Part shown: piece by piece, positions 1 through 46,327 of the stretch | Position numbering within the stretch: the stretch's first letter is position 1 | How the letters are laid out: each line of letters begins with the position of its first letter | Source: a virus | IMG/VR virus record: IMGVR_UViG_3300008517_000162 | Coordinates: 1-46,327 of that record | Direction: 5' to 3' (one strand) | Length of the DNA: 46,327 bases | Notes under the pieces: generated by a model | Seen by the model: the letters and a program-made list of their open reading frames with translations, nothing else | Told to the model about the DNA's origin: nothing | Database searches by the model: none | Position numbers and translations under genes: made by a program

Positions 1-462
1 TGCCGCCGCCTTTGCCGCCGCCCTTGCCGCCGCCCATGCCGCCGCTTCCGCCGCCGTTGCCGCCGATGCCGATCTATTTTCCCCTGATAACCAAGCATCG
101 GCCCATATATTCCAGTCCCCATTATGGAACACAGTCCTAGCACATAGAATAGCAAATCGTACACGTTGCTCGCTCGTCACTCTCGGCAGTTTCATTCGCC
201 GCAGGGTTCGCAGACGTGTACAACCAACCTTCAACCCGTAGTCCGTTTCGCCGACATCACCGTCAGCTTCCCATAAGTGCGGTCGGCAAAAGCCACCATA
301 AATTGGATTCAGCAGTACCGCTAGCAGGGGATCAGTATAGGCGTGGAGCCACCCAGGGCCGCACAAACTACCTTCGCCGCTGGCAATATGTTCCACCCCC
401 GGCCCCCATTTCGTGCGGTTATGAGTGCAATCACCCTGAGTAGTTAGTTTATAAAGTTTCAT
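1..462 (-). CDS. Conserved phage protein with Ala-rich tail, 3' end cut off
   Basis: This reading frame starts at the ATG at 462, overlaps the TAA of the upstream gene by one base, and stays open to base 1, so at least 154 residues are present without a stop. The N-terminal part (about 130 residues) resembles a conserved phage family that I know only as hypothetical, with motifs GWLHAYTDPLLAVLLNP, LKVGCT and QRVRFAILCA followed by a Trp-rich stretch. After about residue 133 it becomes an alanine repeat (ASAATAAEAAAWAAARAAAK) that runs off the contig. This repeat corresponds to the GCC/GCG triplet repeats at 1-66 and probably caused the assembly break. Function unknown. Confidence 0.8.
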   Translation of the reverse strand, partial: MKLYKLTTQGDCTHNRTKWGPGVEHIASGEGSLCGPGWLHAYTDPLLAVLLNPIYGGFCRPHLWEADGDVGETDYGLKVGCTRLRTLRRMKLPRVTSEQRVRFAILCARTVFHNGDWNIWADAWLSGENRSASAATAAEAAAWAAARAAAKAAA

Positions 463-596
463 TATATTAGCTCCATCTTTTCGTAACAATCCCAACAGTT
501 AGGCGTACCGTACTCGGCCAAGTCCTCGTAGGACCATTCCTCTGTGCGGCCACAGTTGGGGCATCGCCATCGATGTGTTCGTTCTTCATCAGTCAC
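462..596 (-). CDS. Small zinc-ribbon protein
   Basis: A 44-residue protein with two CxxC pairs (CPNC and CWDC), a compact zinc ribbon. I prefer the GTG start at 596: it overlaps the stop of the upstream gene by a few bases and has GGGAG about 8 bases before it. A longer in-frame ORF exists upstream, but there it would be a shadow of the neighbouring Cys-rich gene. Its stop overlaps the start of the next gene (TAATG). Function unknown. Confidence 0.6.
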   Translation of the reverse strand: MTDEERTHRWRCPNCGRTEEWSYEDLAEYGTPNCWDCYEKMELI

Positions 597-783
597 CAAT
601 CGGCTCCCAACAGGGACAATGCCCGCTCCAATCGGCCCGCATGCGCCGGTCACATGCCACTTCCGCAATGGCTGGTAGCGGAGCATTACAGACACCCCAC
701 CGCCCGCTCCAATCGGGGCCATCCCACCACTTGCAGGTGCCGCACCGTTGGTCCTCTTGCCACCATCGCCTATCTACTGCCAT
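589..783 (-). CDS. Small Cys/Trp-rich protein
   Basis: A 64-residue protein rich in Cys and Trp, with motifs CGTCKWW, CNAP and CPCWEP, probably metal-binding. The ATG at 783 is preceded by GGAGG with 7 bases of spacing, so I chose it over an upstream start at 843. A sigma70-like promoter lies directly upstream (802-830). I do not recognise a function. The pattern CxxCxWW...CxxP is common in small phage proteins of unknown role. Confidence 0.7.
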   Translation of the reverse strand: MAVDRRWWQEDQRCGTCKWWDGPDWSGRWGVCNAPLPAIAEVACDRRMRADWSGHCPCWEPIGD

Positions 784-801
784 CACGTTACCTCCGTTAT
801 A

Positions 802-830
802 AGTATACAATACAAAACACGGAGAAGCTA
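802..830 (-). promoter_or_regulatory. Early promoter P1 (TAGCTT-N17-TATACT)
   Basis: On the minus strand, -35 TAGCTT (830-825) and -10 TATACT (807-802) are separated by exactly 17 bases. It is one of five similarly built minus-strand promoters in the left arm. It overlaps the stop codon of the upstream gene and lies just before the SD of the gene starting at 783. Confidence 0.65.
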
Positions 831-1052
831 ATCTTTTACCCAAATAAATTTGCGGGGCCGACCTTTAGCGTCAATCGGAACAATAGATACATCGCAAAAA
901 ACCGATACATCTACGTCGAAAACATCCCTGGCCATACGAACAACCAAATCCTCCGTAACTGTCCGGGCAAAGCTATCAGCTTCTTTCCGGGTGGCACACA
1001 ACCGAAGCGGCACATCGTCCATCCCACAACGTCCAAGCACTAGATACTGCAT
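828..1052 (-). CDS. Hypothetical early protein
   Basis: A 74-residue protein starting MQYLVLGRCG. The ATG at 1052 has GGAGG 7 bases upstream. The sequence shows a short beta strand, a helix with EADSFA, and a C-terminal beta region (FIWVKD). No known domain recognised. It follows a 24-residue membrane peptide gene after 4 bases and is probably translated from the same message. Confidence 0.7.
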   Translation of the reverse strand: MQYLVLGRCGMDDVPLRLCATRKEADSFARTVTEDLVVRMARDVFDVDVSVFCDVSIVPIDAKGRPRKFIWVKD

Positions 1053-1056
1053 CGTT

Positions 1057-1131
1057 CTACCTCCCATACCTATACATACACCAGACCAGTCCGCCTAGCG
1101 AAGTCCATAATATGCCGATCAGGACGGTCAT
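1057..1131 (-). CDS. 24-residue single-span membrane peptide
   Basis: The ATG at 1131 is preceded by AAGGAGG, a near-perfect ribosome site. It encodes MTVLIGILWTSLGGLVWCMY followed by a basic end (RYGR): one hydrophobic span with positive charges on the C-terminal side. The stop at 1057 is 4 bases before the next start. The strong ribosome site and tight packing support it as a real gene. Function unknown; similar tiny membrane peptides occur elsewhere in this genome. Confidence 0.6.
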   Translation of the reverse strand: MTVLIGILWTSLGGLVWCMYRYGR

Positions 1132-1143
1132 GCTAATGCCTCC

Positions 1144-1266
1144 TTACATTAGGTTGCGATGCCGAAGGCACTGTGACCTCCGGTTTCCGGCCCGAACCGG
1201 CGAACGATTTGTACCCGCTCCCTTCGGGGGGTCGTCTAGACGGGCTTTGTCGTTCCTCGATAACAT
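1144..1266 (-). CDS. Possible 40-residue basic peptide
   Basis: An open frame from the ATG at 1266 (or from 1383 as a 79-residue version) containing RNDK, TNRSP and GNRR. A similar pattern, RNDK...TNHSP.RVGIR, occurs in the 42-residue frame at 2456-2584, which suggests a shared coding element. Its TAA overlaps the AAGGAGG of the next gene. There is no good ribosome site, and the DNA here contains a near-palindrome (GGCAG/CTGCC at 1286-1303), so it might be a structured RNA rather than a protein gene. Confidence 0.3.
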   Translation of the reverse strand: MLSRNDKARLDDPPKGAGTNRSPVRAGNRRSQCLRHRNLM

Positions 1267-1327
1267 CGCAGAGCCTAATGCGGCGGGCAGTTTCGAAGCT
1301 GCCTCGAACTGGTGACTCTTTCGGCGT

Positions 1328-1435
1328 TCACCTACCATTATGGCCCCGATATTGGCCTCTTGAAACAGCGACCTCGGCGGCATGGATCGCTGTCAGGTCG
1401 CTACGCTCTGCCGTAGCCACCGCCGCACTCCCCAC
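1328..1435 (-). CDS. Possible 35-residue protein
   Basis: A GTG-started frame encoding VGSAAVATAERSDLTAIHAA and then EVAVSRGQY. It fills part of the otherwise gene-free stretch between 1267 and 1448. Composition is protein-like, but there is no clear ribosome site. An inverted repeat (GCGACCT at 1368-1374 with AGGTCGC at 1395-1401) lies inside it, so the region could instead act as RNA structure. Confidence 0.25.
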   Translation of the reverse strand: MGSAAVATAERSDLTAIHAAEVAVSRGQYRGHNGR

Positions 1436-1448
1436 TTATTCATGGTCT

Positions 1449-1691
1449 CTAGCCTTTAACAACTTGGACATACCCGTCTTTGGTGAGCGGCAGTCCAATG
1501 TCGTCGGAAACCCCAGGCGTTAGACGAATAGGCTCGCCGTATTCCAGAGTTACAATGCAGCCGTATTCGAGGATACCGCCGTCGAAGTCAACCGCCTGCA
1601 ATTGCACGACTCCGTCTCCTTCGTCCACCAGAATCAAACGAATCACATCACCCTTCTCTGGCTCGTCAAACACCTTAAACTGTCCGCTCAT
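1449..1691 (-). CDS. Acidic hypothetical protein
   Basis: An 80-residue acidic protein (MSGQFKVFDEPEKGD...) predicted to be mostly beta strand, with alternating hydrophobic residues such as VIRLILVDEGDG and GCIVTLEYGE. The ATG at 1691 follows AAGGAGA with about 7 bases of spacing. No conserved domain recognised. Confidence 0.75.
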   Translation of the reverse strand: MSGQFKVFDEPEKGDVIRLILVDEGDGVVQLQAVDFDGGILEYGCIVTLEYGEPIRLTPGVSDDIGLPLTKDGYVQVVKG

Positions 1692-1724
1692 GGTTGTCTC
1701 CTTCTATCTCAAGTGGAATCCTGA

Positions 1725-2129
1725 TTATTCGTCCTCCTTACCCGGATGCTTGACCTCGTACCATTCATCAAATATGTCCTGGGCGTTGGCTTCCCACCAC
1801 TCGCTAATCTCTTGCTCGATGTAAAAGTAGATAGCCGCCATACCGTTGTTTTCACGCGGGTTATCGCCCACACCGGCGTTCTCGTAGGCGTCCTCAAGCT
1901 CGACAGCGTGAAGATACCACGTATCCTCGATCTCCTGTGTGTAGATCGGAACCGAACCGTCTACGATCTCATGGATCGCCCCGCCGTAATCCAGATCGTT
2001 ATGGAGGCACGGCAATTCATCAGTCCCCGGATTCTCGTCCAGCCATTCCCGGAGATAGTCGGCAACCTCACCGGTCGCCCCGTCTACCCGCTCTTGCAAC
2101 GTGTCGTCTATCTCTACCGTACGCTTCAT
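1725..2129 (-). CDS. Conserved phage early protein
   Basis: A 134-residue acidic protein. It resembles a family seen in many environmental podoviruses, recognisable from ELPCLHNDLDYGGAIHEIVD, SVPIYTQEIEDTWYLH and ENAGVGDNPREN followed by GMAAIYFYIEQE. To my knowledge the function is unknown. It is soluble and mainly helical, with a Trp-rich C-terminus. The ATG at 2129 follows GGAGA. It is the first gene after promoter P2, and the 5' UTR between promoter and start contains a perfect palindrome. Confidence 0.85.
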   Translation of the reverse strand: MKRTVEIDDTLQERVDGATGEVADYLREWLDENPGTDELPCLHNDLDYGGAIHEIVDGSVPIYTQEIEDTWYLHAVELEDAYENAGVGDNPRENNGMAAIYFYIEQEISEWWEANAQDIFDEWYEVKHPGKEDE

Positions 2130-2139
2130 GGTTCTAGTC

Positions 2140-2153
2140 TCCTACTACCCGTA
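2140..2153 (-). promoter_or_regulatory. Palindrome in 5' UTR, possible operator
   Basis: On the minus strand TACTAC-GG-GTAGTA is a perfect palindrome. It begins inside the -10 hexamer and ends at the SD (GGAG) of the 2129 gene. Its position at the transcription start suggests an operator or an RNA hairpin touching the ribosome site. Confidence 0.35.
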
Positions 2154-2181
2154 GTATACGACACGAATCGCCTAAAAGCAA
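2153..2181 (-). promoter_or_regulatory. Early promoter P2 (TTGCTT-N17-TATACT)
   Basis: -35 TTGCTT (2181-2176), 17-base spacer, -10 TATACT (2158-2153), with GTGTCG immediately before the -10 as in sister sites. It reads into the 2129 gene. Confidence 0.75.
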
Positions 2182-2193
2182 GTTTAAACTGAT

Positions 2194-2424
2194 TTATTCT
2201 CTATCGTAATAAGTCTTATAGCAGTCTATATCACAGAACTTAGCATCCCGACTTTCGGGATAGAACGAACTCCCGCACCAAACGCACTCCCTTTTGTTGT
2301 CACGCCATTGCTCTGGACAGCCTCGTTCGTGGCACAGAATGCCGTTTATCATGCTCGGATTGCAGCCGTCACAGCCAATTGTCGTCAAATCGATTGCATC
2401 GCCGTTTCGGTAATGCAATCTCAT
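2194..2424 (-). CDS. Cys-rich zinc-binding phage protein
   Basis: A 76-residue protein with several Cys pairs: GCDGCNPSMINGILCHERGC, then CVWCG and later KFCDIDCY. The segment GCxGCxPSMINGxxCHExGCP is conserved in many phage hypothetical proteins, probably as a zinc-binding fold. The C-terminal CVWCGSSFYP...FCDIDCY looks like a second treble-clef finger. The start at 2424 has AAGG upstream. Molecular role unknown. Confidence 0.85.
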   Translation of the reverse strand: MRLHYRNGDAIDLTTIGCDGCNPSMINGILCHERGCPEQWRDNKRECVWCGSSFYPESRDAKFCDIDCYKTYYDRE

Positions 2425-2455
2425 TTTCCCTTATCCTTTCTACCTCCGTTAGAGT

Positions 2456-2584
2456 CTAAAAAGACCACGACGCCGATGGCATTATACACCACCGGATTCC
2501 GACCCGATTCGGCGAATGATTTGTTACCCGGTCTGTCGGGTTCATCGGGTTTTTGTCATTCCTCAATATCATCGTGGTTATCAT
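2456..2584 (-). CDS. Possible 42-residue basic peptide
   Basis: A short frame starting about 15 bases after promoter P3, containing RNDKN, TNHSPNRVGIRW and a Ser-rich end. It shares RNDK...TNxSPxRxGxR with the frame at 1144-1266. No SD precedes the ATG, and a hairpin-forming sequence (ACCCG/CGGGT) lies within it. It may be a degenerate small gene or a leader RNA. Confidence 0.3.
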   Translation of the reverse strand: MITTMILRNDKNPMNPTDRVTNHSPNRVGIRWCIMPSASWSF

Positions 2585-2600
2585 CGTGGTTTCTGCTTAT

Positions 2601-2629
2601 AGTATAAGACACAGATCGGGGGAAAGCAA
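2601..2629 (-). promoter_or_regulatory. Early promoter P3 (TTGCTT-N17-TATACT)
   Basis: -35 TTGCTT (2629-2624), 17-base spacer ending GTGTCT, -10 TATACT (2606-2601). It lies 7 bases downstream of the stop of the 2636-3319 gene and reads toward 2584 and 2424. Confidence 0.75.
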
Positions 2630-2635
2630 ATCTAA

Positions 2636-3319
2636 TCATTCACCCAAGCCAAGTTTTGACAACGCGGCTTTCTCCGTAGCGGCCCTAAGTAATGGTGTCA
2701 CTTCGTCGTCCCAGTCAATCTTGTTCGACTGTTCCAATAGGGCCAAAGCCGCCTTGCACGCCGCCAACAATGCCGCGTGGTTGTTCACGGCACAGACTAT
2801 AAAATCGGCGTTCGGGCAATGGCCGTCCCATTCGTTGTCGATCCATGTTCCGATATGGTAGCCGTTGGCGTGTATCTCTACGCCAGATTTGCCCGTTGTT
2901 TCCGCAGCCACGCCACGCGCATTAAGCTCCCGCTCAGCGGTCCATTCTCCCGGCGTATGTTTGCTCATAGTCTCCAATGTATCGGCCCACTCCCACTGTT
3001 CCGGTATGTCGCCGTTGGCGATATAGCGCAAGCAGTCTACGCAAACATTCAGGTGGACCAATATCTCTCGCTCATCGTCAATCCAAGCATGGGCGGCGTA
3101 TCTATCACCGCTAATCTCACTCCCACAAGAACCGCAAAAGACGCGAGAGAATCCGCCCTCATCGAACAAGTCACCGTTCTCCAAATCCTCCCGCATTGCA
3201 TCCGGAGAATCGTATTCGTAGTTCGCCCGGCATATCGAACAGACCGAAGCAAGGCCGACATTCAGGCCGATAAGCCCTTCGGTCTGTCGATTGAATGCTT
3301 CTATATATGTCTTGTTCAT
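2636..3319 (-). CDS. Two-part early protein: Cys-rich N-terminus plus HTPGxW-type C-terminus
   Basis: A 227-residue protein. Residues about 25-105 hold three Cys pairs (CSIC, CGSC and CVDC) typical of zinc-binding phage proteins. From about residue 118 it has KHTPGEWTA followed by IHANGYHIGTWI, NADFIVCAVNNH and AALLAACKAAL. This resembles the small HTPGPW...ANARLIAAAPELL proteins common in phages and prophages, whose role is unknown. The two parts look like a fusion of two usually separate small proteins. The start at 3319 has GGAGA upstream. Confidence 0.8.
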   Translation of the reverse strand: MNKTYIEAFNRQTEGLIGLNVGLASVCSICRANYEYDSPDAMREDLENGDLFDEGGFSRVFCGSCGSEISGDRYAAHAWIDDEREILVHLNVCVDCLRYIANGDIPEQWEWADTLETMSKHTPGEWTAERELNARGVAAETTGKSGVEIHANGYHIGTWIDNEWDGHCPNADFIVCAVNNHAALLAACKAALALLEQSNKIDWDDEVTPLLRAATEKAALSKLGLGE

Positions 3320-3380
3320 AGTTTCTATCTCCTGGGACTTCTATTCTAAACTGAGCGCGAGATATCGAACCTCGGAGTAG

Positions 3381-3611
3381 CTATCTCCCGTCGTGACCAC
3401 GGTTCACCGGGTCAGCTACTTGCTGAGCGCGATGTTCTGCAAGATGCTCTTCTATCTCGGCTTTTGGCACAACAGTCAGCATTGCCAAGGCCTCGACCAA
3501 ACACCCTCTAACGGCGAACAGCCTTGGAGCTTCCGCGCTGCTGGTAATAATATCATCAGCCAGCCAATCCAGCAGAGCTTCAATTTCGGTGTGGCATGTC
3601 GCCCAATTCAT
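3381..3611 (-). CDS. Hypothetical early protein
   Basis: A 76-residue mainly helical protein (MNWATCHTEIEALLDWLADD...) with an acidic N-terminal half and a His/Arg-rich C-terminus. It starts at the ATG at 3611 after AAGGGA and lies directly downstream of promoter P4. No domain recognised. Confidence 0.7.
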   Translation of the reverse strand: MNWATCHTEIEALLDWLADDIITSSAEAPRLFAVRGCLVEALAMLTVVPKAEIEEHLAEHRAQQVADPVNRGHDGR

Positions 3612-3654
3612 AATATCCCTTTCCCTTCACCCGGCACTATCACCGTTCATTCTA

Positions 3655-3683
3655 AATATACGACATGAATCTAAATAAAGCAA
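3655..3683 (-). promoter_or_regulatory. Early promoter P4 (TTGCTT-N17-TATATT)
   Basis: -35 TTGCTT (3683-3678), 17-base spacer ending ATGTCG, -10 TATATT (3660-3655). It reads into the 3611 gene. Confidence 0.7.
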
Positions 3684-3821
3684 ATACAAAATATAATTTT
3701 TTATCGCCCTACATCAGCTAGACTTACAGTGAATCGCATACAAGCACGGGCCGATACTAGAGTTAGCGATCTCGCTCCAACGTCCGATAATAATTGCTGT
3801 AACTCCTTACCAGATAAGACT

Positions 3822-3877
3822 GACCGGGAGTTATTGCTGTAAACTCTTGCCGCTACATAGCCTACAAACTCCCGGTC
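3822..3877. repeat. 11-bp perfect inverted repeat
   Basis: GACCGGGAGTT (3822-3832) and AACTCCCGGTC (3867-3877) are perfect inverted copies with a 34-base loop that contains one ATTGCTGTAA repeat. There is no T-run on either side, so it is not a simple terminator. Confidence 0.8.
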
Positions 3878-4061
3878 ACTGAAATCATAACTCTATGTCC
3901 TTCGGTACGTTACAAGGGGTCAAAGTGACCGGGTTTGCGTTTTCGATGTTCAGTAGCACGCACCACTTATATCAAATCGTCAAATACTCGGAATAATCTG
4001 ACCATTTTCCGAATTGCTATAACTCCTTATCAGGACGGGGCCCAAGTGCTTGACGATATGT

Positions 4062-4109
4062 AAAGTGTACCGGGTTGACCAGGTTGGGGGTCAAGTCGCT
4101 CTACACTTT
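4062..4109. repeat. Nested inverted repeats
   Basis: Outer arms AAAGTGTA (4062-4069) and TACACTTT (4102-4109) enclose inner arms TTGACC (4075-4080) and GGTCAA (4089-4094), giving a two-level hairpin or cruciform. Confidence 0.7.
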
Positions 4110-4248
4110 TCCTCTCTACGTATATACTAGACTTATATATTCTCTTGTTTATCCTCTATTTCCTCATATTCTTGTTTACTATAACCGTTATATCTTATCT
4201 ATCTTATCATATCAGGTATGTTATCTATCTACATAACTTCTTCTTATT

Positions 4249-4317
4249 GTGGTACAACTTATACCACTTATCCCCACCTTCCTTCTTAACTTACTCTACT
4301 TCTGGTCATACTGACCA
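4249..4317. repeat. Two short perfect inverted repeats
   Basis: GTGGTA (4249-4254) pairs with TACCAC (4262-4267), and TGGTCA (4303-4308) pairs with TGACCA (4312-4317). They flank the near-DnaA-box sequence in the A/T-rich part of the block. Confidence 0.6.
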
Positions 4318-4349
4318 CTATTAATATAAGTCTAAGTAGTATATACAGT

Positions 4350-4382
4350 TATAAAAGACCGGGAGTAACCATAAACCCGGTC
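4350..4382 (-). terminator. Intrinsic terminator of the 5239-4494 operon
   Basis: On the minus strand the stem GACCGGG (4382-4376) and CCCGGTC (4363-4357) with a 12-base loop is followed by TTTTAT. It lies about 110 bases beyond the last small gene of the leftward operon that begins at 5239, where a terminator is expected. Confidence 0.6.
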
Positions 4383-4386
4383 AGTA

Positions 4387-4427
4387 AAACACGTTATGGG
4401 AATAATCTGACCCCGATCAACGTGTTT
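4387..4427. repeat. Inverted repeat AAACACGTT/AACGTGTTT
   Basis: Perfect 9-base arms at 4387-4395 and 4419-4427. With one extra A the arms extend to AGTAAA(A)CACGTT/AACGTGTTTACT. The loop holds the second GGAATAATCTGACC copy, which suggests a protein-binding site. Confidence 0.7.
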
Positions 4428-4493
4428 ACTACTATTTATGAATCCTCTACCCGGTCCCGGCCTCCTGGGGCCGTCTGTCGGGCCGATCTAGTC

Positions 4494-4562
4494 CTAGCAA
4501 AATAGCAGCACAAATGCCAGTATGGTCCAATACACGATCATCACAATTCCTATTTCACGCAT
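4494..4562 (-). CDS. 22-residue membrane peptide
   Basis: AAGGAG about 8 bases before the ATG at 4562 starts MREIGIVMIVYWTILAFVLL with FC at the end. This is a single transmembrane span with a charged N-terminus (MRE). It directly follows a similar 26-residue peptide gene, and both start MR. Function unknown; possibly an inner-membrane effector. Confidence 0.6.
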   Translation of the reverse strand: MREIGIVMIVYWTILAFVLLFC

Positions 4563-4573
4563 GGTCTCGCTCC

Positions 4574-4654
4574 TTAACAGAGTATCAAGAACAGAAACAT
4601 TCCGCCAAGGCCACCGATTAAGGCCAAGGCCCAATATGCTGTAGGGTCACGCAT
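4574..4654 (-). CDS. 26-residue membrane peptide
   Basis: GGAGG lies 8 bases before the ATG at 4654. The peptide starts MRDPTAYWALALIGGLGGMF and continues with five hydrophobic residues and a terminal Cys, forming one transmembrane span. The start is two bases after the stop of the upstream gene, and the stop is 11 bases before the next micro-gene, so three genes are packed in series. Function unknown. Confidence 0.65.
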   Translation of the reverse strand: MRDPTAYWALALIGGLGGMFLFLILC

Positions 4655-4656
4655 GG

Positions 4657-4869
4657 TTAGTCCTCCGAGCAGGGACAGTAGATGTCGAATCCTTCCACGA
4701 AGGCCAGTAGGTCAACCATCGCCCCGGTTTCTGGATTGCGGTAATAGGAGGCACACTCACCGTCAAATCGTTCCTCCCACGTCTTACCGCATCGCATACA
4801 GGTTACCTCTACAACGGTGTCCAATGTTCCATCGTCTAACAGCGTAAAGTCTAAGTTATCGTCGATCAT
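4657..4869 (-). CDS. Acidic protein with single zinc-knuckle-like motif
   Basis: A 70-residue acidic protein with a CMRCGKTWE motif at about residue 25 and CPC near the C-terminus, possibly one zinc site. The ATG at 4869 has AGGAGG 7 bases upstream, so it is chosen over a TTG two codons earlier. Function unknown. Confidence 0.7.
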   Translation of the reverse strand: MIDDNLDFTLLDDGTLDTVVEVTCMRCGKTWEERFDGECASYYRNPETGAMVDLLAFVEGFDIYCPCSED

Positions 4870-4915
4870 GGTCAATCCTCCTAGCGGCCTTCCATGGCCC
4901 CCGTAAGCCGTCCTG

Positions 4916-5239
4916 TTAGTCCTGTACGTAGTTTGCCTCTACCGATGCCCGATGAATCTCTGCACCGATATAAGAGGCGTGCTCGACGGTAACACCGAGT
5001 ATGTGCGTGTCCAGCCATGCCATTACGTGCTTGCGGACGTTTTCGGCTCCTCCGATAAATGATATCATGGGAGAATCGTCTACGGTTCCCATGATATCGA
5101 CTCGGACAAGCACCCGCATTCCGGCGTACTCTTTGTGCGTCTCCGTCCGCACTACTCGATTGACAATAGTGTAGACGCCGCTCTTGTCAATCGTGCATTC
5201 CATTTCCATTGGGCCTACTTCGATTAATTCCCAGTCCAT
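4916..5239 (-). CDS. Conserved early protein, first gene left of the divergent region
   Basis: A 107-residue protein, alternating beta and helix, with MISFIGGAENVRKHVMAWLD and HASYIGAEIHRA. I have seen similar sequences in environmental phages as hypotheticals only. The start at 5239 follows GGAGA. It is the promoter-proximal gene of the leftward operon driven by P5. Confidence 0.75.
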   Translation of the reverse strand: MDWELIEVGPMEMECTIDKSGVYTIVNRVVRTETHKEYAGMRVLVRVDIMGTVDDSPMISFIGGAENVRKHVMAWLDTHILGVTVEHASYIGAEIHRASVEANYVQD

Positions 5240-5287
5240 GTTATTCTCCTATGTAACGGGCCTATCTCTTAAACGTACTCCGCATGT

Positions 5288-5316
5288 AGCATACGCCACC
5301 GATGGACCGAAAGCAA
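5288..5316 (-). promoter_or_regulatory. Early promoter P5 (TTGCTT-N17-TATGCT)
   Basis: -35 TTGCTT (5316-5311), 17-base spacer ending GTGGCG, -10 TATGCT (5293-5288). It reads leftward into the 5239 gene and forms the left half of the divergent promoter region. Confidence 0.65.
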
Positions 5317-5621
5317 ATACAATCCAATTTTCTTTTGAGATTTCTCGGCGAGGCATGTATAGAGGATAGGGTCTGCGTCTAGGTGCATGTACCATATGGT
5401 ATGTATGGTAGGGGCGCAACGACTGTAGCGACTGCGCGGTCTGTAGGGGTTAGGTGAGATATGCCGGGTATGACCTTTGGGTTTCGCGCGCGAGGGACTC
5501 ATACATTATTATTGTCACCCAGAAAGTCTTGTATTTTCAGAGGTTAGGTGCCTGTTCGGATAATAGGGTGGTGCCCGCGGGAAAAAATATGCTGACTATG
5601 TGGATAATTCCGAGATTTCTC
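5317..5621. other. Divergent intergenic region without a supported gene
   Basis: About 300 bases between the leftward and rightward promoters. I see a short palindrome (ACCATATGGT, at about 5390) and GTATGTATGGTAG-like partial repeats, but no gene with a convincing ribosome site. It is the natural place for early/late switch operators. Confidence 0.5.
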
Positions 5622-5650
5622 TTGACAGGGGGCGGTATATATGGTAGAAT
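5622..5650 (+). promoter_or_regulatory. Late promoter, consensus sigma70
   Basis: TTGACA (5622-5627), 17-base spacer, TAGAAT (5645-5650). The -35 is a perfect match. The -10 context TGGTAGAATGG is identical to that of the replication promoter near 45625. It is the only strong promoter I see for the 23-kb rightward late block. Confidence 0.85.
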
Positions 5651-5700
5651 GGATATAGTGGACCAGACTCGAACAGACTGGAATACGGGGCTTGCACGGC

Positions 5701-6360
5701 ATGGCACGTAAATCATCCGTCTATGACTACGAGGCTTGCGTCCATGAGCTACAATTAGATAAACCCAATCGGGAACTGTACTTAGTAGGTGAAGAAGAAG
5801 GCGCTGTAGAGGCCGACGACGCCGAACCAGGTGTCGAGTTCTTGATGGCGAGTCGTATTATACGTAACCTGCGTATCTTAACGCTGGCAGGTGGCGGGCC
5901 TATCCTCATTCACATGAAAACCGATGGCGGTTATGTGAAGGAAGGATATGCAATCTATGACGCTATAAGGACTTGCCCGTGTTATGTGACAATCCTCAAC
6001 TACGCCCCCGCTACGTCGATGAGTTCGATCATCCTACAGGCTGCCGATTACAGGGTGATGATGCCGTCCAGTCATTTCATGTTTCATCGCGGCACGGTTA
6101 GTGTAGATGGTACGACCCCCGCTATCCAAATCTTTGCGGAGTTCTGTCGGCATGATGCAGACCGAATGCTGAATATTTATGCACAGAGGATGCAGGGGAC
6201 TGATGGTGGTAGGGTCGGTAAGTGGGCCATCAAGCGGATCAAGAAGTGGCTCGCTGACGAGATGGATAAAAAAACCGACGTGTACCTGACCGCCGAGGAA
6301 ACCGTGGATTGGGGGTTAGCTGACGCGGTGTTCGACGGCGAGTGGAGTAAGTTGAAATGA
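5701..6360 (+). CDS. ClpP-like serine protease, probable head maturation protease
   Basis: A 219-residue ClpP/crotonase-fold protein. Visible ClpP landmarks are GGGPILIHMKTDGGYVKEGY (the strand and glycine region before the oxyanion site), APATSMSS with the candidate nucleophile Ser, SSHFMFHRG with the candidate catalytic His, and YLTAEETVDWGLAD near the C-terminus for the Asp region. Phages use ClpP-like proteases to cleave scaffold and capsid precursors, and a scaffold gene is present downstream. It is the first late gene. I use the ATG at 5701; a TTG at 5692 in the same frame is closer to a GGGG run and cannot be excluded. Confidence 0.85.
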   Translation: MARKSSVYDYEACVHELQLDKPNRELYLVGEEEGAVEADDAEPGVEFLMASRIIRNLRILTLAGGGPILIHMKTDGGYVKEGYAIYDAIRTCPCYVTILNYAPATSMSSIILQAADYRVMMPSSHFMFHRGTVSVDGTTPAIQIFAEFCRHDADRMLNIYAQRMQGTDGGRVGKWAIKRIKKWLADEMDKKTDVYLTAEETVDWGLADAVFDGEWSKLK

Positions 6361-6539
6361 TGGCCTACGGCCCACACCGACTGAGTGAGACTTGTGACCC
6401 AGTGAAGAAATTCTATACCGGTGATCCTGTGGAGGACGATGAACTCAGTCCGGAAGATCGGGCGTTTATGGAAGCGCTAGGGGCCAGATTACGCCGACAG
6501 GAGCGTTCATGGTACTTGGAGTGGAGGTATCCGGCGTGA
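6357..6539 (+). CDS. Small hypothetical protein
   Basis: A 60-residue charged protein starting MMAYGPHRLSETCDP and ending in a Trp/Arg-rich tail. It overlaps the protease stop by ATGA and the next gene by GTGA, so it is translationally coupled to both. No domain recognised. Confidence 0.65.
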   Translation: MMAYGPHRLSETCDPVKKFYTGDPVEDDELSPEDRAFMEALGARLRRQERSWYLEWRYPA

Positions 6540-6739
6540 TCGACTTCGTTGCCGGTGGGTTGGAGTTGACTGCCTCATACGTGATAGGTAATAGGAAGCG
6601 GTACGGCTTTCTCTTGAATATCGTGGGAAATTTGGCGTGGATGTATGTGGCCGTAACTGCTAAGGTGTACGGTCTGCTACTGGTCGTGGTCCCGGCTCTG
6701 GTCCTGAACGTTCGGAACTATTGGAAATGGAGAGGTTGA
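6536..6739 (+). CDS. Small membrane protein, PnuC-like half
   Basis: A 67-residue protein with two hydrophobic segments. VIGNRKRYGFLLNIVGNLAW and YGLLLVVVPALVLNVRN resemble the small two-helix phage proteins sometimes annotated as nicotinamide mononucleotide transporter-like. I chose the GTG at 6536 because GGAGG lies 8 bases upstream and it overlaps the previous stop as GTGA. True transport function is doubtful at this size; a membrane accessory role is as likely. Confidence 0.65.
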   Translation: MIDFVAGGLELTASYVIGNRKRYGFLLNIVGNLAWMYVAVTAKVYGLLLVVVPALVLNVRNYWKWRG

Positions 6740-6740
6740 G

Positions 6741-7004
6741 ATGATGGCTACATTGCGCGAGTGGTGGAGGATGCGGCGGTTCTTGTGGCATGTGTTGGCT
6801 GTCGCTAAGGCCTTGAACTCCGATGTAATACGGACTGAGGTTGCTCCAGAAACCGATAAGCTGACGGGCATAGCGGTAGGTTCACTCGCTGAACGAGATA
6901 ATACTGAGGACGCTGCGGACCTTGCTGTGATTCGGGGTCGTGCCGATGAATTGACGATCCCCTGGGGTGATGTTCGTGAAAACTGTCGGCGAGCGGGCGA
7001 ATAA
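6741..7004 (+). CDS. Hypothetical protein
   Basis: An 87-residue protein with a basic Trp-rich N-terminus (LREWWRMRRFLWHVLAVAKA) that could be an amphipathic membrane-contacting helix, followed by an acidic soluble part. The start at 6741 is two bases after the previous stop, with GAGAGG upstream. Function unknown. Confidence 0.65.
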   Translation: MMATLREWWRMRRFLWHVLAVAKALNSDVIRTEVAPETDKLTGIAVGSLAERDNTEDAADLAVIRGRADELTIPWGDVRENCRRAGE

Positions 7005-7022
7005 CCTAATAGGAGATTAGAT

Positions 7023-7376
7023 ATGGCGGGCTTCTCGATGCACGGGGAATTAATAAAGGATGGAGATGCGAGTGGTGGACTTGCTGTTACACTGTATGAG
7101 TCTGGTTCGGTAACGACACGAACTTTGGCGGCGACGGAGTTTCTGCATGTTGTCGATGTGCAACTCTATTGTGAAACCGGTGGAGATGTGTGGCTGGTTG
7201 CAGATGGCAAAACTGACGGGCAATATGTCGCTCATGCTGCATTGGATGCCAAAGGTGGAGTCATTTTGCACTTCAATAAGCCCTATATCTGTCCGCGCGG
7301 TACGGGTTTGAAACTCTACGGGGCTGCGTCCAATCTTAATATATGTCTGGTGGAAGGATTCATAACCGAGGGCTGA
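7023..7376 (+). CDS. Probable beta-sandwich virion accessory protein
   Basis: A 117-residue protein with alternating strands, including VDVQLYCETGGDVWLVAD and GGVILHFNKPYICPRGTGLK. This pattern resembles small phage decoration or head-stabilising proteins that bind capsid surfaces. The ribosome site TAGGAGATTAGAT precedes the ATG. It sits with late genes before the terminase. The virion role is inferred. Confidence 0.55.
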   Translation: MAGFSMHGELIKDGDASGGLAVTLYESGSVTTRTLAATEFLHVVDVQLYCETGGDVWLVADGKTDGQYVAHAALDAKGGVILHFNKPYICPRGTGLKLYGAASNLNICLVEGFITEG

Positions 7377-7379
7377 TTC

Positions 7380-8111
7380 ATGCTACACGGCATTATCGGC
7401 AATCAATATATCAGTAATCGGTTTTTACGATTCGAGACTGATAGTGGTGCGGCTCTTGACCCGGTGATTACGATCACTGGGGCACCTACTTTTCAATGGA
7501 TCAGTCCCGACGGATCAATTTCTACCGGGAGTACGCCAAATCCAGTGTTAGATCAGACTGGATGTTATACCCTTAAATGTAGTGATTGGTCGAAAGTTGA
7601 CGAACTTAAGTGGTATGGTGATAATATCATTAGTGTGGACAATTTAGGACTTTTAACAGCGTTAAATAAATTGCTGGTCTATACTAATGGTCTTACGGAA
7701 CTTGATGTATCGGGCGTAATAGCATTAACGGAACTATGGTGTTTTGGTAATAGTCTTGCGGCACTTGACGTAGTTAATCTTTCTTCACTGATTAAATTGA
7801 TCTGCTACGATAATAGTATCACAGCACTTGATGTGGCAGCTTTAGTTAATTTGACACACCTACATTGCTATAATAATCCTATTCCTTCATTAGAAGTGGC
7901 CGCTTTAGTTAATTTGGTAGACTTTAAGTGCCGCAACTGCGGTATGACTGAGGCCAATGTGGATAATATCCTGGCGGGTCTTGTGACGGCGGGTGCGAAT
8001 AATGGAACGGTCACTATAGACGGCACAAATGCAGCCCCATCAGCCGCCGGATTAGCGGATAAAGCGATACTTGTAGCGGCCCCTCGTAATTGGGCGGTAA
8101 CTACGACGTAA
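7380..8111 (+). CDS. Leucine-rich-repeat protein
   Basis: A 243-residue protein. Residues about 25-75 look like a PKD/Ig-like beta domain (WISPDGSIST...GCYTLKC). Then come about five 21-residue leucine-rich repeats, e.g. LTELWCFGNSLAALDVVNLS and LTHLHCYNNPIPSLEVAALV, following LxxLxCxxNxLxxLDVxxLx. This style is common in secreted bacterial LRR proteins, especially in Bacteroidota, and unusual in phage late operons. The repeats are also visible as a 63-base DNA periodicity. There is no signal peptide. Possible roles: virion-surface adhesin or an effector against host proteins. Confidence 0.85.
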   Translation: MLHGIIGNQYISNRFLRFETDSGAALDPVITITGAPTFQWISPDGSISTGSTPNPVLDQTGCYTLKCSDWSKVDELKWYGDNIISVDNLGLLTALNKLLVYTNGLTELDVSGVIALTELWCFGNSLAALDVVNLSSLIKLICYDNSITALDVAALVNLTHLHCYNNPIPSLEVAALVNLVDFKCRNCGMTEANVDNILAGLVTAGANNGTVTIDGTNAAPSAAGLADKAILVAAPRNWAVTTT

Positions 8112-8123
8112 GAGGATTTTATA

Positions 8124-8339
8124 ATGCAAGAAATAGTCGGTGAATTAACCGAAGTTATTATCAAGAAATCTGATCCATATCCCGATTTATGGTGTATGGT
8201 ACATGACGGGGAGAAAGTAATTACCATAGTTCCGCCGGGCGGAAACACATGGGCGAGTGAACACCGTACAATGGTTGTCGGTACGCCGCAGGAGCTTCGG
8301 GCTGAAATTAATCGGCTGGAATTAGAATATACCGAATGA
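8124..8339 (+). CDS. Hypothetical protein
   Basis: A 71-residue protein with an N-terminal beta part and a C-terminal helix ending RAEINRLELEYTE. It overlaps the next gene by ATGA. GAGGATTTTATA precedes the ATG. No domain recognised. Confidence 0.65.
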   Translation: MQEIVGELTEVIIKKSDPYPDLWCMVHDGEKVITIVPPGGNTWASEHRTMVVGTPQELRAEINRLELEYTE

Positions 8340-8683
8340 AGCAAGGACTTTCAAACTGGCTTGCTAAGATTGGCGAGGAAATCTTCATTGGTGAGGATAT
8401 CGGTGAAGATGGGGAAATTGAACAAATTACAAAAGATGAGCGGTTGGCCCGATTGATCTGGAAACGGGCGCTTGGATATGAGGAAGATGTAATCAATCCG
8501 GATAAAACTGAGGGCCACCGGGTTCATCTCCCGGACCCCAAAGCGCAGCAGTTTATCTTTGAACGGCGAGATGGAAAGTTCGCTGTTCCCCAGGAAGGCG
8601 GCGGCGTAAAGGCCTTGGACAAACTCACTGAGGAAATGAAACAACGTTTAAACGCTATGGTGGAAGATGGGTCAACTGATTGA
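8336..8683 (+). CDS. Possible terminase small subunit
   Basis: A 115-residue acidic protein directly upstream of and overlapping the large terminase gene by 17 bases, the usual place of the small subunit. It contains ITKDERLARLIWKRALGYEE, a helical segment plausible for DNA-end recognition. It lacks a clear helix-turn-helix, so the assignment rests mostly on position. Confidence 0.45.
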   Translation: MKQGLSNWLAKIGEEIFIGEDIGEDGEIEQITKDERLARLIWKRALGYEEDVINPDKTEGHRVHLPDPKAQQFIFERRDGKFAVPQEGGGVKALDKLTEEMKQRLNAMVEDGSTD

Positions 8684-10601
8684 CTCCTTAAAACTAACAG
8701 AGCCGTTTCCGGATGTGAATCCGTTGTGGGTTTGTCCGATTACGGGTCTTGTTGTGCCTAAACTTCCGCTTAAGAATTTGGAGTGGCGGTATAATCTGCT
8801 CAAGCGAGCGGAGCAGGACGACGGTTTTCAGCGGGAGTTGTATACGGCCTGTTCGCAGAGTGTTCTGTTTTGGACGAATGCTGTTGTGTGGACATATCGG
8901 TTGTTCATTAACGAAGCTGATGGTACGCGTCGTCAGTGTGCGCCGTCTGAGTCGCACGTACCTTTTATCACCTGGGAAATCCAGGACGAGCACATAACCG
9001 AGATCGTGAAGGCCATTGACGATGGTTATGATCTTTTAACCGATAAGTCTCGTGACATGGGGGCGACCTGGGATCATGTCATTCCGATTTATCATAAATG
9101 GCGATTCGAGGATGATCGTAGTTTCTTGTTGCTTTCTCGAAAAGAGGACTGCGTAGATTCGGCCGGTAAGAAGGGGTTGAATAATCCCGCCGATCCTGGT
9201 ACATTGTTTGGGAAAATAGACTATATTACGGCGTGGCTTCCGGATTTCATGGTCCCGTTTCATCGACGGACTACAATGCATCTAGTCAATCTGGAAAATA
9301 GATCGCGTATCGACGGTGAATCTGCGAATGCAACGGCCGGTTCGTCTGACCGGCGTACTGCTATATTGATGGACGAAATGGCTAAGATGGCCGAGGGCGA
9401 GTCGATTAAACGGTCTACACGTGACGTAACGGCGAGTCGATTGGCGAACTCGACGCCGAATGGCGCGGGAACCGCTTTCTCAAACTGGCGATTGGGTGGC
9501 GGGGTCAGGGTCTTTGTGATGCCCTGGTGGGAGCATCCGGAGAAGGGCGTAGGGCGAAATATCGTACGGGATAAGTCCACCGATACCGAGAAAATTCATT
9601 CGCCCTGGTATGACCTAGAAGCGTTGACTCGTACCCCGAAAGAAATGGCGATTGAGATCGACATGGATCATATCGGGTCGGGTGATACCTTCTTCGAGTC
9701 TGATATCATCATGCGCCACAAGAAAGCATTCGTTACGAATCCTATTACGAAGGGTATGCACACCGCGTTTCAGCGGGACGTTGCGTACACCAAAGTTCAG
9801 AATATGATCCGAGGGAATGTGCTTGCTTCTGTTAATGTTCAGCATATAAAGAACGGGCCGTGGAAGTTCTGGACGAATCTGATAGATGGACGACCGGATC
9901 AGGCGTTGAATTATGTCTTTGGAATTGATATCAGCAAGGGCATGGGGGCAAGTAACTCTGTGATCTCCGTGGGGTGTGTGGAGACTCGTCGAAAGGTTGC
10001 GGAGTGGGCGAACGCGAATTTCTCGCCGCATGACTTTGCGTTGGTTGTAGCTGCTTCCGCTATATGGTTCGGCGGATCGCAGAGAGGAAACCGACCGCTA
10101 GTTATATGGGAAGCAAACGGCGATCCTGGTATATACTTCGGAAAGGTACTGGTTAAGGATTTGCATTATCCTCGGTACTACCTGGATCGTCACGCCGTAA
10201 ATAAGATACGTGCTGCAAAGCCGGTTCGATATGGCTGGCATAGTTCGGCCGATAAGAAGGCTGAACTTTTGAATGAGTACCGCAGGGCGTTGGCTCACGG
10301 GACGTTTATCAATCCGTCCGAGCAGGCGTTGACGGAGGCCGAGTCGTATATTTACTTCGCTGGCGGGTCAATCGGTCCCGCATGTCTGCTAGAGGAAAAC
10401 GCCTCTGCGCGAAAGACGCACGGGGACCGGGTGATTGCTGACGCTTTGTGCAACAAAGGGTTGGGCGAGTCGAAGGTACAGACTCAGATGGCGCTGCAAG
10501 CCCCCGCTAATTCATTCGGTGCGCGTTGGCAGAAGTATCAGCAGCGACAGAAGGAACTCAAAACCCAAGATACCTGGGATAATAGAGATTTTCGAGGATA
10601 A
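8667..10601 (+). CDS. terL: Terminase large subunit
   Basis: A 644-residue packaging motor: ATPase plus headful/cos nuclease. The Walker A-type motif is KSRDMGATW at about residues 126-134 (the viral variant with Arg and Met), and the Walker B is AILMDEMAKM near 234. The RNase H-like nuclease domain shows GIDISKGMG (Asp near 420), VIWEANGD (Glu/Asp near 480) and HGDRVIADAL (Asp near 590). Length is in the usual range, slightly long. It is followed 5 bases later by the portal gene. No sign of an intein or intron. Confidence 0.95.
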   Translation: MGQLIDSLKLTEPFPDVNPLWVCPITGLVVPKLPLKNLEWRYNLLKRAEQDDGFQRELYTACSQSVLFWTNAVVWTYRLFINEADGTRRQCAPSESHVPFITWEIQDEHITEIVKAIDDGYDLLTDKSRDMGATWDHVIPIYHKWRFEDDRSFLLLSRKEDCVDSAGKKGLNNPADPGTLFGKIDYITAWLPDFMVPFHRRTTMHLVNLENRSRIDGESANATAGSSDRRTAILMDEMAKMAEGESIKRSTRDVTASRLANSTPNGAGTAFSNWRLGGGVRVFVMPWWEHPEKGVGRNIVRDKSTDTEKIHSPWYDLEALTRTPKEMAIEIDMDHIGSGDTFFESDIIMRHKKAFVTNPITKGMHTAFQRDVAYTKVQNMIRGNVLASVNVQHIKNGPWKFWTNLIDGRPDQALNYVFGIDISKGMGASNSVISVGCVETRRKVAEWANANFSPHDFALVVAASAIWFGGSQRGNRPLVIWEANGDPGIYFGKVLVKDLHYPRYYLDRHAVNKIRAAKPVRYGWHSSADKKAELLNEYRRALAHGTFINPSEQALTEAESYIYFAGGSIGPACLLEENASARKTHGDRVIADALCNKGLGESKVQTQMALQAPANSFGARWQKYQQRQKELKTQDTWDNRDFRG

Positions 10602-10606
10602 CATAG

Positions 10607-12442
10607 ATGGATTTCTCGGCAAGATCACTACAGCGTGCGGCTGAAAACGGATTTAAGCGGACCAGAAACTTCAGGGCGAATCGCCTAAGATTTATCAAGG
10701 CGTTTGTCGGACAGTATTACGATAGCGATCATGGTAAATTCGGTGCCGAGCCGCTTAACATGGCTTTTAATGCTGTTCGGGTGATTGTACCTAATTTGGT
10801 TACGCGAAATCCGGTGAATGTGGTTGATACGGACTATCTGATCTACCGAGAATACGGAGAGTTGATTGCCCTAGCCCTCAACTATCTGTCGAAGAAGATG
10901 CGTGTGACGGAAGTTTTGCAGCGCGGTATTGTAGATGCGATCTTTACGATAGGTATATTCAAAGTCGGCCTTTCAACTACTGACTCTTTGGTGTATTTCG
11001 GAGAGGAAGCCGTTGATCCGGGCAAGTTGTACTTGGAAACGGTTGACCTGGACGATTTCACATTCGATCCTAGTACAAGATATCTGACACAGGCATCATT
11101 TTTGGGTGAAAGAATTCGTGTAGAGCGGGATATGCTACTTGCATCCGGGGAGTTCGATAACGAAGTGGTAGAACGACTCCCCTCATCGGCCAATATAGAG
11201 CTTCATACTCAGAAGGAAGTGCGGAATATCTCAACTTCGCAGTTGAACCGGCACCAACTCGAAAAGTTGCATGATTATGTCGATCTTTTGGAACTGTGGC
11301 TTCCAGGTTCTAACGTGATAGTGACTCTGCCGTATAAGAGTACGGATACCACTCAATTTCTGCGGGAGGAATCCTATTACGGGCCGGAAGAAGGACCGTA
11401 TTCATTCCTTTCATTGACGCCCGATGTTCCGGGCAATCCATTGCCGGTGGCATTGGCCGGAATTTGGCATGATCTGCACGTTGTATCCAATCGTATCGCT
11501 AAAAAAATGATGGATCAGGCCGAGGCTCAGAAGAATATCCTCACTTATAAGTCGGATAGTGCCGATGAGACACAAGAAATTGTAAACGCCAAGAATTTGG
11601 CCGTTGTAAAGATGGACGATCCAACCGGCGCACAATTATTCTCGATAGGTGGTCAAGATTCCAAAAATGAGAGGATGATTGCCCAACTGGAATTGTGGTT
11701 TAATCAAATGTCGGGTAATACAAACCTGACCGGTGGCCTAGGAATGCAGGCCGAGTCCGCGACTGAGGCTAACATCCTGAGTCAGAACGCCTCTACGGGC
11801 GTGACGTTCATGCGCGATATGGTTTATAAGACGACTAGCGATATTATGCGCAAATGCGCGTGGTATCTGCATACTGATCCGCTTATAAATTTGCCGCTAA
11901 TACAGCGGGAGTCAATTCCTGCGGAATATGAGATTACGCCCGATAGTATACGTATGATAGCGCCTTCGCGCGTACAGGAGACTCAGGTATTTTTAACTCC
12001 GGAAGTTCGTAGCGGCGATTTTCTTGATTTTGCTTTCAATATCGAGCAGGAGTCGATGGCCCCGGTCAATTGGCAACTGCGATTGCAGCACCTTGAAATG
12101 TTGGCGGTTAGAATTATACCTGCTGCGGCACAAGCCGGTATGGTCGCGGCTCAAATGGGATCGCCATTTAGTTTCCAGGGCTTTGTGACTCGCGCCGCTA
12201 AATTGATGAATATGGATTGGATTGACGAGATTTTCCAGAGTCCCGATTTGGTGGCTCAACTGATGGCCGTGGCACAGCGGGGTCCGCAGCCGCAGAATTC
12301 TAAAGGCGTGGCCTCTATGACGCAGAATAATGGAGCGCCGGTCGGGAAGGTTACTCCGTCTGGCGGAACACAGCAACGACAGGAGGCCCAAAGTGGGTCT
12401 GCTTCACAACAGGGTGATTTACCTCTTAGGATGATGCAATAA
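10607..12442 (+). CDS. Portal protein
   Basis: A 611-residue protein immediately after the large terminase, with portal-like features: an N-terminal segment RFIKAFVGQYYD, PLNMAFNAVRVIVPNLVTRN (helical wing region), and a long helical crown with GGLGMQAESATEANILSQNA, typical of phage portal proteins. The C-terminus is Gln/Gly/Ser-rich and probably disordered. It forms the dodecameric DNA channel at the capsid vertex and docks the terminase. Confidence 0.9.
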   Translation: MDFSARSLQRAAENGFKRTRNFRANRLRFIKAFVGQYYDSDHGKFGAEPLNMAFNAVRVIVPNLVTRNPVNVVDTDYLIYREYGELIALALNYLSKKMRVTEVLQRGIVDAIFTIGIFKVGLSTTDSLVYFGEEAVDPGKLYLETVDLDDFTFDPSTRYLTQASFLGERIRVERDMLLASGEFDNEVVERLPSSANIELHTQKEVRNISTSQLNRHQLEKLHDYVDLLELWLPGSNVIVTLPYKSTDTTQFLREESYYGPEEGPYSFLSLTPDVPGNPLPVALAGIWHDLHVVSNRIAKKMMDQAEAQKNILTYKSDSADETQEIVNAKNLAVVKMDDPTGAQLFSIGGQDSKNERMIAQLELWFNQMSGNTNLTGGLGMQAESATEANILSQNASTGVTFMRDMVYKTTSDIMRKCAWYLHTDPLINLPLIQRESIPAEYEITPDSIRMIAPSRVQETQVFLTPEVRSGDFLDFAFNIEQESMAPVNWQLRLQHLEMLAVRIIPAAAQAGMVAAQMGSPFSFQGFVTRAAKLMNMDWIDEIFQSPDLVAQLMAVAQRGPQPQNSKGVASMTQNNGAPVGKVTPSGGTQQRQEAQSGSASQQGDLPLRMMQ

Positions 12443-12780
12443 TGGCGAGGAAATATATGGCTGGGGGCTGGTCGGGTGTCCCTAAAGGTGGGGCGCTTGA
12501 ACGCGAGTTAACGGGTATGTCCGATGAAGCAAAACGTGCTCGTCGAGCAAAGCGTGTGGAGCAAGTCGTTGGCGATAATATGAAGCGGGTGAAGAAAGGC
12601 AAGTCGCCTTTGTCCATTCGAGAACGCGCCCGGAAACTTGAGAAAAAGGCGGTTGCTCTTAGGGCGCAAGCAAAGAAAGTCGAGGCGTCTGGTACTGGCA
12701 ATATAACTGCCGCTGTAACTTATAGAAAAGCAGCGCGGGAAGCCAAGCGACGGGCCGAAACATTGAGAGCGGGGCTATAG
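12442..12780 (+). CDS. Basic coiled-coil hypothetical protein
   Basis: A 112-residue very basic protein with many KRARRAKR- and KAVALRAQAKK-type stretches, predicted helical and possibly nucleic-acid binding. The start overlaps the portal stop (TAATG). No family recognised. Its place between portal and scaffold suggests a head-assembly or packaged-DNA role. Confidence 0.65.
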   Translation: MARKYMAGGWSGVPKGGALERELTGMSDEAKRARRAKRVEQVVGDNMKRVKKGKSPLSIRERARKLEKKAVALRAQAKKVEASGTGNITAAVTYRKAAREAKRRAETLRAGL

Positions 12781-12781
12781 A

Positions 12782-13048
12782 ATGCCGACAGTGATTAAAC
12801 AGAAGGAAACGATAGTCCGTTATCACGGTACAAACGAGGCGGCAGCTAGAAAAATATTGCAGGAAGGGTTTTTACCGGATAGCTGGTTTGCAAAAAATGT
12901 GGGAGATGCGGTTGCTTTCGGGGGTCGATATGTATTTGTCGTTCAGTTTGGCGATGATGTACCCTTCGATTGGCAATTTCATTGTTTGTCGGCCGTTCCG
13001 AAAACTCGCATTCTTAACTGTTATGTTATTGAATCGGCGGAGTTATGA
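12782..13048 (+). CDS. ADP-ribosyltransferase-like small protein
   Basis: An 88-residue protein. It begins with beta strand IVRYHGTNEAAARKILQEGF and then has SWFAKNVGDAVAFGGRYVFV. The YHGT motif, followed by a helix, FA and a DA..FG segment, resembles the NAD-binding half of the ART superfamily (PARP, KptA, Arr, phage ARTs). A third catalytic Glu is not obvious; the C-terminal VIESAEL offers one. The protein is short for an active ART, so it could be a minimal or inactive member. It lies between portal and scaffold, so it might be packaged. Function inferred only. Confidence 0.5.
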   Translation: MPTVIKQKETIVRYHGTNEAAARKILQEGFLPDSWFAKNVGDAVAFGGRYVFVVQFGDDVPFDWQFHCLSAVPKTRILNCYVIESAEL

Positions 13049-13088
13049 TCGGGAGCAGAAGATGATACGAGAAAAGAAGGACTAACCG

Positions 13089-13424
13089 ATGATATACTGC
13101 TTCATTTGCCTGGATTGCAAACAAACTCGTAGCGTATCACGTCCGATGGCGGATCATGCGTTACCGGAAACGTGCGAGTGTGGTCATAAAATGGAGAGGA
13201 ATTTCGTCGCGGAGCATAGTTCAGTGCGCGGCGATTACAAGAAACCAATAGTGTCAGAGTCACTCGCCTTCGATGCGTGTGATCTCACAGAACACAGAAG
13301 GAGGCACCCTGATATAGATGTAGTGGTTGAAGGTCGATGCGCCCGACCAGTGTTGCGGAGTCTTACACAAAAGAAGCGCTATGTAAAGGCAAGAGGATTT
13401 GTGGATACAAACTCTTTTTCATAA
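13089..13424 (+). CDS. FmdB-like zinc-ribbon protein
   Basis: A 111-residue protein with an N-terminal zinc ribbon (CFICLDC...TCECGHKMER) like FmdB-type regulators. This is followed by a region typical of phage head-cluster homologues: SESLAF, RCARPVLRSLTQKKRYVKAR and GFVD. Such proteins commonly sit between portal and scaffold genes. Their role is unclear; nucleic-acid binding is likely. Confidence 0.75.
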   Translation: MIYCFICLDCKQTRSVSRPMADHALPETCECGHKMERNFVAEHSSVRGDYKKPIVSESLAFDACDLTEHRRRHPDIDVVVEGRCARPVLRSLTQKKRYVKARGFVDTNSFS

Positions 13425-13474
13425 AGTTTCCCTACCTCGCTCATTGAGCGACAGCGAACTAGGAGAGAGAAAAA

Positions 13475-14518
13475 ATGTCGAAGGAAGCAGAAGAAAACAC
13501 AGATCAGCAGACAGATCAAGCAGCCGAGTCCACAAGTACGGATACGTCTACCCTTGATGTAGAAGCCGCTGTGGAAGCAAAGATGGCAGAGATTAACGCC
13601 AAGGTTGACGCAGAGGCCGAGGCCGATCATGCCGGGAACGTCACGGAAGAAAGTGCGGAGAACGCGGAGGAAGCGGTCGTCACTGACAAATCGGAAGATG
13701 CGGATTCTGATGAATCCCCAACCCTTCCAACGGGTCATAGGCGCGCTGCTCTTGCTCGCGGTTGGACAAATGAGGAAGTCGATCATTACATTGAAATCAA
13801 ACCGGAGGAAGCAACTGCTAAGTTTGAGTCAATCTTCGATGATTGGCAGCAGGAGAATTCGCAATGGTCGGCTCGCGGCAGAGAGTTGATGCGGGCGAAG
13901 CAGACAGGATTGTCCGAATCTGCTACTGAGGCTCAGGAGACGGAACACCAAAAGGTTGATTTCGAGCCTATTGATCCGAAGGCTTTCGCGGAGGAATATG
14001 ACGTTAATGAGGTATTGATGGAGGCTTTGGCGAAGAAGCTCAATCCGGTCATTAGCAATGCGAAGGTCATGTCTGAGCAACTTGAAGGATACGCAAAAAC
14101 AGCCCAAGTATCTAACGAGGAAACTTTGTCTAAGATTACGCAGGATTTTCTCACAAGCAAGGAAATGAAACCCTTTGCTGACGTATATGGAACTGATATC
14201 AATACATTGACGAAGGAACAGTTGGATAGTCGCATGGAACTGTTTGGACAAGCGGACGAAATTGTCCAGGGGGCTTTGGCTCACGGGAGAGAAATTACGG
14301 TGCAGGAGGCGCTGGAACGCGCCCATGATAGTGTATCGCACGATTCGCGCGATACAACGATCCGTAAAGAAATCCGTGATAGTATGACAAAGCGAACCAA
14401 AACATTGACAGGTTCCAAGCGGAAGATAGAAGCCCCGAAGGATGATGGGCCGATATCAGAGGAAGAATTAGAAGCGCGCGTAGGCGCGAAGCAACAGGCA
14501 ATACGAGATAAAATGTAA
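13475..14518 (+). CDS. Scaffolding protein
   Basis: A 347-residue highly acidic, helical protein just upstream of the capsid gene. The first 85 residues are extremely rich in Glu, Asp, Ala and Thr. A central helix set follows (VLMEALAKKLNPVISNAKVM), and a short basic C-terminal region (KRTKTLTGSKRKIEAPK) probably contacts the capsid, as in other podovirus scaffolds. It starts after AGGAGAGAG. It may be a substrate of the ClpP-like protease at 5701. Confidence 0.85.
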   Translation: MSKEAEENTDQQTDQAAESTSTDTSTLDVEAAVEAKMAEINAKVDAEAEADHAGNVTEESAENAEEAVVTDKSEDADSDESPTLPTGHRRAALARGWTNEEVDHYIEIKPEEATAKFESIFDDWQQENSQWSARGRELMRAKQTGLSESATEAQETEHQKVDFEPIDPKAFAEEYDVNEVLMEALAKKLNPVISNAKVMSEQLEGYAKTAQVSNEETLSKITQDFLTSKEMKPFADVYGTDINTLTKEQLDSRMELFGQADEIVQGALAHGREITVQEALERAHDSVSHDSRDTTIRKEIRDSMTKRTKTLTGSKRKIEAPKDDGPISEEELEARVGAKQQAIRDKM

Positions 14519-14529
14519 GGAGAATAACT

Positions 14530-15618
14530 ATGGGCGTTGCAATGGAAGATCATGTTGATCTGCTTGCCACTACTCTTAGAGACTTGCCGAAAAATCGGTT
14601 TGAAGTCATGTGGACTTATCAGCGATATGAGTTCAACCGGATTTTCGATACCAAGAAAATTTCAATCGACGGCGGCACCTCTATAAAGCGGAATGTGGTT
14701 CTTGACCACACCGGTCAAGCCAAATTCCGTCAGATGTTCGATATAGATGCTGTGAATGTCGCTCATGTCCACAAGGAAATTGACATTCCTTGGACTCAGC
14801 TTTCTACGCAGTATGCGTGGGACGAAGTTGAGCTTATGACACAGATGAATAGCAAGAAGGGATATATCAGCCTGATTAAGTCCCGCGTTGCCGATTCTCT
14901 GTGGGCGTGGGCCGACTTGGTTGAGGACCGGGGTTGGACTACTCCAACTAGTGCGACGGATAATCTGTACCCCTATGGCATTCCGTACTATCTCAATAAG
15001 TTGAATGCTACCATTACGACCGCCGGTTTCAGCGGTCAGACAATTCGTTACGGCGACGGTTCGACCGGAACTACTTGTGCGGGTATTAGCGCGCTTACCG
15101 AACCTAAGTGGCGCAACTATGCTGATGTTTATACTACGGTTGATAACTCCCTGTTGAAGAAGTTCCGCAAGGCGTTCCGCCTTACACGGTTCTTCCCGCC
15201 TCGGTTTATCAACAACCCCGGTCAGGATAACGAATATGATCGTGTTGTGTACGCTGGTGGTGACGAGTATGATGCCCTTGGCGATTTGCTGGATAAGAGG
15301 GACGACAACCATACGCCGCAGGATTTGATGGGTGGCGTTAAGGTTCGGATCAACGACAACGGCGTTCCGTTCATCAACGGACACCCGGTTGTCTACGTTC
15401 CAGTGTTGGATGATGATGATGATGATCCTATCTACGCGGTCGATTGGGCGAAGATAAAGGCCGTCGTTCAGGACGGGTACTGGATGAAGGAAAAGGCCCC
15501 GATGGAGTCTCCGACGCAGCATACCGTGTTGGTTGTGTACGTTGATGGCCGTTGCTGCATCATGTGCACGAATCGGAGAACGTGCGGGTTCGTCCTCCAT
15601 AAAGTCACCTCGGTGTAG
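14530..15618 (+). CDS. Major capsid protein
   Basis: A 362-residue protein following the scaffold gene by 11 bases with AGGAGAATAACT upstream. Capsid-like features: an N-terminal LPKNRFEVMWTYQRYEFNRI, a middle RLTRFFPPRFINNP, and a C-terminal QHTVLVVYVDG...CTNRR close to the usual end of this capsid family. A run of six Asp codons (about residues 297-302) is notable. The C-terminus appears intact although an HNH gene follows 10 bases later. It builds the icosahedral shell. Confidence 0.85.
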   Translation: MGVAMEDHVDLLATTLRDLPKNRFEVMWTYQRYEFNRIFDTKKISIDGGTSIKRNVVLDHTGQAKFRQMFDIDAVNVAHVHKEIDIPWTQLSTQYAWDEVELMTQMNSKKGYISLIKSRVADSLWAWADLVEDRGWTTPTSATDNLYPYGIPYYLNKLNATITTAGFSGQTIRYGDGSTGTTCAGISALTEPKWRNYADVYTTVDNSLLKKFRKAFRLTRFFPPRFINNPGQDNEYDRVVYAGGDEYDALGDLLDKRDDNHTPQDLMGGVKVRINDNGVPFINGHPVVYVPVLDDDDDDPIYAVDWAKIKAVVQDGYWMKEKAPMESPTQHTVLVVYVDGRCCIMCTNRRTCGFVLHKVTSV

Positions 15619-15628
15619 GACTTATGTA

Positions 15629-16150
15629 ATGTTGAGTGGCACTAAAGTTTGTAAAAAGTGCGGGCAAGAAAAATCGATAAAGGAATTTTATCGGGATAAA
15701 ACTACCAAAGATGGGTATCAGGCTTGGTGTAGAGATTGTCGTAAACAATATTGTCGGGTAAATATAAAACGGCATCGAGAATATAGTAAACGACATCGCC
15801 AGAAAAATGGAGAACAATGTAATAAGGTTAGTAAAAAATGGCGGAAGGATAATCCTGAATTGTGGAAATATACCCATAAAAATTCTGCACTTAAAACAAA
15901 TTATGGTATAACACTTGACGAATATAATCAAATGTTCATCGAACAAAATGGTTGTTGTGCGATCTGTGAAAAACATCAGTCAGAGTTTAAAAGAGCTTTG
16001 GCTGTTGACCACGACCATAAAACTGGAGAAGTACGGGCGTTATTATGCCTAGCTTGTAATACAAAACTCCATGTGTTTGAAAACAAAGATTTTAGAAAAA
16101 TGGCTGAAAAATATTTAGCTAAACACGAAAATAAAGGAAAGAAAAAATGA
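15629..16150 (+). CDS. Free-standing HNH endonuclease, endonuclease VII family
   Basis: A 173-residue protein. The N-terminus has a zinc finger (VCKKCGQEK...WCRDCRKQY). The C-terminal half has the recombination endonuclease VII signature: CCAICEKH, LAVDHDHKTGEVRALLC and CN. I chose the ATG at 15629 with AGGA upstream; the frame extends into the capsid gene without a good start. The gene is visibly A/T-rich compared with the capsid genes on both sides, and it sits between two virion genes with ATGA overlap at its end. That is typical of a mobile free-standing homing endonuclease, although a debranching role like T4 gp49 is possible. Confidence 0.85.
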   Translation: MLSGTKVCKKCGQEKSIKEFYRDKTTKDGYQAWCRDCRKQYCRVNIKRHREYSKRHRQKNGEQCNKVSKKWRKDNPELWKYTHKNSALKTNYGITLDEYNQMFIEQNGCCAICEKHQSEFKRALAVDHDHKTGEVRALLCLACNTKLHVFENKDFRKMAEKYLAKHENKGKKK

Positions 16151-16986
16151 AGGGTAAAGTTAGAACAAAGTTGATCGACCACTCATCCGCGTTGGTCGAG
16201 GGTAATTATAGAGCTAATAGTTGGGATTTTATTTATCAGGCTTCCTCTGTGAAGCATCCCGATTATAATGTCGGTGATCGGGTTGCACTTCCCGATGGTC
16301 GCGTGTACCGGTATGCCAAGTGTGCGGTGGCACTAACCAGTCAGAAGTATACCTGTGCTAATAAGAGTATGCTAGTTGCAGAAAATAGTGCTGGATGTGT
16401 TCAGCAAGCTGGTGCTATTGGTGACACAAAGGTTGTTCTTACCGTAACTGCGGCGTTGCTCAAGACCCCAGGTGATACGGCTGCAAGTGGGGTTATTGCC
16501 GAAGATGCACTTCGCGGTGGTTTTATTTCACTCTATCGCGGTCAGGAACGGGCATATAGAGGTATTGTTGGCAATACCGCTCTTGCTGCTACCGGTAAGG
16601 AAATTACTATTTATCTCGATGGTGCATTAGTGGTGGCCCCGATTGCTGGTGATCGCTGCGAAATTCTTCCTAGTCCTTATGCTGCTGTTGACCAAAGCGA
16701 TTCAGGGTGGACCTCTATATTGGGTGTTTCTGCGTCAATCGCGGCTGTTGGTGATTACTTTTGGGTACAGACATGGGGTATTTGCCGTATTACTCCCCAG
16801 GCTGCGGCACTCGGAGATGCGGTCAACGAGCGTGAATTTTATGGTAAAATGAACGGCGTCGAAAATCTCTATACAGCAGTTGTAACGGGTACGTGTAGTC
16901 CTCAGCATCTTGGTTTTATGGTCGAGAGATGTGCCGGAGTTTCGGGAGAAGCCGCACCGTTCATCAATTTGCAGATTAATCCGTAA
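16147..16986 (+). CDS. Probable head decoration or fibre protein
   Basis: A 279-residue beta-rich protein with few charged residues. Segments include YNVGDRVALPDGRVYRYAKC, RGGFISLYRGQERAYRGIVG and GDYFWVQTWGICRITPQAAA, which resemble capsid-surface or virion proteins next to the capsid gene in many environmental podoviruses. The start overlaps the HNH stop (ATGA), so its own original ribosome site was probably displaced by, or is now inside, the mobile gene. Confidence 0.65.
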   Translation: MKGKVRTKLIDHSSALVEGNYRANSWDFIYQASSVKHPDYNVGDRVALPDGRVYRYAKCAVALTSQKYTCANKSMLVAENSAGCVQQAGAIGDTKVVLTVTAALLKTPGDTAASGVIAEDALRGGFISLYRGQERAYRGIVGNTALAATGKEITIYLDGALVVAPIAGDRCEILPSPYAAVDQSDSGWTSILGVSASIAAVGDYFWVQTWGICRITPQAAALGDAVNEREFYGKMNGVENLYTAVVTGTCSPQHLGFMVERCAGVSGEAAPFINLQINP

Positions 16987-17004
16987 TAGTAGACATTCGC
17001 TCAA

Positions 17005-17030
17005 GGGGGCCGGGAATCGGCCCGGCTCCC
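17005..17030 (+). terminator. Strong G/C hairpin, attenuator or processing site
   Basis: GGGGGCCGGG (17005-17014) pairs with CCCGGCTCCC (17021-17030), 10 pairs with one G-U, around a 6-base loop. The following sequence, TAACTGATTTTC, is only weakly T-rich, so partial termination or mRNA stabilisation after the capsid genes is more likely than a full stop. Confidence 0.5.
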
Positions 17031-17054
17031 TAACTGATTTTCTTGGACAAGAAA

Positions 17055-17195
17055 ATGCCGTTAACTAGAAAAGGCCGGTCGATTAAGGCCACGATGATGA
17101 GGTACTATACCAAGAAACGTGGTTATAGTAAGAAGCGGGCTGAGGGCGTCTTTTATGCGTCACAGCGAAAAGGCACTATAAAGGGAACACACTGA
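17055..17195 (+). CDS. 46-residue basic conserved phage protein
   Basis: Starts MPLTRKGRSIKATMMRYYTK and contains KKRAEGVFYASQRKGTIKG. This matches a widespread tiny phage protein whose hallmark is KKGExVFYASxxKGTIKG. It is very basic, possibly virion- or nucleic-acid-associated; function unknown. Its TGA overlaps the next start (TGATG). Confidence 0.8.
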   Translation: MPLTRKGRSIKATMMRYYTKKRGYSKKRAEGVFYASQRKGTIKGTH

Positions 17196-18394
17196 TGTCC
17201 GAACATGCCCTCGCATTTTCTGAGCTACAAGCCCATATAGCCGTGGCTCTTGGTGTGGCTTATTATGGTGAAGATGGCGATGAGGTCGCTCAGGCACCTG
17301 TGGATACGCCCACGGTCACGCAGATCAATGACTATATAAACGGCGGCATTCGTATGTTTCTGATGGACGCTCCGCGAGAGGGCTGGCGATTTCTACGGCC
17401 GACCGCTTCAATGGTGCTCTGGCCTACGGTTACTGGTGCTGCCAATGGTGCGCCGGTATTCGGCGATCCAGAAAGCACAGTAACAGTTCATGCGAGAACC
17501 TTCCACGATTCCATGCTTGGACATTCGCTCAAATTTACTGTGACAAGTACGGCAGACGGGACACCAACGTATACCGAGGCAAATGGAACTACGATGGTGG
17601 ATGTGGACGATGCTATTTTTTCTGGCGTCTTTGCAGTCGGACAGTCGATCACGTTCTCCGCAACCGGCAACAGCTACGTAGTGAATACAATTACCGATAC
17701 CACGACGGTTATTATCGACGGTGATGCTAGTGCTGAAGCCGACGCAGATACGGTGACGATTACTCGTAACTATGTGATCGAAGCTGTCACTAGTGCATTG
17801 GTGGTTGATGTAACCGGCGATGCCAGCGGGGAAGCTGATGGGGCCACGGTAACTGTTACGGCCGATGGCAACTATACTCTGCCGAGTACGTTTGGTGGCG
17901 GGTATTCGGGTCCGATTACTTACGCCGCAGGTTCGGCGGCGGGTTCTATTAGGTGGTCAAACGAGGGAACGATTCGGAAGCTACGGGAGAATGTTTCATC
18001 GCAGACAGGTATTCCGTCATTGGTGGCAGTCCGAAAAATGAGTGTTGCCCGACGTTGGGAATTGGCGGTTTATCCGACTCCTGGCGGCGAGGAAACAGTT
18101 GAATTTCCCTATAAATTATACTTCACTGAATTAACTGCCGCCGCTGATTTACATCCAGCAGGTGCGCATTACGACGAAGCTATTAAAGCCGCTTGTGAGG
18201 CTTATGCAGAGACGCACGGTGAGGATATGTTGGCTGGTCGTGCGCAATATTACGAACAGAAAGCGCTACCCGCCGCGCATAGAATGAATAGACGGAGTGT
18301 ACCACGAAGATTGGGTAGTCTAACAAAACAACACTACGACCAAGATGGTGATTGGCGTGATCGCCATGAGAGGCCGAACGTCACAACCCCATAA
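17195..18394 (+). CDS. Head-to-tail connector-like protein with inserted beta domain
   Basis: A 399-residue protein. The N-terminal QINDYINGGIRMFLMDAPRE and GWRFLRP, and the C-terminal YTLPSTFGG, RKMSVARRWELAVYP and LHPAGAHYDEAIKAACEAYA, match podovirus connector/adaptor proteins that sit under the portal. Between about residues 85 and 225 lies a Thr/Asp/Val-rich insertion with two similar units (VIIDGDASAEADADTVTIT and VVDVTGDASGEADGATVTVT), probably an exposed beta domain. The start overlaps the preceding stop. Confidence 0.7.
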   Translation: MSEHALAFSELQAHIAVALGVAYYGEDGDEVAQAPVDTPTVTQINDYINGGIRMFLMDAPREGWRFLRPTASMVLWPTVTGAANGAPVFGDPESTVTVHARTFHDSMLGHSLKFTVTSTADGTPTYTEANGTTMVDVDDAIFSGVFAVGQSITFSATGNSYVVNTITDTTTVIIDGDASAEADADTVTITRNYVIEAVTSALVVDVTGDASGEADGATVTVTADGNYTLPSTFGGGYSGPITYAAGSAAGSIRWSNEGTIRKLRENVSSQTGIPSLVAVRKMSVARRWELAVYPTPGGEETVEFPYKLYFTELTAAADLHPAGAHYDEAIKAACEAYAETHGEDMLAGRAQYYEQKALPAAHRMNRRSVPRRLGSLTKQHYDQDGDWRDRHERPNVTTP

Positions 18395-18406
18395 AGGAGA
18401 ATTATC

Positions 18407-18964
18407 GTGAACGAGGGAACTTTTTTACGCCAGATTAACGGTATAGTAACCGGCGACGAATTCTTGCGGGAAATAGAGTTGCCGTTTACTGCTGTTCGTG
18501 TAGCAACAACTGGTGCTTTAATCGGGGCGACCACACCAACAGCCGTAGCACAAGGTATTTCTTTTGCTACTGGCGAAACGGCGGATTTGCATTTCAATAT
18601 ACCGATGGACTATGACGAGAGTGTAGACAAGTGCGCTCTCCGTCTACATGAAGTTGCTGCGACAGATGATGCGAATACCGGCCTTCTTGGTATTACTACC
18701 GCGCAAGATATCCATCGGGCAGGTGCCGCAGTTGATGCAACAGTAAGTACCGCAGTTGCCGAAGCGGCAGTTTCTAATGCTGGCCTTCCAGTCCGTGAAA
18801 ATGTGCTCGATATCAGCGGACGGGGTTACAAGCCGGGGGACCATATTACATTGGTTCTTACGGCTACTGTAACGACAGAACTTATCCTGCTCGGCATCGA
18901 CCTGATCTACAGCGGCGACATCGCTGCGTTCAACGATGCGGATAGATTCCGCGATCTCGGTTAA
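18407..18964 (+). CDS. Virion structural protein, unassigned
   Basis: A 185-residue protein starting at a GTG with AAAGGAGAATTATC upstream. It is beta-rich, low in Lys, with HFNIPMDYDESVDKCALRLH and YKPGDHITLVLTATVTTELI. It lies between connector and tail genes in the late operon; similar small beta proteins are common there. Role inferred from position. Confidence 0.6.
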   Translation: MNEGTFLRQINGIVTGDEFLREIELPFTAVRVATTGALIGATTPTAVAQGISFATGETADLHFNIPMDYDESVDKCALRLHEVAATDDANTGLLGITTAQDIHRAGAAVDATVSTAVAEAAVSNAGLPVRENVLDISGRGYKPGDHITLVLTATVTTELILLGIDLIYSGDIAAFNDADRFRDLG

Positions 18965-19010
18965 TACTGGCGTTAACTGACAGTACGTGACATAATAGCG
19001 GAGAGACTCC

Positions 19011-21212
19011 ATGCCGAGTAAACCTATGGAGCTTAGTTTTCCCCTGCGGGGGGTAAACGAAGGCTGGGCCTACAGCAAACAGCCGGAGGGAACCTCACCC
19101 GTCGCCTCGAATGTGGTGCCGATTGATCCGGTTGGCAGTCGTATTCGCGGTGGACAGCGATGGGGTTTGAGTAGGTATTTTGCAGCGCGACACAATGGGG
19201 CGAATGCGTTGCAAAATATGACTTCTATTGCTCTGTCGGTTGAAGGCAATGAAACCAGTGATACTTTCACACAGGCGAATGGGGTACTGAGTGATACGAG
19301 TTGGTATCCGTGTACTATCACCTATCCAAATGCGGACTTAAGCGCCACCTATCCCCACGTCCAAACTAACAAAATAACCCTGAATAACGCAAATACTCCT
19401 GGTGAAATATGGGCTTGTGCATTCCATAAAACTGCACAAATTAACAGCGGGGTGTTCGAGGTAAAAGCAGATGTAACGCTTGCAGTTGACACGGCGGGAA
19501 GTAATCACGTCGGATTTATTATTCGCTCCCTGGAACCGGATTTCCCAACTTTTTGGTTGGGTGAATTTATGAGAGTAGCTCTTCACTTTAAAGAAGATGG
19601 CGGTACGAAGTATTTTAAATTGGACTATAGCGGTGTAAGTGTCTTGAATTGGGTAGAAGCTACTCCGGGGTCTGAAGATTGGCTCGATCCCGCATATTGG
19701 GGGGAAGCAAGGGAGTTGAAAATTCGAATAGTTGGTGGGCTAATTAGTTTCTATGTGGCCGGTACTCTCATTGAATCATATCAACGAGGTGCTGTAGCAT
19801 CGTATCCTGGTTTATATGTTGGATTTCTTTGCTATAAAAATGATAAAGCTGGAAATACCGTTACAATGGATAATTGGGCGTTTAATAATATTGCGTCGAA
19901 ATCGTCTCGTGACTATCAAATTGTGACGGTATCTGGAGGCGATGTGTTTTCTGGTCGTGCTGTTGAGGGCGCTCTGAAGGCTGCAACTAGTGGTACGAAT
20001 GTATTAGCGACATCTGGTCGCGTTGATGCACAATCCGCATTCGGGAAGATATATTTCTGCGACGGAGTAAATGCGAACTATAGCGTGTGGACTGCCTCTA
20101 CAAACACGGTGGCCGCTTGGACACCTGATGACGGAGACGCACTACCCGTTTCTGGCACCCAAGGAGCTAGGTATATTACTCTTTATCGGGGGCGGATAGT
20201 GTTGTCGGGGTTGATAGATGATCCCCATAACTGGTTCATGTCGGCGGCGGGCGACCCCCTGAATTGGGATTACGGGGCGACTCCTTCAGCTACAATGGCG
20301 GTCGCCGGTAATAATACAGCTGCGGGGTACTGCCCTGACATTGTAACGTGTTTAGCTGCATATTCAGATGATCTTATGTTCATAGGCGGGGATCATACAT
20401 TATGGCTTATGCGCGGTGATCCAGCGGATAGGGGGCGAATAGATAATGTAAGTTATCAAACCGGCATATCCGGACCAGATGCGTACACGTTTGATCCTAA
20501 CGGAGTATTCTTCTGGCACGGATCGGGGGCGATTTGGCGTACGACCCCTGGGGGTACGCCGGAATCTATTTCGAGAAACCGTCTGGATAAAACTCTCAGT
20601 GAAATAGACTTGGTGAATAATACCGTACATCTGGCATGGGACAATGTGCGGCATGGTTTGCATATTTTCGTGGTTCCACGGGAATCCGGTAGTACCGCCC
20701 ACTATTATTGGGATCAGCGAACCGACGGGTTCTGGCCTATTTCTTATCCTAACGATCATGGCCCTACGTGTGTATACGCCTACGACGGAGATAGCCCCGA
20801 CGATAATGCACTTTTGCTCGGTGGGTGGGACGGCTATATTCGATATCCGGATTCCTCCGCAAACGACGACGACGGGATAACGATAAACTCATCCGTGACA
20901 TATACTCCGATCTCAATCGGGGGACCAGGGCGTAATACCCGTATAAATCGACTCGTAGCGTTAATGGATACGAGCGCCGATAATGTGGTGTTAACTGCCT
21001 ACGCCGAAGATACACCACAGAAAGCTGTGGAATCATCTACGATCCGATTTACACATACTCTTACCGGGGGGCGTACTACCATTCTCAAGCGAGTGGCCGG
21101 AAATTCTATCGTTTTGAAACTTTCTAATTCCGTGGATGAAACTTCATGGGCGATGGAAAGTCTTACGGCCTACGCGGAAGTTACGGGACGAACCAGAAAG
21201 GGTCAGTTGTAA
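19011..21212 (+). CDS. Tail hub/nozzle-like protein with lectin-like insertion
   Basis: A 733-residue protein. The N-terminus, PLRGVNEGWAYSKQPEGTSP followed by GSRIRGGQRWGLSRY, is typical of large phage tail proteins with a beta-propeller body. Later propeller-like segments include GRIVLSGLIDDPHNWFMSAA and GSGAIWRTTPGG. Residues about 80-290 resemble a concanavalin/LamG-type sandwich (ELKIRIVGGLISFYVAGTLI ... TMDNWAFNN) and look like an inserted carbohydrate-binding domain. It ends overlapping the tail fibre gene by one base. Confidence 0.7.
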   Translation: MPSKPMELSFPLRGVNEGWAYSKQPEGTSPVASNVVPIDPVGSRIRGGQRWGLSRYFAARHNGANALQNMTSIALSVEGNETSDTFTQANGVLSDTSWYPCTITYPNADLSATYPHVQTNKITLNNANTPGEIWACAFHKTAQINSGVFEVKADVTLAVDTAGSNHVGFIIRSLEPDFPTFWLGEFMRVALHFKEDGGTKYFKLDYSGVSVLNWVEATPGSEDWLDPAYWGEARELKIRIVGGLISFYVAGTLIESYQRGAVASYPGLYVGFLCYKNDKAGNTVTMDNWAFNNIASKSSRDYQIVTVSGGDVFSGRAVEGALKAATSGTNVLATSGRVDAQSAFGKIYFCDGVNANYSVWTASTNTVAAWTPDDGDALPVSGTQGARYITLYRGRIVLSGLIDDPHNWFMSAAGDPLNWDYGATPSATMAVAGNNTAAGYCPDIVTCLAAYSDDLMFIGGDHTLWLMRGDPADRGRIDNVSYQTGISGPDAYTFDPNGVFFWHGSGAIWRTTPGGTPESISRNRLDKTLSEIDLVNNTVHLAWDNVRHGLHIFVVPRESGSTAHYYWDQRTDGFWPISYPNDHGPTCVYAYDGDSPDDNALLLGGWDGYIRYPDSSANDDDGITINSSVTYTPISIGGPGRNTRINRLVALMDTSADNVVLTAYAEDTPQKAVESSTIRFTHTLTGGRTTILKRVAGNSIVLKLSNSVDETSWAMESLTAYAEVTGRTRKGQL

Positions 21213-23584
21213 TGCCAGATCGCCTACCCCGTCAAGATGTGCGCACTAGGCGCGCCAACGATGCCGTTGGTGTAGACTTCATCCCTTATACAGGTGCGAT
21301 TAAGGACGTTGATCTCGGCGCATTTAACCTCACGACGACCGGTTCAGGTACGTTCGGGAATCTTAATTTAAGCGCCAAGACCGGTATTGATATCACCTAT
21401 GCTACAGACGAAGATGTAGACGTTATTGAATTGTCGGGTATAACAGGCGATCCGAAATTATATTGGGATGAATCTGAGGGCCGATTCCGGTTCACCACAG
21501 GACTGTTTGTCGATGTAAATGTCGGTATTCTAGGTGCCGTGTCTGTTGGTACTACCCTCAATGTAACGGGCGTCGGGACGTTCGGGGGCCTAACGATGAT
21601 CAACGCGATCACCGAATTCTCCACGGACGATACGCTAGGGGGTAACTCTGATTCGGCTGTGCCGACAGAACAGGCTGTCAAAGCCTACGTCGATACCCTT
21701 GTCACCGGAACGTATGTTCCATATACAGGTGCAAACGCTAACGTCGATCTCGGTGCATACACGTTGGATGCCTTTAATGTTAACATTACTGATGAGGCCA
21801 GCGGGTATCAGATCGACGGTGTGCGTGTTTTTACCGTCGATGCCTTGGACAACGTATTTGCGGGGGGCAATAACGGCGGTAGTGTAACGGGGTACAGGAA
21901 TATAGGGGTAGGCGTAGAAGCGTGTAGAGACATTACGGGTGGCGAAGATAACGCGTGTGTAGGTTATCGGGCGGGAGCGGCCCTGCTTAATGGCAGTAAT
22001 AACTTCTTTTTAGGTTCTTACGCTGGTGTTTCTGCTACCTCCGGTTCGAGTAATGTTGCTATTGGGTGGGCCGCAGGCTCAAACGGAACCACCATAGGTG
22101 AATGTATTTTGATAGGACAAGAGGCCGGAGTAGCCATTACGGACGGTGCGCACAACGTAGTCATTGGATACGAGGCGGCTGCCAGCCTTACTACCGGCGA
22201 CTATAACGTCCTGATAGGAAGCTATACTGATGTTATAGCAGACTCTCAGGGATCAATTGTGTTGGGGGATAGCGCCGTCTCTACGGCAAGCGGCCAACTA
22301 GTGATTGGTAGTGCAAGCAGAGCGATTGCGAACGCCTATATGGGCGAGGGCGTCACGGCTGCTTCGCCGGATGATATAACCCTGCAAGCCACGGGTGGGA
22401 GTGGCGCGGACAATGCCGGTGCGGATTTGATACTGGCCGGTGGCAAGAGCACGGGTGATGCTGCTCCGGGTTCCGTGGTTATCAAGACCGGCACGGTCGG
22501 AGCATCTGGTTCTACGTTGCAAACTCTGGCTACTCGCGTGACGATTACGAGTGCCTTGGTTGACGCCGAGGACTTGGATATAACAACGACAGGCGACCTA
22601 ACAATAGGCGAGAACGACGGATTCGAGGTTGTCAGTAACTACGGCGATGAGAATAATACTCGCATAGGGTTGAACAAGGCTGTTGACGACGTTACGGTTT
22701 TATTTGATGCGAAATCCGTCACAGTGCGGGATGCCACTTTTAAGTTTGACGCATACGGGACAGATGGTACAGACGGCGGTAACGCCTATATGTGGCTCAA
22801 GGGCAACACCGCCGACGTAAAACTCGCCTTCAGAGCCGAGGATGAGAGCGGCAACGATGTATTTATGATATGTAATACCCGCTACGCTGATGGGTATAAT
22901 GGCGGCAGGCACGACGATCTATTGATCTCGAACGAGAGGGCGGATAGGTCCATACTCTTTAGAACCGATACGGGTGCTGGTGGCGTCCTGCGAATGGAGA
23001 TTGACGAGGACGGATTTATCTTTATGGGTACTCTCGGTAGCAACTACGCCGAGATTAAAGCCGATGGTGAAATCAATTTACACGGCACCGCCCGCGTTAC
23101 AAATGCAGTTTGGATAGGTGCCCAGGCACTTAAAGCTCCGGGTGTTAAACCGGCCGTGTTTGTAGATCACGGTATTTCAGGGGCGTGGCAGTTTACTGAT
23201 GGAACGGATGATACAATTGTCGCTAACATGCGTATTCCGAACCGCATGGATCGCACCGTAGTACCTACTCTAAGTCTTGGATGGAGTTCTACTGCTACGA
23301 GTTTGATCGGAGTATGGCAGGTAGAGTATTTATGGCGGGCGGCAGATGAAGATACAACCGTTGCGGCTGATGCAACATTAACAAGTAACGCAACTTCCTC
23401 TGCAACGGCAGAAGGTATGGTTACAACCACATTTACTTTAGCCGCGCCTTCGGCCACCGATGTTTGTTTACACTTGCGTATTAAACGTCGAGCTGATTTA
23501 GTCGCGGACACGTTAGCAGTAGATGCAGAATTGCATGGTATATGTATGAACTTTACATCGAATAAACTTGGTGGGGCCACATAA
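21212..23584 (+). CDS. Tail fibre with YadA-like head repeats
   Basis: A 790-residue protein. The N-terminus has two copies of a fibre repeat, PYTGAIKDVDLGAFNLTT and PYTGANANVDLGAYTLDA. Residues about 210-390 are glycine-rich repeats of the form NxAIGxxAGxxxxxG (NNFFLGSYAGVSATSGSSNV, IGQEAGVAITDGAHNVVIGY), like trimeric autotransporter head repeats. Next comes a long beta-helical region, and the C-terminus (from about 650) is a Ser/Thr/Ala-rich tip domain. It probably forms a trimeric host-recognition fibre. The ATG at 21212 is used; an earlier in-frame start lies inside the previous gene. Confidence 0.8.
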   Translation: MPDRLPRQDVRTRRANDAVGVDFIPYTGAIKDVDLGAFNLTTTGSGTFGNLNLSAKTGIDITYATDEDVDVIELSGITGDPKLYWDESEGRFRFTTGLFVDVNVGILGAVSVGTTLNVTGVGTFGGLTMINAITEFSTDDTLGGNSDSAVPTEQAVKAYVDTLVTGTYVPYTGANANVDLGAYTLDAFNVNITDEASGYQIDGVRVFTVDALDNVFAGGNNGGSVTGYRNIGVGVEACRDITGGEDNACVGYRAGAALLNGSNNFFLGSYAGVSATSGSSNVAIGWAAGSNGTTIGECILIGQEAGVAITDGAHNVVIGYEAAASLTTGDYNVLIGSYTDVIADSQGSIVLGDSAVSTASGQLVIGSASRAIANAYMGEGVTAASPDDITLQATGGSGADNAGADLILAGGKSTGDAAPGSVVIKTGTVGASGSTLQTLATRVTITSALVDAEDLDITTTGDLTIGENDGFEVVSNYGDENNTRIGLNKAVDDVTVLFDAKSVTVRDATFKFDAYGTDGTDGGNAYMWLKGNTADVKLAFRAEDESGNDVFMICNTRYADGYNGGRHDDLLISNERADRSILFRTDTGAGGVLRMEIDEDGFIFMGTLGSNYAEIKADGEINLHGTARVTNAVWIGAQALKAPGVKPAVFVDHGISGAWQFTDGTDDTIVANMRIPNRMDRTVVPTLSLGWSSTATSLIGVWQVEYLWRAADEDTTVAADATLTSNATSSATAEGMVTTTFTLAAPSATDVCLHLRIKRRADLVADTLAVDAELHGICMNFTSNKLGGAT

Positions 23585-23585
23585 C

Positions 23586-23873
23586 ATGGACTTCAAAGAT
23601 CAATGCACCCGCGAGATTGTGCGTACTTCAACAGCCGTGGTTGAGATTCGGTATAGTCTCTATTTGGTAGACGGGACGCCCGTACCATTACCTTTCTTAA
23701 CTGAGGTATTCAATATTCCTGCGGTGGTGCGTGAGCGTAAGAGAGCGCAGACGCAGCTAGATGATTTAAATGATCTCGATTTATTGGACGATCAGCGGCA
23801 GGTATTATGTGATAGATTAACCCTATTAGACGAAGTTGATGTTGTTATAACAAATGCAACACCGACGCTATAA
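23586..23873 (+). CDS. Small tail-associated protein
   Basis: A 95-residue protein beginning MDFKDQCTREIVRTS, with a C-terminal leucine-rich coiled coil (LDDLNDLDLLDDQRQVLCDR). It follows the fibre gene by one base and could be a fibre chaperone or a small structural protein. No family recognised. Confidence 0.6.
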   Translation: MDFKDQCTREIVRTSTAVVEIRYSLYLVDGTPVPLPFLTEVFNIPAVVRERKRAQTQLDDLNDLDLLDDQRQVLCDRLTLLDEVDVVITNATPTL

Positions 23874-23884
23874 GGAGTTGTAAA

Positions 23885-24457
23885 ATGGCATCACGTTTTG
23901 GAGGACTAGCCGATTTACTACTGAAAAGAGCGGGAAAGGCCCAAGCACTAGGGGGGGCCAACTTCCAGGGCATCTTTACACGGTTACAAGCGGCCCAGGA
24001 AAAAGCGAACAGGGCGAATGAACAACGGTATCAGGAAATTCTTAAGCAGTATGAGGGTCTTGGTACAGCGGGTCGTGCTCGAATTGAGCAACAAACTGGA
24101 CAACAGCAGGCCGCTGCCACCCAACGGCTTACCTCTCGCGGTCTTGGGGGTACGACTATAACATCGGCCGTGAGTCGTGGAATTGCGAGCGATGCCGAAA
24201 TGCAGCGGCAGCAACTTGAAGAGTCTGTTGCGATGCAGAGAGCGGGCGTTATGGAACGACGTACTGATGAGGGGCCTGATCTTAGTATGTATGCTAACCT
24301 GATGCAGATGGCCGGACAGCAGGGTGGGCAGCAACGGCAAGTAGTTTACGGTGGGACTCAGTCGCAGGGGCCGGGAATTCTAGAAAGATGGAAAGCGCAA
24401 CAAGCTGCTGGTAACGCGGCCTACGCGGCGCGAAAGGCGCAAGGAGCGTTATATTGA
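23885..24457 (+). CDS. Internal virion protein-like (small)
   Basis: A 190-residue Gln/Ala/Gly-rich protein with helical repeats (QEKANRANEQRYQEILKQYE), a TSRGLGGTTITSAVSRGIAS motif and a low-complexity C-terminus. Proteins of this kind precede the large ejection protein in many podoviruses and are ejected with DNA or line the head core. AAGGAGTTGTAAA precedes the ATG. Confidence 0.6.
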   Translation: MASRFGGLADLLLKRAGKAQALGGANFQGIFTRLQAAQEKANRANEQRYQEILKQYEGLGTAGRARIEQQTGQQQAAATQRLTSRGLGGTTITSAVSRGIASDAEMQRQQLEESVAMQRAGVMERRTDEGPDLSMYANLMQMAGQQGGQQRQVVYGGTQSQGPGILERWKAQQAAGNAAYAARKAQGALY

Positions 24458-24493
24458 CAAGGCGTATATTGTTAAGTAGAGAGGTATAGAACT

Positions 24494-25618
24494 ATGCCAA
24501 TTACTATAAGTCACGCACCCATTGGGTTACTAACGCAATTAGCTACCCAGGCAGGCGAGGCCCGTAGACGCGAGATACAAGCAGGCCGCGATATACAGTT
24601 AACTCAAATGGCCCTGTCTGCCCGAAGTCGGACTGCGGGTGCTGCGCCGAGAGATAGAACATTCGCTCTGCAACAGGCCGCTGCCGGTCAGATGGCTAGA
24701 CGAAGGCCGGTTGGGGACGATACACGGGCTGCACGTCAGCAATTGAATCGGGCAATAACCGAAGCAGAACAAGCAGACATCTATGATCCTGCGCAGATTA
24801 AGCAAGCGCGGATATTCGCCAATCTGGACGACGTAGAATCGGTGCGTAGAGTCTTGGGGACTTTGCCCAGTTCCACCGCTAAGAGGCGTGAGTTGCAGGA
24901 GCAGATGAAGGCCGTAGACGATATGACTAAGCAGGCTAGTGGCGAAATCCGGCAGCAACTTAACGCTGTCAATGCACAACTGCGGAATTATACCGAGGGT
25001 ACGCAGGAGTTGCTTCTGGCGCGGCCTGAATTTATGGAAACCGTTTCGCCTGAAACGCAGGAGGCATTGAGTATAAAAGCCCAGTTGACCGAGAGGCTCG
25101 CGCAAGTCACGCAGCAGTCGGAGGAGGCGAAGCGCGGATTGCAGATGGGCATCACGATCTCAAAGCAGCGGGATATTCAGGCAGAGCAATTGGCCGATCT
25201 ACAAAGACAGGAAGGTATCGAGCAAAAGCGTTTGGCCGCACGTGCTAAGGTGGCCGGTCAGTTATCGGAAAAAGAAGAACTGGCGATTGACTTGATAAGG
25301 GATCGGCAAGATGGAATACGGAAGATGATCGGTCAACAAATCAAACGGCTTGCAGGAGACATTGAACAGTTTGAAGATGAGAGCGATGAAGATTTTGCAA
25401 AGCGGGTTGGCCCGATCAATGACCAGATTTATACCTTGCAGAATCTACAAAGTCAAACATATACGCAGGAAAAGACGGCCATAGAAAGTTTCTTGAAGGA
25501 CAAACGACCAGCGGAGGCGTATGTAAAAGGCAGGATTTATACGAACAGTGCGGGGTATAGAGCGCGCTTCCTTGGCTATAACGATGCCGGTCAGCCTATG
25601 ATGGACCTGATGGAGTAA
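24494..25618 (+). CDS. Internal virion protein-like (coiled coil)
   Basis: A 374-residue protein, almost entirely helical and rich in Gln, Arg and Glu, with long heptad stretches (e.g. SEKEELAIDLIRDRQDGIRK). The C-terminal segment GRIYTNSAGYRARFLGYNDA is a short conserved-looking beta tail. It lies between the small internal protein and the 1110-residue protein, consistent with a three-protein ejection set like gp14-gp15-gp16 of T7-like phages, although there is no direct sequence match. Confidence 0.6.
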   Translation: MPITISHAPIGLLTQLATQAGEARRREIQAGRDIQLTQMALSARSRTAGAAPRDRTFALQQAAAGQMARRRPVGDDTRAARQQLNRAITEAEQADIYDPAQIKQARIFANLDDVESVRRVLGTLPSSTAKRRELQEQMKAVDDMTKQASGEIRQQLNAVNAQLRNYTEGTQELLLARPEFMETVSPETQEALSIKAQLTERLAQVTQQSEEAKRGLQMGITISKQRDIQAEQLADLQRQEGIEQKRLAARAKVAGQLSEKEELAIDLIRDRQDGIRKMIGQQIKRLAGDIEQFEDESDEDFAKRVGPINDQIYTLQNLQSQTYTQEKTAIESFLKDKRPAEAYVKGRIYTNSAGYRARFLGYNDAGQPMMDLME

Positions 25619-25620
25619 TC

Positions 25621-28600
25621 ATGCCTATACCAGCCCAAGATTTCTTCAATATGGGGCGTAGACAAGATCGACGTACTCTGACCGCCGATGAATTTTTCAC
25701 CGGTGTTCCTGCTGCCAAGGACTTGGGGCAGGAGTGGGTTACGGAGGATATTGGCGTAGGCGCGGTCGATATCAGCAACTACATGCAGCGAGCCTCGGAT
25801 CGGATACAGGAATACCAGAAGTCGCGCGATAACATTGGTGCAGAACGTCTTACTGCGAACGAACAGGTGGCGATTGTAGATACCTACCGGCGGTTGGCCG
25901 GTTTGCAGCCCGAAGGCTATTACATGACCGCGACAGGGGCCGCAGTTCCGAAAGATAAGTTTGCTGAAATACGTAGCAAGCGAACCGAGGATGATTCCTG
26001 GGCCAACTTCAAATCGAATATATCGCAGACCGTTCTACAGAATTTGGCCGGTATACGCGGGGCGCAAGCTCGCATGACGGATGCGCTCGGTATTACGCAG
26101 GATGCTACGGCGGGAGCGGCCCTCGATAGCGAGGAAGTGACCCGCATACTGCAACCTCGCGGTGGCAAAAGCGGATTCGCGGGGCAGGCTGTTGGTAACG
26201 TGATGAACCTGTTCATGGGCGCGGGTCAAGCCCCCGCCATGTTCGCCGTATCTACAGCCGGGTCAACTTTCATAGATGTAGCCCAACGTCGGGCGCAGGG
26301 GCAAGATATATCTGCCCGTGCCGAGTGGACGGCGGCAATCTCTAATGCCACTATCGAGTATGCGCTAGAATCCTTTGGTCAGGCCGTGGCAAAGAAAGCC
26401 GGAATTCGATTGGCTGGTGCCGTAAGCGGCATACGTAGCGCAATTACAAAGAACGGCGTTCGCGGTGGGATAAGATCGGCCGCGTCTATTTTGGTCAAGC
26501 ACGGCACGGAGCAGGCTGGTATGGCCGTCGAAGGCGCTGCGGAAGAAGGTATCACGCAACTGCTACAGAATACCGTCGATAGATTGGCCTACGCGCCGGA
26601 ACGGAAAACCCTTGATGGGGTGTGGGAAGCGGCGTTGCAGGGTGCGGTTATGCCCATGATGGCCGCTCCCGGTATGGCTGCGATCCATCGCGGCAGCGCG
26701 GCAGATGGGTCCACTCCTGGCGATCCCGTGATCCCGTCGAGTCCAGCAGCGGGAAATCAGACTCTAGCTGCTAATCGGCCGTTGACCAGACTGGCCCAGG
26801 TGGAGCGGGCAGTCATAGCGGAAGAAGCTCTGCCGGATAATCTCAAAGTATCCTTACCGGCCGAAGCGGACATTCCCGACGTGCGAGCCGACACGGATAT
26901 ATCTGCCCCCGATCTCACGGATAAATGGATTGGGGATCGACAGTTGGCCGACTATAAGGCGGGAATAGACGCGGCGAATAAGCGAGTAGAACTCCGAGAG
27001 TTGTCGCAGGAAGGCGAGCAGTTAGATCAAGTCAACGACGCCATTGCTGTTTACATCGATATGAAGGACAATTCCGATTCGTACACGGCGGAGAACATAC
27101 AGGCGTTGACCTCGGAGCAACAGGCTACCGTAGAGCGGGCGATGTCCTTGACTACAGAACAGAAAGCGTTTGCTGAGCAAGTCATTGTCGAGAATAACGC
27201 CCTCGGCATCGAGGCGATGGATGCTGGTATCATTAAGAACGTGGTAGAGAACTATTCGGCTCGCATTTACAAGAAGGGTAAGAAACCGGGTAAGGCTAAG
27301 TTTACGATCTCCACCGCGCGGGCAAGACAGCGTACTCTACCGTCCCTGATCGAGGCGTGGTCGAATGGTTTGGAACTGGCCGTGCCGGGTGCTATCGAGG
27401 CGCAGATGCTTGCCCGTCAACAGGTGGCCCAGGTAATACATGATCGGAATCTTGTTGATCTGGGTCTTAAATCCGACGTAATCAGTAAGAGCAAAACCGA
27501 CAAACATACGCACAGGGTAAAGCACCCCAATTTTGAGAAGTGGGTTTGGTCTGGTGAAATGGGTGTGGAAGGGAAAGTTTACGGCCCCGACATTTTTCTT
27601 ACCCCCGATGGACAGTTGATGAGACGCGCGCAGATGTGGACCGACAAGAAAACTGCCAAATATCTTAACAACGCCCTTGGATCGTCCGAACTTATGAACA
27701 TCAAGGGCGTGGGGGAAATCCTTAAATACAATCAGGCGCTAAAACATGCCGTTCTTACTGCGTCAGGCTTCCACTATGCGGCTTTCGCTCGATCCTACGT
27801 GCTTGCTTCGCGCGGTGGATTGAATATAGTTAAAGCGTATCAAGAGGGAAAGAAACTGGTGATGGGCAGGAGCACCCGATTGAACCAGATAGTTCGTGGA
27901 GGTCTGACCCTGGGCGATCAGATGGGCCTGGACCTTGCCGCAGAGCGCGAGGCTACTAAAGTCGGACAACTTATCGACAAGATTCCAATGGCGTCGGAGA
28001 TTCGTAAATCGCTGATCGCTCTCAGCCGGGCTAATAGCCACTTCATGTTTAACAAGTTCGGTACGTATCTGAAAGCCAATGCCGCGTATCTTGACTTCAT
28101 ACACCAATTGAAAGTTCACGACGCTCAACTTCGTAGCGGAGAAACGAACGAGCATGAAATCGCAAAGCGGATAGCCGCCCTGTATAACGACGACTTCGGC
28201 GGGTTGAACCTGCAACGCATGGGGCGAAATCCTACGTTGCAAGCATTGCATCGCGCTGTTTCCCTGGCCCCCGATTGGACCGAATCCAACATCCGGACGA
28301 TGGTTAATGCGTTTAAACGCGGTGAGGAAGGCCGTGTGTACCGTGGTATGTGGGGTCGCGTTCTGATAAAAGGCATCGGGGCCACAGTCGTTCTTAATCT
28401 TATGACCGCCGCCCTGGACGACGAGGAAACCTTCCTGAGTCAATATAAGAAAGCGTGGCAGAAGGGCAATCTTCGTTGGATGGATGTGGATATTACCTCA
28501 ATTTATAGAAAGTTCGGTGGAAAATCACCGGGTCGTAAATATCTCAGCATAATCGGCCACTTCCGCGATCCTATAAAGTTCATTGTTACCCCGACTAGAG

Positions 28601-28953
28601 CGGCCAAGGGCAAGATGAGTATGCTGGCCCGCATGGGATGGGAGATGGGATCGGGTCAGGATTGGCGGGGGCAGTCGTTCACGTCCTTCGGGGAACTCAT
28701 CGAGAGCGGCGAGGCGGCGAAATACAAACCGTTCCAAAGTGGTCCGCTTGGTTGGGAGCAAGTCCCGTCGTATCTAATTAAGCAGACTGAACAATCCACC
28801 CCCGTTGCAGTTCAGGCCCTAATTCATAGAATGCGGGGGGAGATAGACACGTTTGATGCGATAACGCGCGGTGTTGGTCTCCCCACTGTAACGGCCAAGC
28901 CACCGAAGAAGAAGGCAGGCGGCAGACGTAAGAAGCGAAAGAAGAAAAAGTGA
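25621..28953 (+). CDS. Large internal virion / DNA ejection protein
   Basis: A 1110-residue late protein, the largest in the genome. It has a polar N-terminal part, small-residue hydrophobic segments at about 190-260 (GQAVGNVMNLFMGAGQAPAM) and helix-rich middle and C-terminal parts. A late segment, GLNLQRMGRNPTLQALHRAV followed by LAPDWTESNIR, is common at the C-terminal side of giant phage internal proteins. It ends in a polylysine/arginine tail (KKKAGGRRKKRKKKK). It probably forms part of the trans-envelope channel during DNA ejection. I find no recognisable lysozyme domain. Confidence 0.7.
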   Translation: MPIPAQDFFNMGRRQDRRTLTADEFFTGVPAAKDLGQEWVTEDIGVGAVDISNYMQRASDRIQEYQKSRDNIGAERLTANEQVAIVDTYRRLAGLQPEGYYMTATGAAVPKDKFAEIRSKRTEDDSWANFKSNISQTVLQNLAGIRGAQARMTDALGITQDATAGAALDSEEVTRILQPRGGKSGFAGQAVGNVMNLFMGAGQAPAMFAVSTAGSTFIDVAQRRAQGQDISARAEWTAAISNATIEYALESFGQAVAKKAGIRLAGAVSGIRSAITKNGVRGGIRSAASILVKHGTEQAGMAVEGAAEEGITQLLQNTVDRLAYAPERKTLDGVWEAALQGAVMPMMAAPGMAAIHRGSAADGSTPGDPVIPSSPAAGNQTLAANRPLTRLAQVERAVIAEEALPDNLKVSLPAEADIPDVRADTDISAPDLTDKWIGDRQLADYKAGIDAANKRVELRELSQEGEQLDQVNDAIAVYIDMKDNSDSYTAENIQALTSEQQATVERAMSLTTEQKAFAEQVIVENNALGIEAMDAGIIKNVVENYSARIYKKGKKPGKAKFTISTARARQRTLPSLIEAWSNGLELAVPGAIEAQMLARQQVAQVIHDRNLVDLGLKSDVISKSKTDKHTHRVKHPNFEKWVWSGEMGVEGKVYGPDIFLTPDGQLMRRAQMWTDKKTAKYLNNALGSSELMNIKGVGEILKYNQALKHAVLTASGFHYAAFARSYVLASRGGLNIVKAYQEGKKLVMGRSTRLNQIVRGGLTLGDQMGLDLAAEREATKVGQLIDKIPMASEIRKSLIALSRANSHFMFNKFGTYLKANAAYLDFIHQLKVHDAQLRSGETNEHEIAKRIAALYNDDFGGLNLQRMGRNPTLQALHRAVSLAPDWTESNIRTMVNAFKRGEEGRVYRGMWGRVLIKGIGATVVLNLMTAALDDEETFLSQYKKAWQKGNLRWMDVDITSIYRKFGGKSPGRKYLSIIGHFRDPIKFIVTPTRAAKGKMSMLARMGWEMGSGQDWRGQSFTSFGELIESGEAAKYKPFQSGPLGWEQVPSYLIKQTEQSTPVAVQALIHRMRGEIDTFDAITRGVGLPTVTAKPPKKKAGGRRKKRKKKK

Positions 28954-28954
28954 T

Positions 28955-29212
28955 ATGATTGAAAAAGAAGATGTTGAAATGACGGCCGAAATTACTGTGC
29001 GAAGATTTTTCGACAACTATCTAAACAACGTATTTCCCGAACAATTGATAGCTGTGATTTCTGCGCATAACAAAGACGTAACTGCGCATCACGAACAAAT
29101 CGTAAGCGCAGTTAAAGCCGAATCAAATCGTGTCAAACTTTGGATATACACAGTCTTGGTTACGGTCGGCATTGGCGGCGGTTTTGCATTAGCTAGGTTG
29201 GTAGGGAACTGA
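28955..29212 (+). CDS. Holin-like or tail-anchored membrane protein
   Basis: An 85-residue protein with a soluble helical N-terminus and a single C-terminal transmembrane span (LWIYTVLVTVGIGGGFALAR). It is the last rightward gene and overlaps the end of the leftward block by 20 bases. Size, topology and position fit a one-span holin, but some phage membrane proteins of this shape have other roles. An alternative ATG lies at 28979. Confidence 0.55.
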   Translation: MIEKEDVEMTAEITVRRFFDNYLNNVFPEQLIAVISAHNKDVTAHHEQIVSAVKAESNRVKLWIYTVLVTVGIGGGFALARLVGN

Positions 29213-29528
29213 GTAACGCTGCCACTACTTCCTGCGGTACATCGACGCCCTGTGACCACCGTATGCCGCTTTGTCCTACAGAGGACGCCTTGCGTTGAAA
29301 AACTTCGCTATACTGCTCGATGCCATGATGTTCAATCCAGGCGTTACGAAGTACGGGGGTCGGTATTAGCCGGTAAAGACCTTGATTGTCCCATATAAAT
29401 ACGCAGTCCAACGTAACTATTTTAGACAAATCTTCCACCGACAATGATTTGCCCACGATCAATGTATCAACCGCGTCATGCCGCAGGTAGTAAACATTCG
29501 GATTGTAGAATTTCTTAGTCTCTGACAT
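29193..29528 (-). CDS. Hypothetical protein at convergence point
   Basis: A 111-residue protein, start at 29528 after AAGGAGAGAGCAG. Sequence such as TLDCVFIWDNQGLYRLIPTP and RWSQGVDVPQEV shows no known domain. It ends inside the convergent holin-like gene. Neighbouring membrane genes suggest a lysis-associated or accessory role. Confidence 0.65.
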   Translation of the reverse strand: MSETKKFYNPNVYYLRHDAVDTLIVGKSLSVEDLSKIVTLDCVFIWDNQGLYRLIPTPVLRNAWIEHHGIEQYSEVFQRKASSVGQSGIRWSQGVDVPQEVVAALLSSLPT

Positions 29529-29877
29529 CTGCTCTCTCCTTAGCCGCACAAGCCTTCATTGGATTGTCCCCGTCATGGATAGAGGGGAAGCCGCGATTCT
29601 TTACGCCAATGTAGTTTCGCCAGGGGATATTCTTAATCACGCCTACTTTCCAACCCGCACCGGTTTCTTCCATCACGGCTACATACCACACTCTGCCGAA
29701 CTCTGATGTAATAACTACAATCCACCCCGACCGGGTACTCGGAGGGATGTTCCTAAACCCTCCGAGTACCTCGACCGATCCACGGTAACACGCCGTCTTG
29801 ATAGCCGGACGGGGGGCGTTGTTGTGGATATATTTAATCAGTTGTGTGCGGGTGTCAATCCTTTCCATTAGACGCAC
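29515..29877 (-). CDS. Hypothetical protein
   Basis: A 120-residue beta-containing protein with GWIVVITSEFGRVWYVAVME and WRNYIGVKNRGFPS. The GTG at 29877 has AAAGGAAATTA just upstream and is preferred over the ATG three codons later. It overlaps the genes on both sides. I looked for muramidase or amidase motifs and found none. Confidence 0.6.
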   Translation of the reverse strand: MRLMERIDTRTQLIKYIHNNAPRPAIKTACYRGSVEVLGGFRNIPPSTRSGWIVVITSEFGRVWYVAVMEETGAGWKVGVIKNIPWRNYIGVKNRGFPSIHDGDNPMKACAAKERADVRD

Positions 29878-30085
29878 TAATTTCCTTTATCACACCGGCG
29901 ATTGCATTGGTGAGGCCGTATCGCCCGAAAATAAGCGCTGCCCCGGTGATACAGGCTGCAAGACACTGGCCCGGGGCCATTTCCCCGTTCGCTGTTGCTA
30001 CCAGGGCTAATACGATACCCGTGCTTACGGTAAAGACCGTTCTGTGGCCTCGCATTGCATTCAAGATCGCTTTAATCCAACTCAT
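29855..30085 (-). CDS. Holin-like small membrane protein
   Basis: A 76-residue protein starting MSWIKAILNAMRG, with two hydrophobic segments (TVFTVSTGIVLALVATANGE and CLAACITGAALIFGRYGLTN) and a charged C-terminus. This topology fits a class II holin. GGAGG precedes the ATG at 30085; the longer upstream frame lacks support. Confidence 0.6.
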   Translation of the reverse strand: MSWIKAILNAMRGHRTVFTVSTGIVLALVATANGEMAPGQCLAACITGAALIFGRYGLTNAIAGVIKEISASNGKD

Positions 30086-30089
30086 ATTC

Positions 30090-30374
30090 CTAGCCTCCAA
30101 TCCCACCGGCGATGATGGGGATAATGAGCTTGGCGATTTCCAACAGCTTGACGAGGACGTTGGCCTCGACATACGCATCGGTCTTAGCAACCCCAAGCTC
30201 GCGGGCCAGATCGGTGAACCGCACCTTCTGAACGTCCGTCAGAGGTACAGTCGGCGTACTGTCATGCCCCGCGAGGGCATCGAAAGCCGCATTCTCCCTC
30301 GGTCCCACATCTTGCGCCTCGCTCGTTCCAAGAATCTTACGCAGTTCGTCAAACACATTCGTTTCGTCGCCCAT
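30090..30374 (-). CDS. Protein with C-terminal membrane segment
   Basis: A 94-residue protein with a soluble acidic N-terminus (MGDETNVFDELRKILG...) and a hydrophobic C-terminus (LEIAKLIIPIIAGGIGG). The ATG at 30374 has GGAGG 8 bases upstream and overlaps the lipoprotein stop. Function unknown; a lysis-cluster member by position. Confidence 0.6.
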   Translation of the reverse strand: MGDETNVFDELRKILGTSEAQDVGPRENAAFDALAGHDSTPTVPLTDVQKVRFTDLARELGVAKTDAYVEANVLVKLLEIAKLIIPIIAGGIGG

Positions 30375-30865
30375 TAGTTGCCCTCCTGAATGGATGTTAC
30401 TGCGCCAATACGACCACGGGCGGTTGAAGTAATATACTGCTTCCATTGAGTCGTCACGTCCGAACGATACAGGGCAAACTGCTTACCGTCCTGACTAATC
30501 TGAATGATATAATCCAGATTGTCCAACGTCACTTCAAGCAGATTAGCCCGCCTTCGCTCCTGCTCCATGTAGTTAGCAATATGATCGAGCAGCAGACCTG
30601 TAGACCTCTTGGCAATCGCAGCAGCTTCCTCCGGCGTGGAGGTTGCCAATGCCGCTGTATACACGCCCTCGCCTACTTTACGCACCATCTCTGCACGACT
30701 CATAGCGGTCCCGATTTCTACCGCCTGATTGAAAGCCAATACCCCTTTCTTGGCCTCCGTAGCAGCGGCAATCACAGCGTCCCTTTCGAGTAATTCATAC
30801 GCTGTACCGGCCCCGCATCCGGCCAGAATCATCGTCACCAGCAAACCCCAAATCAAATGCTTCAT
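30374..30865 (-). CDS. Phage lipoprotein
   Basis: A 163-residue protein with a lipoprotein signal peptide: MKHLIWGLLVTMILAGCG, with lipobox LAGC and lipidation at Cys17. The mature part is helical, with AFNQAVEIGTAMSRAEMV and NYMEQERRRANLLEV. In a lysis cluster this could be a spanin component (outer-membrane lipoprotein or u-spanin), although it is larger than most Rz1 proteins. Alternatives are a superinfection-exclusion lipoprotein. AGGAGGTTTAAG precedes the ATG. Confidence 0.75.
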   Translation of the reverse strand: MKHLIWGLLVTMILAGCGAGTAYELLERDAVIAAATEAKKGVLAFNQAVEIGTAMSRAEMVRKVGEGVYTAALATSTPEEAAAIAKRSTGLLLDHIANYMEQERRRANLLEVTLDNLDYIIQISQDGKQFALYRSDVTTQWKQYITSTARGRIGAVTSIQEGN

Positions 30866-30954
30866 CTTAAACCTCCTAATCTAGATACCAAGTTAACTAT
30901 AGTTGCGGCGAACAATGCAGCCGCCCCTATCACGAACAATACATCAGCTATCAC
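30862..30954 (-). CDS. 30-residue membrane peptide
   Basis: A GTG start at 30954 with AAGGAGG 5 bases upstream encodes VIADVLFVIGAAALFAATIV and NLVSRLGGLR: one transmembrane helix with a basic C-terminal end. The TGA overlaps the lipoprotein ATG, indicating translational coupling. It may be the membrane partner of the lipoprotein. Confidence 0.6.
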   Translation of the reverse strand: MIADVLFVIGAAALFAATIVNLVSRLGGLR

Positions 30955-30968
30955 AAGTTCCTCCTTCC

Positions 30969-31688
30969 TCATTTCCGATAAGTACGATTGTTGATAGTAA
31001 CCTGATCCCCGACTATTCGTACAGGGTACAGATCGAAGTACCCGTCTTTATGGATGTACCCGAAGGCAAAGCCCTGACCCCACCCGGTCGGTGCTCGCTC
31101 TGCCGCCCAACTCTGATTTAGACTGCCAAGCATACCAATTGCAAAACCGACGTGATTTGCAAAGGCAGCTTTGGGCCAAAAAGTTTGGAACCGGTGACAA
31201 TGTCCGAATACGCATGTTCCGTATGTTCGAGCGGTCTTGGAGGCTACATATTCGTTTGCATAGAAGCCATGAAGGACTTTTAAACATCCAATTTGGAGAA
31301 CTCCTTGAACCGGGTGGTAAGGTAGAAACTCTATCTTCAACTTATCCAGTTCCAGGTTCTCTCGCAAGTCGGCCAGAGTACGCAGCCGTTCGTCCATTAA
31401 CCCAATTCGACGTAGACGCTCTTCGTGGTTCCCTTCGAGGTAGTGGGTAATCTTCCACTGTCTAAGGATTGCCCGGTTCATCGCAAACTCATCCTTCAAA
31501 TGAACTTTCGACTCGTTGTTGAAACTGTTTACCTGATCGACTGACTGCCAATCACCACCCGCAATTCTAATCTGCGGCTTGAAGTCCGAGAGGAATTCGG
31601 ATACGATCTTGTCAACCGTGGGATCATGCTCCGGGGCGTGTCTATCGAACCCGACGAAGAATTTCCTGTATGTCTGGATTATACCCAT
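30969..31688 (-). CDS. Calcineurin-like metallophosphoesterase
   Basis: A 239-residue protein with phosphoesterase motifs: GGDWQSVDQVNSF (metal-site Asp), ITHYLEGNHEERLRRI (GNHE signature, Asn/His) and CVFGHCHRFQ (GHxH signature). The N-terminal D-x-H motif is seen as GFDRHAPEHD. Phage homologues are annotated as DNA- or phosphate-processing enzymes without a proven substrate. The start overlaps the upstream stop; AGGAGAAACTTGC precedes the ATG. Confidence 0.85.
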   Translation of the reverse strand: MGIIQTYRKFFVGFDRHAPEHDPTVDKIVSEFLSDFKPQIRIAGGDWQSVDQVNSFNNESKVHLKDEFAMNRAILRQWKITHYLEGNHEERLRRIGLMDERLRTLADLRENLELDKLKIEFLPYHPVQGVLQIGCLKVLHGFYANEYVASKTARTYGTCVFGHCHRFQTFWPKAAFANHVGFAIGMLGSLNQSWAAERAPTGWGQGFAFGYIHKDGYFDLYPVRIVGDQVTINNRTYRK

Positions 31689-32680
31689 GCAAGTTTCTCC
31701 TGACAGAATAATTTAAGCTCAGTAGCGAGTTGACCTATTGATTCAAATTCATCTGGGAAATCATCACAACTCGCGGGATAGAAGTTTATAAACTGTAAAC
31801 CCATCCACACCCCCAACGCCACTTCTGCCCGCGCCCCCACACTTTTTTCCCACCCTGGAAGAAGAATCATACCGTCACCGCGAGCGGGGTTGAGCGTGAG
31901 TATTGTTTTACAATCTCTCTGTATAATCCCCGACAGGTCTATATCCTCCGGGGGCATAGTGGCTGGGTCGATTCCGTTCGCCCGATCCATCTCGGCGGGA
32001 CTTATTACGCCGAGTCCTTGCGCTCTAGCTAACTTGGCGGCACGATCAAACATCGGGAAATTAAGTTGATCGTGGCCGCGCATGGGACCGGCTACGTAGA
32101 AGGTGGGGATAACCGATTCGGGCGGATCACACTTCGGACAGGTTCCCTCACCGACGATAGGGGGTATTGACGCGCCGCATGAAGCACAAAACGGGCGTTC
32201 AGTACGTGGGCCATCAAAACACATTCGACGCCCGCTACTTACATATCTCATATACGTTTCAGTTTCCCCCGCTTCCGGGTTAATCCGCGTATCACCTAGC
32301 TTGGGGGTATCATAGTGCGGCATATCATCAAGTTCAGCGGGCAGCCGACCGGCCTCGATCTCATGCTGTGTCTCGCACAGACAGCAAAGATTCCAGATTG
32401 CCGCAATTAAATGATCCTCGTCGTCCTCTCCGGCTGCGAACTTACCGACATGCCGAAACGCGGAGTCGAGGAATCGACGGAGCGGAAGCCCCTTCCGCCA
32501 GTTGTCGTCGCCATACTTGACAGCCCCGTTCTCGAAGTGACGAGCGAGCCGATAGAGGGTGTGAGAGAGTGATAGCACTAAGTCGTACCGTCCTTTACCA
32601 TGCTGCGTATCTCGCATCGCTCCTGTTGGGAACTCCTGACGTTCTCCGCTGTCTTTCACATCGTCATAATCGCGGGTCAT
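31679..32680 (-). CDS. dATP/dGTP diphosphohydrolase-like plus DUF4406 fusion
   Basis: A 333-residue two-domain protein. N-terminal domain (about 15-110): GAMRDTQHGKGRYDLVL, HFENGAVKYGDDNWRKG, FLDSAFRHVGKF and DEDHLIAAIWNL match the phage dATP/dGTP diphosphohydrolase N-terminal family (PF18909 type). A four-Cys zinc site (CASCG...CPKC) links to the C-terminal domain (about 190-300), TFYVAGPMRGHDQLNFPMFD and VISPAEMDRANGID, like DUF4406 of the nucleoside 2-deoxyribosyltransferase superfamily. It probably shapes the dNTP pool during replication. The ATG at 32680 has AAGGAGG upstream. Confidence 0.75.
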   Translation of the reverse strand: MTRDYDDVKDSGERQEFPTGAMRDTQHGKGRYDLVLSLSHTLYRLARHFENGAVKYGDDNWRKGLPLRRFLDSAFRHVGKFAAGEDDEDHLIAAIWNLCCLCETQHEIEAGRLPAELDDMPHYDTPKLGDTRINPEAGETETYMRYVSSGRRMCFDGPRTERPFCASCGASIPPIVGEGTCPKCDPPESVIPTFYVAGPMRGHDQLNFPMFDRAAKLARAQGLGVISPAEMDRANGIDPATMPPEDIDLSGIIQRDCKTILTLNPARGDGMILLPGWEKSVGARAEVALGVWMGLQFINFYPASCDDFPDEFESIGQLATELKLFCQEKLAWV

Positions 32681-32835
32681 TTCTGGCCTCCTTGATAGCC
32701 GCATTCTTCACAGGGATGTGTTATATGACATTTACATCCGGGGTGTTTGCAATGTTCCTGCTCGAAGATTCTATCGTAGTTCTTCTCCCACTTCTCCCGA
32801 TCAAACGGGCGTCGGCTGTCACCCTTGCCGTTCAC
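32677..32835 (-). CDS. 52-residue conserved phage zinc protein
   Basis: The GTG at 32835 overlaps the primase stop (GTGA). It encodes MNGKGDSRRPFDREKWEKNY, DRIFEQEHCKHPGCKCHIT and HPCEECGY. The GKGDxRRPxxxxxxxxNYDRIF motif is a widespread small phage protein of unknown role; here it carries an added Cys/His zinc site. The TGA overlaps the next ATG. Confidence 0.8.
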   Translation of the reverse strand: MNGKGDSRRPFDREKWEKNYDRIFEQEHCKHPGCKCHITHPCEECGYQGGQK

Positions 32836-35138
32836 GGTGCTATTCCTAGATACTCAATCATTGCAGAGTCACGGAGCTTGATGCCTTTGAATACACGTTT
32901 ACGACCGCTATGAAGCGTCATACGTCCGCTTTGACATCCGGCATATAGAGACATGACGGAGCGATTAACCCATCGCGTAGTCTGCGGACGTTCGCCGTTG
33001 CGGTTGGCCCAATTTCTCCAACAGTCGTACATCATTTCATGGGTGATATAATATTCCCGCGTGTCACCAAGTAGACAGCACTCGTCAATAAACTCCACGA
33101 AGGGGGTTATATGGCCGCGAATACGCCGCATTATTCCCTCGGTTCCAATCGGCACGGAGAATTCTTCGGTCTGTTGTAACCGCTTCAACCCATCTAGCGC
33201 CCACAGAAGAATACCGGGGGACTCTGTACGCAGTCTGGTCTTGAGAGTTATGTCCTCCCGACCCATATAGCTGATAAGAAACTGTATAAGGAGAATACGT
33301 GCTTCTACCGTTCGGGAATAATCGGGCAACCGGGGCATCACGTTAGCCGCCATCGTAAATCGGGCATAGAGTCGGATGCAGGTCTGCGTGATATCCTGTC
33401 CCTTGCGTTCAATCGTTATGACATCGTTGCCTGTGATACGCTTGAGGACATTAAGCGCCTCCGTCGCGTCGTAGTTCTCACCAACAGATACGTCACCCAT
33501 AACTGCGGCCAGCTTACCCAAGAATGGATAGAGGCCGAATCGTCTGGTGTAGTCCTTAAACGTGGTGGCAAGAACCTGATCTTCGCCAAGGATGTTCGTA
33601 AGCACATCGAGGATCGTACCCTTGCCCGCTCTCGTCGGCCCTAGAAACAGCATGAACTTTTCGTGGGAGTTATCGGGGATCAGATTGTAGCCGAACCACT
33701 CTTGCAGTAGTCTGATCTTGATGGGATCGTCTGCAAATATCTCCGCTAAGAACTCCTTCCACAGATTACAAGTGGCATTGGAGTCGAAGTCATAAGGGTA
33801 CGAGGACAACGTGAACAGATCGGGCGTGGTCCTTTCCAGATGCACACCGCCCCGCATACAATCGGTCACGTTTAAACGCCCGTTGGGGAACGTGAGCATG
33901 TGCTTGGGGTTGACGCCCTCGTGGTCCTCAGACAGCCAGCAAGGAATTTCCTCGGCCGCGATGGGACAGTATGCAAGCAGGGCGTCCATAATCTGATCGA
34001 CCTTTCCCTTGGTCGGGTCGTAGTTGATAAGATCATATCCGTTGGACCGCATCTTCATCTGCTTCTTGTCGCCGAAATACCGGTATAGCTGTTTACGAAT
34101 GTGGGCAGCCTCCACTTCCTCATAGCACCGGCCGTTGTACGCATACCATACCCCGTGCAGTTTACGCAGCGTGTAAATACCGTTCTCGTAATATTCGACC
34201 TCCAACCACTGTTTCGCCAAATCCAACGGGGCAATACTGGCGAGGATAATATTGGTACTCTCGGTGCTACCCTCGGACCGGGCGTATTCCACGAACTGAT
34301 CCCTGGCAAGGCCCTGTTCCGCCCACTGGCGTAAATCCTTCACTCCCTCCGGTGGCATTACCTTTACAATCTGTTTGGCATGTGGCCTGAGAATCTCGAA
34401 GGTCTGTTCCATGCCCTCCTTGCCAGCACCCGCATCATTCTCACCCAGGACCACTACGCTTCGCCCGGCTATCAAAGGCGGTATCAAGCTCAGACAGCCA
34501 GCGCTGCTCGGTCGGCCGATTGCGGTTAATCCGATATCCCATGCCGCCGCAACATCCGAGGCTCCCTCGACTATGACAACAGGATAGTCGGACAGGGGAA
34601 GAACCGAACCAGCCGTCTTAAGGTATCCTTCTTCCTTCCGTATGTACAGGTGGCCCGCTGCCCCCAGGCTTTTAACAGCACCCTCCGATGTCCGACAACA
34701 GATAACTGCCTTCGGATCGTCGGTGTCCTCTGACGATATAAGACATCCATCCCCGGCCCGGCCACAGATGGGACAGGGGGTGTCCTCGGTAGACCGCTCA
34801 AAGTTCTGCGGTCCCGCCTGATACCTGCCCTCCACAGGGCTTTCGTGTACGTCGGCCACGTAGGTAAGGCCGCGCTTGGAACCAGGAACCATGCGCTTCT
34901 GTCCATCCCACTGTCGGAGAGACAGACCGATGATACTGCCTCGTTCATCCCGCTCCGGAAACACCCAACAGTTGTAGAAGTTCCTGTCGTTCTTGAGCGG
35001 AACTCGCAGAGCATATCCGATTTCCAAGGTAGTGAGTGCCGACGTACTAACCTTTAACTGCTCGGCTAATTTATCGAGCAGCACCGGCACGACGTTACCC
35101 TGATAGACTATATGTTGTTCAGCTAGGTTGTTGTCCAT
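32832..35138 (-). CDS. Primase / SF3 helicase
   Basis: A 768-residue replication protein. It has a Cys zinc finger (CPICGRAGDGCLIS...ICC) at about 125-155. A TOPRIM domain follows, with VVIVEGASDVAAAW near 190 (catalytic Glu) and VVVLGENDAGAGKEG near 230 (Asp pair variant). A D5-type SF3 helicase has Walker A MLFLGPTRAGKGT near 500, Walker B and sensor regions (KLAAVMGDVSVGEN, FTMAANVMPRLPD), and a C-terminal winged-helix-like DNA-binding part. It primes and unwinds DNA for the family A polymerase. There is no clear SD before the ATG at 35138; an inverted repeat lies just upstream. Confidence 0.9.
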   Translation of the reverse strand: MDNNLAEQHIVYQGNVVPVLLDKLAEQLKVSTSALTTLEIGYALRVPLKNDRNFYNCWVFPERDERGSIIGLSLRQWDGQKRMVPGSKRGLTYVADVHESPVEGRYQAGPQNFERSTEDTPCPICGRAGDGCLISSEDTDDPKAVICCRTSEGAVKSLGAAGHLYIRKEEGYLKTAGSVLPLSDYPVVIVEGASDVAAAWDIGLTAIGRPSSAGCLSLIPPLIAGRSVVVLGENDAGAGKEGMEQTFEILRPHAKQIVKVMPPEGVKDLRQWAEQGLARDQFVEYARSEGSTESTNIILASIAPLDLAKQWLEVEYYENGIYTLRKLHGVWYAYNGRCYEEVEAAHIRKQLYRYFGDKKQMKMRSNGYDLINYDPTKGKVDQIMDALLAYCPIAAEEIPCWLSEDHEGVNPKHMLTFPNGRLNVTDCMRGGVHLERTTPDLFTLSSYPYDFDSNATCNLWKEFLAEIFADDPIKIRLLQEWFGYNLIPDNSHEKFMLFLGPTRAGKGTILDVLTNILGEDQVLATTFKDYTRRFGLYPFLGKLAAVMGDVSVGENYDATEALNVLKRITGNDVITIERKGQDITQTCIRLYARFTMAANVMPRLPDYSRTVEARILLIQFLISYMGREDITLKTRLRTESPGILLWALDGLKRLQQTEEFSVPIGTEGIMRRIRGHITPFVEFIDECCLLGDTREYYITHEMMYDCWRNWANRNGERPQTTRWVNRSVMSLYAGCQSGRMTLHSGRKRVFKGIKLRDSAMIEYLGIAP

Positions 35139-35148
35139 GATAGCAAAC

Positions 35149-35203
35149 GGAGCGGCCTACTCCAAGAGGTATGATAGTTGATATGATTTGTTTCGGCCGC
35201 TCC
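35149..35203 (-). repeat. Inverted repeat just before the primase start
   Basis: GGAGCGGCC and GGCCGCTCC (35149-35157 and 35195-35203) form a perfect 9-bp stem around a 37-base loop, 10 bases before the primase ATG and 10 bases after the upstream gene. It could be a regulator of primase translation or a processing or termination site; no T-run follows. Confidence 0.6.
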
Positions 35204-35213
35204 ACGTTTACCC

Positions 35214-35981
35214 TTAGAATGGTATATCTACCTTAAGAAGCACACTCTCACGTATCCTGGCCCATTGCTCGCCAGTTACATCCTTAACGTCAATACCGGG
35301 GGCGATCTCTCCGATGGAACCGGTCCAGTAGTCACCGAGAATCTCATCGGGGACAGGCTTGTTCAATGCTTCATTGGCCGTTACGCAGGCCCCCCAGGCC
35401 TCGTTCATATCGCACCCTTCCAAAACAGGAGGCGGTGGTGCTGTAGTCTTGGGCGATGCGGTCTTAGTTTTAGGGGGCTTGGCCTTCGCCTTCGGGGGCC
35501 TAGCTGCTGTTTTAGCCGTCTGCGTTGCCACGCTAAACTGCTGATCGAGGGAGGCCAAATCCGCATCGGTAAGCTTACGCATACCGATCTGAGCGTCAAC
35601 GTGATTGATAAAACCAACTTGCAGGGTCACAGTACCGTTGTAGTCATTTTCGGCAACCGTAAATTGGACTTCGATACCCTTCCAATCGCCCTTCGCCAAA
35701 CCGGTGAAGGATATACCGTCCCACCCGACAGCCTCCATCAATGAATCGTAGTTCGGACACTTCACAACTTGACCCTTGCCGTCCAGAGTCACCAAAACGA
35801 AGTAACCCATTATGGTTTGCTCGGCAGCGGACCAATCCACCCACGCCTCATTTGGCTCATCGTAATACTGCGTTGCCAGCAACTTGCAAATAAACTGCGG
35901 CAATCCGGACTTCCTCGTTTTCCCCACAGAGAAATCTAGTATCGTACCTTTGTAGGTTCCTGTCGTGTCAATCGGTGGCAT
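35214..35981 (-). CDS. Possible ssDNA-binding protein
   Basis: A 255-residue protein. The N-terminal about 145 residues are beta-rich (GTYKGTILDFSVGKTRKSGL and VQFTVAENDYNGTVTLQVGF) like an OB-fold single-stranded DNA-binding protein or DUF669-type recombination partner. A Pro/Lys/Ala linker (about 160-190) follows, then a short acidic C-terminal domain. It lies between the primase-helicase and recombination genes. The assignment rests on context and fold resemblance. Confidence 0.55.
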   Translation of the reverse strand: MPPIDTTGTYKGTILDFSVGKTRKSGLPQFICKLLATQYYDEPNEAWVDWSAAEQTIMGYFVLVTLDGKGQVVKCPNYDSLMEAVGWDGISFTGLAKGDWKGIEVQFTVAENDYNGTVTLQVGFINHVDAQIGMRKLTDADLASLDQQFSVATQTAKTAARPPKAKAKPPKTKTASPKTTAPPPPVLEGCDMNEAWGACVTANEALNKPVPDEILGDYWTGSIGEIAPGIDVKDVTGEQWARIRESVLLKVDIPF

Positions 35982-36249
35982 CTTCTGACTCCTTCTCAAG
36001 GCGAAGATAATTGTCGGCAATCATCATCGCAAAATTCGCTACGCCCGCCGCCTCACTGGTAACAACAGTCGAATCTTCCCCAAATTGTAGCGCTCGGAGT
36101 AACTCCCCAGCCTCCCCAATCAATCTGCTAACCAGGTAGGCAAAAGAGCAAAAATCCCACCCCCCTTTGTAATCGTTCTCTTGCAGTTCAATTTCCATTC
36201 TTTGTGCAAACCACTTCAATCGGGACCGCGACTCAATTATCGCAGACAT
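35968..36249 (-). CDS. MazG-like helical protein
   Basis: A 93-residue all-helical protein. WFAQRMEIELQEND, LIGEAGELLRAL and SEAAGVANFAMMIADNY resemble the small phage proteins related to MazG-type NTP pyrophosphohydrolases (ExxEL plus EAxDVANFAMM). Here the second acidic residue of the EAxD motif is replaced (EAAGV), so activity is uncertain. The start at 36249 follows AAAGGAGTCAGAAG, the same ribosome-site sequence used by the next gene. Confidence 0.65.
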   Translation of the reverse strand: MSAIIESRSRLKWFAQRMEIELQENDYKGGWDFCSFAYLVSRLIGEAGELLRALQFGEDSTVVTSEAAGVANFAMMIADNYLRLEKESEDATD

Positions 36250-36571
36250 CTTCTGACTCCTTTAATTCGCCAAAATCATTCGGTTCGAGGATTGCTAAAA
36301 TGTCTCTTTCGACAACAAGGTGCATTTCCCTGTCGTTTACCACAATGGGTATCGCATTCACTTTACGATACAAGATATGATCCCCCGCTTTAACTTCAAC
36401 CGGAGAATGCTTCCCGCTTAGTACGAGAACCGGACCCGGCCCGATGTTGTTCACGACACCACGGGCAAATGCCTCCTTCACCTTGTTATTATCCGGAAGA
36501 ATGATCCTACCTAGCTTTTGCGTAGGCCAACTTTCCGGGTCCACCAGTATATTGTCCGCTAACATCTTCAT
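36233..36571 (-). CDS. groES: GroES-like co-chaperonin
   Basis: A 112-residue protein. MKMLADNILVDPESWPTQKL, GRIILPDN, FARGVVNNIGPGP, VEVKAGDHILYRK and LVVERDILAIL follow the Cpn10/GroES fold from start to end. The mobile-loop region (about 17-30) is short, as in some phage versions. Phage GroES-like proteins such as T4 gp31 replace host GroES for capsid folding. No GroEL is encoded here, so it would use the host chaperonin. GGAGG lies 8 bases before the ATG at 36571. Confidence 0.9.
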   Translation of the reverse strand: MKMLADNILVDPESWPTQKLGRIILPDNNKVKEAFARGVVNNIGPGPVLVLSGKHSPVEVKAGDHILYRKVNAIPIVVNDREMHLVVERDILAILEPNDFGELKESEDVCDN

Positions 36572-36765
36572 CAGTTGTCCTCCGAGCATACTGTTTTGAG
36601 CCAGCCAGAAAGTCTCCGTAATGTATCTAATTCGCTCCGCGCTAATCCTTCTGCGTAATCATTCGGCCATTTGTTCACGCCTTGACACCAGCCCCGCTCA
36701 GATTCCTCCAACTCTTTTTGGACGTGATCCCGAATATGCTGTAGGACAATCTCCGTAGTGGTCAC
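36571..36765 (-). CDS. Small helical hypothetical protein
   Basis: A 64-residue protein from the GTG at 36765, with AGGAGG 7 bases upstream and GTGA overlap with the RecA-like gene. It contains QHIRDHVQKELEESERGW and DTLRRLSGWLK. No family recognised. Confidence 0.65.
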   Translation of the reverse strand: MTTTEIVLQHIRDHVQKELEESERGWCQGVNKWPNDYAEGLARSELDTLRRLSGWLKTVCSEDN

Positions 36766-37673
36766 GATTGATCCTCCTGTGGGAATAAGAACCCCCACAC
36801 CGAGTCGTCGGCCGGTGTCTCGAATGAGATATTGGTGATAGGTTCGCCACCTTCACCCGCAAACTTACTGAGGGTTCTGCTTTTGGCCTGGAAATGCTGT
36901 GCCCCGGCAATAGAGATCACTCGCGTTGCATCCGGAGAAACAACTTTGCCCACTACTCGTTCTCCCTCTTGTCGAACGGCCGAATTCAGATAGTCAATGC
37001 GGAATACATGATCGGCCCAGGCACATATTTCGAGCATCACGCTGACTGACTTATCGTGGTGCAACTTGGGACCGGCCTTCAAGTAATCCATACCCTCTGC
37101 ATTGGGCATAGTGATCGCCTGCTCCTGACAGACCAGACCAATATTCACACCGTTACGGACCAGAGCATCGAGGTCTTGCAGGACTAGCCGTACAGCATCC
37201 AGAACATGCGAGGAACCTTCGTTCCATCCGTAGGCTTTGATGTTTTTGGCCTTGCCCCCACCCTTGGGCAGCGGCACGATATCGAGAACATGGGCCTCGG
37301 CCAGCCGTTCCAGCATGGTAAAGGTGTCTATAACACAACTAGACCCCTTTGGAAACAGACCCGACTGTTGCAGGGCAGCACGAACATCCTCGTAGGTTGT
37401 GATGTTGGGAACATGGTTGATCGGCTCCCCGGTCTTGGGATTGACAATCTTCCTACCGCCGTCGTCCAAGCCTATGAAGATCGGATTCGGGAGCATAGAG
37501 AACAAGGTGGTCTTGCCCATGCCCGTATCGGCGTAGCCCAGGATTTTCTCGCCTTCCCCGGTCCCGGTCCACGGAGAGACGGCAAACCGCTTAGGCGTTG
37601 GGACCGCTGCCTTCGGCATCGGGGGCGGCTTGGTTAGCTTCTGCTTCGGTTTGTACTTCGGGGGTGTTGGCAT
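36762..37673 (-). CDS. Sak4/RecA-like AAA ATPase
   Basis: A 303-residue ATPase. A Pro/Lys-rich N-terminal tail (1-30) precedes Walker A GYADTGMGKTTL (about 45-56). Walker B CVIDTFTML is near 110. A further conserved strand is GLVCQEQAITM. This is the AAA_24/Sak4 type of phage recombinase, usually paired with a single-strand binding protein and a nuclease, as found here (35214 and 37745). It probably promotes single-strand annealing or replication-linked recombination. Confidence 0.8.
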   Translation of the reverse strand: MPTPPKYKPKQKLTKPPPMPKAAVPTPKRFAVSPWTGTGEGEKILGYADTGMGKTTLFSMLPNPIFIGLDDGGRKIVNPKTGEPINHVPNITTYEDVRAALQQSGLFPKGSSCVIDTFTMLERLAEAHVLDIVPLPKGGGKAKNIKAYGWNEGSSHVLDAVRLVLQDLDALVRNGVNIGLVCQEQAITMPNAEGMDYLKAGPKLHHDKSVSVMLEICAWADHVFRIDYLNSAVRQEGERVVGKVVSPDATRVISIAGAQHFQAKSRTLSKFAGEGGEPITNISFETPADDSVWGFLFPQEDQS

Positions 37674-37764
37674 TATGAAGCTCCTTGTGTATCTGTATCA
37701 ATATCGGGGCAAGCGCCTTGGCTAACTCCCACAAGTCGTCGTCACTAAACTCTCTCAAATCCAT
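37591..37764 (-). CDS. Small helical protein overlapping the RecA-like gene
   Basis: A 57-residue protein (MDLREFSDDDLWELAKALAP, ILIQIHKELHN and a Glu/Ala tail). The N-terminus looks like a genuine amphipathic helix. It overlaps the stop of the nuclease gene by 20 bases and the start of the RecA-like gene by 83 bases, so the Pro-rich N-terminal tail of the RecA-like protein is read from the same DNA. GGGAG precedes its ATG. Confidence 0.5.
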   Translation of the reverse strand: MDLREFSDDDLWELAKALAPILIQIHKELHNANTPEVQTEAEANQAAPDAEGSGPNA

Positions 37765-38833
37765 CAGGGATACTCCCGTTCTCAACGTCTAACCCATACC
37801 AACAGATGCCGTGGTACTCACATCTATAGGTAGCATTGCAGGAATGCTCATTAGCAAACCAGAGATTCTGCCGCTCCATGAAGGCGGCAGTTCGAGCGAG
37901 GTTGTAATACTCCTTATCGAACCTTTCAAGCTCCTTGTCAGTCCTAGTAACTTCCTTCCGGGCGAAATGCTTTTCGGGGTTGCCACGTATATCGGCCAGC
38001 AACCTAGCTCCGAACATTTCGGGGGTTTCCCGTATCGTAAACGCACCTTCTTTCTTGCCGGGAGTAACCCTGGCTAGTACATCATTGACGAAAATATCAT
38101 CACCAACGGCCCCATCAGCCGGTTCCGGGCGTATCTCTATCTTAAACTTCTCCCCGCAATACTCCCCTATCTCCACGAACTTCTTACTGTCCGCTTGCGA
38201 CAGCTTCTTCGGCCTGATTGTAGGCTTGTGCCACACATCGTACAACATACCGGAGATCAGGAGATCGGCGGGTTTAATACCGTACTGCTCAAGCTGTCCA
38301 GTCAGTTGCAAATGTCGGGCCTCAATCAGATACAGGGTGATCTGTGAATCCATGTTCAGAAGATTCCAGTAAGCGGACCCCGAATCAATCGGCTTGCTAG
38401 TTGACTTATGCTCCAATATCAGGGGCCTGTCGTCCACCCGAATGATCTTGTCGATCTTGCCACGGCGAGTATAGACGCTATTAATCTCCCGCTCGAACTT
38501 GACCTCCTGGGCCACGACATCAAGCTGATCGTCCTTCCAATACCACGCCCAACCGAGAGCGGAGTACAACAGCACCGTCCGCTCGACCTCCCAATCGACC
38601 GCATCGACGTTGGGGGGCTTGTCGGCGTAGACTTCGTTCATGTGACGGACGAGGGCTTTGCCCGGATCGGCACAGTCGTCTGCCCGTAGAATCTCTAAGC
38701 ACCTATGCCAGTTTGTACCCCACCGTAGCACGTCAGCCTCCTTAATGGGCTGTAGACGGAGAACGTGCTTAAGGCGGTACTTCATCGGGCAGGTCTTGTA
38801 CGTCGTGATGGACGTGGCCGATTGTGGAATCAT
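37745..38833 (-). CDS. PD-(D/E)XK nuclease, Cas4/RecB-like with iron-sulfur Cys
   Basis: A 362-residue nuclease. The N-terminal SATSITTYKTCPMKYRLKHV gives the first Cys (Cys15) and the RecB-type start. The active site includes VYTRRGKIDKII (Asp) and PLILEHKSTS (Glu-x-Lys near 138-140). The C-terminus CNATYRCEYHGIC provides three more Cys for a 4Fe-4S cluster, as in Cas4 and AddB-like nucleases. It probably resects DNA ends for the Sak4-like recombinase. It is the first gene downstream of the promoter at 38854. Confidence 0.85.
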   Translation of the reverse strand: MIPQSATSITTYKTCPMKYRLKHVLRLQPIKEADVLRWGTNWHRCLEILRADDCADPGKALVRHMNEVYADKPPNVDAVDWEVERTVLLYSALGWAWYWKDDQLDVVAQEVKFEREINSVYTRRGKIDKIIRVDDRPLILEHKSTSKPIDSGSAYWNLLNMDSQITLYLIEARHLQLTGQLEQYGIKPADLLISGMLYDVWHKPTIRPKKLSQADSKKFVEIGEYCGEKFKIEIRPEPADGAVGDDIFVNDVLARVTPGKKEGAFTIRETPEMFGARLLADIRGNPEKHFARKEVTRTDKELERFDKEYYNLARTAAFMERQNLWFANEHSCNATYRCEYHGICWYGLDVENGSIPDGFERV

Positions 38834-38853
38834 ATCAACTCTACCTTCACTTC

Positions 38854-38882
38854 ATTGTATCACAATTCGGGCGGTACGTCAA
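38854..38882 (-). promoter_or_regulatory. Sigma70 promoter before the recombination/replication operon
   Basis: TTGACG (38882-38877), 17-base spacer, TACAAT (38859-38854). It reads into the nuclease gene at 38833 and the genes beyond. Confidence 0.75.
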
Positions 38883-38965
38883 CCCAAAAGTCGGTTAAGT
38901 TCGATTTTAAGTTCAGTTGTGGACTTGACTAAGATGTAGGGAATACCCTGGTTATCGCAGAATTC

Positions 38966-39901
38966 CTATTCCTGTTCTTCGGGAAAATTCGGACAGGCAA
39001 ACTCTCCGAATAACTCCCGCGCTTTTTTGTCGTAGGCTTTGGCAGCCTCTAATTCCGTATCAAAATACCCAATAAAAATCTCCTTGCCGTTCTGCGTAAT
39101 CCGGGCCACCCACCGCTTCTGCCGCTGTGGTCGGGCGTCAAACTTTACGCCTTTCCAGTTATTATGACTATCGGAACGCATTTTTTGATTCGCGCTATTC
39201 TCCGAGGGCGTACAAATTCGCAAATTACCCCTACGATTGTCCAGGCCGTCCCCGTTTATATGATCTACCCATATTCCATCCCCGTGTTCTAGGCCGAGGA
39301 TTTCACGTGGCATTCTAATAGTTCGTTTTTTCGGTACGGCTACGGATCGTTTCGCATACCACATCTTATACTCCAAGGAAGCCTGCCATTTATGTTGAGA
39401 AATTAGCGGCCAATCTTGGAAATCAATGCGAGCAAATTCGCCCTGTGTAAGGGGAATCCACACCCCGGTCTGTTGTAAAACCGGGATAAGTTTTTCAGCA
39501 AGTTCCTCGACTGAGTGGAATAAAACATACGATCCGCCATTACTCTCGATCCGATCTTGGAATTCTTTTTGTGCGAGAGACTGTTTGCCCCCTACCCGGC
39601 GCTTTGCCTCGCACTCCAAACGTCGTCCGCTTGGTAGAATCCCGGTTATATCGGCCGAACCCACAAACCCGAATTTCATAAAGCCGCCATCATCGAATTT
39701 TACCCCGCCGGTGTTCGACCTCCATACGAACAGCCCGTGTTGTCGTAGCCACTGTAGACCTTCTTTCAAAACTTCGGCCTCCAGCCCTGCCTTCTTAGGC
39801 TTGCGCTTCCGTGGACCTACGGGGCAGTTTTGGGGGAGACTCACGGTTAATTCCCAAATGCAAGGAACCAGAGATACCAGATCATAGATGTCATAGTCCA
39901 T
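38966..39901 (-). CDS. VRR-NUC nuclease fused to HNH-AP2 homing endonuclease
   Basis: A 311-residue fusion. Residues about 40-145 form a VRR-NUC domain: EAEVLKEGLQWLRQHGLFVW, GSADITGILPSGRRLECEAK (metal-binding Asp and Glu-x-Lys) and GGSYVLFHSVEELAEKL. From about 150 to the end is a phage HNH endonuclease with AP2 DNA-binding domain: the HNH core WVDHINGDGLDNRRGNLRIC, then NWKGVKFDARPQ and EIFIGYFDTELEAAKAYDKK. Free VRR-NUC proteins end near residue 145, so the homing endonuclease appears to have joined at the C-terminus without a stop. The SD before the ATG at 39901 is poor. Confidence 0.85.
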   Translation of the reverse strand: MDYDIYDLVSLVPCIWELTVSLPQNCPVGPRKRKPKKAGLEAEVLKEGLQWLRQHGLFVWRSNTGGVKFDDGGFMKFGFVGSADITGILPSGRRLECEAKRRVGGKQSLAQKEFQDRIESNGGSYVLFHSVEELAEKLIPVLQQTGVWIPLTQGEFARIDFQDWPLISQHKWQASLEYKMWYAKRSVAVPKKRTIRMPREILGLEHGDGIWVDHINGDGLDNRRGNLRICTPSENSANQKMRSDSHNNWKGVKFDARPQRQKRWVARITQNGKEIFIGYFDTELEAAKAYDKKARELFGEFACPNFPEEQE

Positions 39902-39929
39902 TTGACAACAAAGAATCGCGTTCTACTTA

Positions 39930-40052
39930 TCATACCCACCCCCACAGTCGCGCGTACCAGCAGACGATCCACACGTGGACGTGCAGAGAAAGCCACATCA
40001 GAACGAGCATACTAACCGCCGCCGTAACCAAAATTCCGATTGCCTTAACCAT
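39930..40052 (-). CDS. 40-residue membrane peptide
   Basis: The ATG at 40052 after GGAGAAGGAAA encodes MVKAIGILVTAAVSMLVLMW followed by a Trp/His-rich segment. One transmembrane helix with an amphipathic aromatic C-terminus. Function unknown. Confidence 0.6.
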   Translation of the reverse strand: MVKAIGILVTAAVSMLVLMWLSLHVHVWIVCWYARLWGWV

Positions 40053-40248
40053 TTTCCTTCTCCTGTCCCCACTCCCACCCGCCGAGCCAAAGTCTAAATT
40101 CCTTCGGCTTCTTGTCAGGTGAGAATGGATTGACTTCTGCCGGTTCACCGGCCTTGAACGCCTTCATCCCGTCATATATGATCCCGACCCCCCTACCCAA
40201 TTTCCGGGCCTGGGACCGGGATATCGCTCTACGTCGTTTCGGATTCAT
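40045..40248 (-). CDS. RMF-like basic small protein
   Basis: A 67-residue protein with ARKLGRGVGIIYDGMKAFKA, NPFSP and FRLWLGGWEWG. The pattern helix, NPF/Y, then WLxGW resembles phage relatives of ribosome modulation factor. Whether it binds ribosomes is unknown. I prefer the ATG at 40248 with GGTGG upstream. Confidence 0.5.
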   Translation of the reverse strand: MNPKRRRAISRSQARKLGRGVGIIYDGMKAFKAGEPAEVNPFSPDKKPKEFRLWLGGWEWGQEKENG

Positions 40249-40525
40249 TCTTCCACCATTCATACGCCAAGGCCCTTTGACTCTTAAACCTCTTTAGCCG
40301 GGGGTCCGTGAAGGCATCTTCACCACGGGCGTCTATGAAGCCGAAGATGTAACCGACCGAGTAGCTGTGCTTCGGGGAGTACATGGTAACATAATGACGA
40401 TGGGGCCGTACATATCGGGCCTCATCCATCACACCATGCACATACCCGCTGACCTTGTGCTCGGACCAGTGGGGCCACCGTTTCTGTACCTTAACGAATA
40501 ATGCTTCCTGCTCTGCTGGAGTCAT
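40229..40525 (-). CDS. Hypothetical protein
   Basis: A 98-residue protein starting MTPAEQEALFVKVQKRWPHW, with YSVGYIFGFIDARG and a basic C-terminus. The start overlaps the upstream stop by ATGA and has GGAGCG upstream. No domain recognised. Confidence 0.65.
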   Translation of the reverse strand: MTPAEQEALFVKVQKRWPHWSEHKVSGYVHGVMDEARYVRPHRHYVTMYSPKHSYSVGYIFGFIDARGEDAFTDPRLKRFKSQRALAYEWWKNESETT

Positions 40526-40731
40526 TTATCACGCTCCTTGTCCGAGGACCGGGGCAAGTCCATGACGGCCTCCATAAGCTCGTCGGCGTATTCACCCCAC
40601 GCTTGCATCGCCCGTTGGTCATTAAGTGTGGCATTGATTCGAGCGAGAAACTCCGGCATAGGAGAATCAACAACTTCGAGTTCCTCTCGAAAAGCTTCAA
40701 GAAGCCACTTGATCGTTCCTCCCCCACTCAT
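40522..40731 (-). CDS. Small acidic helical protein
   Basis: A 69-residue protein, overlapping the DNA polymerase stop by ATGA, with LLEAFREELEVVDSPMPEFL and AWGEYADELMEAVMDL. No family recognised; polymerase-coupled by position. Confidence 0.6.
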   Translation of the reverse strand: MSGGGTIKWLLEAFREELEVVDSPMPEFLARINATLNDQRAMQAWGEYADELMEAVMDLPRSSDKERDK

Positions 40732-43463
40732 TTCTCGTACCTCTTACATACCCGGCACTCTGCATCTATAGGCAAACCCCCAGCCCACACTGGCGGGGTC
40801 TTAATGATCTTCTCAATCGCCCCCCGGTATGTTTCAATCTCCCATACCGGCACGATCACCGCCATATCGTCATGCACAATAAGCGGGAGTCGCACCCCCA
40901 ATGCCTCGATCTTCAACACGGCTTCGGCCAACAGGTCGCGGCTCACTGCTTGGACACAATTATGGACCAACCGCAGGTTATTTGTATCGTCCAGCACACA
41001 AAATCTATGGCGGGGGCCGCAGTCTAGGAGGTCAAAGACTTCCGTAGCGGCTGCCCTCGGTAGTGTCTGCTGTATATGGCCCGAAGTCCCACCCCCTCCT
41101 GTCGAGCAATTTCGCGGAATTTCGGCAACAGTCGAGGGCCGCGTTTGTTCTGTGCTTGCTCCTTGTACGTTGCCCATCGACAGTTCCCCGGTCGGTAATC
41201 GCCATCGTTGTCTATCCGCTCCAAAGTTAAGCCCGGCACATACGTATCGCTCATATCGGCCCAAAAAGCCTCGAACGAATTGACCCAACGCTTGCAAACT
41301 CGTATGTCCCGCCCTCCGTAGTTCTTGTAACAAACCCGCCGCGTATCCGTGCAACGGGATTTCATATCTCCCCACACTCCATATAGTTTGTGGTCTCTGT
41401 GCGGTTTCTTGCGGGAACAATAGCGACAAGACCGAGTACCATAAGTCGGAGACGTAAGAGAGGAAGAACGGATATTCCAAGTGCGCCCGCATTCGCAACG
41501 GACGCGCCAAATTTGGTTCTTCCCGTCGTATCGCACCCATTCTATTACCGTAAGGCGACCGAACATCTGCCCACTCAAATCTCGTAAGGTCCGTGGCATG
41601 TTTCCACCCCTCATCCGTCATGCATAAATGATCCGGTGTTAGATCAATTCCGCTTCGTCCAACGACCTGTTGTACTCCGCGACTGACCAGACCTTTATGG
41701 GCGACCCAATCTTCGCCGTCCCATATCAGATCGGAATTCTTAACGCGGGATAAAAGCACAATTCCACGATCAGTTACGACCCTCGTATGCCCGGCGAGAC
41801 AATTCTCCACCAGATAACCGCCCCAAAAATAAATCTTCTTATCGTGACTAGCGGGGTTCGGCATCACAAGCTGATCCGAACCTTCAACCCTTGCCCCGAT
41901 ATACCGCAGTCGGCGGGTACTCGGCAGTTGTATGAACGTGGTCGTGTCCTCCCGGAAGAACTCGATACCGAACGAAAGCCCATACTTCGTACCCGGATTC
42001 TGCACGGCCGATTTAAACGCTCGCTCTACCTTATTCCAATACCGTACCACCATCTGATTCTGTTTGCGGTACAAGTTAATGAGCCGCTTAGCCTCTTGGG
42101 GGACCAGCGTGATACCATAGGTGTTCTTTGAGAACTTCATACACTGTTCCCAACCGAGGCCGTATCCTGCGCCGAGAATGCCAATCTTACCCATCTGTCG
42201 ATAATGCCCGTACCACTCGGCCACTACCCCGCTGTCTGTCTTACGCGGCTTCCGAATCCTGTGTCCCGTAAGCTGACTGGCAAAATCGCAGTAGACTGCC
42301 CGACCCTCCGCGAAGGCCCGTACCAGATCATTCTGTCCGGCCAACCATGCAAGTACCCTGGCCTCGATCTGCGAGAAGTCGAGGATCATTAGAACATGAC
42401 CCTCCGGGGCCTCGATCAACGTGCGTATCTGATTGGCAAGCGGGTCTGCCCTGGCGGGGAGATTCTGTAGATTGATACCCTCCCTACCGGACCACCGGCC
42501 AGTATGCGCACCACAATAGCTTAAAGGCACGGCTAGTTTGCCGCCACCGGCCTCGGCAACTCTACGCATCCTATCAATCCGTTTGATATGTAATGGGAGA
42601 CTCTTACATGCTACACGGGCTTGCATAAGCTGTGATATCCGCTCATTTTCATGGTTCGATAGACGCTCGTACCCGGCATCCGTCTTGGCAATGGCGAGGA
42701 TCATACCCTTCTTGCCCCGCTTCATCGGAGGTTCCTCGGACCCCAACGCTTCACGGAGCAGGGCTTCAAAGGACTTATTGCCGCGTATTTCTTTCTCCGA
42801 TGCTCCAATCAATGCTACGTCGATCATCATCCGTTCGACAAGAGCTACCTCTAATTCCTCAGCCCGATCAAAGTTGAATTGCAGTATCGGGGAAAGAAAC
42901 GAATTTCGGGTATACTCCATCACCTTCAATTCAAAGGTCGGGTTACTTAACTGCGGCAGAAGGATATTAAGTAGATCGTACTCCCGCTCTGCATCGTTCA
43001 TGGCGTACAATGCGAGATTCGGATGCTGATTTTCTTCTTTGATACCCGCTTTATGCAGCCCCATAAATTGTTTTGTATCACCCTTCGCCGGTAGACCATG
43101 CCGCTCGCACAAAGCAGCCAGCTTATTAGACCGGCGAGGTTCTACGTGCCGGGCAAGATCGAGTATGTCCACGATATACTTCGGGTAGATGTCGTAATGT
43201 CGGGCCAGAACCAAGGCATCGAAGAACGCATTTTGCATCACTACGGTAGTATTTTCGTAGTCAATGTCGGGCAGTTCATCGTAGAAATACGCCAACTCGG
43301 AATCATGTTTAACTGCCCACCCTAAGACCTCAAACCGCCCATCGGTAACGTACTCCCAGGTGGACATCTTCGACAAGGTATACTCCTTGTCGTAGTATGT
43401 CTCGGCGTCGAGTACCAGAGTGGTCGGGGGGTAGCCGCATTGTCGGAGTATGTCTTGGATCAT
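40728..43463 (-). CDS. Family A DNA polymerase with in-frame intein
   Basis: A 911-residue precursor, about 630 residues after intein removal, the size of T7-like polymerases. 3'-5' exonuclease: LVLDAETYYD (Asp19, Glu21), VVMQNAFFDALVLARHY and YAMNDAEREYDLL. Polymerase motif A, MILDFSQIEARVLAWL, near 362; motif B, RQMGKIGILGAGYGLGW, near 421; motif C, LPLIVHDDMAV, near 862, with HDD where most members have HDE. A 281-residue intein (555-835) interrupts LVEN/CVQAVSRD just before motif C. The ATG at 43463 overlaps the previous stop; a longer frame starts at 43508. Confidence 0.95.
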   Translation of the reverse strand: MIQDILRQCGYPPTTLVLDAETYYDKEYTLSKMSTWEYVTDGRFEVLGWAVKHDSELAYFYDELPDIDYENTTVVMQNAFFDALVLARHYDIYPKYIVDILDLARHVEPRRSNKLAALCERHGLPAKGDTKQFMGLHKAGIKEENQHPNLALYAMNDAEREYDLLNILLPQLSNPTFELKVMEYTRNSFLSPILQFNFDRAEELEVALVERMMIDVALIGASEKEIRGNKSFEALLREALGSEEPPMKRGKKGMILAIAKTDAGYERLSNHENERISQLMQARVACKSLPLHIKRIDRMRRVAEAGGGKLAVPLSYCGAHTGRWSGREGINLQNLPARADPLANQIRTLIEAPEGHVLMILDFSQIEARVLAWLAGQNDLVRAFAEGRAVYCDFASQLTGHRIRKPRKTDSGVVAEWYGHYRQMGKIGILGAGYGLGWEQCMKFSKNTYGITLVPQEAKRLINLYRKQNQMVVRYWNKVERAFKSAVQNPGTKYGLSFGIEFFREDTTTFIQLPSTRRLRYIGARVEGSDQLVMPNPASHDKKIYFWGGYLVENCLAGHTRVVTDRGIVLLSRVKNSDLIWDGEDWVAHKGLVSRGVQQVVGRSGIDLTPDHLCMTDEGWKHATDLTRFEWADVRSPYGNRMGAIRREEPNLARPLRMRAHLEYPFFLSYVSDLWYSVLSLLFPQETAQRPQTIWSVGRYEIPLHGYAAGLLQELRRAGHTSLQALGQFVRGFLGRYERYVCAGLNFGADRQRWRLPTGELSMGNVQGASTEQTRPSTVAEIPRNCSTGGGGTSGHIQQTLPRAAATEVFDLLDCGPRHRFCVLDDTNNLRLVHNCVQAVSRDLLAEAVLKIEALGVRLPLIVHDDMAVIVPVWEIETYRGAIEKIIKTPPVWAGGLPIDAECRVCKRYEK
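40959..41801 (-). mobile_element. Intein in the DNA polymerase, with nested out-of-frame HNH gene
   Basis: Polymerase residues 555-835. N-terminal splicing blocks: Cys1 in CLAGHTRVVTDRGIVLLSRV and the TxxH block IDLTPDHLCMTDEGW. C-terminal blocks: EVFDLLDCGPRHRFCVLDD and the terminal His-Asn (RLVHN), followed by Cys as the +1 extein residue. This is a complete class 1 Hint set. The conserved splicing parts sum to only about 100 residues. The roughly 190 residues between them have no family resemblance; they are the second-frame reading of an HNH endonuclease gene on the same strand. So the intein carries its endonuclease as an overprinted separate gene rather than as an in-frame domain. Confidence 0.9.
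41024..41599 (-). CDS. HNH homing endonuclease nested out of frame inside the intein
   Basis: A 191-residue protein on the same strand as the polymerase but shifted by one base. N-terminus: DLSGQMFGRLTVIEWVRYDG, then a zinc ribbon CECGRTW...CRYCS. Middle: LYGVWGDMKSRC and NYGGRDIRVCKRWVNSFEAF. HNH-type core: LTLERIDNDGDYRPGNCRWA. C-terminal HTH-like helix (FREIARQEGVGLRAIYSRHY), typical of homing-type DNA recognition. The ATG at 41599 has GAGGGG with 7 bases of spacing; another ATG lies at 41614. The gene ends within the first residues of the C-terminal splicing block. It probably mobilises the intein. Confidence 0.85.
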   Translation of the reverse strand: MPRTLRDLSGQMFGRLTVIEWVRYDGKNQIWRVRCECGRTWNIRSSSLTSPTYGTRSCRYCSRKKPHRDHKLYGVWGDMKSRCTDTRRVCYKNYGGRDIRVCKRWVNSFEAFWADMSDTYVPGLTLERIDNDGDYRPGNCRWATYKEQAQNKRGPRLLPKFREIARQEGVGLRAIYSRHYRGQPLRKSLTS

Positions 43464-43648
43464 TCCCTCGTAGCCTCGACTTCCGCAAGGCTCATAATTC
43501 TGCCCCATCGCATGTCATAGCCACAGACGGGGCAATGCAGAACGTAACGAAACGATTCATAGTCTGTCAGCAACTCAATGCGCTCGCACTCGCCGCAACG
43601 CATCACTAAGACGGGGGCAGCGTCACATGCGAAGGGTATGTAGTTCAT
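43460..43648 (-). CDS. Zinc-ribbon protein
   Basis: A 62-residue protein with two Cys pairs (RCGECERIELL and HCPVCGYDM), a zinc ribbon. The last codon region overlaps the polymerase start (ATGA). Function unknown. Confidence 0.7.
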   Translation of the reverse strand: MNYIPFACDAAPVLVMRCGECERIELLTDYESFRYVLHCPVCGYDMRWGRIMSLAEVEATRE

Positions 43649-43980
43649 GGCTGCTCCTTCGCGGCCTCGGCGGCGGCGCAGGTGGGGTACAGATCGGCGA
43701 GGAGGATGAAGTCCAGATCGCCGCCGCGACCCTCAACGTGGACGAAGACATACAGGTCGTCGGGGCCGGACCACTCGCGGGTCGAGACGGCGACTTCCGT
43801 GGCTTCGGGGTTCTCGTCGTCTAGGCAAACCCAGCGGCGGCAGCCCGGCCCCATCGGATTGCCCTCGGCATCTTTTGGCAGCAGCGCTGTATCTGCCTTC
43901 AGCCGCTCGATCTCGGCCCGAAGCTTCCGGTTCAGGGCTTGAACCTCAAAGAATGCAGAACTCTCTGTTGTCTCAGCCAT
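43645..43980 (-). CDS. Hypothetical protein with coiled coil
   Basis: A 111-residue acidic protein. It has an N-terminal coiled coil (FEVQALNRKLRAEIERLKAD) and then a beta part with RRWVCLDDENPEA and DLYVFVHVEGRGGDLDFILL. AAGGAG lies 8 bases before the ATG at 43980. No family recognised. Confidence 0.65.
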   Translation of the reverse strand: MAETTESSAFFEVQALNRKLRAEIERLKADTALLPKDAEGNPMGPGCRRWVCLDDENPEATEVAVSTREWSGPDDLYVFVHVEGRGGDLDFILLADLYPTCAAAEAAKEQP

Positions 43981-44314
43981 CGTCATTCTCCTTCGCGGCC
44001 TCGGCGGCGTTGTAAGCAGCCACTAGGGCATCGTGAATCGCGCAATACCGGCACGGAGCCAGGCCCACGTCCGGGTCACACTCACAAAGACCCGCAGTAA
44101 AGACAATCTTGCCCTCACACATCGAGCCGCCTGCGGCCAATGCAGTTCTCACTTGGTCTAAGGTTGGTCCCAGGCTCACAATTGCCTTTAACTGATTAGT
44201 CTCGGCCACTAAAAAATTCATCCATTTTATCACACAATCTCGACACAATACACGTCCCCCTAGGTCGATAAGATCGGTACACCCACCGCACTTCGGGCAT
44301 TTTTCATTCATCAT
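43973..44314 (-). CDS. Cys-rich zinc-binding protein
   Basis: A protein of about 113 residues with an N-terminal zinc ribbon (CPKCGGCTDLIDLGGRVLCR, DC), a central helix, and a C-terminal CECDPDVGLAPCRYC cluster. Three neighbouring ATGs compete; 44314 or 44311 have the best spacing to GAGG. Function unknown. Confidence 0.65.
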   Translation of the reverse strand: MMNEKCPKCGGCTDLIDLGGRVLCRDCVIKWMNFLVAETNQLKAIVSLGPTLDQVRTALAAGGSMCEGKIVFTAGLCECDPDVGLAPCRYCAIHDALVAAYNAAEAAKENDDG

Positions 44315-44456
44315 TCTCATCCTCTAGTAAGTACGGACTTCGACAGTCCGGACAAAACTGCCTGTAGGCCGGATTGCCTACGGCTTCGCCATCGACCGCA
44401 AACTCACGACCGCAGGATTCACAGGTGCAATACTCAATGTTATATTCCTCATCCAT
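44304..44456 (-). CDS. 50-residue zinc-ribbon protein
   Basis: The ATG at 44456, just after the previous stop, encodes MDEEYNIEYCTCESCGREFA ... QFCPDC ... LLEDENDE: one CxxC pair on each side of a loop, with an acidic tail. It ends overlapping the next gene. It is packed between two genes with no gap, which supports it despite its short size. Confidence 0.65.
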   Translation of the reverse strand: MDEEYNIEYCTCESCGREFAVDGEAVGNPAYRQFCPDCRSPYLLEDENDE

Positions 44457-44457
44457 G

Positions 44458-44811
44458 CTACTCAACAAGTTCGATTATCACTCGCTCCTTCGATCCCTTG
44501 CGGGGGAGCTTGCCGTAGATGGCTTGCCATTCTTCCCTGGCCCAAAGATAACTAACACTCACCCCGTTGATATCTTCAGCGCCGTCCCATACCCCTTCAT
44601 GTAATGACCAAATGAGCGGGTCCGGTACAAAAGCAATCTCACCGTACCCACCACTAATTTTATCCCGATACAACGTACCCACTACCCGCTTTATAGGCTT
44701 CAGCGTAATGACGCGGCACAAAACACCTCCATCGCAATCCGGACAAGGAACGCTCTTCTTGGCCCCCCAATACTTCGTCGTACCACATCTATCACAAGTC
44801 AACATCTTCAT
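44458..44811 (-). CDS. Zinc-ribbon protein with C-terminal domain
   Basis: A 117-residue protein. It has an N-terminal zinc ribbon (MLTCDRCGTTKYWGAKKSVP, CPDC), a beta segment (VLCRVITLKPIKRVVGTLYR), and a C-terminal aromatic part. GGAGACATACT precedes the ATG at 44811, which overlaps the previous stop. Function unknown. Confidence 0.65.
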   Translation of the reverse strand: MKMLTCDRCGTTKYWGAKKSVPCPDCDGGVLCRVITLKPIKRVVGTLYRDKISGGYGEIAFVPDPLIWSLHEGVWDGAEDINGVSVSYLWAREEWQAIYGKLPRKGSKERVIIELVE

Positions 44812-45092
44812 AGTATGTCTCCGTTCCGCTTCATTGCCTTTTGCTCGTAAGGCGCGGCCAGTCGTCTGTAAAGTTCCAACTTGCAGCATTCAAGGGCACC
44901 GAACATTTCATTGAGATCGTCATATTTAAATTTTGAAGAAGGCCCATTATACAGTATGTCGCGGATTAACATAAAGATAGCAAAATTCGTGGCTCCCGCT
45001 CTAGCGTTCTTCGGCAAACGACTAATTTGATTTGCCAATTCCTCTACATGGGGATAAAGTTCCCTACGACACGCCGGGTCGATGTACGGCAT
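44808..45092 (-). CDS. DUF6899-like phage protein
   Basis: A 94-residue helical protein starting MPYIDPACRRELYPHVEELA, with NARAGATNFAIFMLIRDI and FGALECCKLELYRRL. It matches the small MPYI...NFxI...EFxRR type of phage protein that I know as DUF6899. Function unknown. The start overlaps the preceding stop (TAATG), with GGGAGGG upstream. Confidence 0.7.
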   Translation of the reverse strand: MPYIDPACRRELYPHVEELANQISRLPKNARAGATNFAIFMLIRDILYNGPSSKFKYDDLNEMFGALECCKLELYRRLAAPYEQKAMKRNGDIL

Positions 45093-45313
45093 TATTCACC
45101 CTCCCTACCACCGAACGTCCAGGCCGCCCCGGTGATATAAGTGTCGTTTAACGCCGACATAAACTTGGCATCGTCTATATAATAAATATCTCGTCCCGAT
45201 ACTTGACCGAAACAGTTGCCGATGAGTTGACAGAATCGGAGAGTCGGGTCTGCTTCCCATATCCGTTTAAGCAGAGATAACATCTGCTGCTGCTCTATTG
45301 CTAACTCCATCAT
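45092..45313 (-). CDS. Conserved small early protein
   Basis: A 73-residue protein starting MMELAIEQQQMLSLLKRIWE, followed by ADPTLRFCQLIGNCFG and DIYYIDDAKFM. RFxQLIGN and the DxYYxxDxxF pattern occur in several phage hypothetical proteins. The start overlaps the previous stop by ATGA, with GGAGG upstream. Confidence 0.7.
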   Translation of the reverse strand: MMELAIEQQQMLSLLKRIWEADPTLRFCQLIGNCFGQVSGRDIYYIDDAKFMSALNDTYITGAAWTFGGREGE

Positions 45314-45615
45314 TCATCCTCCGGTTCATCGTGCTCCAGAATACAATCTCTAACCGCTACCTGTATATGTTTCAATACGTCCGGTTTAAATCCCAATACC
45401 GTAAGGAAGATAGCCAGTTCGTCCAAAAACGCCACCAAGTCTAGGGTATTGCCGGATAGAATAAGCCGACTAAGTAGTTCCCGTGCCTGCCTAATCAAAC
45501 CGCTGTAGAGTTCTATTCTCCCATCATCGACTGTCATATTTTGGACGCCTATCTTCTCCCGCATCATAGACATTGCATGATATTCATCGAGCAGTTGTTT
45601 TGTTACCGGGTGCAT
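45310..45615 (-). CDS. Helical early protein, first gene after a strong promoter
   Basis: A 101-residue, all-helical protein (MHPVTKQLLDEYHAMSMMRE ... LVAFLDELAIFLTVLGFKPD). It is distantly MazG-like in its pattern of helices and acidic residues, but too weak to call. The ATG lies only about 10 bases after the -10 of the promoter at 45625, so the mRNA would start almost at the start codon. There is no ribosome site. Confidence 0.65.
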   Translation of the reverse strand: MHPVTKQLLDEYHAMSMMREKIGVQNMTVDDGRIELYSGLIRQARELLSRLILSGNTLDLVAFLDELAIFLTVLGFKPDVLKHIQVAVRDCILEHDEPEDE

Positions 45616-45624
45616 GATCTTACC

Positions 45625-45653
45625 ATTCTACCACATCGACCGTCGTTTGTCAA
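45625..45653 (-). promoter_or_regulatory. Replication-operon promoter, consensus sigma70
   Basis: TTGACA (45653-45648), 17-base spacer, TAGAAT (45630-45625). The -35 is perfect and the -10 context TGGTAGAATGG equals that of the late promoter at 5645. It overlaps the stop codon of the upstream micro-gene. Confidence 0.85.
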
Positions 45654-45718
45654 AGACATAATGCCACATAGGCAAGAAAAACTAGCCACGCTATCCTAAA
45701 TGCTTCCCGGAGCGTCAC
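45650..45718 (-). CDS. 22-residue membrane peptide
   Basis: The GTG at 45718, directly after the stop of the upstream gene, encodes VTLREAFRIAWLVFLAYVAL and CL: a single transmembrane helix with a basic N-terminus. GGAGG lies 11 bases upstream, slightly far. It shows the same design as the other tiny membrane peptides in this genome. Confidence 0.45.
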   Translation of the reverse strand: MTLREAFRIAWLVFLAYVALCL

Positions 45719-46093
45719 TTATCTATACGCCTCCGGCACATCAACCACCCACAAGTCGGCGTAATTCTGCCATACCACCTTCTGACAGTCCGGAGGCAGG
45801 TCCGCAAAGGTTATCCGCAGGCCCAGGTTGCCTCGTCGCCCGATCTTCGGGGGCCACTGACCGGGTTTGTTGCCCCCCACCACACCAGCCAAATTAAGCG
45901 TGTCACTAGACAGCATACCGTTCGGATCAAACGGATATTCAGACATACTCAAAACTACGACCGTCCCGATAGGCCGATACTTGTAGCGACCCGTGAATAC
46001 CACGGTATACCGATCCACCCTCTGGTCTCCATAGTCATAACACCGTATCCACCGAGGTATGCCGCCAGGGGCGAGCTTGTCTTGTCTGGACAT
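45719..46093 (-). CDS. Hypothetical early protein
   Basis: A 124-residue beta-rich protein (MSRQDKLAPGGIPRWIRCYD, VVFTGRYKYRPIGTVVVLSM, NLGLRITFADLPPDCQKVVW). The start at 46093 overlaps the upstream stop (TAATG). No family recognised. Confidence 0.65.
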   Translation of the reverse strand: MSRQDKLAPGGIPRWIRCYDYGDQRVDRYTVVFTGRYKYRPIGTVVVLSMSEYPFDPNGMLSSDTLNLAGVVGGNKPGQWPPKIGRRGNLGLRITFADLPPDCQKVVWQNYADLWVVDVPEAYR

Positions 46094-46251
46094 TATCCAC
46101 TTCCCTTCGATAGCCACACCTGCACCTGCACGCAACCCGTATCGTGGTGCAGGAAGGCAGAATACATGCCGCCGTTAGCTAACGACGATTTCGCACACTC
46201 CCGCAACTGACCGAGGAACCCCCGCAGGACTTGGGGGTCTTTGATTCGTAC
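46093..46251 (-). CDS. Hypothetical protein, 5' end missing
   Basis: The last 52 residues of a gene cut by the contig end: VRIKDPQVLRGFLGQLRECA ... LHHDTGC, VQVQVWLSKGSG. The frame stays open to the adapter boundary. Its stop overlaps the next start (TAATG), which supports it as coding. The missing part would lie to the right in the true genome. Confidence 0.6.
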   Translation of the reverse strand, partial: VRIKDPQVLRGFLGQLRECAKSSLANGGMYSAFLHHDTGCVQVQVWLSKGSG

Positions 46252-46327
46252 CTGTCTCTTATACACATCTCCGAGCCCACGAGACTAGGCATGATCTCGT
46301 ATGCCGTCTTCTGCTTGAAAAAAAAAA
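46252..46327 (+). other. Sequencing adapter (Nextera), not phage DNA
   Basis: CTGTCTCTTATACACATCT is the transposase mosaic end, followed by the read-2 adapter, an 8-base index (TAGGCATG), the P7 flow-cell sequence and a run of A. These bases should be trimmed, and no genome-end structure should be inferred from them. Confidence 0.98.

Follow-up and report, generated by a model that had tools for sequence, protein, structure and literature searches.

A putative HNH homing endonuclease gene overprinted out of frame in a phage DNA polymerase intein, and its counterparts among phage inteins

Inteins and homing endonucleases are textbook partners that share one reading frame. The locus described here lies on the minus strand of a 46,327-nucleotide virus sequence (IMG/VR record IMGVR_UViG_3300008517_000162, positions 1 to 46,327; the whole stretch is called the window) and raises the question of how the two are joined when the endonuclease gene occupies a different frame of the same DNA. 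An earlier note had claimed that a complete 191-residue HNH endonuclease gene, preceded by a GAGGGG motif, is overprinted inside a polymerase intein. The coordinates it gave for the intein and the HNH open reading frame (ORF) were correct when the sequence was re-read (Table 1).

Table 1. Features of the polymerase intein and its nested HNH gene, in window coordinates
Feature	Position	Strand	Basis
Family A DNA polymerase precursor, 926 aa, interrupted by the intein	40728..43508	(-)	Pfam, PHROGs
Intein, 281 aa; insertion site LVEN/CVQA	40959..41801	(-)	Splicing motifs, Hint-fold model
N-terminal half of splicing (Hint) domain, residues 1-78	41568..41801	(-)	AF2 pLDDT
Intein linker, read out of frame across the HNH gene; predicted disordered, stop-free	41055..41567	(-)	pLDDT ~45-73
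C-terminal half of splicing (Hint) domain, residues 250-281	40959..41054	(-)	AF2 pLDDT 91-97
Cys+1, first C-extein residue, splicing nucleophile	40956..40958	(-)	Sequence
HNH-type homing endonuclease gene, 191 codons plus stop, frame +1 of the intein	41024..41599	(-)	phrog_374, AF2
GAGGGG Shine-Dalgarno-like site, 7 nt before the HNH ATG; within intein codons around Glu-Gly	41607..41612	(-)	Sequence

The polymerase ORF is a single uninterrupted frame, with matches to Pfam DNA_pol_A (3.3e-23) and a 3'-5' exonuclease domain and to phrog_17 (5.9e-66). The full set of splicing motifs that had been claimed for the insert was located: Cys1 (41801-41799), T55PDH58 (block B), FDLLDCGP (block F) and H280-N281 (ending at 40959). 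With Cys1, the block B TxxH, block F, His-Asn and Cys+1 all present, the insert fits the class 1 inteins by its sequence, and Cys1, TxxH, the block F Asp, His-Asn and Cys+1 were invariant or nearly so across 61 relatives. A split intein, in which the halves lie on separate ORFs, was rejected for the window, as its intein is part of one continuous ORF.

The product of the nested ORF was assigned to the HNH family by its matches to phrog_374 (HNH endonuclease; 1.3e-50) and phrog_3377 (6.7e-39). A Pfam search of the same product gave no HNH match, and its profile match to I-HmuI was weak (E 0.042). The HNH ORF is complete and lies out of frame inside the intein. Elsewhere in the window, a 311-residue ORF at 38966-39901 (-) has a C-terminal HNH_3 domain (4.3e-07) and an AP2-like stretch (6.7e-06, under the Pfam cut-off), and its front half resembles a VRR-NUC-type nuclease by eye. 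This ORF may represent an HNH-AP2 endonuclease fused in frame to a phage gene.

Structure models were obtained for both frames. In the AF2 model of the intein, built with 59 family members, pLDDT was 96-98 over residues 1-70, 88 over residues 71-80 and 91-97 over residues 251-281, with values of ~45-60 over most of the overprinted linker. Foldseek matched this model to the mini-inteins 7cfv, 6qaz and 5i0a (probability 1.00, E ~1e-3), which identifies a Hint fold. The AF2 model of the HNH frame reached a pLDDT of 88.8, and a Foldseek search with it returned nothing significant.

The intein frame contains no stops across the HNH gene, while synonymous shuffling of the 191 HNH codons, with the protein and the codon make-up kept, led to an expected mean of 8.3. 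As none of the 5,000 shuffles was stop-free (P<1/5000), a frame left open by chance was rejected. The third frame across the same gene contains eight stops. Likewise, 75 non-redundant units with HNH in +1 had no intein-frame stops versus 471 expected by synonymous shuffling (third-frame control, 853 versus 815); these units were defined by their open intein frame, whereas the 71 inteins counted below by means of the N block were not. No intein-frame stops were found in seven +2 units either (29 expected). Among 70 HNH matches without a detected intein, regarded as free-standing genes, stops numbered 1,076 versus 1,186 expected. An alternative frame was open in three of these 70, two of which (L200 and L209) are inteins with a missed C block and one of which (L138) is open by chance. 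The earlier note had named a frameshift, an assembly error or an intein-frame stop as grounds for abandoning its reading. The frame is open, and as the same arrangement occurs in many independent records, with an identical layout in ~100 distinct ones, a sequencing frameshift or assembly error was rejected.

A translated search with the window polymerase retrieved APSE-1, Caulobacter phages, Shewanella phage SFCi1 and others. In APSE-1/2, Caulobacter phage GB2A and SFCi1, an open intein lies near the same polymerase motif, with HNH in +1. No match was returned by blastn of the window intein DNA against phages or by a single-protein pattern search with the window polymerase, and neither the pattern search nor the translated search turned up a close relative or an empty site for the polymerase of the window. 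Scanning IMG/VR with four intein-frame sequences yielded 80 loci, with HNH in +1 in 80/80 and with the motifs and an open intein frame throughout. One of these loci (L009) has a broken HNH frame and resembles a decaying copy.

For an unbiased count, the scan was made with the intein N block only and was thus blind to the endonuclease. Of the 71 distinct inteins retrieved, 61 had HNH in +1, 5 had HNH in +2, 3 had no HNH and 2 lay at contig ends, one of the latter (L185) being a complete mini-intein. The intein frame was open in all 66 HNH-bearing inteins. An in-frame endonuclease domain was rejected, as an in-frame HNH occurred in none of the 71. The alternative-frame HNH genes that the earlier note had suggested looking for in the polymerase inteins of phage genomes are therefore present in 61/71 (+1) and 5/71 (+2). 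Judged by the sequences compared here, the arrangement is not a one-off but is standard across a large group of phage inteins. Mini-inteins of ~125-165 residues without HNH occupy the same polymerase sites, which indicates that the HNH gene is a separable insertion. One mini-intein (L194, 3672-4163) has a longer linker of 164 aa, perhaps a remnant left after loss of the HNH gene.

The +2 type includes the polymerases of Jerseyvirus and Kagunavirus, common Salmonella and E. coli phages, in which a polymerase intein with a +2 HNH ORF was observed in L088 (2501-3400), L089, L245 and L246. In the Jerseyvirus and Kagunavirus records examined, at most the intein is annotated and never the HNH gene. 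Intein-frame stops occur around the HNH gene in L040 (1700-2700), L048 (1300-2200) and L051, which are apparently split inteins with the HNH gene between the halves. A smaller N-block alignment searched against genome contigs found three bacterial loci only. In an Arsenophonus endosymbiont genome (L241), a prophage copy of the APSE-like intein has its HNH split across frames and is a decaying unit.

The comparison of codon-position substitution patterns proposed in the earlier note shows selection on both frames. Over 170 pairs, difference rates at intein codon positions 1/2/3 were.23/.16/.50 in the N block,.48/.24/.20 in the overlap and.24/.16/.44 in the C block. Because the variable position switches at the HNH borders, such that the flanks change as an intein and the middle changes as an HNH gene, both frames must be under selection. 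In the +2 Jerseyvirus pairs, changes in the overlap fell mostly at intein position 2, equivalent to the third position of the HNH codons. Residue similarity in the intein frame exceeded expectation in the overprinted units (z 20), as did that in the third frame, which is read from the same bases (z 16), whereas free-standing HNH genes showed no such excess (z 1.7). This excess was concentrated at the start of the HNH gene, in its first ~15 codons (mean z 6.8), and was ~0.3-1.5 elsewhere; the borders are thus truly dual-coded, and the rest of the linker needs little beyond stop avoidance. The earlier statement that the same DNA must satisfy two proteins thus applies to approximately the first 15 HNH codons; it is too strong for the remainder, where the intein frame mainly avoids stops and is modelled as disordered. 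Taken together, the data support a reading of the locus as an intein across which an HNH endonuclease gene is overprinted in another frame, and the comparisons show that both frames are maintained.

A Shine-Dalgarno match of at least 4 nt with proper spacing before an ATG or GTG was detected in 81 of 90 non-redundant units. A recognizable Shine-Dalgarno was absent from 9/90 units and also from several +2 units, and start support was weaker in the +2 group. The HNH starts are located mostly at intein +187, +202 or +220, with that of the window at +202. Where the ATG is at +187, the Shine-Dalgarno sequence GAGGT lies within the codons for Glu59-Val60. Glu59 was encoded by GAG in 27 of 31 inteins with this ATG versus 8 of 14 without it (P = 0.049), and the 27/31 also differed from a 47:52 background (P = 7e-5); GAGG was not a selection condition in these codon counts.

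We consider it very probable that the locus is a mobile intein whose splicing domain and homing endonuclease are nested in the same DNA but made as separate proteins. Translation of frame 0 of the polymerase mRNA would yield the precursor, in which the Hint domain (residues 1 to ~78 and 250-281) would fold around the disordered linker and excise itself. Ribosomes would also start at the ATG at 41599 behind GAGGGG, producing a free 22-kDa HNH endonuclease from frame +1. Polymerase alleles lacking the intein would be cut by this enzyme at the insertion site, and the whole unit would be copied during repair. Across the HNH gene, the intein frame would need only to remain free of stops, save for approximately the first 15 HNH codons, which would be constrained in both proteins. 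The reading draws on the anatomy, the selection on both frames, the conserved internal starts and the exact empty sites in relatives that are visible in the sequences, and from it we infer splicing, internal translation, cutting and homing.

Ribosomes could instead shift from the intein frame into the HNH frame, which would produce an intein(N)-HNH fusion and not a separately started protein. The offset of the main group is a constant +1, the HNH N-terminus overlaps the intein N block and a few units are without a clear Shine-Dalgarno, all of which is compatible with frameshifting. However, 81/90 units have their own start codon and Shine-Dalgarno at conserved positions, the Glu59 codon choice favours the Shine-Dalgarno, another group uses +2 and the polymerase product would be sacrificed, and we regard this explanation as very unlikely. 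It is most unlikely that splicing has been lost and that the polymerase tolerates the retained insert as a loop, the explanation proposed for the ShiLan insertion. A long linker that is predicted to be disordered would suit such a loop, but Cys1, TxxH, the block F Asp, His-Asn and Cys+1 are (nearly) invariant in 61 sequences, in the intein frame both the N and C blocks are under purifying selection, a Hint fold is confidently predicted and the insert interrupts a conserved polymerase motif.

The missing Pfam HNH match would be expected if the HNH ORF were a relic or a chance ORF that is not made. This is hardly credible given the phrog_374 match (E 1.3e-50), the ordered model and the substitutions in the overlap, which concentrate at HNH third positions even among close relatives. 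A self-splicing RNA intron carrying an HNH gene has precedents, as HNH-bearing group I introns are known from phage polymerase genes and gp38/gp39 of Sodalis phage SO-1 are annotated in this way. However, no intron family reached the Rfam gathering score in the window polymerase and four relatives (the Rfam searches of L090, L001, L003, L088 and L244 gave no match at that score except unrelated sRNAs in L001), and the frame is open throughout all units. With no Rfam intron match and with the intein motifs conserved, a group I intron was rejected, and the probability of an RNA intron is close to nil.

For the proposed nested but separately translated endonuclease, indications of mobility come from relatives. 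Among 418 matching Jerseyvirus records, coverage of the intein-containing polymerase query is at least 80% in 151 and ~71%, in two pieces, in many others. The Jerseyvirus Salmonella phage skrot (L247) has an intein-less polymerase of 2202 bp with ~94% identity and the exact empty site IGKA/CELGLGY. Such exact presence/absence alleles are consistent with homing in Jerseyvirus, and by analogy with these relatives the window copy is presumed to be mobile as well. The intein-less skrot allele already has the Cys required at +1, which may favour invasion. In L008, a second intein occupies a site that is empty in APSE-1 (extein identity, ~88-91%).

The polymerase intein sites are YGGK[LS]/CEN, xEN/C[VTC]QA, YGGK/CVEN, GKA/CELGLGY and ELA/CGYGG, and inteins were also found in SNF2-type helicases (Pfam) and one terminase (phrog_2). 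Two overprinted inteins per ORF were observed in L066 (1884-4154) and L082 (2762-4906), both of which are terminase large subunit-like. Pfam searches of these putative terminase hosts and a PHROGs search of L082 returned nothing, although one of the putative terminase hosts was confirmed by phrog_2. On the HNH tree, the +2 group forms one clade (99) and the split group forms another (100), and therefore overprinting probably arose more than once. The nearest rows to the window HNH are free-standing genes, with weak support, and a single clade with the others was not rejected (AU P = 0.52).

Overall, the comparisons of DNA and predicted proteins indicate that the finding is real, general and under selection, and they strongly suggest a mechanism in which splicing proceeds in one frame and a free homing endonuclease is made from an internal start in the other. 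We lean towards the broader view that a large group of phage inteins (in DNA polymerases, SNF2-type helicases and terminase) is overprinted out of frame as a rule, and that HNH genes entered mini-inteins at least twice (+1 and +2) with the splicing frame kept open by selection each time. If this is true, a class of mobile inteins would exist in which the endonuclease, though nested, is made as a protein of its own, and surveys seeking only in-frame domains would score such inteins as endonuclease-less. Overprinting would be the solution of dozens of divergent phages to the joining of the two, in which the endonuclease is freed from the splicing domain at the cost of a ban on stops in a second frame. 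The group would also represent a large and statistically clean natural case of overlapping genes, with free-standing HNH genes, mini-inteins and split inteins as controls. Overprinting would account for intein linkers that carry no annotation in common phages (Jerseyvirus, for example), and laboratory phages would allow a direct test of how an endonuclease gene invades a mini-intein.

Canonical inteins, with in-frame LAGLIDADG or, in a few, HNH endonucleases, share with the window family a Hint domain split by the endonuclease between blocks B and F and mobility at the DNA level. However, their endonuclease is in frame, whereas the window family encodes it as an ORF of its own, in a different frame of the shared DNA. 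In 2009, Dassa et al. reportedly described 'fractured genes', in which a free-standing endonuclease gene separates the halves of a split intein. There, the endonuclease is likewise separately encoded between intein halves, a layout apparently shared by L040, L048 and L051. In contrast, the window intein is continuous, and its endonuclease DNA would therefore also be translated as linker. The same arrangement as in the window, a homologous intein with HNH in frame +1, is found in APSE-1 (NC_000935), where P45 (DNA polymerase with intein) and the nested HNH P46 are both annotated. P46 within P45 is known as an annotation only, and no description of it as an overprinted intein endonuclease was found in the accessible literature. 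The polymerase of Sodalis phage SO-1 (L244, 1094-4282) is annotated with a type I intron and a nested gp39 and is read here as an intein with HNH in +2. In the Felix O1 paper, a frame mismatch was used to rule out an intein (PMC3185647).

The earlier note knew of no described example. This held for an out-of-frame HNH inside an intein, of which a full-text search of open-licence papers found no description; it did not hold more broadly, as APSE-1 P46 is annotated and the ShiLan domain has been published without an intein. PMC11855218 cites two earlier works for overlapping frames, the Gosselin 2025 preprint on actinobacteriophage inteins ('non-canonical architecture') and Gorbalenya 1998 ('Non-canonical inteins'), and given these works, priority for an out-of-frame HNH in an intein is uncertain. 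The ShiLan domain, reported in 2025 and the nearest case in the published literature, is an out-of-frame HNH in a phage methylase that has no splicing domain and is predicted to be retained in the host protein (PMC11855218). It resembles the window locus in that a stop-free insertion carries the HNH in another frame, at ~195 aa, and in its patchy distribution (PMC11855218). However, the ShiLan insertion is without a splicing domain (PMC11855218), whereas the HNH gene of the window is enclosed by a full predicted Hint domain.
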